From the NCBI GenBank assembly GCA_003246895.1, contig QKCL01000053.1, positions 1 to 44,983 on the forward strand: a stretch of 44,983 nt of DNA, in the 5' to 3' direction. The DNA is from Spirochaetota bacterium. GTDB lineage: Bacteria > Spirochaetota > UBA4802 > UBA5550. Below the pieces are notes generated by a model. That model had not been told where the DNA came from, ran no database searches, and saw only the letters and a list, made by a program, of their open reading frames with translations. A program made the translations under genes and the position numbers. Positions 1 through 44,983 of this stretch are shown piece after piece. The stretch's first letter is position 1, and every line of letters starts with the position of its first letter.

Positions 1-2
1 AA

Positions 3-2207
3 AAAAAATCCGGAATAATCATATATCTTTTTTTTTCAGTCACGATTCTGCACCAGATGGCGCATGCTTCAGCGGATCTATCCATAGATATATCTAAAAT
101 AAATAATTCCTTCAGTCTAGGCGGCAAGGCGTTGCTTCTTCGTGAAAAGGACATGACTCTGAACCCGGAAGATATTATCTCGGATTCTGAAAAATACAGA
201 TTCTATCAGTCCCATGAAATAACCCCGAACTTCGGCTTCACTAAAGACAGCATCTGGATAAAATTTATTTTTATAAACAGCAGCAGAATTTCTATCAAGA
301 AATATCTTTGTGTGGACTTTCCGTTGTTAAGGACAGTCGAATTTTATACTTTCAGAAACAAAGACGGAAAAAAAATACCGGTCTCACATGAAAAAACCGG
401 AAGAAGCAAAGCATTTCGGGACCGCACCGTAATAAACAGAAACTTTATCTTCCCCATTGATACCGGTCCGGGAGAGGAACTCACAGTTCTGATAAAAGTC
501 AATTCCGATGACGCGGTGATAATTCCCGTGAAAATGCTATCACACAGCACTCTGACAACAGAACTGCAAGATGAGAACATGGCCTTTGGTATTTATTATG
601 GAATACTTATAGTAATGATTCTGTACAACATGTTCATTTTCATATCAACCCGTGACAAAAACTATCTTTTCTATGTACTGTTTATCAGTTCTTTCGGCCT
701 TTTCCAGATTTCCATGAACGGACTTGCCTACAAATATCTCTGGCCTCACACTCCGGAATGGACAAGACACTCCAATCCCTTTTTCATAGGGATTGCCTCC
801 TTCTGGGGGGCACAGTTCACAATAAATTTTCTGAATCTGAAATCACTGGTCCCTGCACTTTTCAGAACACTGTACTTTCTCTCAATTGCCGCTGTCATCT
901 TCACTATATCATCACTGTTTATGGATTACCATAACAGTATTGCCATTGGCCAGATTCTTCCTTTAGCCATGATTATAGTTGTAATACCGGCAGCAATTAT
1001 TTCACTTCTGAAGGGAAATATCTCCGCCAGATATTATCTTGCAGGATGGACTATACTTTTTATCGGAATCATTGCTTCCGCCCTGAGAGTGATGAACATC
1101 GCCCCTCATAATTTTTTTACCGAATACGGCCTTCAGATGGGGTCCGCAATAGAGATGGTCTTTCTGTCACTCGCCCTGGCGGACAGAATTAAACTCATGG
1201 AGGGTGAAAAAACCAGTGCCCAGGATCTTCTCATTAAAACACAGCAGGAGATGATGAAAGAGATAAACAACTCAAAATTTGAGACAGAGAAAGCAAACTC
1301 TCTCCTTAAAATATCAGAAAACAAATACCGGCGTCTCGTTGAAGGGTCATCTGACCTTATATTTACCCTCGACCATCAATGGAATTTTAAAACCGTAAAC
1401 AGCTCCTTCTCAAAGAAATTGAAAATCAGGGATAATGACCTGAACAGTCTGAATTTCTTTGATATTTTATATACCGGCGACCACAGCGGCAACATCAATC
1501 AGAATCTCACAAGCCATAAGCTTAACAAGTTTTCAGAAAGCAATGAACCTGTTGAATTTGTTACACAGCTCATATCCCACATGAATACAGAACCGAAAGA
1601 GATGAAAATACGTCTTGAGCATATCGAAGGAGATAGCGGTAAAGAAATACTTGGAAAGGCATCAACCGTTCTTGACGATTCTTTACTCCGCTATCTGACG
1701 TCCGAGAAGCAGGAGTTTTACATAGGTAATTACCTCATAACTGTTGAAGAAATTACCCAGAGAATTACAAGAAACCTGAAAAAATATTTCAGGGACAGCA
1801 CTGTGAAGCTCATACAAATCGCCCTGAGGGAAATCATTCTCAATTCCATTGAACATGGAAACCTGGGAATCACCTTCGAGGAAAAATCACAATCACAGAC
1901 TGAAAACAGATATTTTGAGCTTTTAAGAGAGCGACAGCAAACGACAGAACATCTTAAGAAGAGGGTACGAATAGCCTACTCCCTCGATGAAAATGAACTG
2001 GTTTATACTATCGAAGATGAAGGAGAAGGTTTTAACCACAAGGACCTCATGAATAAATTTTCAGATATTGCAAACGACAACTTCCTTACTCATGGAAGAG
2101 GTATCACAATGGCTATGAGTATATTTGATGAAACCGAATATAATGAAAAGGGAAACATAGTCACTCTCATAAAATACACAAACGAGTCAGAAGAGGAGAA
2201 CACATAA
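3..2207 (+). CDS. 7TMR-DISM receptor fused to RsbW-like ATPase (5' end outside window)
   Basis: Membrane receptor with an output ATPase. Counting from the ATG at 57: a periplasmic 7TMR-DISM-type sensory domain (about 1-160), seven hydrophobic segments (about 175-375), a coiled coil (380-420), a PAS-like region (about 422-530) and a C-terminal GHKL ATPase (580-707). The ATPase has an N box with Asn596, a DEGEGF G1 box (654-659) and a THGRG G2 box. There is no HisKA domain or phospho-accepting His before the ATPase, so it resembles RsbW/SpoIIAB anti-sigma kinases rather than a histidine kinase. The frame is open upstream of the ATG to the window edge and encodes a hydrophobic run ending HASA, a signal peptide. 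The true start therefore lies left of base 1 and the gene is partial here. It probably acts by partner switching, but no target is visible nearby. Confidence 0.82.
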   Translation, partial: KKSGIIIYLFFSVTILHQMAHASADLSIDISKINNSFSLGGKALLLREKDMTLNPEDIISDSEKYRFYQSHEITPNFGFTKDSIWIKFIFINSSRISIKKYLCVDFPLLRTVEFYTFRNKDGKKIPVSHEKTGRSKAFRDRTVINRNFIFPIDTGPGEELTVLIKVNSDDAVIIPVKMLSHSTLTTELQDENMAFGIYYGILIVMILYNMFIFISTRDKNYLFYVLFISSFGLFQISMNGLAYKYLWPHTPEWTRHSNPFFIGIASFWGAQFTINFLNLKSLVPALFRTLYFLSIAAVIFTISSLFMDYHNSIAIGQILPLAMIIVVIPAAIISLLKGNISARYYLAGWTILFIGIIASALRVMNIAPHNFFTEYGLQMGSAIEMVFLSLALADRIKLMEGEKTSAQDLLIKTQQEMMKEINNSKFETEKANSLLKISENKYRRLVEGSSDLIFTLDHQWNFKTVNSSFSKKLKIRDNDLNSLNFFDILYTGDHSGNINQNLTSHKLNKFSESNEPVEFVTQLISHMNTEPKEMKIRLEHIEGDSGKEILGKASTVLDDSLLRYLTSEKQEFYIGNYLITVEEITQRITRNLKKYFRDSTVKLIQIALREIILNSIEHGNLGITFEEKSQSQTENRYFELLRERQQTTEHLKKRVRIAYSLDENELVYTIEDEGEGFNHKDLMNKFSDIANDNFLTHGRGITMAMSIFDETEYNEKGNIVTLIKYTNESEEENT

Positions 2208-2232
2208 AACCCGTTTTTTTTATTAAAAAAGA

Positions 2233-2272
2233 TTGACAAAACAATCCCGCAAATGTAAGGCTACATGATAAT
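2233..2272 (+). promoter_or_regulatory. candidate promoter of the aromatic operon
   Basis: A perfect TTGACA lies at 2233-2238, after the receptor gene and before the leader ORF. The -10 is uncertain: TAAGGC at 2256 has normal spacing but poor sequence, whereas GATAAT at 2267-2272 has good sequence but 28-base spacing. The position fits transcription of the leader ORF at 2302. Confidence 0.35.
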
Positions 2273-2301
2273 AAATCAATAGAATACAAAAACGGAAATC
2301 A

Positions 2302-2400
2302 ATGACTGTAACAACAAATGCATATCTTAGTCTCTTTGACCTGAAGCAGAACAACTTCAGCTATTTTTATTTTTTTAGAAGCGGACATATTGATATGTAA
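2302..2400 (+). CDS. Phe/Tyr-rich leader peptide of the aromatic operon
   Basis: A 32-codon ORF (ATG to TAA) between the candidate promoter and the terminator ahead of aroF. Residues 19-25 read F-S-Y-F-Y-F-F, with four Phe and two Tyr in seven codons, and Tyr8 and Phe12 lie upstream. A weak GGA ribosome site lies five bases before the ATG. A perfect 6-bp hairpin (CTGAAG/CTTCAG, 2341-2360) directly precedes the aromatic codons, and a second one (ACATAT/ATATGT, 2385-2398) abuts the stop codon. By analogy with the enterobacterial pheA leader, ribosomes would stall here when charged Phe- or Tyr-tRNA is scarce. The role is inferred. The ORF and its composition are read directly from the sequence. 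Confidence 0.68.
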   Translation: MTVTTNAYLSLFDLKQNNFSYFYFFRSGHIDM

Positions 2401-2427
2401 CGAGTTCTCGTCATACTTATATAGTAG

Positions 2428-2464
2428 AAAAAGCCCTTTGATGAACTCAAAGGGCTTTTTTTTT
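2428..2464 (+). terminator. intrinsic terminator acting as aromatic operon attenuator
   Basis: The stem AAAAAGCCCTTTG / CAAAGGGCTTTTT (13 bp) with a 7-base loop is followed by a run of Ts to 2464, between the leader ORF and aroF. GAGTTC (2402-2407), immediately after the leader stop codon, is complementary to GAACTC (2443-2448) in the terminator loop and base. A ribosome finishing the leader would cover it. A ribosome stalled on the Phe/Tyr codons would leave it free to interfere with the terminator. A longer, conventional antiterminator stem was not found. Confidence 0.8.
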
Positions 2465-2498
2465 ACCGATTTGATTCTATAATACAATGGAGATTGCC

Positions 2499-3335
2499 AT
2501 GAAAAACCTTAAATTAGTAAAAATCCAGGAAGGGCATGAAAAAACCCAGTTCAAGGTCGGAGATATCACCTTCGGAAAGGATTTTGTCGTCATTGCAGGT
2601 CCCTGCGGTGTTGAAACAGAAGAACAGACAGTGAAGACTGCAGAAGCGGTAAAAGCCGGCGGCGGCCATATGCTCAGAGGGGGGGCATTCAAACCAAGAA
2701 CCTCTCCCTACGATTTTCAGGGGCTTGGTCTTAAAGGCTTAAAAATTCTCGAAAAGGCAAAACAGAAAACCCATCTCCCCATTGTGACAGAAGTAATAGA
2801 CCCGAGAGACGTCACATGGGTATGTGAATACGCAGATATTCTCCAGATCGGTGCAAGAAACATGCAGAACTTCTCCCTCCTCAAAGAAGTGGGAAAAGCG
2901 AATAAACCCGTTCTGCTTAAAAGAGGAATGTACTCAACTTTACGTGAATGGCTTAACTGCGCTGAATACATTCTAGCCGAAGGAAACCCCAATGTAATTT
3001 TATGTGAACGAGGAATAAGAACATTTGAAACCTATACAAGAAATACCGTTGACCTCAGCATAGTTCCGGCAATCAAAGAACTCACTCACCTGCCGGTTGT
3101 TGTTGACCCATCTCACGGAACAGGAAAGCTGAGCCTCATAGAACCCATGAGTCTTGCTGCAGTTGCCGCAGGAGCGGACGGTCTTATTCTTGAAGTACAC
3201 ATCAATCCATGTGAAGCAAAGAGCGATGCAGACCAGCAGCTCACCCCTGAGCAGTTCAATAATATAATGAAAAAAGTATTGAAACTTCAGAAATTCATGA
3301 GTGAAAATATCTTCCAGGCTTCGGAGGGAAAATAA
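2499..3335 (+). CDS. aroF: 3-deoxy-7-phosphoheptulonate (DAHP) synthase, type I-beta
   Basis: Condenses phosphoenolpyruvate and erythrose 4-phosphate to DAHP, the first step of the shikimate pathway. Visible motifs of the DAHPS/KDO8PS TIM barrel are AGPC, the [12 protein letters not shown] loop, [26 protein letters not shown] and EVH. The start at 2499 is chosen because GGAG at 2489-2492 sits six bases upstream; the in-frame ATG at 2487 has no ribosome site. At 278 residues it has only about 25 residues before the barrel, so it lacks the N-terminal ACT-like or chorismate mutase domain that confers feedback inhibition in some relatives. Control is likely at the leader/attenuator just upstream. 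It is the first structural gene of the operon and abuts aroB. Confidence 0.95.
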
Positions 3336-4388
3336 TTGAAGGAAATTCAGATTCGACTAGAAAACAGAATTTCCACTGTCAGGGTTGGAGGGTCCATTAA
3401 TGAATTGCCCGAACTTGCCCCACCTGAAAAAACAATAATTGTAACAGATGAAAATCTGAACAGACTCTACCATGAAAAATTTTCAGGATACAGAGTCATT
3501 GTAATCGGAACAGGCGAAGGCATAAAGACAGTCAATACAGTGGAAGAGATTACCTCAAAGATGATTCAGTACGGAGCAGACCGAAGCTCTTTCCTGGTCG
3601 CTGTTGGAGGAGGGATCGTATGTGACATTGCAGGTTTTGCAGCCTCAATATTCATGAGAGGCATAAGATTCGGATTCATCTCAACATCAGTACTCTCCCA
3701 GGTCGATGCAAGCGTAGGCGGTAAAAACGGCGTAAATCTCGGGGGTCTAAAAAACATGCTGGGTGTTTTTAATCAGCCCGATTTCGTCATCTGTGATCAC
3801 GAAATGCTGTCCACACTGCCTGATGTTGAATATACAAACGGCCTCTCGGAAGTAATAAAATCAGCATGTCTCGGCGACACACAATTTTTTGAATTTCTGG
3901 AAGAAAACAAAAATCAGATTCTGGAAAAGGACATGGATGTAATTCACGAATTCATTAAACGTTCCGTCATGTTCAAGGCATCCATTGTTGAAGAGGATGA
4001 AAAAGAGTCCGGGATCAGAAAAATCCTCAACCTGGGCCATACAATCGGTCATGGTCTGGAAAAGATAAAATCAATACCGCACGGATTTGCAATTGCCGCA
4101 GGTATGGGCGCAGCCGCAGAATTTTCAGTAAAACTGAATCTGCTAAACAAGGACTGTGCAATAAGAATCATGTCTCTCATAGACAGCCTGGGTCTCGACA
4201 GCAACCTGAAGAACTTTGTTTCAGAAGAAAATATTGAAGAACTGATAACTGCCATTTCCAGTGACAAAAAAAAGCAGGGAGCTTCCGTAGATTTTATTCT
4301 TCTGGAAGATATAGGCAGGCCCGTAATAAAAAAAATCGAAATAACAAAATTGAGAGAACTTCTGGGTGATCTCTTGAATGGAGTTTAA
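3336..4388 (+). CDS. aroB: 3-dehydroquinate synthase
   Basis: Converts DAHP to 3-dehydroquinate, an NAD- and metal-dependent cyclisation in the cytosol. The 350-residue length is typical. The glycine-rich nucleotide loop VGGGIVCDIAGF, the segment around QVDASVGGKNGVNL, and the metal-binding LNLGHTIGHGLE with a later HG all match the family. The start is TTG immediately after the aroF stop codon, with GGAGG at 3323-3327 giving eight-base spacing; no ATG fits. Its placement directly after aroF with no gap suggests translational coupling. Confidence 0.95.
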   Translation: MKEIQIRLENRISTVRVGGSINELPELAPPEKTIIVTDENLNRLYHEKFSGYRVIVIGTGEGIKTVNTVEEITSKMIQYGADRSSFLVAVGGGIVCDIAGFAASIFMRGIRFGFISTSVLSQVDASVGGKNGVNLGGLKNMLGVFNQPDFVICDHEMLSTLPDVEYTNGLSEVIKSACLGDTQFFEFLEENKNQILEKDMDVIHEFIKRSVMFKASIVEEDEKESGIRKILNLGHTIGHGLEKIKSIPHGFAIAAGMGAAAEFSVKLNLLNKDCAIRIMSLIDSLGLDSNLKNFVSEENIEELITAISSDKKKQGASVDFILLEDIGRPVIKKIEITKLRELLGDLLNGV

Positions 4389-4389
4389 T

Positions 4390-5031
4390 ATGATATGTGT
4401 AAGTATAGCTGATATAGAAATTGACAAGGCACTTGAAATAATGTCACACTCCGAAATATCGGAAATCCGTCTGGACAGACTCAGATTCAATGATGAAGAG
4501 ATAAAAAGAATATTCTCTTCGGATGCTGTAACACTTGCCACATACAGACCCGTGGACAACGTAACAGACTCAATGAGAATGGGTGCACTCAAAAAGGCAA
4601 TCTCATACGGGGCGGACATGGTGGACATTGAGGTTGAAAACAGTGATGAATTCAAGAACGAGCTCATCTCTTTTGCAAAAGAACATAAATGCAGAGTCAT
4701 AATCTCATACCATAACTATGAAAAAACCCCAATGAGGAGAGAGCTTGAACAGGTAATTCAATGGTGCTTCGAAAGCGGTGCAGATATAGCAAAGGTCGCA
4801 TGCATGGCAAACTCAGTCCTTGACAGCGCGAGAATTCTGTCTCTCTATGATCAGGATAAAAAAATAATAGCACTGGCAATGGGGGAAGAGGGCAAGATCA
4901 CGAGAGTGGCGGCTCCGTTACTGGGATCACCCTTTACATTCGGTTCCATTGACGACACGAGAAAAACAGCTCCTGGACAGATAGAAAAAGAGAAACTTGA
5001 AAAAATAATTGATCTCATTAAGGAATCATAG
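4390..5031 (+). CDS. aroD: type I 3-dehydroquinate dehydratase
   Basis: Dehydrates 3-dehydroquinate to 3-dehydroshikimate through a Schiff base. Type I hallmarks are EIRLDRL near the N terminus, ATYRP, VDIEVE, the catalytic His in ISYHNYEKTP, the Schiff-base Lys in DIAKVACMA, and the C-terminal GSPFTFGS and TAPGQI segments. The start at 4390 has GGAG six bases upstream, inside the end of aroB; the upstream in-frame ATG at 4378 lacks such a site. The protein is 213 residues and ends after the dehydratase domain, so it is not an AroD-AroE fusion. Shikimate dehydrogenase is not encoded in the operon. Confidence 0.93.
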   Translation: MICVSIADIEIDKALEIMSHSEISEIRLDRLRFNDEEIKRIFSSDAVTLATYRPVDNVTDSMRMGALKKAISYGADMVDIEVENSDEFKNELISFAKEHKCRVIISYHNYEKTPMRRELEQVIQWCFESGADIAKVACMANSVLDSARILSLYDQDKKIIALAMGEEGKITRVAAPLLGSPFTFGSIDDTRKTAPGQIEKEKLEKIIDLIKES

Positions 5032-5040
5032 GAATCTCCC

Positions 5041-6288
5041 ATGATAAGAACCATATACAAATCAAAGATCTCCGGCTCCATTAAAGGCCCTTCATCCAAG
5101 AGCGAAATGCAGAGAGCCGTTGCGGCTGCACTCCTTGCTGAGGGCAGGACAACCATTGTCAATCCGTCGGACTGCGAAGACTCCCTGAGTTCCCTTGACA
5201 TGATCAAAAGACTGGGAGCGGAAGTAAAGGAGGATGCAGATTTCATAGAAATTGACGGCGGTTTCAATGTAAAAAACTCCACCATTGACTGTGGTGAATC
5301 CGGAACCTCTGCCAGAATGTTCACCCCCATTGTTTCCCTGAGCGGCAGTGAGATAACACTGACCGGTCATGGTTCCCTTCTCAAAAGGCCTGTATCTCTC
5401 ATTGAAGATTCATTGAGGCATCTTGGGATGGAGATTTCTTCAAACAACTCCATGCTTCCGGTAAGAGTATCATCAAGAATCAGGGGTGGTGAAACTACAA
5501 TTGATGCCGGGCTCAGCTCACAGTTTCTCACAGGCCTTCTCATGGCCCTGCCCTGCGCCGAAAATGACAGCATAGTACATGTGAACAACCTGAAAAGCAG
5601 GCAGTACATTGACATCACCATAAAAATACTGAAGTACTTCAATATAGAAATTGTAAATGATGACTACAGGAACTTCACAATAAGAGGTAACCAGAAATTT
5701 TCACCCTGCAAAGTTGAAATTGAAGGAGACTGGAGCGGAGCCGCATTCCTCCTCTGCGCAGGTGCAATAGCAGGAGATGTCACCGTCATGGGGCTTCAAA
5801 ACAATTCAGTTCAGCCCGACAGGGCATTCATGGACGCGCTTATCATGGCGGGAGCAGATGTAACAGTAGAAGGCAGCTCCATAAGAGTTAAAAATTCTGA
5901 ACTCAATGCATTCGACTTTGACGCTACTGACTGCCCTGACCTGTTCCCTCCCCTTGCTGCACTTGCAATGTTCTGCGAAGGAGAAACAAGACTGAAAGGA
6001 ACCCACAGGCTGACCCATAAGGAAAGCAACAGAGCACTCACAATTAAAGAAGAATTTGAAAAACTCAACGGCCGGGTGCTTCTCGAAGGAGATTACATGA
6101 TTATTTCAGGTTCAGAACTCACTGGCAATACAATCGACCCCCACAAGGACCACAGAATAGCCATGGCATGTTCAGTGGCCGGATTGAAATGTTCTTCACC
6201 GGTAGTCATAACCGATTCTGAATGTGTAAATAAATCATACAGTACCTTTTTTGAAGATATGGCTAAACTAGGAGCGGATATAAAATGA
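5041..6288 (+). CDS. aroA: 3-phosphoshikimate 1-carboxyvinyltransferase (EPSP synthase)
   Basis: Transfers enolpyruvyl from PEP to shikimate 3-phosphate. The 415 residues carry GPSSKSEMQR (substrate-binding Lys, Ser, Arg) at the N terminus, the PEP-loop ESGTSARM, SSQFLTGLLMALP, GDWSGAAF, the catalytic Asp region DCPDLFPPLAALA, and DPHKDHRIAMA near the C terminus. The PEP loop has Gly-Thr, not the Ala variant of the CP4-type enzymes. AGGA at 5030-5033, overlapping the aroD stop codon, serves as ribosome site. Its stop codon overlaps the aroC start as ATGA. Confidence 0.95.
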   Translation: MIRTIYKSKISGSIKGPSSKSEMQRAVAAALLAEGRTTIVNPSDCEDSLSSLDMIKRLGAEVKEDADFIEIDGGFNVKNSTIDCGESGTSARMFTPIVSLSGSEITLTGHGSLLKRPVSLIEDSLRHLGMEISSNNSMLPVRVSSRIRGGETTIDAGLSSQFLTGLLMALPCAENDSIVHVNNLKSRQYIDITIKILKYFNIEIVNDDYRNFTIRGNQKFSPCKVEIEGDWSGAAFLLCAGAIAGDVTVMGLQNNSVQPDRAFMDALIMAGADVTVEGSSIRVKNSELNAFDFDATDCPDLFPPLAALAMFCEGETRLKGTHRLTHKESNRALTIKEEFEKLNGRVLLEGDYMIISGSELTGNTIDPHKDHRIAMACSVAGLKCSSPVVITDSECVNKSYSTFFEDMAKLGADIK

Positions 6289-7265
6289 ATCAATACGGAA
6301 ACAGTTTTCGGATCTCAATTTTCGGAGAATCCCATGGAAACGGAGTCGGAATTACAATTGACGGCTGCCCTCCCGGGATACCCTTTAAAGAGGAAGATAT
6401 GCACGCTGATCTCCTCAGAAGAAAATCCGGAAAAAAAGGAACAACACCCCGCATTGAATCCGATGAACCCGAAATACTTAGCGGAGTATTTAACGGGACC
6501 ACAACCGGTGCGCCTGTTGCCATCCTGTTCCGGAATGAGAACACCCGGTCAGGGGACTATTCAAAACTGGTGGAAATGCCCAGACCCGGACATGCTGACC
6601 TTACTGCAATGCAGAAATACAACGGATACAATGACTACCGGGGAGGCGGGCATTTCTCAGGCAGAATAACCCTTGGAATTGTTGCGGCAGGAGTTCTTGC
6701 AAAAAAGATAATGTCAGGGATTTCCTTCAGCTCTGAGATCCTTGAAATCGGCGGAGAAAAAGAATACAGTGAAATTCTCGAAAAGGCAATAAGGGAGGAG
6801 AATTCCCTGGGCGGCATTGTTGAAGTAAAGGGAACCGGAATCCCGGCTGGTCTTGGAGACCCTTTCTTTTATTCCTTCGAATCAGCCATAAGCCATCTGG
6901 TGTTTTCAGTTCCTGCAGTAAAGGGTATTGAATTCGGTGCAGGCTTCCAGGCTGCGCGGATGACCGGTTCCCAAAACAATGATCCAATCATATCCTCACA
7001 GGGAGAGACATCATCAAATAATTCCGGAGGAATAAACGGAGGAATCTCAAACGGCAATGAACTTGTTTTCCGTGTTGCGGTGAAACCAACCGCAAGCATA
7101 GGAAAACCCCAGACAACAATGAATCTGGCAAAAGACAAACTCGATACTCTTCAGATAGGCGGAAGGCATGATGCCTGTATAACCCTGAGAACACCGGTTA
7201 TTTTTGAGGCATGTGCCGCCATAGCGGCCGCAGATCTGTATTTAATGAATAAATCAATCAACTAA
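6285..7265 (+). CDS. aroC: chorismate synthase
   Basis: Anti-elimination of phosphate from EPSP to give chorismate, using reduced FMN. The N-terminal signature FGESHGNGVG, the GHADLTAMQKY segment, the basic glycine-rich loop DYRGGGHFSGR and the C-terminal GGRHDACITLR are all present. At 326 residues it is somewhat shorter than the E. coli enzyme, as in several non-proteobacterial lineages. The ATG overlaps the aroA stop codon by four bases, and AGGAG lies at 6270-6274. No flavin reductase domain is present, so reduced FMN must come from elsewhere. Confidence 0.95.
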   Translation: MNQYGNSFRISIFGESHGNGVGITIDGCPPGIPFKEEDMHADLLRRKSGKKGTTPRIESDEPEILSGVFNGTTTGAPVAILFRNENTRSGDYSKLVEMPRPGHADLTAMQKYNGYNDYRGGGHFSGRITLGIVAAGVLAKKIMSGISFSSEILEIGGEKEYSEILEKAIREENSLGGIVEVKGTGIPAGLGDPFFYSFESAISHLVFSVPAVKGIEFGAGFQAARMTGSQNNDPIISSQGETSSNNSGGINGGISNGNELVFRVAVKPTASIGKPQTTMNLAKDKLDTLQIGGRHDACITLRTPVIFEACAAIAAADLYLMNKSIN

Positions 7266-7284
7266 CAACAACAGGAGAAGAACA

Positions 7285-8352
7285 ATGAATCTTGACGAAA
7301 TAAGAAACAATATTGATCAGATCGACGCAAAAATTCTTAAGCTGCTCAATGATAGAATGGAGCAGGCTCTGCTTTCAAAAAAATTCAAAACAGAGATTGA
7401 GGACACAGAAAGGGAGAACCAGCTTCTGGAAAAAGTCAAGAACAGCCCCAACGCCCTTCTTGACGGCAATCTTACAGAAACACTTTATAAAAACATAATC
7501 ACATGGAGTAAAAAACTTCAGGCAAAAAACCATATGGTAATAGGATTTCAGGGCGAACACGGGGCGTACAGTGAAGAAGCTGCCAGAACATGGGACAACA
7601 AGCTCGTAACAATCCCATGTACAACATTTAACGATGTCTTTGCAGGAGTAGCCTCGGGAATGTTTGACTACGGTATTGTTCCCGTTGAAAATACCCTGGG
7701 AGGACTCGTCGGATCTGTAAATGAACTTCTCACAAATACAGATCTTAAAATAATCAGTGCCATTGACATGCCCATACACCACAGTCTGCTCATGACCCCC
7801 GGAACGGACCACCGTGAAATACGGGAGGTCTACTCGCATTCACAGGCCCTGTCCCAGTGCAGAAGATTCCTTTCAAGAAACAACCTATCACTTGTTCCGT
7901 TCTATGACACTGCAGGGGCAGCAAAAATGATAAGTGAAACAAGGCCAAGAGGAGCAGCTTGCATAGCAGGAAAATTCGCAGCGGAACTCTACGGCCTTGA
8001 GGTGCTGAAGGAAAACATAGAGGATTCAAATACAAACCGGACAAGATTTCTTATTCTTTCAAAGAACATCGAGCCTAAACCGGGAAATAAGTGTTCAATC
8101 ACATTCAGAACTGCACACAAAGCCGGAACGCTTTTTGAAACACTTGAACTATTTGCCAAAGCCGGCATAAACCTTACAAGAATTGAATCTATACCTGATG
8201 AGCCGGGCACATATTCATTTTTACTGGATTTTACAGGCTCGGACAAGGATGAAAATGTCATAAAAACAATTAAAAAAGCTGAGGAGTCTACATCAGATTT
8301 CAAACTTCTCGGATGCTATAATGAAATAATTGTGGAGAACAAAAAAATATGA
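7285..8352 (+). CDS. pheA: bifunctional chorismate mutase/prephenate dehydratase (P-protein)
   Basis: Makes phenylpyruvate from chorismate in two steps. Residues 1-85 are an AroQ-type chorismate mutase helical domain. Residues about 88-265 are prephenate dehydratase, with GFQGEHGAYSE, VPVENTLGG, HSQALSQC and the catalytic NRTRF. Residues about 270-350 are an ACT domain with HKAGTLFE and RIESIP, corresponding to the Phe-binding GALV and ESRP motifs, so allosteric inhibition by Phe is expected. AGGAG is seven bases before the ATG. The 3' end overlaps tyrA by four bases. Confidence 0.95.
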   Translation: MNLDEIRNNIDQIDAKILKLLNDRMEQALLSKKFKTEIEDTERENQLLEKVKNSPNALLDGNLTETLYKNIITWSKKLQAKNHMVIGFQGEHGAYSEEAARTWDNKLVTIPCTTFNDVFAGVASGMFDYGIVPVENTLGGLVGSVNELLTNTDLKIISAIDMPIHHSLLMTPGTDHREIREVYSHSQALSQCRRFLSRNNLSLVPFYDTAGAAKMISETRPRGAACIAGKFAAELYGLEVLKENIEDSNTNRTRFLILSKNIEPKPGNKCSITFRTAHKAGTLFETLELFAKAGINLTRIESIPDEPGTYSFLLDFTGSDKDENVIKTIKKAEESTSDFKLLGCYNEIIVENKKI

Positions 8353-9137
8353 ACTCTCCGATAAAAAAAATATTCATCCTCGGAGCGGGCCGTATGGGAA
8401 TATGGCTCGCCGAAGAGCTTTGTCACGATTTTGAAGTTGCAGTATTTGACAAAGACCCTAAAAAGCTGAAGCACTTCTTCAACGTAAAGAGGTTTCTTAA
8501 TATTGAAGAGGTACAAGACTTCAAGCCGGATCTTATAATAAATTGTGTGAATCTTAATATCACCCAGGATGTATTCCGCCGGGTTATACCTCTACTGCCG
8601 GAAACATGCATTCTCAGCGATATCGCTTCGGTCAAAAACAATCTCCATGAGTTCTATGAAAGCACTAACATGCGCTATGTATCAACACACCCCATGTTCG
8701 GGCCCACTTTCGGCAATGTACGGGACCTGAGCAATGAAAGTGCCATTATAATTGAGGAATCTGATAAGGATGGAAAAGAGTTCTTCAGAAATTTCTATGC
8801 AGCGCTGAGTATTAAAATTTATGATTACAGCTTTCAGAAACATGATGAGGTCATAGCCTATTCTCTCTCAACTCCCTTTGCTTCATCAATTGTTTTCGCA
8901 GCATGCATGAAAAAAATTGACGCACCTGGAACAACCTTTAAAAAACACATGACCATTGCCAGGGGGCTTTTATCGGAGGATGAGTATCTGATTTCAGAAA
9001 TTCTTTTCAATCCCAATACGCTTGCCCAGATTGAAAAAATAAATTCCCAGCTGACCTATCTGACACACATAATAAAAGATAAAGACCATGAAGAGATGAA
9101 AAAACTGATTGAAAAGCTGAAGAAAAACATAGAATAA
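8349..9137 (+). CDS. tyrA: prephenate dehydrogenase
   Basis: Oxidative decarboxylation of prephenate toward tyrosine. The N-terminal Rossmann motif GAGRMG (about residues 12-17) is followed by DKDPKK, where the Asp after the second strand suggests NAD preference. Substrate-site motif THPMFGP is present. The all-helical C-terminal domain ends at 262 residues, with no ACT domain, unlike many Gram-positive TyrA proteins. It is the last gene of the operon, overlapping pheA by four bases, and is followed at once by a strong terminator. Confidence 0.9.
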   Translation: MNSPIKKIFILGAGRMGIWLAEELCHDFEVAVFDKDPKKLKHFFNVKRFLNIEEVQDFKPDLIINCVNLNITQDVFRRVIPLLPETCILSDIASVKNNLHEFYESTNMRYVSTHPMFGPTFGNVRDLSNESAIIIEESDKDGKEFFRNFYAALSIKIYDYSFQKHDEVIAYSLSTPFASSIVFAACMKKIDAPGTTFKKHMTIARGLLSEDEYLISEILFNPNTLAQIEKINSQLTYLTHIIKDKDHEEMKKLIEKLKKNIE

Positions 9138-9163
9138 AAAAGGGCTCCTCATGGAGCCCTTTT
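9138..9163. terminator. bidirectional terminator between tyrA and rlpA
   Basis: GGGCTCC / GGAGCCC stem with a 4-base TCAT loop, flanked by A and T runs on both sides. It lies one base after the tyrA stop codon and just beyond the end of the convergent rlpA, so it can serve both strands. Confidence 0.9.
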
Positions 9164-9167
9164 GTTT

Positions 9168-10247
9168 TTATTTTACAATAAATGATGTTATTCTGTCATT
9201 GGTGAGTTCATCTCTGACTTTTTCTGCTTCCTGGGAATTTATAAATCCTTCAACACGTACCTTGAAGAAATCTCCGTCCCTTATAACCCTGACAGTTTTG
9301 CCTGTCCTGGACTCTATCTGGGCTCTTAGCTTTTCAGCATTATTTCTGGAATAAAAAGCCCCAGCCTGAAGTTTCAGTGTTGAATCAACATAACCGGAAT
9401 TATTTGATTTCTCTGAGTACCCCTGATTAAGATCCTTTTCAGAAACAGGTTCAACATATTTGCTTTTATTATTATTGGTATAGGTAGTTCCGTTATTCCC
9501 CATCTTGATTACATTTATTCCCACCACAGCAGTGCCGGAACCGATCATATCAAGCTCTTTGGCGGCCGCAAATGACAGATCTATGATTCTGTTGCCTCTG
9601 TAAGGGCCTCTGTCATTAACCTTAATCCTTACACTTTTGCCGTTCTGAAGATTCCTTACCTCAAGAATTGTTCCAAAAGGCAGAGTTTTATGCGCAGCGG
9701 TATAAGTGTTCATATCAAATCTTTCACCGGAAGCTGTTACCCTGCCATGAAATTCCCTTCCATACCATGATGCCGCACCCTTCTGATAATACCTGTTTTC
9801 ACTGTACTGTCCGCCGTTATTACTGTTTCTTACATATACATTATTTCCGTTATTACTTCCGTATCCGTCAGAAACTTCAAACCCCTGGTTCTGGGAATTT
9901 TCCTGGTACCCGTTATTTTTTACCCCTGCAGTATTATTTGTATAACCCTGACTGGAGTAACCATTGCCCTTATCGTAGTTTTCATAACCAGAACCGCTGT
10001 TGTTTGAGTTGCTGTAGTTATTACCGTTTGAGCCGTTCACCTTCTGCACTGAATTATTGCTATATTTTGGAATTGTATCATCACCTGTTTTATCGTTTGT
10101 ATCAAATGATTCATATTCCTCAGTTCCAAAATTCCCCTTGTAATCATTAGACCTTGTCTGTGCCTTACCAGGAGTACATCCGATGTAGAGCATGATTGTT
10201 AGAAAACCTGTCAGTGATAATGCTATGCTCTTCATAAATTTACTCAT
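9168..10247 (-). CDS. rlpA: RlpA-like lipoprotein, DPBB and SPOR domains
   Basis: Envelope protein of the RlpA family, which in some species is a lytic transglycosylase acting on denuded glycan at septa. The start at 10247 has GGAGG seven bases upstream; an upstream ATG at 10262 lies before that site. A hydrophobic segment ends in LYIGC, a relaxed lipobox. An Asn/Gly/Ser/Tyr-rich low-complexity linker covers about residues 30-155. The double-psi beta barrel (about 156-249) has SWYG, His186 in AAHKTLPFG and Asp212 in NDRGP, the catalytic pair known from Pseudomonas RlpA. A SPOR domain (about 289-359) should bind denuded septal peptidoglycan. The unusually long linker suggests a reach from the outer membrane to the wall. 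It is convergent with tyrA. Confidence 0.88.
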   Translation of the reverse strand: MSKFMKSIALSLTGFLTIMLYIGCTPGKAQTRSNDYKGNFGTEEYESFDTNDKTGDDTIPKYSNNSVQKVNGSNGNNYSNSNNSGSGYENYDKGNGYSSQGYTNNTAGVKNNGYQENSQNQGFEVSDGYGSNNGNNVYVRNSNNGGQYSENRYYQKGAASWYGREFHGRVTASGERFDMNTYTAAHKTLPFGTILEVRNLQNGKSVRIKVNDRGPYRGNRIIDLSFAAAKELDMIGSGTAVVGINVIKMGNNGTTYTNNNKSKYVEPVSEKDLNQGYSEKSNNSGYVDSTLKLQAGAFYSRNNAEKLRAQIESRTGKTVRVIRDGDFFKVRVEGFINSQEAEKVRDELTNDRITSFIVK

Positions 10248-10398
10248 CTCCTTACCTCCCATATAATACTACACATTTATTTATATCGGCGGCTGATTCC
10301 TGTGCCTTAATCTTAAATTCTGTTTATGTCACAAAAATTCTTGACCAATTTATTATATGGCTTAAATCAATTACAAATACACTCTCAATGGGGTAACT

Positions 10399-11433
10399 AT
10401 GAAAATTGTATCAAACAAACCTACTATCACCAGAAAGGAGCTGGAAAATGTACTTAACTGTCTCATTAATGATGAACTTATTACAGGAAGTTCCGTTAAA
10501 ACATTTGAGTCTGCAGTTTCTGATCTGATTGGTTTAAAATATGCCCTTGCTGTAAACTCACTGACTTCTGCATATGTGCTGATTTTCAAATCCCTTGAAA
10601 TATCCGGTGATGATGAAATAATAATGCCTGCTTTCTACGGTCAGGCTGCACTGAGCGCCATTGACCTTACTTCAGGAAAGGCTGTAATAGTTGATTCAGA
10701 TGCAAACTCACTCTTCCCCACAATTGATCAGATAAAAGAAAAAATTACTGAAAAGACAAAAGCCATAGTTGTTTCTGATACATTCGGATATCACTTTGAT
10801 GCATCTGACCTGCTTGATTTAAATATACCTGTTATCGCAGACATATCTCATTCAATAGGAACCGAATTCAATGAAGCTCCTGCAGGCTCATATGCCTCAT
10901 TTGCAGTAGCTTCCTTTGCTCCTTCAATGATACTAACCACCGGAAACGGAGGAATAATTCTGACCAATAATTCAAAAAATTTCTCTGCCATGCGCGATCT
11001 CAGGGGGCACAGGGAAAGCTCAATAAATTACGATTTCTGCATGACCGACCTGCAGGGTTCAATGGGAATCTCCCAGTTCATGAAACTGAAGGAATTTCTT
11101 CGAAGACGCAGGGAAGTAGCCAAAAAATATCATGAATCGCTCAGAATGACTCCCCACAAGCCGGTTTTACTCTTCGGAGAGTCATATGCATATCAGACTT
11201 TTCCCGTAATTTTTGATGCTCCTGCAGACCGGGTTGAAAAATACTGGAAAAAACATGGAATCGAAATTGAAAAAGCGCTGCCTGTTCCAAATCATATACT
11301 CATGGGCTTAAAGGGATTTGACTTCCCCAATGCTGACCGTCTGTCAAAGAAGCTCTATACGCTGCCTCTTTATCCGACACTGAGCAGGAAGGAAATTGAC
11401 AAGGTTTCCAAAACTCTTGCAGCGTTTATTTAA
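10399..11433 (+). CDS. DegT/DnrJ/EryC1-fold protein lacking the PLP lysine
   Basis: Fold-type I aminotransferase relative, 344 residues. Family features include TFESAVSDLIGLKYALAVNS near the N terminus, the cofactor-site Asp148 and His151 (IADISHS) and the region ASFAPSMILTTGNGG. In canonical members that last region carries the PLP-binding lysine; here it is Met177 (ATG at 10927-10929). A normal transaminase reaction is therefore unlikely. The protein may be a repurposed binding or scaffold protein or have a different chemistry. Substitution of this Lys by His is known in ColD-type dehydratases, but Met is not. It is followed 23 bases later by a QueD-like gene, and no sugar-nucleotide genes adjoin. 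It is divergent from rlpA, with TTGACC at 10341 as a possible -35. Confidence 0.8.
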   Translation: MKIVSNKPTITRKELENVLNCLINDELITGSSVKTFESAVSDLIGLKYALAVNSLTSAYVLIFKSLEISGDDEIIMPAFYGQAALSAIDLTSGKAVIVDSDANSLFPTIDQIKEKITEKTKAIVVSDTFGYHFDASDLLDLNIPVIADISHSIGTEFNEAPAGSYASFAVASFAPSMILTTGNGGIILTNNSKNFSAMRDLRGHRESSINYDFCMTDLQGSMGISQFMKLKEFLRRRREVAKKYHESLRMTPHKPVLLFGESYAYQTFPVIFDAPADRVEKYWKKHGIEIEKALPVPNHILMGLKGFDFPNADRLSKKLYTLPLYPTLSRKEIDKVSKTLAAFI

Positions 11434-11456
11434 AATATTAAATCAGGGAGTAAATC

Positions 11457-11834
11457 ATGTACATTCTGACAGTTGAAGATAATTTTTCATCGGCACACCA
11501 GCTCCGGGGCTACAAAGGAAAATGTGAAAACATGCACGGCCATAACTGGAAGGTTACTTTAAGCATAAAAGGCAGTGAACTTGACAATATCGGCCTGCTC
11601 ATTGATTTTCATGAAATAAAAGGGATATTGAAAGATATAATGAACTACCTGGATCACAAGAATCTTAATGAGACAGCCCCCTTTGACACAATAAATCCAA
11701 GTTCAGAAAATATCGCAAGATACATATGTGAAGAGGTTGAACGGTCATTAAAAACCGGATATAAAGGCGTGACTGCAGAATCTGTAACAGTATGGGAATC
11801 AGGTACATCAAGATGTACCTACTATCCTGAATGA
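11457..11834 (+). CDS. queD: 6-pyruvoyl-tetrahydropterin synthase / QueD family
   Basis: A small T-fold enzyme of 125 residues. Zinc ligands are visible as His14 (SSAHQL), His27 and His29 (MHGHNW), with the catalytic Cys23 in GKCENMHGH. DHKNLN and the C-terminal Glu in WESGTS complete the active site. The Cys-x3-HGH arrangement is that of QueD (6-carboxy-tetrahydropterin synthase in queuosine synthesis), but related PTPS enzymes cannot be excluded. No other queuosine genes are nearby. GGGAG lies nine bases before the ATG. It shares a probable transcript with the preceding DegT-like gene. Confidence 0.85.
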   Translation: MYILTVEDNFSSAHQLRGYKGKCENMHGHNWKVTLSIKGSELDNIGLLIDFHEIKGILKDIMNYLDHKNLNETAPFDTINPSSENIARYICEEVERSLKTGYKGVTAESVTVWESGTSRCTYYPE

Positions 11835-11835
11835 T

Positions 11836-12189
11836 TCAGGACAGCAGTTCCTCAATTTTTTCCACGAGTTCATCCAGATTGGAAGATTTGGTGAGATAAG
11901 CATCAGCTGTCCATGTCATGAAATTACTCTTGTAGTTGGAATATGCAGTATAAATGATTACCGGAATTTTACCATCCATGGATATAATCTTACCGAGAGC
12001 CTCAATTCCGTCCATCTCAGGCATCCTTATATCCATAATAACCAGGTCAAACTTCTCTTTTTTGACAAGTTCAATACCCTCTTTACCGTTCGAAGCCTTT
12101 ACAACATCATAGCCGTTATCTTCCAGCTCTTCCGCATAGAGCTCCCTCAGACTCTCTTCATCTTCAACAATAAGTAGCTTTTTTTTCAT
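11836..12189 (-). CDS. stand-alone CheY-like response regulator
   Basis: Single receiver domain of 117 residues with no output domain. The acidic pair (VEDEE), phospho-acceptor Asp53 in IMDIRMPEMDG, the conserved Thr (IYTAY) and the Lys in YLTKSS are all present. It lies 66 bases downstream of the histidine kinase on the same strand, so it is the natural phosphorylation partner. It could act by protein contact or as a phosphorelay intermediate, perhaps with the orphan HPt protein at 17209. Its end is one base from the convergent queD stop codon. Confidence 0.92.
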   Translation of the reverse strand: MKKKLLIVEDEESLRELYAEELEDNGYDVVKASNGKEGIELVKKEKFDLVIMDIRMPEMDGIEALGKIISMDGKIPVIIYTAYSNYKSNFMTWTADAYLTKSSNLDELVEKIEELLS

Positions 12190-12255
12190 ATCTTCTCACC
12201 TGCAAAAATTATATAATTTAAATATAGTATATAACTCTTATGAGTCAAAAAAATA

Positions 12256-14328
12256 TCAATTTTCATCATCATTTTCTCTTACAGGCAGAGGAATTTTGAT
12301 CGTAAATTCAACTCCTCCCTCATCCCTGTTTGCAACATATATCTTCCCTTTGTGGTCCTTTATGATTTTTTTAACATTTGCAAGACCAAGTCCCACACCG
12401 GTGATTTTGGTTGTAAAAAACGGCTCAAATATTACATTCGGATCGTCTTCATTGATTCCTGTGCCGGTGTCCCTTACCCTTATAATGACATTTTCATCAT
12501 CACTTTCCGTGATAACCTCAATTCTTCCCCCTTCGGGAGTTGCATCCATGGAATTCTGGAACAGATTAAGTATAACCTGTTTCATCTGGTTGAAATCGGA
12601 TTTTACATTGGGGAGATTCTTTTCAAGGTCCAGCTTCAGTTTTATCTTCTTTTCGGAGAGTACATTTTTCAGAAGCCAGTATGTATCCCTTATGATATGA
12701 TTCAGGTCATTAAATTCCTTGATGTATTTGGAAGGCCTGGTAAAATCCATGACATTTGAAAGTATTTTCTCAAGTCTTTCCGATTCATTCAGTATTATCT
12801 CCGCTGACTGGAGTATCTTCTTTTCACTATTCTCCTGCTGAACGCTCTTTACAATCCGCTTGGCATAACCGCCCATTGTAACAAGAGGATTTCTTATTTC
12901 ATGAGCTATATGTGATGCGATACGCCCCACTGCGGCCATTTTCTCAGACTCAACAATGGCATCCTGCCTCTCTTCCAGTTTTTTCATCTCCCCCTTGACT
13001 TCTATTAAATTCATATAACTTTCAATCAGTGAGGCCGCCTGAAAAGAAAAGATAGACAGAAGATCAATGCTCTGATGAGTTATTCCGGTCATATTGTATT
13101 TATTATCAGCCACTATGACGCCGATTGACTTGTTAAAGGAGATGAGAGGCATGACAATAAACTCATTTACCTCCATGAACTCTCTCATTTCCTTGTCCAT
13201 CCTTTCATCATTGGAGGCATCTACAACATGAATCTTTTCCATGCGTTTAACACTTTGTGTAAGGATATTGCCCGCCGACAGAGGGATCTTGAATTTCTGG
13301 ACTTTTTCAAGCAGCTTGTTGGGCTTTATGTCAACAGGATACTCGGCATTAAGGTCTATTTCCGTTGATGACAGTGAATTCCACACCTCAATGGCATCTT
13401 CAAAGGAATCCGGCCCCACTGCAATCTTTCCTTCCAGATCATCATCCTCCACAAGGAAAAGCATGGCCCTGTTAAACCCGAGTCCTGAACCTGATGTTAC
13501 GCCGAAAAGAATGTTATAATAAAGTTTATCGGTTTCTGTTTCATCACCGATTGTTTCTGTCAGGTGACTAAGGATGGATGTGTGATAGTCCTTGCTGAAT
13601 CTGTCGGTTATGTCGTCCATTATTATAACAATCTGGTCCTCTCCATTGACAACCATTCCGGACAGTTTCAGATCAGCAATAATAGAGTCCCTGTTCACTG
13701 ACATGAGATGAACATTCTTTATGACAATAGAGTCCCTTTCAACATCATCCCTGACCTGATTAATGGCAATACGGAGCCTTGTATTAAGAAAATAGAACAG
13801 GCTCTCCAGGCTTTTGCCGGTAATTGAATCAAGTTCAAGATTAAACTTTTTGCAGAACCCCTCGTTGGCATATATGAGATTATCATTTTTATCAATAATC
13901 ATAAAATAGGAATTTATGGAACAAATTATATGACTGTAGAATTCGTTGAACTTCTTCAGTTCATCACTCTGGGAACTTACAATGGAATCGAACTGTTTAC
14001 CCACTGTGATAAGCTCCTTCATGAGTCCAGAAACTATGGGTTCGCCGATATCAGATTCCTTGAAGATGAACTTCCCTTTCTTGAACTCATTTATTACCTG
14101 GCTTATGCCCTTGAGATTATTCCAGAGAAAAAACCCTGTCTTATAGTAATAATAATAGAGCCTTGTAAAAAAGTATATGAGCATTCCGCAGATGAGCAGA
14201 ATATATGTTTTCAGTTTTATATCCTCATAATAAATCAGAACTGATATGATATATGTGGCAAGAATCAGGTTCGGGATAAATATTTTAAAAACCCAGTAAA
14301 AAATCTTTTTTCTGCTTTTCATATTCAT
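12256..14328 (-). CDS. membrane PAS-GAF sensor histidine kinase
   Basis: 690 residues. Two N-terminal transmembrane helices (about 8-32 and 40-62) with almost no periplasmic loop are followed by a PAS domain (about 130-245), a GAF domain (about 255-435), HisKA with His476 in SHIAHEIRNP, and a HATPase domain. The ATPase has an N box with Asn591 (LFQNSMDAT), DTGTGI, FEPFFTTK and GVGLGLA. The short membrane part and the PAS/GAF pair suggest sensing of a cytosolic or membrane signal. The adjacent single-receiver gene is probably its partner. A TATAAT-like box lies only a few bases before the ATG on the minus strand, so the start could instead be the in-frame ATG at 14322. Confidence 0.92.
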   Translation of the reverse strand: MNMKSRKKIFYWVFKIFIPNLILATYIISVLIYYEDIKLKTYILLICGMLIYFFTRLYYYYYKTGFFLWNNLKGISQVINEFKKGKFIFKESDIGEPIVSGLMKELITVGKQFDSIVSSQSDELKKFNEFYSHIICSINSYFMIIDKNDNLIYANEGFCKKFNLELDSITGKSLESLFYFLNTRLRIAINQVRDDVERDSIVIKNVHLMSVNRDSIIADLKLSGMVVNGEDQIVIIMDDITDRFSKDYHTSILSHLTETIGDETETDKLYYNILFGVTSGSGLGFNRAMLFLVEDDDLEGKIAVGPDSFEDAIEVWNSLSSTEIDLNAEYPVDIKPNKLLEKVQKFKIPLSAGNILTQSVKRMEKIHVVDASNDERMDKEMREFMEVNEFIVMPLISFNKSIGVIVADNKYNMTGITHQSIDLLSIFSFQAASLIESYMNLIEVKGEMKKLEERQDAIVESEKMAAVGRIASHIAHEIRNPLVTMGGYAKRIVKSVQQENSEKKILQSAEIILNESERLEKILSNVMDFTRPSKYIKEFNDLNHIIRDTYWLLKNVLSEKKIKLKLDLEKNLPNVKSDFNQMKQVILNLFQNSMDATPEGGRIEVITESDDENVIIRVRDTGTGINEDDPNVIFEPFFTTKITGVGLGLANVKKIIKDHKGKIYVANRDEGGVEFTIKIPLPVRENDDEN

Positions 14329-14423
14329 GGCATATTATACCCTTTTTAAACTATAAGGGAACTTCCAGAAACTGTACGCCCATGTCCCCTTGTAAGAACA
14401 GCATCTGATGAATCGGGTATTAT

Positions 14424-14440
14424 TTTGAAATTATTTCAAA
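14424..14440. promoter_or_regulatory. perfect inverted repeat, candidate operator upstream of rdgB
   Basis: TTTGAAA-TTA-TTTCAAA, seven-base perfect arms, in the 202-base divergent region between the histidine kinase and rdgB. Outer GGTA (14416-14419) and TACC (14441-14444) extend the symmetry after an asymmetric gap. Its symmetry resembles a dimeric repressor site; no regulator is adjacent. Confidence 0.35.
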
Positions 14441-14530
14441 TACCTTTTGCAAAGATGCCGCTAAAATAATTGTATATTCCAAATGAAGTAAAATCAACTT
14501 TTATATTAATATTTTAATGGAGAGTCCGGT

Positions 14531-15139
14531 TTGATAGTAGTCGTTGCAAGCAGAAATGAGAATAAAATCAGGGAAATAAGAAACAAATATTCAAAGCTGG
14601 AAGATATGGAATTCCTCGGCATTGGGGATTTTCCAGGATGCCCGGAAGTTGATGAGACAGGTTCTACTTTCTCGGAAAATGCACTTCTCAAGGCCCGTGA
14701 AATCTGCAGTTTCACAGGGGAGATCTCACTTGCCGATGACTCCGGACTGGTAGTCGATGCCCTTAACGGTGAACCCGGAGTTTTTTCAGCACGGTTCGGG
14801 GGAGAAGGCCTTTCAGATCATGACCGGACTGATCTCCTTCTTGAAAGAATGAGTTCAGTCCCCGCGGGAGGCAGGAGTGCGAGGTTTAAGTGTTCAATTG
14901 CAATTGTTCATCCTGACGGAAGGGAATATTCCACCGAAGGTATCTGCGAAGGATTAATCTCCTTCGAAAAAAAAGGGACAAAGGGTTTCGGCTATGACCC
15001 AGTTTTTGTGGTTAATGGCACAGAACTTACCATGGCGGAGATGGACATGGATCAGAAAAACAGAATCAGCCACAGGGCTGAGGCCCTGAAAAAGGCTGAG
15101 TCAATTCTGAAGGAGCTGTTATATGGTAACCGGAATTGA
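14531..15139 (+). CDS. rdgB: XTP/dITP diphosphatase (non-canonical purine NTP pyrophosphatase)
   Basis: Hydrolyses ITP, dITP and XTP to monophosphates, cleaning the nucleotide pool. The 202 residues show SRNENKIREI at the N terminus, TFSENALLKA, the metal-site ADDSGLVVDAL with the following GVFSARF, the GTKGFGYDPVF loop and KNRISHRAEAL near the C terminus. The start is TTG, with GGAG at 14519-14522 giving eight-base spacing. It overlaps nth by 17 bases, forming a two-gene DNA-maintenance operon. Confidence 0.94.
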   Translation: MIVVVASRNENKIREIRNKYSKLEDMEFLGIGDFPGCPEVDETGSTFSENALLKAREICSFTGEISLADDSGLVVDALNGEPGVFSARFGGEGLSDHDRTDLLLERMSSVPAGGRSARFKCSIAIVHPDGREYSTEGICEGLISFEKKGTKGFGYDPVFVVNGTELTMAEMDMDQKNRISHRAEALKKAESILKELLYGNRN

Positions 15140-15758
15140 ATCTAAAAAAATAATTTCAACACTGAGGAAAACCTATTCAAATACTGACCCGGACCTTCAC
15201 TTTGAAAACATTTATCAGCTCACAATAGCCGTGGTGCTCTCGGCCCAGACCACAGACAGACAGGTAAACGGGGTTACCCCTTTACTTTTTTCAAAATATC
15301 CCGGTTTCCGCGAACTTGCATACGCCTCCCTGGAGGAGGTTGAGAAAATCATTAAAAGTACCGGCTTCTATCACAATAAGGCAAAGAACATTATTGCTCT
15401 GGCAAAACATATAATGGATTTTCACGGCAGCATTGTTCCCGACAGCATGGAGGAACTTGTAAAAATTCCCGGCATCGGAAGAAAATCGGCCAATGTCATT
15501 CTTTCCATAGGCTACAATATTCCTGGTCTGGCAGTGGATACCCATGTTGCCAGGGTCTCAAAAAGGCTAGGCTACACTGAAAACGTTTCTCCGGAGAAAA
15601 TTGAAAGCGATTTATGCAGCATAATTCCCCCAGAGGACTGGAAAATTGCACATATACTATTCATCAGGCACGGAAGGGACAGGTGCAAATCTAGAAACCC
15701 GCTATGTACAGGATGCACTCTTGCCCGGTTCTGTTTATTTTTTTCAGAAACAAAATGA
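15123..15758 (+). CDS. nth: endonuclease III, DNA glycosylase/AP lyase
   Basis: Removes oxidised pyrimidines and cleaves abasic sites. The 211 residues include SAQTTD near the N terminus, the helix-hairpin-helix with catalytic Lys (IPGIGRKSANV), the catalytic Asp in VDTHVARVSKRLG, and a C-terminal 4Fe-4S cluster with the exact spacing Cys-x6-Cys-x2-Cys-x5-Cys. The ATG lies inside rdgB, so the two are probably translationally coupled. It ends directly against the stop codon of the convergent membrane protein gene, with no intergenic base. Confidence 0.95.
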   Translation: MVTGIESKKIISTLRKTYSNTDPDLHFENIYQLTIAVVLSAQTTDRQVNGVTPLLFSKYPGFRELAYASLEEVEKIIKSTGFYHNKAKNIIALAKHIMDFHGSIVPDSMEELVKIPGIGRKSANVILSIGYNIPGLAVDTHVARVSKRLGYTENVSPEKIESDLCSIIPPEDWKIAHILFIRHGRDRCKSRNPLCTGCTLARFCLFFSETK

Positions 15759-17087
15759 TCAGCGCCTGTAAATCTCTTTGAGTTTTTTCCGGAAAAAGAA
15801 TATAACTCTAAGGTCATTGCTGGCTGCTTTGTATTCCAGCATGGGATTTTGACCGGTGATTTTTTTCAGTGAAAGGTATGCAGTCTCTGAAATCTGCCTG
15901 TCTCCATCACTGAGTTTACCAAGGAGAAAGTATGCAGCTTTCTTTTTCTTTATATTTTCCAGTGAAAGGAGCAGCCATCTTTTCAGATCAGTGTTTGAGC
16001 TAATATACAGGTTAACGAAGATATCCCAGTTTTTCATTAAATGCATTGAGAAATAACTGCGGAAACGGGGCATGGAAGAAGAATCCTTTATTTTCCCGTT
16101 TTCAGAATAAAACAGCAGCAATGCCGTGAGTTTCTGAAAGTCAAAGTTTATTCCATTATCCGTGAAATATTCAAAAACGCTTTCTATACCATTTTCGGTT
16201 GTTTCCCTCAAAACTGTTTCCCACTGCCGGTCACTGAGATCTATTCTGTACCTGTACAGCCTCGCATAATGGACGAGATTCTCAAGTTTCTCCTCATTAT
16301 TGATACTCATTATCAGGCTGGAAATTTCAGAAACAGGCCTTGAACAGCCCGATTTCATAAGAAGTGATGCCGCTGCGTCATGTGTATAGGATCCAGGGGA
16401 TGTCATTCTGAAGAACAAATAGGTTACAGCAATAATTGCCATAAAGGCTGCTGCAGCTCCGGCAACCGAAACTGCCATGAATTTAAAGATATTTCTCCTG
16501 TTATCAGAAAACTCAAAGAGCATGAAGAACGAAAAAGAAACATATTTAAAAAATTTAATTCCTCCCACTCCATATCCTGAATCGAAAAAACTGTAGAGAG
16601 ATTTATCGATAGTAAAAAAGATAATTGAATATATAATAAACTGAGGAATCGCAATACTGGGTCGTCTGTTCTGTTTTATAATAAACGAAAGAATCAGGCA
16701 GTAAAACAGGGTATTTGAAAAACGCCCGTCCATAATTCTGAAAAATGGAACCGCCGGCCAGTCAGTAAGAGTTACATGATTCGTAAAAATAAATATCCAT
16801 GTCATGGCGTATATGATTAGAAAGGGAATTGCCCTGACCTGCAGAAAAAGATAAAGTTTCCCTCTCCTGCCATATACCTTGGAAAATATTTCTTTTAATT
16901 CCCTTATGTTGAGCTGAGAAAAAACAAAGACAACGTAAAATGACAGGACAAAAATATAGACCCTTACAATGAGAGAAATTCCTGTCCATAAAAACTTCAT
17001 ATTAAAAAAAACATTAAGTATATACAGAGAGAAAAGAATGAAAAAAAATGTCCTCAGTTTCCAGAGCTGTGCACCAATAATATTCAT
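15759..17087 (-). CDS. polytopic membrane protein of unknown function, helical repeat C-terminus
   Basis: I do not recognise the family. The first 240 or so of 442 residues are strongly hydrophobic, with roughly six to eight membrane helices. One segment, VSVAGAAAAFMAIIAVTYLF, is alanine-rich and clearly transmembrane. The remaining 200 residues are soluble and helical. Their last part (LKRWLLLSLENIKKKKAAYF, then LGKLSDGDRQISETAYLSLK) has the leucine/alanine spacing of HEAT- or Armadillo-like repeats. A membrane-anchored protein-interaction platform is possible, but no enzyme motif was seen. It is convergent with nth and divergent from the HPt operon. Confidence 0.75.
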   Translation of the reverse strand: MNIIGAQLWKLRTFFFILFSLYILNVFFNMKFLWTGISLIVRVYIFVLSFYVVFVFSQLNIRELKEIFSKVYGRRGKLYLFLQVRAIPFLIIYAMTWIFIFTNHVTLTDWPAVPFFRIMDGRFSNTLFYCLILSFIIKQNRRPSIAIPQFIIYSIIFFTIDKSLYSFFDSGYGVGGIKFFKYVSFSFFMLFEFSDNRRNIFKFMAVSVAGAAAAFMAIIAVTYLFFRMTSPGSYTHDAAASLLMKSGCSRPVSEISSLIMSINNEEKLENLVHYARLYRYRIDLSDRQWETVLRETTENGIESVFEYFTDNGINFDFQKLTALLLFYSENGKIKDSSSMPRFRSYFSMHLMKNWDIFVNLYISSNTDLKRWLLLSLENIKKKKAAYFLLGKLSDGDRQISETAYLSLKKITGQNPMLEYKAASNDLRVIFFFRKKLKEIYRR

Positions 17088-17157
17088 TTTACCACCTGTA
17101 ACGAATAACTGGTTCTAGATAATCAGATTACTTATTATTCATCAACACTTTATTTAT

Positions 17158-17185
17158 TTGACTTTAAACATATAAGCTATATATT
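17158..17185 (+). promoter_or_regulatory. promoter of the HPt-suhB-xseAB operon
   Basis: TTGACT (17158-17163), 16 bases, then TATATT (17180-17185), ending 23 bases before the HPt start codon, which has a strong GGAGGA ribosome site. The operon behind it shows no other obvious promoter. Confidence 0.55.
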
Positions 17186-17208
17186 AATTCACACCACCGG
17201 AGGAATCA

Positions 17209-17565
17209 ATGGCCACAGACAATGTAATAAACAGGACCGAACTCGCAGACAGACTGGATAATGATTTTGATCTTTTCATTGAACTGGCCAACCTGTTTTT
17301 TGAGGACTCCAAAACCCTCCTTGACAGGATTAAAAAGTCAATAGACGAGAATGATGCTGATTCGCTCAGAAAATCAGCTCATACACTGAAGGGCGCTGTT
17401 TCAAATTTCTCCGCCATCAGCGCATATGACGCAGCATATGAACTTGAACTTGCAGGAAAGGAGAACAGAATTGATGAATCCGTCCAGCTCTATGTGAACC
17501 TGGAAAATGAAATAGACAAGGCAATACTTGAAATGAACGAACTCATCACCAGAGGAAGTTTCTGA
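17209..17565 (+). CDS. orphan HPt (histidine phosphotransfer) protein
   Basis: 118-residue four-helix HPt domain. The phospho-accepting His58 lies in SAHTLKGAVSNF, the typical HPt signature. No receiver, kinase or transmembrane segment is fused to it. It would shuttle phosphate between receivers in a phosphorelay. Its cognate kinase is unknown, but the single-receiver protein at 11836 is a candidate in this window. GGAGG sits five bases before the ATG. It heads an operon of otherwise metabolic and repair genes (suhB, xseA, xseB), an unexpected context. Confidence 0.9.
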   Translation: MATDNVINRTELADRLDNDFDLFIELANLFFEDSKTLLDRIKKSIDENDADSLRKSAHTLKGAVSNFSAISAYDAAYELELAGKENRIDESVQLYVNLENEIDKAILEMNELITRGSF

Positions 17566-17582
17566 AAAGGTAAAAATATTCC

Positions 17583-18371
17583 ATGATACAATCTGACATA
17601 ATATTAAACTCGGCCAGAGAAATAGCCCTTGAGGCCGGAAAGATTCTCAGGGAGGGTTTCTACTCCCCTGACAAGGCGATTACGTTCAAAAGCAGAACAG
17701 ACCTGGTTACCAACTTTGACTTTAAATCCGAAAAATACATATGCAGTGAAATTACATCCAGATTCCCGGAACACTCAATAGTCGCCGAGGAAGGTGGCTC
17801 CAGGGAAGGTACGGGTGAATACAGGTGGTATATAGATCCACTCGACGCCACAAACAATTTTGCCCACGGGATACCATTTTTCTGTGTTTCAATAGGAGTG
17901 TACTCAGTCTCCATGAATTCAATGTATTGCGGTGTTGTCTATGACCCTGTTCACGAAGAAACCTTCTATGCACTGAAAGGAAACGGTTCATACTGCAATG
18001 AAAAGAACCTCCGCGTCTCCGATAATCCGGATATCGGCACAGCCATGCTTGCAACCGGTTTTCCATATTGCAAGGACGATATGGAAAACAACAACCTGAA
18101 TCTGTTCAATAAATTCCTTCCAAAAATTCAGGGGATAAGGCGACTGGGATCCGCGGCCCTGGACCTTTGCTTTCTTGCCGCAGGCCGCATAGACGGGTAC
18201 TGGGAGCCCATGCTTAAACCATGGGATACTGCAGCAGGAAGCCTAATAGTTCAGGAAGCTGGAGGAACCGTTACAAAATTTAACGGTGACAGATTTGATC
18301 CTGAATATCCGGAGGTGCTTGCAAGTAACGGCAGGCTTCATGACAAAATGATCACAATTCTTAATTCATAA
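17583..18371 (+). CDS. suhB: inositol-1-monophosphatase family protein
   Basis: Mg-dependent, Li-sensitive phosphatase fold, 262 residues. The three metal-site motifs are clear: AEEGG (Glu), WYIDPLDATNNFAHG (Asp-x-Leu-Asp) and WDTAAGSLIVQEAGG near the C terminus. The order and length match SuhB/IMPase. Substrate could be inositol 1-phosphate or another sugar phosphate; the motifs do not discriminate between them. It is 17 bases after the HPt gene and 15 bases before xseA. Confidence 0.9.
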   Translation: MIQSDIILNSAREIALEAGKILREGFYSPDKAITFKSRTDLVTNFDFKSEKYICSEITSRFPEHSIVAEEGGSREGTGEYRWYIDPLDATNNFAHGIPFFCVSIGVYSVSMNSMYCGVVYDPVHEETFYALKGNGSYCNEKNLRVSDNPDIGTAMLATGFPYCKDDMENNNLNLFNKFLPKIQGIRRLGSAALDLCFLAAGRIDGYWEPMLKPWDTAAGSLIVQEAGGTVTKFNGDRFDPEYPEVLASNGRLHDKMITILNS

Positions 18372-18386
18372 AGTACGGATTGGTAA

Positions 18387-19670
18387 ATGTCCTCTTCAAA
18401 CAAACCTGAATATGTATCGGTCACTGAACTTACAAAACAGCTGAAGTATGTTGTTGAAAGCAATGCACTTCTTAATAATGTCTGGGTCAGGGGGGAGATT
18501 TACAACCTCACCTACCACTCATCCGGTCATATATATTTTACACTTAAGGATGACGGAGCCGTAATCTCCGCCGTATATTTCAAGTTTGCCAACAAGAACC
18601 TCAAGTTCAGACTCGAAGAGGGCATGAGCATACTGGCCCTGGGAAGCATTACCGTTTTTGAAAAAAGGGGCTCCTATCAGATTAACATTGCAGCAGTTCA
18701 GCAGGACGGAGCAGGAGAGCTTCAGCAGAGAATTGAGGAGCTTAAAAAAAGGCTTTCCGCTGAAGAAATTTTTGACAGCATCCACAAGAAGAAACTCCCG
18801 TTCCTGCCAGGTAGAATAGGACTCGTTACATCACCAACAGGTGCGGCTGTGAAGGATATAATAAAAGTTGCACTTCGAAGGTACAGCAACATAGAAATAA
18901 TTATTGCCCCGGCAAAGGTTCAGGGAGATGGTGCTGCAGAAACCATTGTTCGCGGCATAAAGGAACTGAACAGGGCCGAATATAAAATCGACCTGATAAT
19001 TGCCGGCAGGGGCGGAGGGTCGTTTGAGGATCTCTTTGCCTTTAATGAGGAAACGGTTGTCAGGGCTTTTTTTGAATCAGAAGTACCCATAATTTCAGCC
19101 GTGGGCCATCAAATTGATCACCCCCTTTCCGACGACGCTGCGGATGTATTTGCCCCTACCCCATCTGCTGCAGCTGAAATGGCTATTCCGGTAAAAGAAG
19201 ATCTGGTGGGCGAAATCAACTATCTCTACGGAAGAATAGAAACTCTCATATTCAACAAAACAGAAAGCTACAGATCCAGAATTGATAATATCACGGGCAG
19301 AAAAATCTTTATGAATCCCTTCGAACTTACAGGTTACAGAGATATGATACTGTCAGATATTGAAAACCGCCTTGCAATGGAGATGAAGGAGATATTATCA
19401 GTGAAGAGGAGAAACTTCATGATTATTCCTGATATTACAAAATCTGTCAGGTCACTTGTAATGTCCAAAAATCATCAGTACAACCTTAAAATTCAGGCAC
19501 TGGAAAAACTCTCCCCCCTGAATGTAATGAAGAGAGGATACTCAATCGTAACGGATGAATCTGGAAATTTAATCAAATCCGTCGAAGATGTTGACATTGA
19601 CCAGTGTATTGGTATAAAGTTAACCGATGGGAAAGTAAGTGCAAATGTAATTTCTAAAATCAAGGAGTAA
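18387..19670 (+). CDS. xseA: exodeoxyribonuclease VII large subunit
   Basis: Catalytic subunit of the single-strand-specific exonuclease VII. The 427 residues contain the N-terminal OB-fold (VTELTKQLKYVVE, then WVRGEI and SGHIYFTLKD), the central nuclease domain with TSPTGAAVKDI, DLIIAGRGGGSFEDLFAFNEE and AVGHQIDHPLSDDAADVFAPTPSAAAE, and a helical tail ending in MKRGYSIV. It is followed six bases later by xseB, the usual pairing. Confidence 0.95.
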   Translation: MSSSNKPEYVSVTELTKQLKYVVESNALLNNVWVRGEIYNLTYHSSGHIYFTLKDDGAVISAVYFKFANKNLKFRLEEGMSILALGSITVFEKRGSYQINIAAVQQDGAGELQQRIEELKKRLSAEEIFDSIHKKKLPFLPGRIGLVTSPTGAAVKDIIKVALRRYSNIEIIIAPAKVQGDGAAETIVRGIKELNRAEYKIDLIIAGRGGGSFEDLFAFNEETVVRAFFESEVPIISAVGHQIDHPLSDDAADVFAPTPSAAAEMAIPVKEDLVGEINYLYGRIETLIFNKTESYRSRIDNITGRKIFMNPFELTGYRDMILSDIENRLAMEMKEILSVKRRNFMIIPDITKSVRSLVMSKNHQYNLKIQALEKLSPLNVMKRGYSIVTDESGNLIKSVEDVDIDQCIGIKLTDGKVSANVISKIKE

Positions 19671-19676
19671 GGACCA

Positions 19677-19964
19677 TTGAAAAAATCCGCTGAAAAAAAA
19701 TCATTTGAAGATGCCTTGAAGGAGCTTGAGGAGATTGCATACAGGCTTGAAAACGGCGATCTTGGACTTGATGAGTCAATTACTGAGTTTGAGAAGGGCA
19801 TTAAACTTACAAGATTCTGCCATGATAAACTTGAAGAAGCTGAACGTAAAATTGAAATTCTCCAGAAGGGAAGTGACGGGGAAGTAAAGGCAAAAAAAGT
19901 TGCGGTCAAAGACAGCACCGGCGAAATAGAGGATAATAACGACCTCCAGGGGTCACTGCTATAG
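19677..19964 (+). CDS. xseB: exodeoxyribonuclease VII small subunit
   Basis: 95-residue helical protein with the family core SFEDALKELEEIAYRLENGD and LDESITEFEKGIKL. The start is TTG, with AAGGA shortly upstream and no ATG that fits. About 30 residues beyond the core are charged and probably disordered. It packs along the XseA coiled-coil tail to form the holoenzyme and lies directly after xseA. Confidence 0.92.
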   Translation: MKKSAEKKSFEDALKELEEIAYRLENGDLGLDESITEFEKGIKLTRFCHDKLEEAERKIEILQKGSDGEVKAKKVAVKDSTGEIEDNNDLQGSLL

Positions 19965-19974
19965 GAAGGCTAAC

Positions 19975-20346
19975 ATGAATAAAACGGTTTTCATATTATT
20001 ATGCATGACTCTGTTTATGTCATGTTCAAAGGACAACCAGATATCTTTCTGTGAAGGGACAGACCTGAACGGGAAAGGCGTTAAATGCGGGAAAAAATTC
20101 TATTCCGGAGACATGACAGGAATTATTAATTACAAAAAACCCTTTGAGAGCGACAAAATAAACATCATAATCAGCAAAACCAGCGGAAACAGCTCAATGA
20201 AGGTGGATTCATTTACACTGGATGTTAAAGAAAATGAAGAAAAGGCCGTTTTCAACCTTCCCATGTACAATGAAGGCGCATTTACAATAGACGCGGTACT
20301 AAAGGGCAAAAAAATTTCAACAGGTACACTTACAATTGTGGAATAG
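19975..20346 (+). CDS. small lipoprotein of unknown function
   Basis: 123 residues. The first 17 form a lipoprotein signal with lipobox LFMSC. The mature part has two further cysteines (SFCEG and VKCGKKF), about 14 residues apart, then a beta-rich region rich in Lys and Asn. I do not recognise a domain. It lies ten bases after xseB, so it shares the operon although it is an envelope protein. It is convergent with lspA, whose product would process it. Confidence 0.75.
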   Translation: MNKTVFILLCMTLFMSCSKDNQISFCEGTDLNGKGVKCGKKFYSGDMTGIINYKKPFESDKINIIISKTSGNSSMKVDSFTLDVKENEEKAVFNLPMYNEGAFTIDAVLKGKKISTGTLTIVE

Positions 20347-20355
20347 CAGCCTTTG

Positions 20356-20850
20356 TCAGGCTGCCTCCTTACCCTTGTTTTTCTCTTCCCTGTAAATCAG
20401 TATTCCAAGCATTACCGCCCCCATTACAATAGCGGCATCAGCGATGTTAAATGTGTACCACCTGAACACATTATCAATGCCCACAGAGATAAAATCCACA
20501 ACACCTACTCTGCCCGGGATGAGTCTGTCAATTATGTTTCCCGCTGCACCCCCGATTATGAGAGCCATTGAATATCTGAAGAGGTCCGGCATTGCAGATT
20601 CATAGAGATAATAAGCTACCATAAGGCCCAGTACAATTAAAGATACAACAAGGAAAAGGTTTTTGTAACCCTGAAGTATGCCGAAAACCCCTCCGCGGTT
20701 GTAGGTCAGATCAAACCTTATGAAACCGTTAAAAAAATCGATCTTTTTAAAATTGGAAAGGTGCATAACTGCAAGGTGCTTGCTGTATAAATCCACAAAC
20801 AGGGTAACTGCCGTTATCAGAATCGGTACAATGTGCTTTTTATATTTCAT
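20356..20850 (-). CDS. lspA: lipoprotein signal peptidase (signal peptidase II)
   Basis: Aspartic protease of the inner membrane that cleaves prolipoproteins before the lipidated Cys. The 164 residues have four hydrophobic helices. Conserved boxes are DLYSKHLA, YNRGGVFG, GGAAGNIIDRL with the first catalytic Asp, and FNIADAAI with the second. Box 2 has GV where many enzymes have GA. It starts three bases after ileS, the widely conserved ileS-lspA arrangement. Many lipoprotein substrates are encoded in this window. Confidence 0.95.
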   Translation of the reverse strand: MKYKKHIVPILITAVTLFVDLYSKHLAVMHLSNFKKIDFFNGFIRFDLTYNRGGVFGILQGYKNLFLVVSLIVLGLMVAYYLYESAMPDLFRYSMALIIGGAAGNIIDRLIPGRVGVVDFISVGIDNVFRWYTFNIADAAIVMGAVMLGILIYREEKNKGKEAA

Positions 20851-20853
20851 CTA

Positions 20854-23610
20854 TTAAACCTGCATTTCTTTTACAATTTTTGTACATCTTTCACACAGTT
20901 CAGGATGTTCAGGATCAGAACCAAGTTCCTCAAAAAAGTTCCAGCACCTGACACACTTCTGACCATTGCTCTTTGATGATAGAAGGGAACAGTTATCATA
21001 GGCTGTGAGGCCTGAATCATCGTCGTGAATATCAACTTTAGCCACCTGAAAAAATCTCTTAAGATCATTTCCCATGCCTGTCATGATATCCTTGACAAGT
21101 TTATTTTTCACAAAGAGTTTTATGTCTGCTTCAAGTGAAGATTTTATAAGTTTATCCTTTCTCAGGCCCTCAAGGGACTTCAGAATATCCTTTTTTATAT
21201 CCGCAATCTGTTCAATTCTTTCATGTACTTCCTGATTATTATATTTCTCATCAAGAGTGTAATATTTTTCCATATGCACAGAATCGGTTCTTTCCAGGAA
21301 TGTCCATATCTCCTCACCGGTAAAGGAAAGCACCGGTGCAACGAGTCTGAGCAGAGTCTCGTTAATTTCATTAAGTACTGTCAGATTCGCCCTTCTCAGT
21401 TTTGAATCCCTTGCTTCTATATAGAGAATGTCCTTGGAAACATCGAAGTAAATTGACGAAAGTTCTACGGCACAGAAATTCAGTATCTTTCTGTAGACCA
21501 GGTGAAATTCAAAATTCTCGTAATGTGAAATAACACTCGATGACAGATGATAGAGTTTATGCAGTATCCACTTGTCTATGTCTGTAAGGTCATTATATTC
21601 CACATAATCATCTCTTTTGAAATCTGCAACATTTCCAATGATATATTTAAAAGTATTTCTTATTCTACGGTATGAATCAGCAACCTGCTGCATCATTGTC
21701 ATTCCGATTCTCACGTCGTTTCTGTAATCTTCAGATGACACCCATAGTCTTAAAATATCAGCTCCGAACTGGTTTATTATCTTTTCAGGAGCTATTACAT
21801 TCCCTACGGATTTACTCATTGCTTTTCCGTTCTCATCAAGGAGAAATCCGTGAGTAAGAACTGTATTGTAAGGAGCCCTCCCCTTTAAAGCCATACCCGG
21901 CCAGAATGATGACTGGAACCACCCCCTGTGCTGGTCGCTTCCTTCAAGGTATATGTCGGAGGGCCATCTGACATCTTCACGCTGTTCAAGAACTGCGAAA
22001 CTGGAGACTCCCGAATCAAACCACACATCGAGAATATCAAATTCCTTCACAAACTTTTCAGACCCGCATTCACATTTTGTCCCCTGTGGAATGAGATCCT
22101 TTATGTCTCTGGCATACCACTGGTCTATACTCTCCTTCCTTGCTATATCAGCAAAGAACTTGACCGATTCAGCAGTCATTAAATTTTTACCGCACTCCTC
22201 ACATCTGAATGAAGGAATTGGAACCCCCCATGAGCGCTGTCTGGAAAGACACCAGTCAGGCCTTGTCTCAACCATTCCTAGAAACCTTGACTTGCCCCAT
22301 GCAGGAACCCACTGTTTTTTCTCCACCTCTTCCAGGCCCTTTTCTCTCATGGAATTATGATCCATTGAGAAGAACCACTGTTCAGTTGCCCTGTATATGA
22401 GAGGCTTCTTGCATCTCCAGCAGTGAGGATAGGAATGCTCAATTTTGCCTGCATGAATAAGAGCATTGCTTTCTCTTAAAATGTCTATGACCTTGTCATT
22501 TGCTTCAAAAACATGTGTTCCCTTCATCATGGAGAAATCATCATTGTACCTGCCGTAATCATCTACAGGGCAGAATATCTCAAGGCCGTTGTTCAGGCCT
22601 ACGATATAGTCATCGTGTCCATGGCCCGGAGCTGTGTGAACAACACCTGTACCCTGTTCAAGGGTAACGTGATTTCCGAAAATTACTTTTGATTCCCTGT
22701 CAATGAACGGATGATTCACGACAAGTTTATTCAGCTGATCCTTTGATATATCTGTTACAGATTCGTGAGTAATTCCTGTCTTTGCTTCAAACTGTTCAAG
22801 AAGCCCCTTTGCAAGAATATAGCTGTCATTCCCGAATCTGTATACGGCATATTCAAAATCCGGATGGAAGCATACCGCAAGGTTTGCCGGGATTGTCCAT
22901 GGAGTTGTTGTCCATATAACCACATTAAGATTATCAATACCGGCAATGTCATAGCTCTCCTTCACAACCGGAAATTTCACATATATGGCAGAAGAAGTAT
23001 GATCATCATATTCAACTTCAGCCTCGGCAAGAGCTGTTACACAGGTAGGGCACCAGTAAATAGGTTTTTTGCTCTTGTATATATATCCCTTTTCAAGTAT
23101 GTCGCCGAAAACCTCCACAATTTTGGATTCATAATCGTGCGACATTGTCTTGTATGGATTTTCATAATCACCCAGAACTCCCAGCCTCTTGAACTCCTCC
23201 ATCTGGATTCCAACGAAATTCTCTGCATATTCCCGGCATTTCCCCCTGAGCTCAACCTTGTCCATTTCTCTGGCCTTGCTGCCGAGCTGTTTCGAAACCT
23301 GAAGTTCAATTGGGAGACCATGACAGTCCCATCCCGGAATATAGGGTGACTGAAATCCCATCATGGTCTTGTGTTTAACAATAATATCTTTAAGAATCTT
23401 ATTCAAAGCGTGTCCAAGGTGGAGATGGCCGTTTGCATATGGCGGACCATCATGAAGAATATACTGCTCACAGCCCTTGCGTGATTCAATAATTCGTTTG
23501 TATATCTTCTCTTCATCCCATTTTTTAACAATACCCGGTTCCTTGTTGGGCAGATTCCCTCTCATGGGAAAGTCGGTAGACGGAAGATTGACAGTTTTTG
23601 AATAATCCAT
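20854..23610 (-). CDS. ileS: isoleucyl-tRNA synthetase
   Basis: Class Ia synthetase of 918 residues. The HIGH-type motif PYANGHLHLGHALN, the substrate region PGWDCHGLPIE, the editing (CP1) region with TTPWTIPANLAV, and KAMSKSVGN (KMSKS motif) are in order. The C terminus has a zinc-binding CVRCWNFFEELG...CERC module, as in the E. coli-like bacterial form (IleS1). GAGGA lies six bases before the start codon. A short hairpin, TTCAGG/CCTGAA, sits in the leader at 23637-23653. No T-box motif was seen. Confidence 0.97.
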   Translation of the reverse strand: MDYSKTVNLPSTDFPMRGNLPNKEPGIVKKWDEEKIYKRIIESRKGCEQYILHDGPPYANGHLHLGHALNKILKDIIVKHKTMMGFQSPYIPGWDCHGLPIELQVSKQLGSKAREMDKVELRGKCREYAENFVGIQMEEFKRLGVLGDYENPYKTMSHDYESKIVEVFGDILEKGYIYKSKKPIYWCPTCVTALAEAEVEYDDHTSSAIYVKFPVVKESYDIAGIDNLNVVIWTTTPWTIPANLAVCFHPDFEYAVYRFGNDSYILAKGLLEQFEAKTGITHESVTDISKDQLNKLVVNHPFIDRESKVIFGNHVTLEQGTGVVHTAPGHGHDDYIVGLNNGLEIFCPVDDYGRYNDDFSMMKGTHVFEANDKVIDILRESNALIHAGKIEHSYPHCWRCKKPLIYRATEQWFFSMDHNSMREKGLEEVEKKQWVPAWGKSRFLGMVETRPDWCLSRQRSWGVPIPSFRCEECGKNLMTAESVKFFADIARKESIDQWYARDIKDLIPQGTKCECGSEKFVKEFDILDVWFDSGVSSFAVLEQREDVRWPSDIYLEGSDQHRGWFQSSFWPGMALKGRAPYNTVLTHGFLLDENGKAMSKSVGNVIAPEKIINQFGADILRLWVSSEDYRNDVRIGMTMMQQVADSYRRIRNTFKYIIGNVADFKRDDYVEYNDLTDIDKWILHKLYHLSSSVISHYENFEFHLVYRKILNFCAVELSSIYFDVSKDILYIEARDSKLRRANLTVLNEINETLLRLVAPVLSFTGEEIWTFLERTDSVHMEKYYTLDEKYNNQEVHERIEQIADIKKDILKSLEGLRKDKLIKSSLEADIKLFVKNKLVKDIMTGMGNDLKRFFQVAKVDIHDDDSGLTAYDNCSLLSSKSNGQKCVRCWNFFEELGSDPEHPELCERCTKIVKEMQV

Positions 23611-23714
23611 TTTTTCCTCGATTCAGTATTTTCAGCTTCAGGAGAGCCCTGAATTATTAAAAAATCAGCCCGATGCGGTTTTTGTCAATGTTTTTTTACG
23701 GCAAAGAAAAGGGA

Positions 23715-23751
23715 CTGTGCCGATGCAGACATCATTTCAGAACCGGCACAG
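23715..23751. repeat. inverted repeat between ileS and the LysM lipoprotein gene
   Basis: CTGTGCCG (23715-23722) and CGGCACAG (23744-23751) are perfect eight-base arms around a 21-base loop in the divergent region. It could be an operator shared by both directions or an RNA hairpin. On the minus strand the second arm is followed by a T-rich stretch, so a terminator-like function is also possible. Confidence 0.4.
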
Positions 23752-23771
23752 GAACAGATACTTAAAAAATA

Positions 23772-23800
23772 TTGACATCCCCCATTTCTGCTAATATTGT
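23772..23800 (+). promoter_or_regulatory. promoter of the LysM lipoprotein gene
   Basis: TTGACA (23772-23777), 17 bases, TATTGT (23795-23800). A better TATAAT at 23805-23810 lies too far for this -35. The transcription start would fall about 25 bases before the chosen ATG at 23833. Confidence 0.5.
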
Positions 23801-23832
23801 CTTATATAATGAGCAATAGAAAGAGGTTAACC

Positions 23833-25314
23833 ATGCATAGCAGGCTGAGAATTTCAAAAATATGTACTTTTATTTCTGTACTGGCACTGTTTCTTGCATC
23901 CTGCGAAACCGATATCCCGGTGAAGGAACTGGTTTCCGCAAGAGAGACCATTGACGAGGCAAAAAAATACAAGGCGGAAAAGTACAGTCCGCAAAACCTC
24001 CAGAAGGCTGAAAAACTTGTCTATGAAAGCCACGACTTCATTAAAAATGAAAAAGCCGATGAAGCAAGAAAAAAGGCCGAAGAATCCAGAGCCGAAGCCG
24101 AAAAGGCACTGAACGAATCACTCAAGGCATATTCATCTGACCTGATAAAGGAAACCGAAGAGCTCATAAAACAGGCTGAGAATGTTTTTGCCGAAAAACT
24201 TGCACCCAATGAACTAGCACAGGCCAAAGATCAGAACAGCAAGGCAGCTGAACTGTCAAAAACCTCAAAATTCAGGGAATCAATTGAAGCATCAGCAAAG
24301 GCCAGAGAACTGGCTGAGAAAGCCATATCCGTATCAGTTGGCAATGCTAAATCCTATCACGAAAGGCATGAAAGCTCCCTGAAAAAATACAATTCACTGA
24401 GCGCCAATCCCTACAGCAAAGCTGCAGGTGCAGAACTTAAAGCAGCCGAAACCATGCTCAGCGAAAACAAAACATCCCTGGGTGAAAAAAAATACAGGGA
24501 GGCGGATCAGCAGATAACTAAAATCGAAGAGAAGCTTGCGGAAGCAGAGAAATCCATAAATAAGGCCGAATACAAGGATAAAATCTCTGAACTCAGAAAG
24601 AAAATCTCCAAACTTGTATCTCTTGAAAGTGACACTACCCTGAAGGGGAATCTGGACAAAGCCTCAGTTGCCCTTAACAGCGCAGAATCACTTCTGGAAC
24701 AGGGAAATATCTCCGGAACAGATGAACAGATAAAAGAAGCGCAGACACTCATAGACGCATCGGACCGCTATGTAACCGAAAGAAACATTAAATCCAGAAT
24801 ATCGGCTCTTGAACAAAACCTTCAGAAAGCCATAGAACTGGACACAAAAAAGGATGAAACTGACAACATAAACACTGTACGTGCAGACCTTGAAAAGGCC
24901 TCAAAACACCTTCAGGAAAGGAACTATGATGAGTCCATTAAGGCCGTCACATACGGAGAGAACACAATGAAGATCATTCTGGAAAACCTTAAGAAAAGCA
25001 GCATCCAGACTGCAGAGGTAAAAAAGTCAGAAAACAAGGAGCCGGTGAAGGAGGAGAAGAAAGTTGAAACCGAAGCCGATTCCGGTCTCTACACGGTCAA
25101 GTGGAGAAGCAAAAACACCGACTGCCTATGGAGAATAGCACAGAACCTCTACAAGGATGCAAAACTCTGGCCTGCAATTTACCTAGCGAACAGGGACCAG
25201 ATCAAGGACCCGGATCTTATCTTTCCTGGACAGAAACTGAAGATTCCTCCAAAGCCTAAAAAGAGGCCGCCCCTTGATATAAAGAGAGACAACAAGGCTG
25301 TGAGAAAAAAATAG
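23833..25314 (+). CDS. LysM lipoprotein with long Ala/Glu/Lys-rich helical repeats
   Basis: 493 residues from the ATG at 23833, which has AAGAGG six bases upstream; earlier in-frame starts lack a site. The signal ends at FLASC, a good lipobox. The middle (about residues 30-400) is a long charged helical region built of repeated units such as YSPQNLQKAEKLV and LAPNELAQAKDQN, resembling DUF4398-like lipoprotein repeats. A C-terminal LysM domain (about 430-475, CLWRIAQNLYKDAKLWPAIY then FPGQKLKIP) should bind peptidoglycan. The layout suggests a rod that links the outer membrane lipid anchor to the cell wall. It is followed five bases later by a propeller-like protein and both are probably co-transcribed. 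Confidence 0.85.
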   Translation: MHSRLRISKICTFISVLALFLASCETDIPVKELVSARETIDEAKKYKAEKYSPQNLQKAEKLVYESHDFIKNEKADEARKKAEESRAEAEKALNESLKAYSSDLIKETEELIKQAENVFAEKLAPNELAQAKDQNSKAAELSKTSKFRESIEASAKARELAEKAISVSVGNAKSYHERHESSLKKYNSLSANPYSKAAGAELKAAETMLSENKTSLGEKKYREADQQITKIEEKLAEAEKSINKAEYKDKISELRKKISKLVSLESDTTLKGNLDKASVALNSAESLLEQGNISGTDEQIKEAQTLIDASDRYVTERNIKSRISALEQNLQKAIELDTKKDETDNINTVRADLEKASKHLQERNYDESIKAVTYGENTMKIILENLKKSSIQTAEVKKSENKEPVKEEKKVETEADSGLYTVKWRSKNTDCLWRIAQNLYKDAKLWPAIYLANRDQIKDPDLIFPGQKLKIPPKPKKRPPLDIKRDNKAVRKK

Positions 25315-25319
25315 TCAGT

Positions 25320-26504
25320 ATGCGGATTTTCCTGACGCTCCTTATAATACTTGCCGCGTGCCCTGTTCTATGGGCACGAGACATTGATGTTGACCGTATA
25401 TACCTTGACAGCACATCCCTGCCATACAAAATCATTACTCGCCTGAAGGAGAGGAGCTTCTCAATCCTCAATGCAGACACAATTGATGAAAACACGGTTT
25501 TTTCAGCATGGCCCGACAGGGACACACTGATCTATATCAAAGAGACAGGAGATGAAAACCGTGTTTACAGCTATTCCCTAAAAACCAGAAAGAAAGAGAA
25601 CCTCCTTTTTTTCAAAGGAGCCTTAACATTTGCAGAATTCAGTGAACAGGACAGCACACTCTTCATAAAAAGTTTCAACCCCCTTAACCTGGATGGGAAA
25701 ATAATCATATATCAGCTTAATTCAGCTGTCAAAAGAGAGATAAACACCACCACCTGTTTCAGGGACTTCACCATACTTGACGGGCAGAAAAAAATTCTTC
25801 TCTCGCAAAATGAAAAAATTCTCATATATGACTATAACAATAACACATATACGCCCGCATACTCTAAAATTTCCGGAAATTACCTTTTGCCCCACCCCCT
25901 TGCGCTTTTCCCGTCCCCCGACGGACGGCAGATCCTGGCTGTATCCGGCGAAGGCGGCAGCTACAGTTCAATGCTTTTTGAAGGAGAAAGGGGCAGAACA
26001 GTAACCAGCATAAAATCCAATCTGGATATTAAGTGGATCGACAACAGGAGATTCATTGCCCGGTCAGGCAGTCCCGGCAACTACTCTGTCATAATCCACG
26101 ACTCAAAAAACAACAGCGAGAAAAAAATACTTTCCGGAACACTGAACCCCTCGATATCTGTATCACCAGCAGCGGGGATGATAACATTTCTCAAGGACCA
26201 GATTCTGAACATCTATTCAATCAGGGAAGGCAAAATAACAGACTCTCTTTTTGAATGTGAAGACGCCTATTTCAGTCCCGACAGAAAAAACATGTCAGCA
26301 CTATATCTGGGAAAACTCTATCTGATAAAATACCATCAGATTTCCCAAAACAGCTTTTCACTGAGAAGAAATACATGCAGAATACATGATGAATATGAAA
26401 AAATCAAAAAATCGGATGCGGTTTTCACAAACTCATACAGCGGAAAATATGTGGAGAGAAAAAGTGAACTCTATAAAAGACTCTGCAAAGGTTCGGGCCT
26501 GTAA
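25320..26504 (+). CDS. exported beta-propeller-like protein
   Basis: 394 residues with an N-terminal signal. It is ambiguous: LAAC at residues 11-14 is a perfect lipobox, but cleavage by signal peptidase I after LWA is also possible. The mature protein is a series of short beta-sheet repeats with motifs such as LFPSPDGRQILAVSG and AYFSPDRKNMSALYLGKLYL, typical of TolB/WD40-like propellers. No catalytic residues were recognised. It starts five bases after the LysM lipoprotein gene, so the two products probably work at the same envelope site. Confidence 0.7.
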   Translation: MRIFLTLLIILAACPVLWARDIDVDRIYLDSTSLPYKIITRLKERSFSILNADTIDENTVFSAWPDRDTLIYIKETGDENRVYSYSLKTRKKENLLFFKGALTFAEFSEQDSTLFIKSFNPLNLDGKIIIYQLNSAVKREINTTTCFRDFTILDGQKKILLSQNEKILIYDYNNNTYTPAYSKISGNYLLPHPLALFPSPDGRQILAVSGEGGSYSSMLFEGERGRTVTSIKSNLDIKWIDNRRFIARSGSPGNYSVIIHDSKNNSEKKILSGTLNPSISVSPAAGMITFLKDQILNIYSIREGKITDSLFECEDAYFSPDRKNMSALYLGKLYLIKYHQISQNSFSLRRNTCRIHDEYEKIKKSDAVFTNSYSGKYVERKSELYKRLCKGSGL

Positions 26505-26642
26505 TATTTAAACATTTCCAGAAATCTGTTCCAAATACTTCAGGCACAAAGATAGTGTTTTTAAGATTCTCCCTAAAAAAAAATTGACTGAAATTTTTTT
26601 TAATGATTCTATTTTTTAAAAAAACAATGAAGGATAACTAAA

Positions 26643-27170
26643 ATGAAAAAAATTCTGATATTAACAGTGCTTCTGCAGCTCACTCTGTTAACATCATGCG
26701 CTACTCTGAACAGCAATTCAGGAATTTCCGGAGACAGCGAGGATTTCATAAATGGTAAGGGCAAGAGTACAGAGACCTTCCGTGTACTCATGTCGTCTGA
26801 AACCTATCAGGTTAAACAGATGAAGTATGACAAATCCATTGAAAGGGTTTCTGATGCCGGCGGAGACAAGTATATTTCACAGGAACTCAAGAAATTCAAC
26901 ATGATTGACGAGGCAAGAACAGCCATAATCACAGTCTGGCTTTACCCTGATTCAGGAAGAATAATGAAAATCAGGCCGCAAAAACCCACATACTTTACAG
27001 AAATTGACAGTCTCATAAATGATGATATCATGAGATGGAATTTCAAGTTCCCGAAAAAATATATTGAACCGACACGTTTTGATATTGTCTACAGGGTAGT
27101 TCTCAGAAAAAAGCAGAGTGATGATGAAATTATTAAACAGGTACAGAACAGAATCAAGGAAGAGGGCTGA
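26643..27170 (+). CDS. lipoprotein of unknown function
   Basis: 175 residues. The signal ends at LLTSC. The mature part contains a hydrophilic stretch, then a compact beta-rich region (ARTAIITVWLYPDSGRIMKI and FDIVYRVVLRKK) that resembles no family I can name. AAGGA lies before the ATG. A weak TTGACT at 26584 may be the -35 of its own promoter, as the preceding gap of 138 bases is larger than an operon gap. A strong terminator follows. Confidence 0.7.
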   Translation: MKKILILTVLLQLTLLTSCATLNSNSGISGDSEDFINGKGKSTETFRVLMSSETYQVKQMKYDKSIERVSDAGGDKYISQELKKFNMIDEARTAIITVWLYPDSGRIMKIRPQKPTYFTEIDSLINDDIMRWNFKFPKKYIEPTRFDIVYRVVLRKKQSDDEIIKQVQNRIKEEG

Positions 27171-27211
27171 TATTTTCAGACTGCATCCGGATATACTTAA
27201 TTTATAAAAAG

Positions 27212-27246
27212 AAAAAAGCCCCTTCCTGAACGAAAGGGGCTTTTTT
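27212..27246. terminator. bidirectional intrinsic terminator
   Basis: GCCCCTT / AAGGGGC stem, extended by A6 and T6 to 13 bp, with a 9-base loop. It lies between the lipoprotein gene (plus) and the convergent coiled-coil gene (minus). Confidence 0.9.
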
Positions 27247-27273
27247 GTGACGATGGGTAAAATTAAATTTAAT

Positions 27274-29421
27274 CTATAAGGAAGTTGTATTTATTATAAA
27301 CCTGATAGAATTTTCATCTATCATGAGTTTTCTTGAAATTGATTCAGGATCCCAGCCCTTATTTGAAAGTTCGCGAACAGTTCTAACCATGCCGTCATTG
27401 AGGTTCTTTCCAGGAATCGCCCCGGCATTGCCCTTCACCTGTTTCAGTATGGGATTATTGTTGTCAACTGCCTGTATAAAATCCGAGAACTCCTTCATCT
27501 TCTGATCTGTTGCATCATACATCTGCTGCAGTTTGGAATCCGTAAAGTCAATCTCCCTGCGTATGCCCTCGACTTTCTGGAACATGGCCTGTATCTGCTT
27601 GATCCTCTCCTCCATAATACCTGAGAGGCTGTCGATTTCATTAAGTCTGTCCTTAACCTCCCTGATATCGCCCTCCTTGGTTTTGAGAATCAGCGCCTCC
27701 TCCTCTACCCGCTTGAGTTTGCCGCCGATACTGTCAAGCTTCTTGTCAGACCTGTCCATGACACTCTCAAATGATTTTATTCTGCTGTCGATTGACTGGA
27801 TAATAAGGTCTGATTTACTGACCGAATCCAGGTTTCTTGAAATAGTATCCTCATACTCTCTGAGTTCATTTATCTTTCTATCAATCATTGAATAGGTCTC
27901 TGTGAGGGCATCTATTCGTGAATTGACCGAATCCACTTTTGACACACTATCCAGAAGCTTATCGGATTTCTCCATGACAATGTCATTGACTTCCATAAGT
28001 CCCTTGATTTCATTTTCAATATCCGCGAGTTTTTCCTTCCTGGCCATATAGGTTCTGATCTCTTTATCCGCGGTCTTCTTCAGTTCCTTGATCTGTTCGA
28101 TGTCGGCGGTAAATTTCTCAAATTCGTTCACTTTTCTCATGAGTTCATCTGCTTTGCCGAAGACTTCATTATTCTGCTCATACTTCACTATTTCGGTTCT
28201 CAGTTCACCCAGACGGTTTTCAAGAAGCTCAAAGCCTCTCTCCATCTGTGTCTCCTCATCCCTGATTTTTGTAATGAGCGTATTCAGTCTCATCTCTGCG
28301 TTCTGATACTCTGAATCAATATTATCAATTTTTTCTTCTGCAGTATCGATCATTCTGTTTTCAAGTACCATGAACTTGTCTTCGAAATCTTCTATTGTTT
28401 TCTTTATGCCCTCGGCTTCTCTTCTTGTTGCCTGTATAATTTCATCCTTCTTGGACACAGCATGAATGCTCAGGTTATCGAGCTCTGTTCTGACCTTGCT
28501 CACCTCATTCTCAAAGGACTGAATCAGCTTGGTCCTTGATTCGGTGATTGTACCCTCCACTGCCGCCATCTTATCACGGAGTTTCTCAATGTCACTGTTT
28601 ATTCCGGATTTCATTTCATTTGTCTTTGATTTGAATTCATCAAAGAAGGTATTTTCCATTGTGGAGAATGTCTCCTGAAGATTGTTAAGCTGCCTGTTGA
28701 GGTTCTCTGCATTCTCAACTGTTTTTATAAGGGGAGAAATCTTGATCTTAAAGTTTTCAACAAGTATATCTTCCGACTCGGAAACCCTCTTCTCCATGGC
28801 TGTCATGTTATTAGTGAATTCTTCAGTAAGCTTGAATACTCTCTCCCTTGATGACTGGGACATTTCGTTTTCACGCCTTTCAAGGTCAATTTTCAGATTC
28901 TCGGCATTAATATAGAATTCCTCTGAAATATCCCTCGACCTCTCTCTGAGTCTGTCCTCAAAATTCTGTATATTATTATTAAGATCAAGATTCATGTTAT
29001 CAACGCTGTCCTGAAGAAGAGTAACACTCTTTGACAGATCTGCGAAACTCTCCCTGGCTGTAGCTATAAACTGAATCTGCTTGTTCACATCCTTTGCTGC
29101 ACTTGAAATGACCTTTAAATCCTCATCAACCTTTTTCAGATTATTTTTTTCAATATCAAGCCCCTTGAGCCTGTTCTCAATTTCCGATATGGACTCACCA
29201 AGACTCTTTGCCACGGCCCCGGATTTTTTTAGGAGAATATCCATTTCAATGGTTGCGTCGTGAAACTGACGGCTCTCCTTTTCAGCCATTTTTTTGAAAT
29301 CTTCAAAAATTTTACCTGAATATCTTCTGAGCTTTGCCATCTTCACATTGGATTTGTCCATCCTTCTGAAAATAACAAGCATGAGAAAACAGATTCCCAC
29401 CGTGGCAATATTTATAATCAT
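27274..29421 (-). CDS. membrane-anchored long coiled-coil protein, SpiroCoCo-like
   Basis: 715 residues. One N-terminal transmembrane helix (about 2-18) is followed by about 630 residues of almost unbroken coiled coil, rich in Glu, Lys, Asp, Ser and regularly spaced Leu/Ile/Met. The C-terminal 40 residues differ: RELSNKGWDPESISRKL and MIDENSIRFIINTTSL look like a small helix-turn-helix-type fold. This layout matches the spirochaete 'SpiroCoCo' coiled-coil family, known mainly by architecture; the assignment is from memory of the family and not from a search. A cytoskeletal or membrane-tethered spacer role is plausible. Confidence 0.78.
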   Translation of the reverse strand: MIINIATVGICFLMLVIFRRMDKSNVKMAKLRRYSGKIFEDFKKMAEKESRQFHDATIEMDILLKKSGAVAKSLGESISEIENRLKGLDIEKNNLKKVDEDLKVISSAAKDVNKQIQFIATARESFADLSKSVTLLQDSVDNMNLDLNNNIQNFEDRLRERSRDISEEFYINAENLKIDLERRENEMSQSSRERVFKLTEEFTNNMTAMEKRVSESEDILVENFKIKISPLIKTVENAENLNRQLNNLQETFSTMENTFFDEFKSKTNEMKSGINSDIEKLRDKMAAVEGTITESRTKLIQSFENEVSKVRTELDNLSIHAVSKKDEIIQATRREAEGIKKTIEDFEDKFMVLENRMIDTAEEKIDNIDSEYQNAEMRLNTLITKIRDEETQMERGFELLENRLGELRTEIVKYEQNNEVFGKADELMRKVNEFEKFTADIEQIKELKKTADKEIRTYMARKEKLADIENEIKGLMEVNDIVMEKSDKLLDSVSKVDSVNSRIDALTETYSMIDRKINELREYEDTISRNLDSVSKSDLIIQSIDSRIKSFESVMDRSDKKLDSIGGKLKRVEEEALILKTKEGDIREVKDRLNEIDSLSGIMEERIKQIQAMFQKVEGIRREIDFTDSKLQQMYDATDQKMKEFSDFIQAVDNNNPILKQVKGNAGAIPGKNLNDGMVRTVRELSNKGWDPESISRKLMIDENSIRFIINTTSL

Positions 29422-29470
29422 GAGTTGTCCCCGAATAGAAGTTATTATAATTAATATAATAAGACATAAT

Positions 29471-29498
29471 ATTCTACTATTAATGGAATATTTGTCAA
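29471..29498 (-). promoter_or_regulatory. promoter of the coiled-coil gene
   Basis: On the minus strand, TTGACA (29498-29493), 16 bases, TAGAAT (29476-29471). It lies about 50 bases before the ATG at 29421. Confidence 0.6.
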
Positions 29499-29559
29499 GA
29501 TTTTTTATGTCACATTAGAAGTTAAATGGATTTAGGAGAACCTGAACAGAACCGTTCAA

Positions 29560-29660
29560 TCTCGTGAAAACGGGAATCCATTGTCTTGCACAGAACTGTC
29601 CGGATGTCATCAATATGGATCCCCACCGAAGTCTGGGATGAAAAACTCTTTCAGAAATAT
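29560..29660. repeat. degenerate palindromic intergenic element
   Basis: The 345-base gap 29422-29766 contains no convincing gene. Its centre has two facing arms: GGGAATCCATTG (29572 onward) and CAATATGGATCCCC (about 29620-29634), an imperfect inverted repeat with ATCCAT/ATGGAT and GGG/CCC cores. They are embedded in CGTGAAAACGGGAATCCA and GAAGTCTGGGATGA, sequences of the kind found in dispersed extragenic palindromes. The remainder of the gap is AT-rich, and its left part holds the promoter of the coiled-coil gene. Confidence 0.4.
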
Positions 29661-29766
29661 GGAACCGGATTGAATGCAGTAATAACAACTAATTCAGAAA
29701 TATGAATTCCCGATCTGGGCTAAATCCAGAGAAGAATCGGAGCAATGAATAACATTTTCAGGACAC

Positions 29767-31212
29767 TTACCTGATCCCGCGGAAAATAAAAACAGTGCCG
29801 CCTACCCGGATTTCATCCCAGTCATGGAGAAGCCTTGGCCGGAGCAGTTTTCTTCCATTCAGATATGTTCCCCTGTCAGATATGAGGTCGTAGAGATAGT
29901 ATCCACCTTCAATTCTCCTGATCCTCGCGTGCTGCAGTGACGCCTTTTCATCATCTACCTGTACAAGATTATCCCTGCCGTATCCGATAACAGCATCCCT
30001 TTTAAGAAGAGGAATCTTCTTGCTCAGATGCCCGTCCCCCTTTCTCTGGAGCCAGGCCTCAGAATACATTACATCCGGCACTTCCCGGGGGTAATCCTCG
30101 TCATATTCGGAGAAGGGCTCTTCGCTGACATAGTTCCCGGCAGAAACCTGAACATATGAAGAATCATCTCCTTCATTATTAAAATCTAAACCGGTTTTTT
30201 TTGACTCTCTGCTTCTGTTTTTTATGAGCCTTGAAATATATACCATGAGAAAAACAAAAAGCAGCGCTGAAAAAACAGCAATAAAAATTCGCATGCCCGG
30301 AAGCAGCCTGTTAATGGATATTCCTCCCATGGAATTTTCGAACCTGAAATCTGTGCTGTCCCGGTCTTTGAGGGAACCGTGTCTGAGCCTGACTTCAAGA
30401 TTATGCGAATCACCCCTGTTCTTTGCCTGTGACCTGTAGTTTATATGATAAACACTCTTTATTGAAGAGAGAATTATTCCGTAGATATTCTGACAGTTGC
30501 CGGCACTTACATTAAAAACCCTGCCGCCGGTAAGTTTTGCAATGCGGCGCATTTTAGCCGAACCCGATGCCGACCTGTAGGACACGAAGTATACGGGAAC
30601 TCCCGTTTCCCTTGACCGCGCAACCACATCATTTTCATTTATAGAGCTTCCGTCATCTGTACCGTCGGTGAAGACGATCACAGCCCTTCTCCTGCTTTTT
30701 ATACGCCCAAGAAGTTCCGTTGAATCATATATTGCATCGTAGAGTCGGGTTTTTGCCCCTTCACGCCTGATGGACTGAATACTTTTTGCAATTTCCTTTC
30801 TGTCGGAGGTGAAACTGTTCAGGAGTTTTATATCTCCGTTAAACCTGTAGAAAGCAATTCTGTCATTTGTGGATACACCCCGCATAATTGAATCTGCGTT
30901 CTTTTTTATACTTTCCAGGAGAGCCCTGCTGATGCTTCTGCTTGAATCCATGGCAAATACAAAATAGAGGCCGTCCATGTCGCCTGAAGCCTTTTTCACC
31001 TTAACGTAATTTACCCTGTAGCCGTCTTCATAAACCTGAAGGTTGTCCTCATCGAGTCCATGGACCTCTCCGCTATCGGTTCCAATTACCGACACCTCAA
31101 TGTCCACATTATCATCCTCATGACCGGCCCTGACCGAGTTTATTGAAACAAAGGGCCCTGCAAATACACTGGATGTTATGAGTAAAAATACAGTTAAAAT
31201 AAATCTCTTCAT
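29767..31212 (-). CDS. vWA-transmembrane-FHA protein
   Basis: 481 residues joining three parts. A signal peptide ends near SSVFAG. An exported von Willebrand A domain (about 80-265) has an intact MIDAS: Asp89, Ser91 and Ser93 (DSSRS), Thr155 and Asp183 (FTDGTDD). One transmembrane helix lies at about 308-329. After a charged linker, a cytoplasmic FHA domain (about 410-478) has the phosphothreonine-binding GYGRDN, SLQHARI and DRGTYLNG. The topology would couple a metal-dependent ligand site in the periplasm to phosphopeptide binding in the cytoplasm. GAGG lies before the ATG. The stand-alone position suggests its own promoter. Confidence 0.88.
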   Translation of the reverse strand: MKRFILTVFLLITSSVFAGPFVSINSVRAGHEDDNVDIEVSVIGTDSGEVHGLDEDNLQVYEDGYRVNYVKVKKASGDMDGLYFVFAMDSSRSISRALLESIKKNADSIMRGVSTNDRIAFYRFNGDIKLLNSFTSDRKEIAKSIQSIRREGAKTRLYDAIYDSTELLGRIKSRRRAVIVFTDGTDDGSSINENDVVARSRETGVPVYFVSYRSASGSAKMRRIAKLTGGRVFNVSAGNCQNIYGIILSSIKSVYHINYRSQAKNRGDSHNLEVRLRHGSLKDRDSTDFRFENSMGGISINRLLPGMRIFIAVFSALLFVFLMVYISRLIKNRSRESKKTGLDFNNEGDDSSYVQVSAGNYVSEEPFSEYDEDYPREVPDVMYSEAWLQRKGDGHLSKKIPLLKRDAVIGYGRDNLVQVDDEKASLQHARIRRIEGGYYLYDLISDRGTYLNGRKLLRPRLLHDWDEIRVGGTVFIFRGIR

Positions 31213-31432
31213 TGGTATCCTCAGTTACAAATATCGGGATATAAACCCGCGGACATTATTACAATTTTAATATAATTTCATGTTCTTTGGATGGCGGGAG
31301 ATTTCAGGCTGCAAGCACCTGACTTTTACCTGACTCTATTAACGCTTTTACAAGCTCTGACATCATACTTTGTGAAATCCGAATTTACAGGCTATTATGA
31401 AAGATTAAATAATTTCAGCGTAATCACTGCAT

Positions 31433-31456
31433 AAAAAAGGCTGCCATAAGGCAGCC
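31433..31456 (-). terminator. intrinsic terminator of the first barrel gene
   Basis: Read on the minus strand: GGCTGCC-TTAT-GGCAGCC followed by TTTTTT. It lies about 92 bases beyond the stop codon of the barrel gene and after another hairpin at 31509-31536. Confidence 0.88.
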
Positions 31457-31508
31457 CTATATTAAATATTTATTTTCTTCGTTAATTATCAAATTCAAAA
31501 AGGAGAGA

Positions 31509-31536
31509 TAATGGAGGCCCATGGGGGCCTCCATTA
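31509..31536 (-). other. GC-rich 3' hairpin after the first barrel gene
   Basis: TAATGGAGGCC / GGCCTCCATTA, 11-bp perfect stem with a 6-base loop, twelve bases after the stop codon. There is no T run, so it is probably not the terminator itself. It could stabilise the mRNA 3' end. Confidence 0.65.
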
Positions 31537-31547
31537 ATATCTAAATC

Positions 31548-32798
31548 TTAAAGTTCAAATGAAGTACCTACGTTAATGTAGCTGGCATTTTGTTTTTCGC
31601 CTGCTGCTTCATAGTATTTTCCAGTTTTAAGGAAAGCACCTTCAACATAGATTGAAGCACCTTCTGTGATTGTGTATGAGATATTTGCATCAACCTCAAC
31701 ACCCATATCTTTTTTAGCACCGGAAGCAACTTTAGCTGCCTGTACATATGCACCCTGAAGTTTTACAGAAACAGGACCGAATGCACCTTCTAGAGAAAGA
31801 CCGGCTGCATAATATCCGTTTGTGTTGCTGTATTTACCGGCATCTGCAACATCTGAATATGTTGTAAAGCTTCCGCCGTCTTCAATGATGTAGAGTCTCC
31901 AGATATTGATACCTGAACCATCTCCGTCAACTGTTGCATCAATAAAAGATGAATCTTCTTTATCAGATGTATTATCGTCACCAGAAACATATGTGAAGAA
32001 ACCTGTTACTTTAATGTCTTTTGTTACATTGAAGTATGGAGCTATGTCAAATGCGTATGCTTTAATGTCAGTTTTTGCAACCTTGTTTTCACCGAATGCG
32101 TATGCACCAGCGAAGTCGATTCCGAATGCACCTGCTACTATGTTAGCAGAAAGAGCAGGAATATATCCAACGCTGTCAAGATATTTGCTCTGATCAGTAT
32201 CAGCAGCTTTTCTTGTTTCAATTGCAAAGAATGCAGGCTTGATTGTTGACTCACCGAATTTTACTGCAGCATCAACAACATATGTAGAAACTTCATCTGT
32301 AGAGTTATCTACTTTACCTTCTTCGCTTTTGATATAGTAAACACCAAGGTCAACCATACCGGCTTTGTAGTTGATTGATGCCATTGGCAGGCTGTCACCT
32401 ACTACAAGAGGGAAGTCATATGATCCGATACCTGCTGTTATTGAAAGTCCCTTAACTGCAGCAACATTTGATGTAAAATATGCATTTTTAACCTGAATTT
32501 TGTTAACATCTGCACCGATACCATAAGATTCATCAATATCATCATTAGAACTGTCTTTTGCAGAACCCCAAAGAGCATCTATTTCAAGAGCAACAACAGC
32601 TTTAAGTCCGCCCTTTGTATACTCAAGAGATGGAGTTAGTCTTGATGCTGCATAGTCTCCAGTTGCATCTTTAGAAACACCGCTGTAGTTTGTGTAGTAA
32701 GCAATACCGCTCAAACTTGTAGTGAACTTTGTATCCTCTGCAAATGCTGAAACACCAGCCATGCAAAGGGCGATTAGAGTAAAAATAATCTTTTTCAT
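31548..32798 (-). CDS. outer-membrane beta-barrel porin-like protein, copy 1
   Basis: 416 residues. The start at 32798 (MKKIIF) has AAGGAG six bases upstream counting the preceding ATG at 32801, which is an equally valid start. Signal peptide ends at SAFA. The mature chain is a run of short amphipathic strands with alternating hydrophobic residues and Gly/Asp/Ser-rich turns, typical of a 16- to 18-strand barrel. No porin family is named with certainty. It is a clear paralogue of the gene at 33546: both have xEIDA, KNAY, GL-I-x-G-xxx-Y-FP and a C-terminal GKY-E...GxK motif. Its two 3' hairpins and good ribosome site suggest strong expression. Confidence 0.8.
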   Translation of the reverse strand: MKKIIFTLIALCMAGVSAFAEDTKFTTSLSGIAYYTNYSGVSKDATGDYAASRLTPSLEYTKGGLKAVVALEIDALWGSAKDSSNDDIDESYGIGADVNKIQVKNAYFTSNVAAVKGLSITAGIGSYDFPLVVGDSLPMASINYKAGMVDLGVYYIKSEEGKVDNSTDEVSTYVVDAAVKFGESTIKPAFFAIETRKAADTDQSKYLDSVGYIPALSANIVAGAFGIDFAGAYAFGENKVAKTDIKAYAFDIAPYFNVTKDIKVTGFFTYVSGDDNTSDKEDSSFIDATVDGDGSGINIWRLYIIEDGGSFTTYSDVADAGKYSNTNGYYAAGLSLEGAFGPVSVKLQGAYVQAAKVASGAKKDMGVEVDANISYTITEGASIYVEGAFLKTGKYYEAAGEKQNASYINVGTSFEL

Positions 32799-32825
32799 CA
32801 TAATCTCCTTTTTGTAATTAGATGC

Positions 32826-32858
32826 ATTATATAAACAATTTAGTTTCATTTGTGTCAA
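32826..32858 (-). promoter_or_regulatory. promoter region of the first barrel gene
   Basis: On the minus strand TTGACA (32858-32853) precedes a TATA-rich stretch. The best -10 sequence, TATAAT (32831-32826), lies 21 bases from it; TTTATA has 17-base spacing but weaker sequence. The exact -10 is undecided. Confidence 0.45.
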
Positions 32859-33389
32859 TGTATTAATTTTTGAACTTTGTTAAGCAAATGTTAAATCTTT
32901 TTTAATATTTGTCACAATTCCATTTTTGTGCACCATATTTGTAACTTAATGCGCCTTTTACATGCTATTAAATAGATACACTTATGTTTCATTTTTATTT
33001 CATGCATTGTGATTTTGATAAAACTGTGAATAAAAACAGCATAACCAAACCCGGAACCAGTTTTAATTGACAGTATTTAGTGTATCCCACTCATAGCCGA
33101 AAAAGGCTTCTCAACTGTTAAAGATTAAAATACAGTCCGTACAAATGCTTAAATATCTTTTCAATAAAGGCAAGTAGCCCTGATGCCGATCAAAACTGGA
33201 ACCAGCAGGTCGCGGAAAATCTTTTTGTATTCTGCTTCATATTCCCAGCACATGTTCCCCTGAAAATACTGCCTTATATAAATTCGGCTGTATCAATAAA
33301 CTGCTGAGTACTATTTCTGTCCGGAAATACCTTATTTGAAACAACATGCTGCAGTTTATCTACTGTTGAGGGGAAAAAAGTTTCAGTGC
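32859..33389. other. 531-base AT-rich region between the barrel genes
   Basis: No ORF with a ribosome site, no RNA gene and no recognised repeat were found. It includes the upstream region of the first barrel gene (right of 32859) and ends at the terminator of the second. Such a long untranslated gap next to a porin gene could hold regulator sites or a small RNA. Confidence 0.4.
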
Positions 33390-33435
33390 AAAATAGAAAA
33401 AGCCCGCTGAAGATTCAGCGGGCTTTTTCTATTTT
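33390..33435 (-). terminator. terminator of the second barrel gene
   Basis: 22-bp perfect inverted repeat (33390-33411 and 33414-33435) with a two-base centre, core GCCCGCTGAA/TTCAGCGGGC flanked by A and T runs on both sides. It can stop transcription in both directions and lies about 110 bases after the stop codon. Confidence 0.9.
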
Positions 33436-33498
33436 AACCTTTCAAGCTCAGTCAAAATCAAGTATAGGAGAGTTTTTAGTTTTTAAGTCTGATATTGA

Positions 33499-33518
33499 GG
33501 GCCGGGCAAACCCGGCCC
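33499..33518 (-). other. GC-rich 3' hairpin after the second barrel gene
   Basis: GGGCCGGG-CAAA-CCCGGCCC, 8-bp perfect stem, 27 bases after the stop codon, without a T run. Same placement as the hairpin after the first barrel gene, but unrelated stem sequence. Confidence 0.65.
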
Positions 33519-33545
33519 CTATATCAAGCAGTTCCTGCGAACAAA

Positions 33546-34808
33546 TTAGATGCTTGTTTTAAGACCAACGCCATAGTAGAATGGGTTTTTGTCTCCAACT
33601 GTTGATTCAACATATTTTCCTGCTGAAAGATAAGCACCTTCAACAAAGAGTTCAGTTTTTGGAGCAACTCCATAACCTATTCTAAGGTCATACTCTGTAC
33701 CGATACCTTTATCACTGACACCTTCTTTGTCAGATGTACACTGTGCATAACCGATTTGGGCAACAAGGCTTAGTTTATCAACTTTAGCTTTAAATGCAAG
33801 ACCGAATACCATTAGACCATCAGATTTAGATGCTTTATCAAACTCACCAGAGTTTTTTACAGTGTGTGTATAGTAACCAGCATCATTGATCATGAACAGC
33901 TGACCAGCTTCAAGCTCATTTTCTTCACCAAGCTGCGAAGAGAATTCTGTATCATCTGTATCATCAGAACCAGTTGCATAGAGTCCGAAAGCCTCAACAG
34001 TAAGCATTGGCATTACTTTAAAGCCGAGTTTAAAATCTGCAGCATAAGCTTTGATATCAGCTTTATCAGTATGGTTTCTACCTGTAACATATACACCATC
34101 AACAAGAATATCAAGGGGACCTTGCTTCATTGCAAATGTAAGCGCAGCTGCTTTGGCTGTACCATAATAAGAAGTAGCAGTAATAGTAGACTGTTTCTCA
34201 TATTTCTGATAAAGAAATGCAGGTGTAATAGTCATTGCACCAAGTTTAAGGTCAACTTTACCAGCATAGATCTGAGCATCATCAGCGTCAGAAGTTGTTG
34301 CAGTATCTTCCACTAGTGCATCTTCCTGAAGTTTGATATAGTCAAAAGTAACTTTTGCAATACCGGCATTATAGCTGATCTGACCACCGAAATAGTCATC
34401 AATGATAGCTATTGGAAATCTGTATTCATAAACACCAGATTTGATTCCAAGACCAGGAATGATTGCGTCTTTAATGTCAATATATGCATTTTTAAGTTCA
34501 AACATTCCTTTGTTATCTGCACCATGTGCAATATAACCGTCTGTTGAAACAGTGTTAGAATCTCCACCAGCTACTGCATCAATTTCAAAGTATGTAACAA
34601 CTGAAACATTACCCATAGACGCTGTGAACTTAGGTCTAACTCTCAGAGTTGTACCGTTTTGCTTAGATTCAGCAGCACTCTGGTCTGTGTACATCATTGA
34701 CTCTGCAAATACATTGTACTTAAAGCTTGGTCCTTCTGTTTTTGTTTCCTGAGCGAAAGCGCTGGAAGCAAAAACAAGTGAAGCAAGAACTAAAAAAAAC
34801 TTCTTCAT
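33546..34808 (-). CDS. outer-membrane beta-barrel porin-like protein, copy 2
   Basis: 420 residues from the ATG at 34808, which has AGGAG seven bases upstream; the frame is open further up, but those extra residues lie before the signal peptide. Signal peptide ends at SSAFA. The mature chain has the same alternating strand pattern and shared motifs as the neighbour at 31548 (FEIDA, KNAY, YEYRFP, Tyr-Ile-Lys and the GKYVES C-terminal segment). It is therefore a tandem duplicate that has diverged strongly. Its promoter carries an inverted repeat over the -35 box. Function as porin or adhesin is inferred from shape only. Confidence 0.8.
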   Translation of the reverse strand: MKKFFLVLASLVFASSAFAQETKTEGPSFKYNVFAESMMYTDQSAAESKQNGTTLRVRPKFTASMGNVSVVTYFEIDAVAGGDSNTVSTDGYIAHGADNKGMFELKNAYIDIKDAIIPGLGIKSGVYEYRFPIAIIDDYFGGQISYNAGIAKVTFDYIKLQEDALVEDTATTSDADDAQIYAGKVDLKLGAMTITPAFLYQKYEKQSTITATSYYGTAKAAALTFAMKQGPLDILVDGVYVTGRNHTDKADIKAYAADFKLGFKVMPMLTVEAFGLYATGSDDTDDTEFSSQLGEENELEAGQLFMINDAGYYTHTVKNSGEFDKASKSDGLMVFGLAFKAKVDKLSLVAQIGYAQCTSDKEGVSDKGIGTEYDLRIGYGVAPKTELFVEGAYLSAGKYVESTVGDKNPFYYGVGLKTSI

Positions 34809-34872
34809 TTGTGCTCTCCTATTTTTAAAATGTTTAATTTTAATATTTCTATTAAAATTATTTTTTCTTACC

Positions 34873-34899
34873 TGTAACATAAATTGTTACAATGTCAAG
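34873..34899 (-). promoter_or_regulatory. promoter of the second barrel gene with operator-like inverted repeat
   Basis: Minus-strand TTGACA (34899-34894) is followed directly by the inverted repeat TGTAACA-N5-TGTTACA (34873-34891). The perfect seven-base arms lie where RNA polymerase would contact the spacer. A weak -10, TACAGG, falls 16 bases from the -35 and overlaps the distal arm. A repressor binding here would block transcription. Confidence 0.5.
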
Positions 34900-34984
34900 A
34901 AGTAAAATTAAAAAAATTAACATCCCCTTAATACGCAGGGAACATAATTTACCCGGATGTTATATTGGGTCATGTTAAAAAAAT

Positions 34985-35038
34985 ATTCAGAAAAAATGAA
35001 TTAATTGCAAAACAGGTTTTTATCATTTTTTTCTGAAT
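34985..35038. repeat. 15-bp inverted repeat upstream of the 35137 lipoprotein gene
   Basis: ATTCAGAAAAAATGA (34985-34999) and TCATTTTTTTCTGAAT (35023-35038) match over 15 bases with one extra T in the second arm, around a 23-base loop. The 328-base gap 34809-35136 otherwise contains two promoters and no gene. Confidence 0.5.
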
Positions 35039-35057
35039 GACACAACATTTATAATCC

Positions 35058-35088
35058 TTGACACAGAGGCTTAAATACACCATATAAC
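35058..35088 (+). promoter_or_regulatory. promoter of the 35137 lipoprotein gene
   Basis: TTGACA (35058-35063) with TATAAC (35083-35088) 19 bases away, or CATATA at 17. The start codon is about 50 bases further on. Confidence 0.45.
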
Positions 35089-35136
35089 TTTATATAGAGC
35101 AAAAATTTATATACTTTAAAGAAACCGGGCATCAAC

Positions 35137-35604
35137 ATGACACGACTCTCAGTCTCCATCTGCACTTTTCTCCTGATTATATCAGCACTTTCCTGTTCCA
35201 GAATGCCTGAAAGTGTAATATCTCCTTCATTATCGATTGAAAAGTCAGATAACGGCTTCACAGGAAACTTCACCGCGGGCCTGCATAATGAGAACCCCCA
35301 GAGGGCATTTGAAAAATTCCGTGCCAGAATTTCCATTCTCGATGAAAAAAATTCAATAATCATGGAAATACCGGTTAACTTTGAAACAGTTCTCCCCTTT
35401 GAGACAGCGGTTGTGCAGAAAAAATTTTCAATAAAAAATGAAAAATGCGGAGAATTTCTCAGACTCATACACAGAAAAGAGAGCGAACTCACGGAAACAA
35501 ATTCATCTGTCAACGGTTTTCTTGACAGCAGAAAAGTACTTTTAAAAGATGTTCAGACTCACACAGTTGCCATCACAAAGCTGCTGGAGAGCAGACGAAA
35601 ATGA
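35137..35604 (+). CDS. lipoprotein of unknown function
   Basis: 155 residues. The signal ends at ALSC. The mature part contains a beta-rich region (LSIEKSDNGFTGNFTAGLHN and ARISILDEKNSIIMEIPV), reminiscent of the LEA14/immunoglobulin-like folds found in some periplasmic lipoproteins, but I do not recognise it. The C-terminal half is helical and charged. It overlaps the next gene by four bases (ATGA). Only a weak ribosome site precedes the ATG. Confidence 0.7.
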   Translation: MTRLSVSICTFLLIISALSCSRMPESVISPSLSIEKSDNGFTGNFTAGLHNENPQRAFEKFRARISILDEKNSIIMEIPVNFETVLPFETAVVQKKFSIKNEKCGEFLRLIHRKESELTETNSSVNGFLDSRKVLLKDVQTHTVAITKLLESRRK

Positions 35605-36041
35605 AAAGCGACAGAAAAATATACGCCGCTTTCACAATGGTTTTTCTCCTTGCAGGCATCCTGGCCCTTGTTCCTTCGGCATATTCTGCCCTCTGCACTG
35701 AAAAAAAAGCGGAAACGCTGCTGTCAGATGCCCAGAGTACAGCTGAATTTGACAGCGGCAAATTAACAGAGGCATACATACTCTTAAGAAATCCCGGCAT
35801 ATTTGCAGGTTATGAGAACTTCGATTCCGAAGGCATTGCCGTTAAAAACACCCTCAGATACATGGACAGCAAGATATTCACAGGCTCCCCCATAAAAGAG
35901 AGTGATGGAGTATATGTAAAACTGCTTCTGGAGAGAAGAGGGGCAGGTTCAAACCTCGGAATAAAAAGCGCGGTTTTTTCCTTTATTTTATCCATTCTGG
36001 GCTTTTCCGCAATGAAGCTGGAGAGAAAACATGACTCATAA
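35601..36041 (+). CDS. small membrane protein with two hydrophobic ends
   Basis: 146 residues. An N-terminal transmembrane helix (about 8-30) could be a signal anchor. A soluble domain of about 85 residues follows, then a second hydrophobic helix (about 120-137) and a short basic tail. The topology is probably a periplasmic loop between two membrane helices. No family is recognised. Its ATG overlaps the upstream lipoprotein's stop codon, so the two products are probably partners. Confidence 0.65.
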   Translation: MKSDRKIYAAFTMVFLLAGILALVPSAYSALCTEKKAETLLSDAQSTAEFDSGKLTEAYILLRNPGIFAGYENFDSEGIAVKNTLRYMDSKIFTGSPIKESDGVYVKLLLERRGAGSNLGIKSAVFSFILSILGFSAMKLERKHDS

Positions 36042-36145
36042 AAAGACACCAACAGTGAATATATTTCCAAAACAGCTTTTCTTCCGCCCCTTATAGAATT
36101 ATTATGTTAATGAGTGAATAAATACAACGAACACTGGAATTTTGA

Positions 36146-37237
36146 ATGAAAAAAAGGATTCTCGTAATAGATGATGAAGCCCCCATCAGGGACCTTATGC
36201 TTAAAATACTGGGAAGGGCCGGTTACTCCGTATTCACGGCTCCCGACGGGCTTGAGGCCCTGAAACTCCTGGAAAACACAAAGGTCGACCTCATCATGCT
36301 GGATATGAACATGCCCAACATGAACGGAATCGAATTTCTGAAACACATCAGGACACATAAAATAACAAACAAGCCTGTGCTCATGGTTTCCGGGAGCCAC
36401 GACACGGAACACCGCATAGAAAGCTACAAACTGGGCGCATACGACTTCATTACAAAGCCGGAACAGACAGAGGTAATGCTCAAAAGGGTCGAAAACGGCC
36501 TGAAGATAGGAGAACTCATCGATTTCAATGACTTTATGCGGGTTGAGCTCTTCATGGCAAAGAAACTGCAGAAGTACATATTCCCTGAATCGCGTTTCAA
36601 TACTGTGAAAACGTCGATCTCAAGCTGGTCTTCCCCTCTTGCGGATATTGGAGGAGATCTTTACGATTATATCCACTTCAGGGACGGCCGGATCATCTTC
36701 TTCATAGCAGACGTTTCGGGACACAGCATTTCAGCGTCAATGTTCACGACCATTGTCAAAATGGTTTTCAGAAACGCTCTCCAGAAAACCGAAGTCCCCG
36801 GAGAACTCATGACAATTGCAAATACCGAACTTTCCCAGAATCTTCCCACCGAGGCCTTTGTCACAATGTTCTGCGGCCTCATTGACGAAAATGAAGGCAC
36901 CCTGTTCTATTCAAATGCAGGCCACCCTCCTCCAAAACTCATAAGAAACGGAAAAATGACAGACCTCCAGTGCCCTGACCCTTTTCTGGGCCCAATAGAG
37001 GGAACTGAATATGTTACCATAAAACAGGAACTCCAGAACGGCGATACAATTTTCCTCTACACCGATGGTCTTCTTGACATTATTGATGAAGTATACAAAC
37101 ATGTTGATGCTGACAGGATAATGGAACTCTTCCTGGGTTATGACTGCGATTTCGACCGGTTCATACAGGAGATTTCCGGGCAGAAATACATCAGGTCAGA
37201 CGATTGTACGGTGATGGTAATCAACAGGAATGAGTAA
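36146..37237 (+). CDS. response regulator with PP2C/RsbU-type serine phosphatase output
   Basis: 363 residues. Residues 1-120 are a receiver with acidic pair IDDEA, phospho-acceptor Asp53 in MLDMNMPNMNG and the Lys in FITKPEQ. Residues about 160-360 are a SpoIIE/RsbU-type phosphatase: DIGGDLYDY, FFIADVSGHSISASMFT, YSNAGHPPPKL, FLYTDGLLDI and the C-terminal SDDCTVMV, all carrying the metal-binding Asp and Gly residues. It probably dephosphorylates a STAS-type anti-anti-sigma factor in a partner-switching pathway once phosphorylated. No cognate kinase or STAS protein is adjacent. It overlaps the following phosphodiesterase gene by eight bases. Confidence 0.92.
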   Translation: MKKRILVIDDEAPIRDLMLKILGRAGYSVFTAPDGLEALKLLENTKVDLIMLDMNMPNMNGIEFLKHIRTHKITNKPVLMVSGSHDTEHRIESYKLGAYDFITKPEQTEVMLKRVENGLKIGELIDFNDFMRVELFMAKKLQKYIFPESRFNTVKTSISSWSSPLADIGGDLYDYIHFRDGRIIFFIADVSGHSISASMFTTIVKMVFRNALQKTEVPGELMTIANTELSQNLPTEAFVTMFCGLIDENEGTLFYSNAGHPPPKLIRNGKMTDLQCPDPFLGPIEGTEYVTIKQELQNGDTIFLYTDGLLDIIDEVYKHVDADRIMELFLGYDCDFDRFIQEISGQKYIRSDDCTVMVINRNE

Positions 37238-37700
37238 GGCATCAATTCTGGTAATTTCAGATTCACACGGGGAATACCAAAAAATTGAACGGATTTTATC
37301 GGGTGACGAAAAATTCTCACACATAATACACTGCGGCGACGGCACAAGGGATATAGTCAATGTTGATATTCCCAAAGACACAGTGCTATTCAGGGTTAGC
37401 GGCAATGTGGACATTTACAGTTCATACGGTGTTGATGAGGAGATAATCGAGGATATCTGCGGCAAAACTGTCTACATAACCCACGGCCACATTTATAACG
37501 TAAAAAGCACACTGGCCGGGATAAAGAGACATGCGGAAAATATCGGTGCCCAAGCGGCATTCTTCGGACATACACACATACCGCTTCTTTCTGAAGGAGA
37601 GCCGCTGCTTTTCAATCCCGGCGCGCTGTCCCTTGATTCCTACGGTGTGGTGACTGTTGAAGATTCAGGTGACTGGAAGTTTGAACACAGGAGACTCTGA
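37230..37700 (+). CDS. YfcE/MJ0936-family metallophosphodiesterase
   Basis: 156-residue calcineurin-like phosphoesterase. The metal ligands are in the usual order: DSHG near residue 10, CGDG, GNVD, THGH and GHTH. Length and motifs fit the small YfcE/MJ0936 group, which hydrolyses phosphodiester model substrates and, in some members, other phosphate esters. The true substrate is unknown. Its ATG lies within the last codons of the RsbU-like gene, so the two are translationally coupled. A functional link with the phosphatase is therefore likely but not defined. Confidence 0.88.
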   Translation: MSKASILVISDSHGEYQKIERILSGDEKFSHIIHCGDGTRDIVNVDIPKDTVLFRVSGNVDIYSSYGVDEEIIEDICGKTVYITHGHIYNVKSTLAGIKRHAENIGAQAAFFGHTHIPLLSEGEPLLFNPGALSLDSYGVVTVEDSGDWKFEHRRL

Positions 37701-37725
37701 CCATTTCCATAATCATGGATCCCAT

Positions 37726-37801
37726 GTCATTTCGAAGTAGTTAAACGACTGAGGAATCTTTACTAAGGTAAAGATTCCCTCTCATACGTTCGGGATGACA
37801 G
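37726..37801. repeat. palindromic intergenic repeat element
   Basis: TGTCATTTCGAAGT at the left and CGTTCGGGATGACA at the right are imperfect reverse complements. The centre is a perfect hairpin, GGAATCTTTAC-TAAG-GTAAAGATTCC. The layout (TGTCAT...ATGACA ends, degenerate arms, perfect core) resembles dispersed REP/MITE-like elements found between genes of many bacteria. The gap it occupies, 37701-38024, holds no gene. Confidence 0.75.
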
Positions 37802-37941
37802 ACCAGTTAAAAATATAACACCATGACATTCTAGTATAAGTATATAAAAAAGGATTAACACCCGACGGAGCTGAGGATCCGCAGGGGAATTGGAAAAGAT
37901 CCCCACCCGCTTCGCTCGATGGATATCATGCCCTTTGGGTA

Positions 37942-37972
37942 CACAGATAGGTCAAATAACTATCTATCTGTG
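37942..37972. repeat. CACAGATAG inverted repeat with further ATCTGTG copies
   Basis: CACAGATAG (37942-37950) and CTATCTGTG (37964-37972) form 9-bp perfect arms. Further copies of ATCTGTG and CTATCTGTGG occur to 38010. Similar CACAGAT-rich sequences are common intergenic debris in bacterial genomes. Between 37860 and 37920 there is another degenerate palindrome (GGGGA/TCCCC arms). This gap is therefore a repeat-rich zone. Confidence 0.6.
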
Positions 37973-38024
37973 CAAATCTGATCCTTTATCTGTGTCTATC
38001 TGTGGTAATCCTTTTCAGATAATG

Positions 38025-38324
38025 CTACTTGTTTTTAGGCTTCTGCTTGTTAAGTGTTAGCTCACCCAGTTTTTCCTGAAGTTTCGGGTCCTTCTGAACC
38101 TTAACATAAAAATTCTTGTACTGCTCGAAGGTGAATCCGTATTTCCCCGCAACCTCTCCTACCTTTTTTGGGTCAAGGTCAGGGTCAGGAATTTCAAGTT
38201 CACTTTCAATTTTGGCGTAATCCTCAATTTTCATTTCACCTTTTGTCTTGCCGCATCCGGTGAGAAGAGAGACTGTTACAGAAACTGTTACGATGAATAA
38301 TAAAAGATATTTTAATAAAGACAT
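38025..38324 (-). CDS. small lipoprotein
   Basis: 99 residues from the ATG at 38324, which has AGGAGG four bases upstream. The frame continues upstream but without signal or ribosome site. Signal ends at LLTGC. The mature part is short and charged (Lys, Glu, Asp) and mainly helical, with EIPDPDLDPKKVGEVAGKYG in the middle. The function is unknown. It lies downstream of the acylase gene on the same strand, 73 bases away, so it may be co-transcribed. Confidence 0.75.
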   Translation of the reverse strand: MSLLKYLLLFIVTVSVTVSLLTGCGKTKGEMKIEDYAKIESELEIPDPDLDPKKVGEVAGKYGFTFEQYKNFYVKVQKDPKLQEKLGELTLNKQKPKNK

Positions 38325-38397
38325 AATTCCTCCTGCATAAACTGCTACAAAGTTACCCTGAAATCTATTGCAGAAAACATCAACTGTCAAGAATAAA

Positions 38398-40569
38398 TCA
38401 GGACAGTTCCCTGTAATCTCCCCTGTACCATGAATCCATGCTGTTTCTGTATAAGCGGGAGAATCGCCTGTCAGTTGTTCCGCCGGGCATGTTTTCATGA
38501 AGAATGCCCGTTGCCATATCCGCCACAATCCTTGCACTTGGACTAAACGTGGTAACCCTGCCCATGGACCTGAATATCTGCCCCTGAAGGATCGTGGCCC
38601 TTCCGCCAGGCAGCATGACCGGCCCATGATCAAACCCGAAGAATGAAGGAATTTTTCCGCCGAAAAGGAGATGCCTGAAAACTATCTTTCTTGTGTCGCC
38701 GTATTTTTTAACGGGCATGGAAAGGGCCCTGTCAATGGCCATTTTTCTCAGGTCTTCACCGTTTCCCCTGCGGAACCAGAAGGACTTTTCTGCAAGGAGA
38801 ACTGAATCAAACACTGCAAAGTAATCGCTGAAGAGGGATGTCTCCTTCAGCATATATTCAACAGTATCCTCACCCAGCCCGCCGGTGCCGAATATGACCT
38901 TTACGAGGGACTCATAGAGATTTTCAAAAACAGCTGCACCTTCGGAATCTGATGCATACCTGAAATCCCATGACTTGAGCCTGCGGCCGTTTTCACAGTC
39001 AGGGATAAGATGTTTCAGGGAGGAGATAATCTCCTGGGCCTGCATTGAATGGAGGTCGTACTGAATATCCTTCATGACCTCAACATCAAGGCCCTTTCTC
39101 CCCCTGATTATGCTTTCGATTCTTCTGTACCTGTATTCCGCGCAGGAAAGATTTATTGGGTTCGCCCCGCCCAGATGGTTGAGGTCATTATTCGCGGTTA
39201 TTATGTAGCCGCATTCGGGATTATACTGTGATGGCATGCGCGCAGGGTCAACAAATCCCCTGGGGCTGTATTTCCTTTCCCATGCAGGAGTGGGGACGAG
39301 TCCACTCACACCTTTGGGCCTCCTGAACACCCGGCCCGTCATCTGGAAACCGATATTGCCCGAGGTGTCCGCGATTACAAAACAGAATGAAGGGGCTTCC
39401 ATACCCCTGTATATTCTCATGGCCTCCCTGACAGATTTCGCCTCCATGATGTCTATTGCAGCATTAAGGTCGGCAGCCCCGCAGTCACGGCCCGCTGACC
39501 ATGACCTCACAAGGTAATAGCCGTCAGTGAATGGATCTCCTTCAAGAACGCCGTGCTCATTTTCATAGACCTCAACTGTACGGGTCTCTCCAGACCTGAA
39601 CCTGATCATTTCCCTATGTACATCAAAGGGGACCCATTTAGCACCACGCCTGAACTTTCCGCCGCTGCACTCCTCGACCCTGTAGTCGATCATGTCTGCA
39701 AATGAATATGTTGGAGAGTAGGAGATGTAGTCTGTCCGCCCCAGAAGCACCGCGGGCATGCCGGGCATTGAAAATCCGCTTATGGTGTTGCCGGGAATTC
39801 TGATTACAGAATCGTACCAGATTGCAGGCATGCGGTTAACTTCAAGATGTGGGTCACCTGCAAGTATAGGAAACCCGGAGACGGTTCTCTTTCCTGATAC
39901 AGCCCAGTTATTGCTGGCCCTGAATCTGGGTATCTTTGACAGCCACTCGAGTGTTTCATCCACTGGAGGTTCCTCAAGGGTTACCTTCCCGAGAAGGCTG
40001 AAGTCTATATCATCTTCAATAGAGGTAAAAAGTTCTTTCAGTCTTGGAAGGTCTATGCCGTTTTTAATCATCTGGACAATAAACTTTTCCATGCTGCCCT
40101 GTGCATCAACAAGGCCAAAATACGAAAAGACCTTGCCCATGTGAATAACATCTGCGACTGTCCATGGCTCAATTTCTATACCTGATACTTTCAGTTCCCA
40201 TACCCTGCCCTTTTCAAGGAGGCAGTCATTTATTCCCGCGACATAGGACTGAAGCATGAGCATTGTGCGGGAATTGATTCTTTTAATCTGCTCATCCCTG
40301 TCTGGAAAAAGCAGAAGCCTGCGGATATAAATATCTGTGCCGAAGAGATGGCCGGTGCGGTCCTTTATGAACTCGCAGAGCCTCCCCTGAAGAACAAGTT
40401 TTGTGAGAACCATCTGGACCTGCCGGTCATTAAAATGCATCCTGCCCAGGCCGTAAAGTGCATCGGCAAGTGAAGACGCAGAGATTTCCGCCGCGCCGTT
40501 TTCGAGTCTTGACAGCACAATCTCCCCGTCCCTGCCGGGAAAGGAGAGAGGGAATTTTTTTCTTTTCAT
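38398..40569 (-). CDS. penicillin-acylase-like Ntn hydrolase without signal peptide
   Basis: 723 residues. The characteristic SNNWAVSGKRT (Ser219 as predicted nucleophile, freed by autocleavage) is followed by GFPILAGDPHL, as in penicillin amidase family S45. The sequence before Ser219 would be the alpha chain plus spacer. The N terminus (MKRKKFPLSFPGRDGEIVLS) has no hydrophobic signal, although most family members are exported to the periplasm, so this one may act in the cytosol. Substrate could be an acyl-amide such as an acyl-homoserine lactone or a lipid-derived amide; this is unknown. The start codon overlaps the stop codon of the preceding gene (TAATG). Confidence 0.85.
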   Translation of the reverse strand: MKRKKFPLSFPGRDGEIVLSRLENGAAEISASSLADALYGLGRMHFNDRQVQMVLTKLVLQGRLCEFIKDRTGHLFGTDIYIRRLLLFPDRDEQIKRINSRTMLMLQSYVAGINDCLLEKGRVWELKVSGIEIEPWTVADVIHMGKVFSYFGLVDAQGSMEKFIVQMIKNGIDLPRLKELFTSIEDDIDFSLLGKVTLEEPPVDETLEWLSKIPRFRASNNWAVSGKRTVSGFPILAGDPHLEVNRMPAIWYDSVIRIPGNTISGFSMPGMPAVLLGRTDYISYSPTYSFADMIDYRVEECSGGKFRRGAKWVPFDVHREMIRFRSGETRTVEVYENEHGVLEGDPFTDGYYLVRSWSAGRDCGAADLNAAIDIMEAKSVREAMRIYRGMEAPSFCFVIADTSGNIGFQMTGRVFRRPKGVSGLVPTPAWERKYSPRGFVDPARMPSQYNPECGYIITANNDLNHLGGANPINLSCAEYRYRRIESIIRGRKGLDVEVMKDIQYDLHSMQAQEIISSLKHLIPDCENGRRLKSWDFRYASDSEGAAVFENLYESLVKVIFGTGGLGEDTVEYMLKETSLFSDYFAVFDSVLLAEKSFWFRRGNGEDLRKMAIDRALSMPVKKYGDTRKIVFRHLLFGGKIPSFFGFDHGPVMLPGGRATILQGQIFRSMGRVTTFSPSARIVADMATGILHENMPGGTTDRRFSRLYRNSMDSWYRGDYRELS

Positions 40570-42530
40570 TACCTTCCCTCTTTAATAGCCTGAAGCTCAC
40601 GCCTGAGTTTGTCTCTCTTGGAAAGATCCTCAACAATTGCCGGATAGTAGCACAGGGCAGAAGCCTGGTAGCAGTAGGCAATGAGAAATATAATGACACC
40701 GCCCCTCATTGAATCCGTGAGTATACGCCTTCCTTCAAGCCTTGATACAAGTCTGTTATCCTCTTCATAGCCGTTAAAGGTACAGTCACAGAAGGGAATT
40801 ACTCCTCCGGTTTCATCTCCGAAACTCTTTGAAAGGGGAACCCTGTATTCTGACAGCTTTTCAGGTTCAGGGCAGAAGGCAACATGGCCCTCATATACTT
40901 CATGGAGTTTTTTACCTATATTATAGAAGGTCTCACCTGTCTTGAAAAGAAGTTTCTCAACATGTGTCATTGACGAAATTCTGTGTTTCATTATGCTCTC
41001 AGATTCCTGGAGAGTTATTTTAAGTGTTGGGTTATTGTTCCTGAACTGATAAATCAGGGCATAGACAACTTCTATTTCCTTGAGTTCACTTTCGAAAAAA
41101 GAATGAGAAAAAATTCTTCCTTCAAGTATGTCCCTGCCGCATGTAAAGTGCATGGTTTCACCGTTCAGGGCCGGGCGCAGGAGATTTCTGAAATAATTGA
41201 CAACCGCTTCCACATAGATTATAAAATTTTTCTCCAGCATGTCCGAGGTATCCCTGTTAACCCTGTCCATGATCTTCCACTGGTCATCGGCAGACCTCTT
41301 GAGAATATTCTGGCCATTATCGTCAATATTTATCATCTGGTATATTGCTTCATACCATTTCAGTTCATCTTTTATTCGGCTTATCCTTTTCTTCTTCTTG
41401 GAATCCGGATCCTTGCCGTACTCTTTCAGTTTATCCTCGCTGTAGTCCCATCTTTCAGTGCTCACTGCTATTGTGGTAATTTCAAAATAGCTGTTAATCT
41501 CATGCTGCGTAAAGGGCCTCTGAAAAACCAGAGCTTCCATGGCCATGTTAAGAAAATCATAAAGTGTAAAGATACCGTATTTCTTGCCCAGATCCTGGGC
41601 GATGAGACTGTCCACTTCCCCGGGAACTGTCATGAATGAACGGAGCATTCCCATGTATTCATAGATCTGGAGTTCCTTGCTGTGATTGGACCTCTCCTTC
41701 CGTGAAACAGCGGCACGGTCATCGCTTTCAAGAACTTCCTCTTTAAGAAGGTCCGGTTCCTGGCGAAGAAGGTTTTCAATGAGGAGAAAAAATCTGTCCC
41801 TCTCTTTCACATCAATTCTTGAAAATGAATGGAAGTTTATTACATACGATTTAAGTTCTCTTTCGAATCCCCACTGTTCCATCCACTTTATTCTGTCGTA
41901 ATTCAGCGCGTTAAAGGGCATGTCCAGAAGCCATCTTCTCAGAGCCCTGAGATAGTTGAATTCAACGGGGCTGTCTATGAAATCACTCTTTAGAATAGCC
42001 TCAAGCAGCGAAGGCACTCTCATGAGAATCTTTTCCTGGTACCAGTGAATGGATGACATTATACCCAGAAATTTTTTTGTGGGGATAAGCCGTTTCCTGA
42101 AACCGAATCCGAAACTGTTGTTCCTTTCAACGAGATATCTTTTTTTAAAAAGTTTGAATTTCTTGTACTTTGAATAAATATCATTTATATAAAGTTTTGT
42201 CTCCGTGGGGCCGTTTATGTCCGGAGTCCGCGCACCTGCCGTATTAAGAGGTATCCTTCTAACGGTACCCTTTACGGTAGATTTGACTGCAGGTCTTGGC
42301 GCGGTTCTTGTTTTTCCGGAAACTGTATCAAGATCCGGAATCTCTTCCATTTCCTTTTCAGGTGCCTGTTCAAGAAGCCTTATAATGGAGGAGAATCTCT
42401 CTTCCGGAGTTATGTCCTGGTTTTTCATGAAGGAATTTATCTTTTCCCGGTCCTCCGGTGTTATCTCTCTGGATACCATCATTGACCTGGCCTGCCTCTC
42501 CAGCGCCTTTCTTCTGTCTTCACTGTTCAT
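40569..42530 (-). CDS. DUF5312-like protein of unknown function
   Basis: About 654 residues, soluble and mostly helical. The first 40 are charged and contain two similar EITPEDRE / DITPEERF units. A basic Pro/Thr-rich linker (about 70-105) follows. The main domain (about 110-640) is rich in aromatic and charged residues (WLLDMPFNALNYDRIKWMEQ). I recall a spirochaete-restricted family of this kind (DUF5312), but this could not be searched. The start is uncertain: ATG at 42530, or TTG at 42533 with better spacing from GGGGG. It overlaps the acylase gene, so the two are probably functionally linked. Confidence 0.65.
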   Translation of the reverse strand: MNSEDRRKALERQARSMMVSREITPEDREKINSFMKNQDITPEERFSSIIRLLEQAPEKEMEEIPDLDTVSGKTRTAPRPAVKSTVKGTVRRIPLNTAGARTPDINGPTETKLYINDIYSKYKKFKLFKKRYLVERNNSFGFGFRKRLIPTKKFLGIMSSIHWYQEKILMRVPSLLEAILKSDFIDSPVEFNYLRALRRWLLDMPFNALNYDRIKWMEQWGFERELKSYVINFHSFSRIDVKERDRFFLLIENLLRQEPDLLKEEVLESDDRAAVSRKERSNHSKELQIYEYMGMLRSFMTVPGEVDSLIAQDLGKKYGIFTLYDFLNMAMEALVFQRPFTQHEINSYFEITTIAVSTERWDYSEDKLKEYGKDPDSKKKKRISRIKDELKWYEAIYQMINIDDNGQNILKRSADDQWKIMDRVNRDTSDMLEKNFIIYVEAVVNYFRNLLRPALNGETMHFTCGRDILEGRIFSHSFFESELKEIEVVYALIYQFRNNNPTLKITLQESESIMKHRISSMTHVEKLLFKTGETFYNIGKKLHEVYEGHVAFCPEPEKLSEYRVPLSKSFGDETGGVIPFCDCTFNGYEEDNRLVSRLEGRRILTDSMRGGVIIFLIAYCYQASALCYYPAIVEDLSKRDKLRRELQAIKEGR

Positions 42531-42602
42531 CAAAGAAAAGATCCCCCGAAAATATGATTACCAATAAAAAGGACCATCATTACAAAAAAGTCAAGAATAA
42601 AG

Positions 42603-44825
42603 TCAGTACTCAATGCCCAGGTTTATGTGGAACGTATAGTCGCTTTCCCTGAACTTGCGGAAAAGGCTCACCTCCAGGGGCCCGAACAGGGATTTGTACC
42701 CTGCGGTTACTCCGTAACCGGAACTCATGTTTTCATTCACATCCAGAAGATCCCTGTAATTGTCGGCTGTCTTCCCCTGATTCCATCTTAAGGAAAGATA
42801 GAAATTTTTAAGAACCTCCCACTGGAGACTAACTGAATATACAAAACCGTGCTGACCCTTCTCCTCCATGAACTCATAACCGTAGAGAGGAAAAATCCAG
42901 TTCTCATACCTCTGGTAACCTCCCATGGTGAACCAGTAGGGAGGAGGAACATTTTCGATTTCACACATGGATCCTCCCGCAGTTGTAATTAGGGTAAGGG
43001 GCCCCGGAAGCGGGACTGCAAATCTCGAATTGAGCACATACCTCTTGAAGTTCGAGTAATACTCATCTCCGCCAGAATATGAAATATCAGGCCTCACATA
43101 CTCAAGACGCCCCTCAATATACACACCCCCTGAAGGGTAGTAGTAGTCATCGAGTGTATCTATTTTCAGGTTTGCAAAGAACTTCATCGTATCAAACCTG
43201 TAATTCCCGGCATCCAGTGAAGAGGTTATTACAGGGTCATATGAATAGAGTTCCTGTTCAACGCCTGCGGTAAAAAAAACCGTATTTGATATGACCGCGC
43301 CGAGAAACACGTTCCCGGAACAGTAACCCATGCTGTAGCTTTCGGTTTTTTTTCCGTTACTGTAGTTGTATATCTCCATATTATAGCCCTTTCCGTTTAC
43401 GCCGATTCCGATTCCCGGATTAAAGGGGGTATATAAAAAATAGGTACCTTCCAGTTTTGAAAATTCTCCAACACGGGCATTGATCCAGATGGAGCTGTTC
43501 TGGAGCCCCAGATCATTGACAGAGAGATTAAGAAGGATCGCGCTCTGTGTGTCATTATCGTACATGAGTCCGAAATGGAGCGAGGTCTTGGGCCTCTCCC
43601 TGAAGTTAAGGCTAAGAACTGAATCATCTCTCTCCTCATCTACCCGGTATGATATCTTTTCGAAAAAACCTGAACCGTAGGAGTAGTTTATGGCATCCTC
43701 TATCTTCTTTACATCGACGAGCTGACCTTTTTTCACAGGGAAGGTTTCCCTGATCACACGGTATGTGCTTCTCCTGAGGCCGTAAAAATTGATCCTGTCC
43801 ACCCGTATATACTTGTCCCTGTCGGGAACAACAATTGACCTGCGCTCCGGAAATCTGTATTTCCTCATTTTAAGTGAAAGATCCATGAGCTCTTCGAGTT
43901 TATGGGAAACAGCCCTCTCCCCCTCAAAGATGATTTTGTCAGTGCTTTCAAAACTCGTTGAATCAAACCGCTTCATGTCGGGCAGAACAAGTATATCGCA
44001 GAGCCTGCGCTGTTCCTCTGTTCTGCGCTGTCCCAGGAAACTGGTTGTCTGTTCAAGAATTTTCGGGATCGAGTCGAGCTCGCTTCTGTCATAAAGAGGG
44101 GCACCCACATCGACACCGATTATTATGTCAGCGCCCATCTCCTTCAATTCCTTTACCGGAAAGTTATTTACTATACCGCCGTCCTCATAGATACGTCCGT
44201 CAATCTCCACAGGATCAAAGAGCGAAGGGATAGCCATTGACGCCCTCAGGGCCTCTTTGAGATCACCTTTGGTAAAAACCTTTGCCTTTCCGGTTTCCAT
44301 ATCTGTAGCAACACAGAGAAAAGGGATGGGAAGTTTCGAAAAATCCTTTATGCCGTGAGCCCCCCATGTAAGCCGTGAAAGAAAGGCGCTGATACGGTGT
44401 CCGTTCACAAGACCTCTGGGGAAACTGATTCCGTCCATGCCTATTCTTAAACTCAGCGGGTACTTGTCTTCGACATCCTTGACGGCAAACCCCCGGTTTC
44501 TGCGTTCAACATCGTTTGAAAAATAAGACATCCAGTCCGTATCCCTTGCTATACGCTTAAGGTCTTCGACACTGTACCCCATTGAGTAAAGGGCAGCAAC
44601 AGTTGCACCCATGCTTGTGCCTGCGATATAATCAACGGGAATTTTCAGCTGTTCCAGTTTTTCAAGAAGGGCAATATGTGCAAAGCCCTTGGCTCCGCCC
44701 CCGCTTAGAACAACACCGATCCTGGGCCTTTTCTTTACAGGGACTGTCACTTCCGCAGCGAAAACCGAGGATATATTAAAATGCAGAAAAAAAATGAATA
44801 CTGTAATTACAGATAACCGAATCAA
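42603..44825 (-). CDS. patatin-like phospholipase fused to POTRA and outer-membrane barrel
   Basis: 740 residues from a TTG at 44825, chosen because AGGCGGTGA, nearly a full ribosome site, lies just upstream and a good signal peptide (ending VFAA) follows. Residues about 33-230 are a patatin lipase with oxyanion-hole GGGAKG (42-47), nucleophile GTSMG (Ser71) and the DGG dyad motif. A single POTRA domain (about residues 310-385, VDRINFYGLRRSTYRV) and a C-terminal barrel of about 330 residues follow, ending in the aromatic NLGIEY. This is the architecture of type Vd autotransporters such as PlpD and FplA, whose lipase faces the outside. It is followed 70 bases later by the DUF5312-like gene. 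Confidence 0.9.
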   Translation of the reverse strand: MIRLSVITVFIFFLHFNISSVFAAEVTVPVKKRPRIGVVLSGGGAKGFAHIALLEKLEQLKIPVDYIAGTSMGATVAALYSMGYSVEDLKRIARDTDWMSYFSNDVERRNRGFAVKDVEDKYPLSLRIGMDGISFPRGLVNGHRISAFLSRLTWGAHGIKDFSKLPIPFLCVATDMETGKAKVFTKGDLKEALRASMAIPSLFDPVEIDGRIYEDGGIVNNFPVKELKEMGADIIIGVDVGAPLYDRSELDSIPKILEQTTSFLGQRRTEEQRRLCDILVLPDMKRFDSTSFESTDKIIFEGERAVSHKLEELMDLSLKMRKYRFPERRSIVVPDRDKYIRVDRINFYGLRRSTYRVIRETFPVKKGQLVDVKKIEDAINYSYGSGFFEKISYRVDEERDDSVLSLNFRERPKTSLHFGLMYDNDTQSAILLNLSVNDLGLQNSSIWINARVGEFSKLEGTYFLYTPFNPGIGIGVNGKGYNMEIYNYSNGKKTESYSMGYCSGNVFLGAVISNTVFFTAGVEQELYSYDPVITSSLDAGNYRFDTMKFFANLKIDTLDDYYYPSGGVYIEGRLEYVRPDISYSGGDEYYSNFKRYVLNSRFAVPLPGPLTLITTAGGSMCEIENVPPPYWFTMGGYQRYENWIFPLYGYEFMEEKGQHGFVYSVSLQWEVLKNFYLSLRWNQGKTADNYRDLLDVNENMSSGYGVTAGYKSLFGPLEVSLFRKFRESDYTFHINLGIEY

Positions 44826-44983
44826 AAAATCACCGCCTGGAAAAATTCCTATCACATGAACTGCTGAAGATATTAAAATCAACCACTTTTAACCTCAGCC
44901 CAGAGGGGGTAAAACGTGGCAAATTCTTATATTATTAAGAGGCATTTTTTCCGATAATGTAACAGGAAAATATATCCCGGTAT
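44826..44983. other. right-edge non-coding sequence
   Basis: 158 bases upstream of the patatin gene. No convincing ORF reaches the window edge. It presumably holds the promoter of the minus-strand group, but no clear -35/-10 pair could be identified. Confidence 0.4.

Follow-up and report, generated by a model that had tools for sequence, protein, structure and literature searches.

The window, i.e., the whole 44,983-nucleotide stretch of DNA analyzed here, harbors seven closely packed genes in the order aroF-aroB-aroD-aroA-aroC-pheA-tyrA, the identities of which were assigned by Pfam (Table 1). These genes are preceded by a short open reading frame (ORF), referred to as the leader ORF, and by an intrinsic terminator. 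The operon content matches the original prediction, where the common pathway as well as both the Phe and the Tyr branches were proposed to be governed together. The trp genes are absent from the operon, and Trp codons are absent from the leader, where codons for Phe and Tyr are present, i.e., the composition of the operon fits that of the leader.

The start of aroF is placed at the ATG at 2499 rather than at that at 2487, because the relatives described below begin at the former position with an ATGAA-AATCTTAAA-type sequence and because GGAG precedes it. With this start, 34 nt separate the T-run of the terminator from aroF, which corrects the 38 bases given originally. In the relatives, a gene encoding a fused shikimate dehydrogenase/shikimate kinase (431 amino acids) is located between aroD and aroA (L027:10532-11827); this gene is missing from the window operon (window 5031-5041).

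Table 1. Features of the leader region and the aromatic operon, in window coordinates
Feature	Position	Strand	Remarks
TTGACA, probable -35 element	2233..2238	+	Equivalent place in L016, L017, L022, L027
Leader peptide ORF	2302..2400	+	32 codons and TAA; kept in six relatives
P1 hairpin, CTGAAG/CTTCAG, inside leader ORF	2341..2360	+	Hairpin at equivalent place in all relatives, other sequence
Putative regulatory codons Phe-Ser-Tyr-Phe-Tyr-Phe-Phe	2356..2376	+	F/Y interchange among relatives
Capture segment (predicted antiterminator 5′ strand), GAGTTCTCGTCA	2402..2413	+	Begins 2 nt past stop codon; GAGTTTTATC at equivalent place in relatives
Intrinsic terminator, 14-bp stem, 5-nt loop, nine T	2428..2464	+	Compensatory double changes in relatives
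Terminator apex TGATGAACTC (loop and apical stem bases), predicted partner of capture segment	2439..2448	+	
aroF, DAHP synthase	2499..3335	+	PF00793, E 3e-80; start by alignment with relatives
aroB, 3-dehydroquinate synthase	3336..4388	+	PF01761, PF24621
aroD, type I 3-dehydroquinase	4378..5031	+	PF01487
aroA, EPSP synthase	5041..6288	+	PF00275
aroC, chorismate synthase	6285..7265	+	PF01264
pheA, chorismate mutase/prephenate dehydratase with ACT domain	7285..8352	+	PF01817, PF00800, PF01842
tyrA, prephenate dehydrogenase	8349..9137	+	PF02153
Operon-end terminator, terminator-like on both strands	9138..9163	.	

Leader ORF and Its Conservation

The leader ORF encodes the peptide MTVTTNAYLSLFDLKQNNFSYFYFFRSGHIDM, followed by a TAA stop codon. 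Its length of 32 codons, its end at 2400 and the F-S-Y-F-Y-F-F run, which occupies codons 19−25 (bases 2356-2376), are as described in the original prediction. Among 875 small ORFs in the window, no other has six or more Phe or Tyr codons within a stretch of seven, and random sequence with the same dinucleotide make-up yields 0.15 such ORFs per 45 kb; six-codon F/Y runs are too common to serve as a genome-wide signature. The Shine-Dalgarno sequence of the leader ORF is weak (GGAAA in the window) and is not evident in several of the relatives; a good candidate for a -10 element matching TTGACA was not found in the window. A hairpin, denoted P1, is located directly 5′ of the aromatic run and overlaps its start, and a hairpin of differing sequence is found at the 5′ end of the run in each of the seven genomes compared here. 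Together, P1 and the U-rich Phe/Tyr codons (window 2341-2376) resemble a weak terminator or a pause site.

Six other genomes of the window's family with a close aroF, retrieved by means of the window aroF, are referred to as the relatives (Spirochaetia UBA5550, UBA5763, Nc150P4bin23, HGW-Spirochaetae-5, AS06rmzACSIP_338 and ADurb.Bin218). All six harbor the leader (e.g., MKNITKHTRNSFVLAQPKAFSFGFCYFYFYFYGYYISA and MKSLVKQIAAAQYASGPQSLNYGYYYFYFYGSHISA) in a common layout, composed of an aromatic run, five to eight codons, the stop codon, GAGTTTTATC, a variable spacer and a terminator, the loop and apex of which are the reverse complement (GATAAAACTC) of the post-stop GAGTTTTATC. The aromatic run and its distance from the stop codon are common to the window and the relatives, and little else is; F and Y swap among the leaders, the codons alternate between TTT and TTC and between TAT and TAC, and Trp is found in none of the leaders of the seven-genome group. 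The original prediction was tied to the presence of the ORF and the aromatic run in relatives, and to an alignment of leader regions in which aromatic codons are conserved and their flanks vary. This pattern is what was found: in each of the six relatives, the aromatic run is retained, together with the post-stop segment and a terminator with a loop complementary to that segment, and the flanking residues vary.

The remaining genomes of the family harbor a more distant DAHP synthase, or none was detected. In a search of 393 Spirochaetota genomes with an RNA model (R1), the element was restricted to these seven, and it is found in a single copy in its own genome. Four additional, weak R1 matches in the same 393 genomes were rejected, being ordinary terminators or unrelated sequence without an aromatic leader.

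The histidine-kinase-like gene found upstream on the same strand (57-2207) ends 220 bases ahead of the terminator, which could suggest that the terminator merely ends this gene and that the short ORF is present by chance. This explanation is hardly credible; it is contradicted by the conservation in seven genomes of the ORF, of the aromatic run and of the distance between the stop codon and the terminator (31-34 nt), by the TTGACA-type promoter element located in between, and by the lack of any similar run in the other small ORFs of the window. A second alternative is that the leader peptide itself stalls the ribosome in a TnaC-like manner, with the free amino acids (Phe or Tyr) being sensed in the exit tunnel in place of tRNA charging. 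A partly conserved K-S-F-x-F-G motif before the aromatic run in close relatives points in this direction, but the motif is lacking in the window, it overlaps P1, which could account for it at the RNA level, F and Y swap freely, and little is constant outside the aromatic run. Furthermore, a feedback operon needs induction by starvation rather than by the free amino acid, and TnaC-like sensing is therefore considered very improbable.

Predicted Pairing between the Post-Stop Segment and the Terminator

The strong intrinsic terminator noted originally after the leader is formed by 14 perfect pairs between arms at 2428-2441 and 2447-2460, with the loop TGAAC and nine T at 2456-2464. The complementarity between GAGTTC (2402-2407), located just after the stop codon, and GAACTC (2443-2448) in the terminator, on which the original prediction was based, also holds, but the best pairing comprises 10 rather than 6 bp. 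In this better register, 2402-2413 pairs with 2439-2448 with a 2-nt bulge (-10.3 kcal/mol; energy matched by 12 of 500 shuffles), i.e., in RNA, GAGU[UC]UCGUCA with UGAUGAACUC, which corresponds in DNA letters to GAGT(TC)TCGTCA with TGATGAACTC. The window pairing is that of the register of the relatives plus the 2-nt bulge. An interaction with the loop, as opposed to a classical 2:3 stem, had been proposed, and the pairing indeed takes the loop and apical stem pairs (10-12 bp); antiterminator pairing with the 5′ arm of the terminator, as in the classical 2:3 subtype, was not found.

In all seven genomes, the segment begins 1-4 nt past the stop codon and is complementary to the terminator apex. 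In the relatives, GAGTTTTATC pairs with GATAAAACTC or GATGAAACTC, and in ADurb.Bin218 CGAGTTTTATCG pairs with CGATAAAACTCG. The resulting helix, referred to as the capture helix, has energies of -10.2 to -17.6 kcal/mol over the seven genomes, each matched by 0-12 of 500 dinucleotide shuffles, and 97% of the cells in the helix alignment are paired, compared to 33-51% in registers where the partner was shifted by 1-3 columns. Formal covariation in the capture helix was not significant (203 of 500 shuffles), in part because one row is displaced by a single base in the MAFFT alignment; six of the ten pairs are invariant. Individual changes include a C-G pair in the window where the others have U-A or U-G, an extension of the helix to 12 bp in ADurb.Bin218 accompanied by the replacement of U-A with C-G in the terminator stem, and a change of the apex from CTC to CGC in AS06rmzACSIP_338, with a matching change in the capture segment and one bulged G. 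In the terminator stem, three pairs display a compensatory double change, and the covariation score was reached by none of 500 shuffles. A universal 1:2 helix was looked for and rejected; such a helix is significant in just one of the seven genomes (ADurb.Bin218, i.e., L027); in the window it is borderline.

Leader peptides can also act on translation, a mode of action proposed for the LEU element of Actinobacteria (PMC1262725), and control could in principle be exerted on the translation of aroF rather than on transcription. Here, the hairpin has the canonical form of a terminator, including nine T, and the aroF Shine-Dalgarno sequence, found ~25 nt downstream, is not involved, which makes translational control quite improbable.

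Folding in the Presence of a Ribosome

The RNA exposed behind the RNA polymerase was folded for six sequences after removal of the part covered by a ribosome. When the ribosome was placed on the aromatic run, the capture helix comprised mostly 9-12 pairs in all six sequences, at a stage where the 3′ arm of the terminator was not yet fully out. With the ribosome at the stop codon, the capture helix was reduced to 0-2 pairs, and the terminator zipped once the arm emerged (6/6 sequences). The logic of the original prediction, where a ribosome finishing the leader hides GAGTTC and a stalled one exposes it, is reproduced by these calculations, according to which the capture segment would be free under a stalled ribosome, masked by a ribosome at the stop codon, and able to pair with terminator sequence. 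In the folding, the capture helix also forms without any ribosome, and untranslated transcripts should therefore read through.

When folding is allowed to reach equilibrium, the complete terminator (-17 to -21 kcal/mol) is favored over the capture helix in each of the states. Because the terminator wins whenever the whole 3′ arm is out, control must be kinetic; this applies to attenuation in general, but the energy gap is large here. The stability of the terminator in every state would also be consistent with an alternative where attenuation by stalling is correct, but where the capture segment forms a loop pseudoknot with the terminator and control stems from P1, from pausing, or from a contact between the ribosome and the hairpin; sterically, a fully formed lower stem is conceivable next to a loop that is paired in part. 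However, the pairing enters the bases of the stem and extends over 12 bp in ADurb.Bin218, which exceeds the capacity of a closed loop. In addition, pairing precedes transcription of the 3′ arm in the folding, and the position of the segment exactly under a ribosome at the stop codon is conserved. Control with the capture segment as a loop pseudoknot is on these grounds judged unlikely, and capture of the apex ahead of hairpin formation is preferred. The lower stem and a loop with some of its bases paired may also be present together, as a pseudoknot.

Proposed Mechanism

Sequence comparison and modeling together point to ribosome-mediated transcription attenuation by capture of the terminator apex, to which a probability of roughly three in four is assigned. 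It is very likely that control is ribosome-mediated in some form, the element is most likely a genuine Phe/Tyr attenuator, and translation of the leader very probably decides whether the terminator is formed. Transcription would proceed from a promoter near 2233, the charging of tRNA-Phe and tRNA-Tyr would be sensed, and the target would be the whole chorismate-to-Phe/Tyr operon. When Phe and Tyr are ample, the ribosome would get to the leader stop codon and cover the capture segment, such that the terminator forms. When Phe or Tyr is short, the ribosome would wait on the aromatic run and leave the capture segment free to pair with the apex as the latter leaves the RNA polymerase; the hairpin with a captured apex could then not nucleate in time, and transcription would enter aroF. 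P1, a possible RNA polymerase pause hairpin, would keep the polymerase and the ribosome in step.

With a probability only slightly better than even, the element represents a minimal type of attenuator, i.e., one where a post-stop segment of 10-12 nt would capture the apex, where a 1:2 pre-emptor is lacking and where the ribosome at the stop codon alone would permit termination. Such a form would have replaced, or been derived from, the three-segment form of sister spirochaete families described below. The compact form poses the question of whether a ten-base capture of a terminator apex suffices as a switch.

Comparison with Other Attenuators

The trp, pheA and his leaders of E. coli are classical ribosome-mediated attenuators. 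The window element shares with these a leader ORF with cognate codons, a terminator before the first gene of an operon that makes those same amino acids, and a segment predicted to be masked by the ribosome at the stop codon and to pair with the terminator upon stalling. In contrast to the classical systems, the partner of this segment is the apex, i.e., the loop and 2-3 stem bases on each side, rather than the 5′ arm, and no 1:2 helix by which untranslated transcripts would be turned off is consistently present. The element would also govern the common pathway and the Phe and Tyr branches at once. The read-through predicted for untranslated transcripts sets this design apart from the textbook 1:2 design. 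Ribosome-mediated transcription attenuation as such is already known; the variant part is apex capture without a consistent pre-emptor, a design of which a described case was not found in the open literature.

The general function of the element is like that of the Rfam amino-acid leader families and the T-box. Neither the window nor the relatives tested matched any family of Rfam 15 at gathering score, including the T-box and the Phe, Trp, His, Thr and Leu leaders; the best weak match was to Thr_leader (29.5 of 55 bits) and covered the post-stop region and terminator only. Such elements thus escape Rfam. The LEU element of actinobacterial leuA likewise has cognate codons in its leader peptide, and a pseudoknot was proposed for it, but its codon run pairs with the leuA Shine-Dalgarno sequence and its model includes no terminator, unlike the window (PMC1262725).

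In sister families, as well as in further members of the window's family, a DAHP synthase gene is preceded by a textbook three-segment Phe/Tyr/Trp attenuator, where TAGCTTTTGC or a similar sequence is located at the stop codon (L103-L109, L111-L113, L009, L011). In the sister families, which belong to the same order, the aromatic leaders (SYYFWFYYFY, YFYFWYYYY and similar) precede a different DAHP synthase. Here, the 1:2 helix has an energy of -11 to -29 kcal/mol and survives sequence change (e.g., CATCATCAGCAAAAGCTA/TAGCTTTTGCTGATG and GCATACTACGCCGGCTA/TAGCCTGTGTAGTATGC), the 2:3 helix extends into the 5′ arm of the terminator, and 3:4 is the terminator itself. Most of these leaders include Trp codons, as would be expected if only the shared first step were controlled; at L166, the case examined, the DAHP synthase gene stands by itself. 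The sister leaders and that of the window are alike in the kind of target gene, in logic and in having an aromatic run shortly before the stop codon, and they differ in that the former have a 2:3 pairing into the 5′ arm, a 1:2 helix and, mostly, Trp codons.

Leader-peptide attenuation, the classical form of which was described originally as best known in Proteobacteria, is not exotic in this lineage, given the textbook versions in the sister families. In a 2010 survey, leader-peptide systems were described as known only in Proteobacteria and Actinobacteria, and Firmicutes were added (PMC2965389). Leader-peptide attenuation in spirochaetes was not found in the open literature, although the main comparative survey, a different one from the same year (Lopatovskaya et al. 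2010, cited in PMC4833913), may list some cases. The elements described here would extend a textbook control mechanism to Spirochaetota in an unusually compact form, with two aromatic-leader architectures in one order of an uncultured Spirochaetota lineage, and Trp leaders too.

Leaders at Other Loci

An aromatic leader within 450 nt on the coding strand was found at 30 of 75 DAHP synthase loci from many phyla, compared to 3 of the 75 when the opposite strand was read and to 17 of 666 random stretches. In the window's family, Trp-rich leaders precede trpE in many genomes; about ten have such leaders (WW to WWWW) with terminators before trpE or another trp gene (L172, L177, L181, L182, L184, L185, L187, L189, L193, L233). 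A His leader upstream of hisG was not found in this family. The window's own genome has no Trp-rich leader before trpE but harbors a perfect 20-bp palindrome, TGTTTCTAnnnnTAGAAACA, in the promoters of trpE and a trpD-like ORF (G000:C51:7330-7349, L235; G000:C40:6148-6167, L229). Of 20 family genomes, 13 contain the palindrome, and the backwards control gave no matches. The palindrome is probably the operator of a Trp repressor.

Several contigs labeled as Micrarchaeota or archaeon contain an aromatic leader (FFSFSYRYQENHE* and similar) before a bacterial-type aroF (L032, L043, L044, L045, L047, L054, L057, L065, L090); these contigs may be bacterial and misbinned. At deltaproteobacterial aroF loci (L059, L071, L072, L087, L088), the leader ends with FGRFFFSFRSVHP; its last codons seem able to pair with the 5′ arm of a CCCCGGGTGGAC terminator, and a second terminator often comes next. 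Finally, termite-gut Spirochaetaceae (L073, L082) harbor a very short aromatic leader, MIIRKCTYFYYFYRTLYL, where TTGTGAT in the stop region pairs with the terminator apex ATCACAA, which is possibly an independent case of apex pairing.
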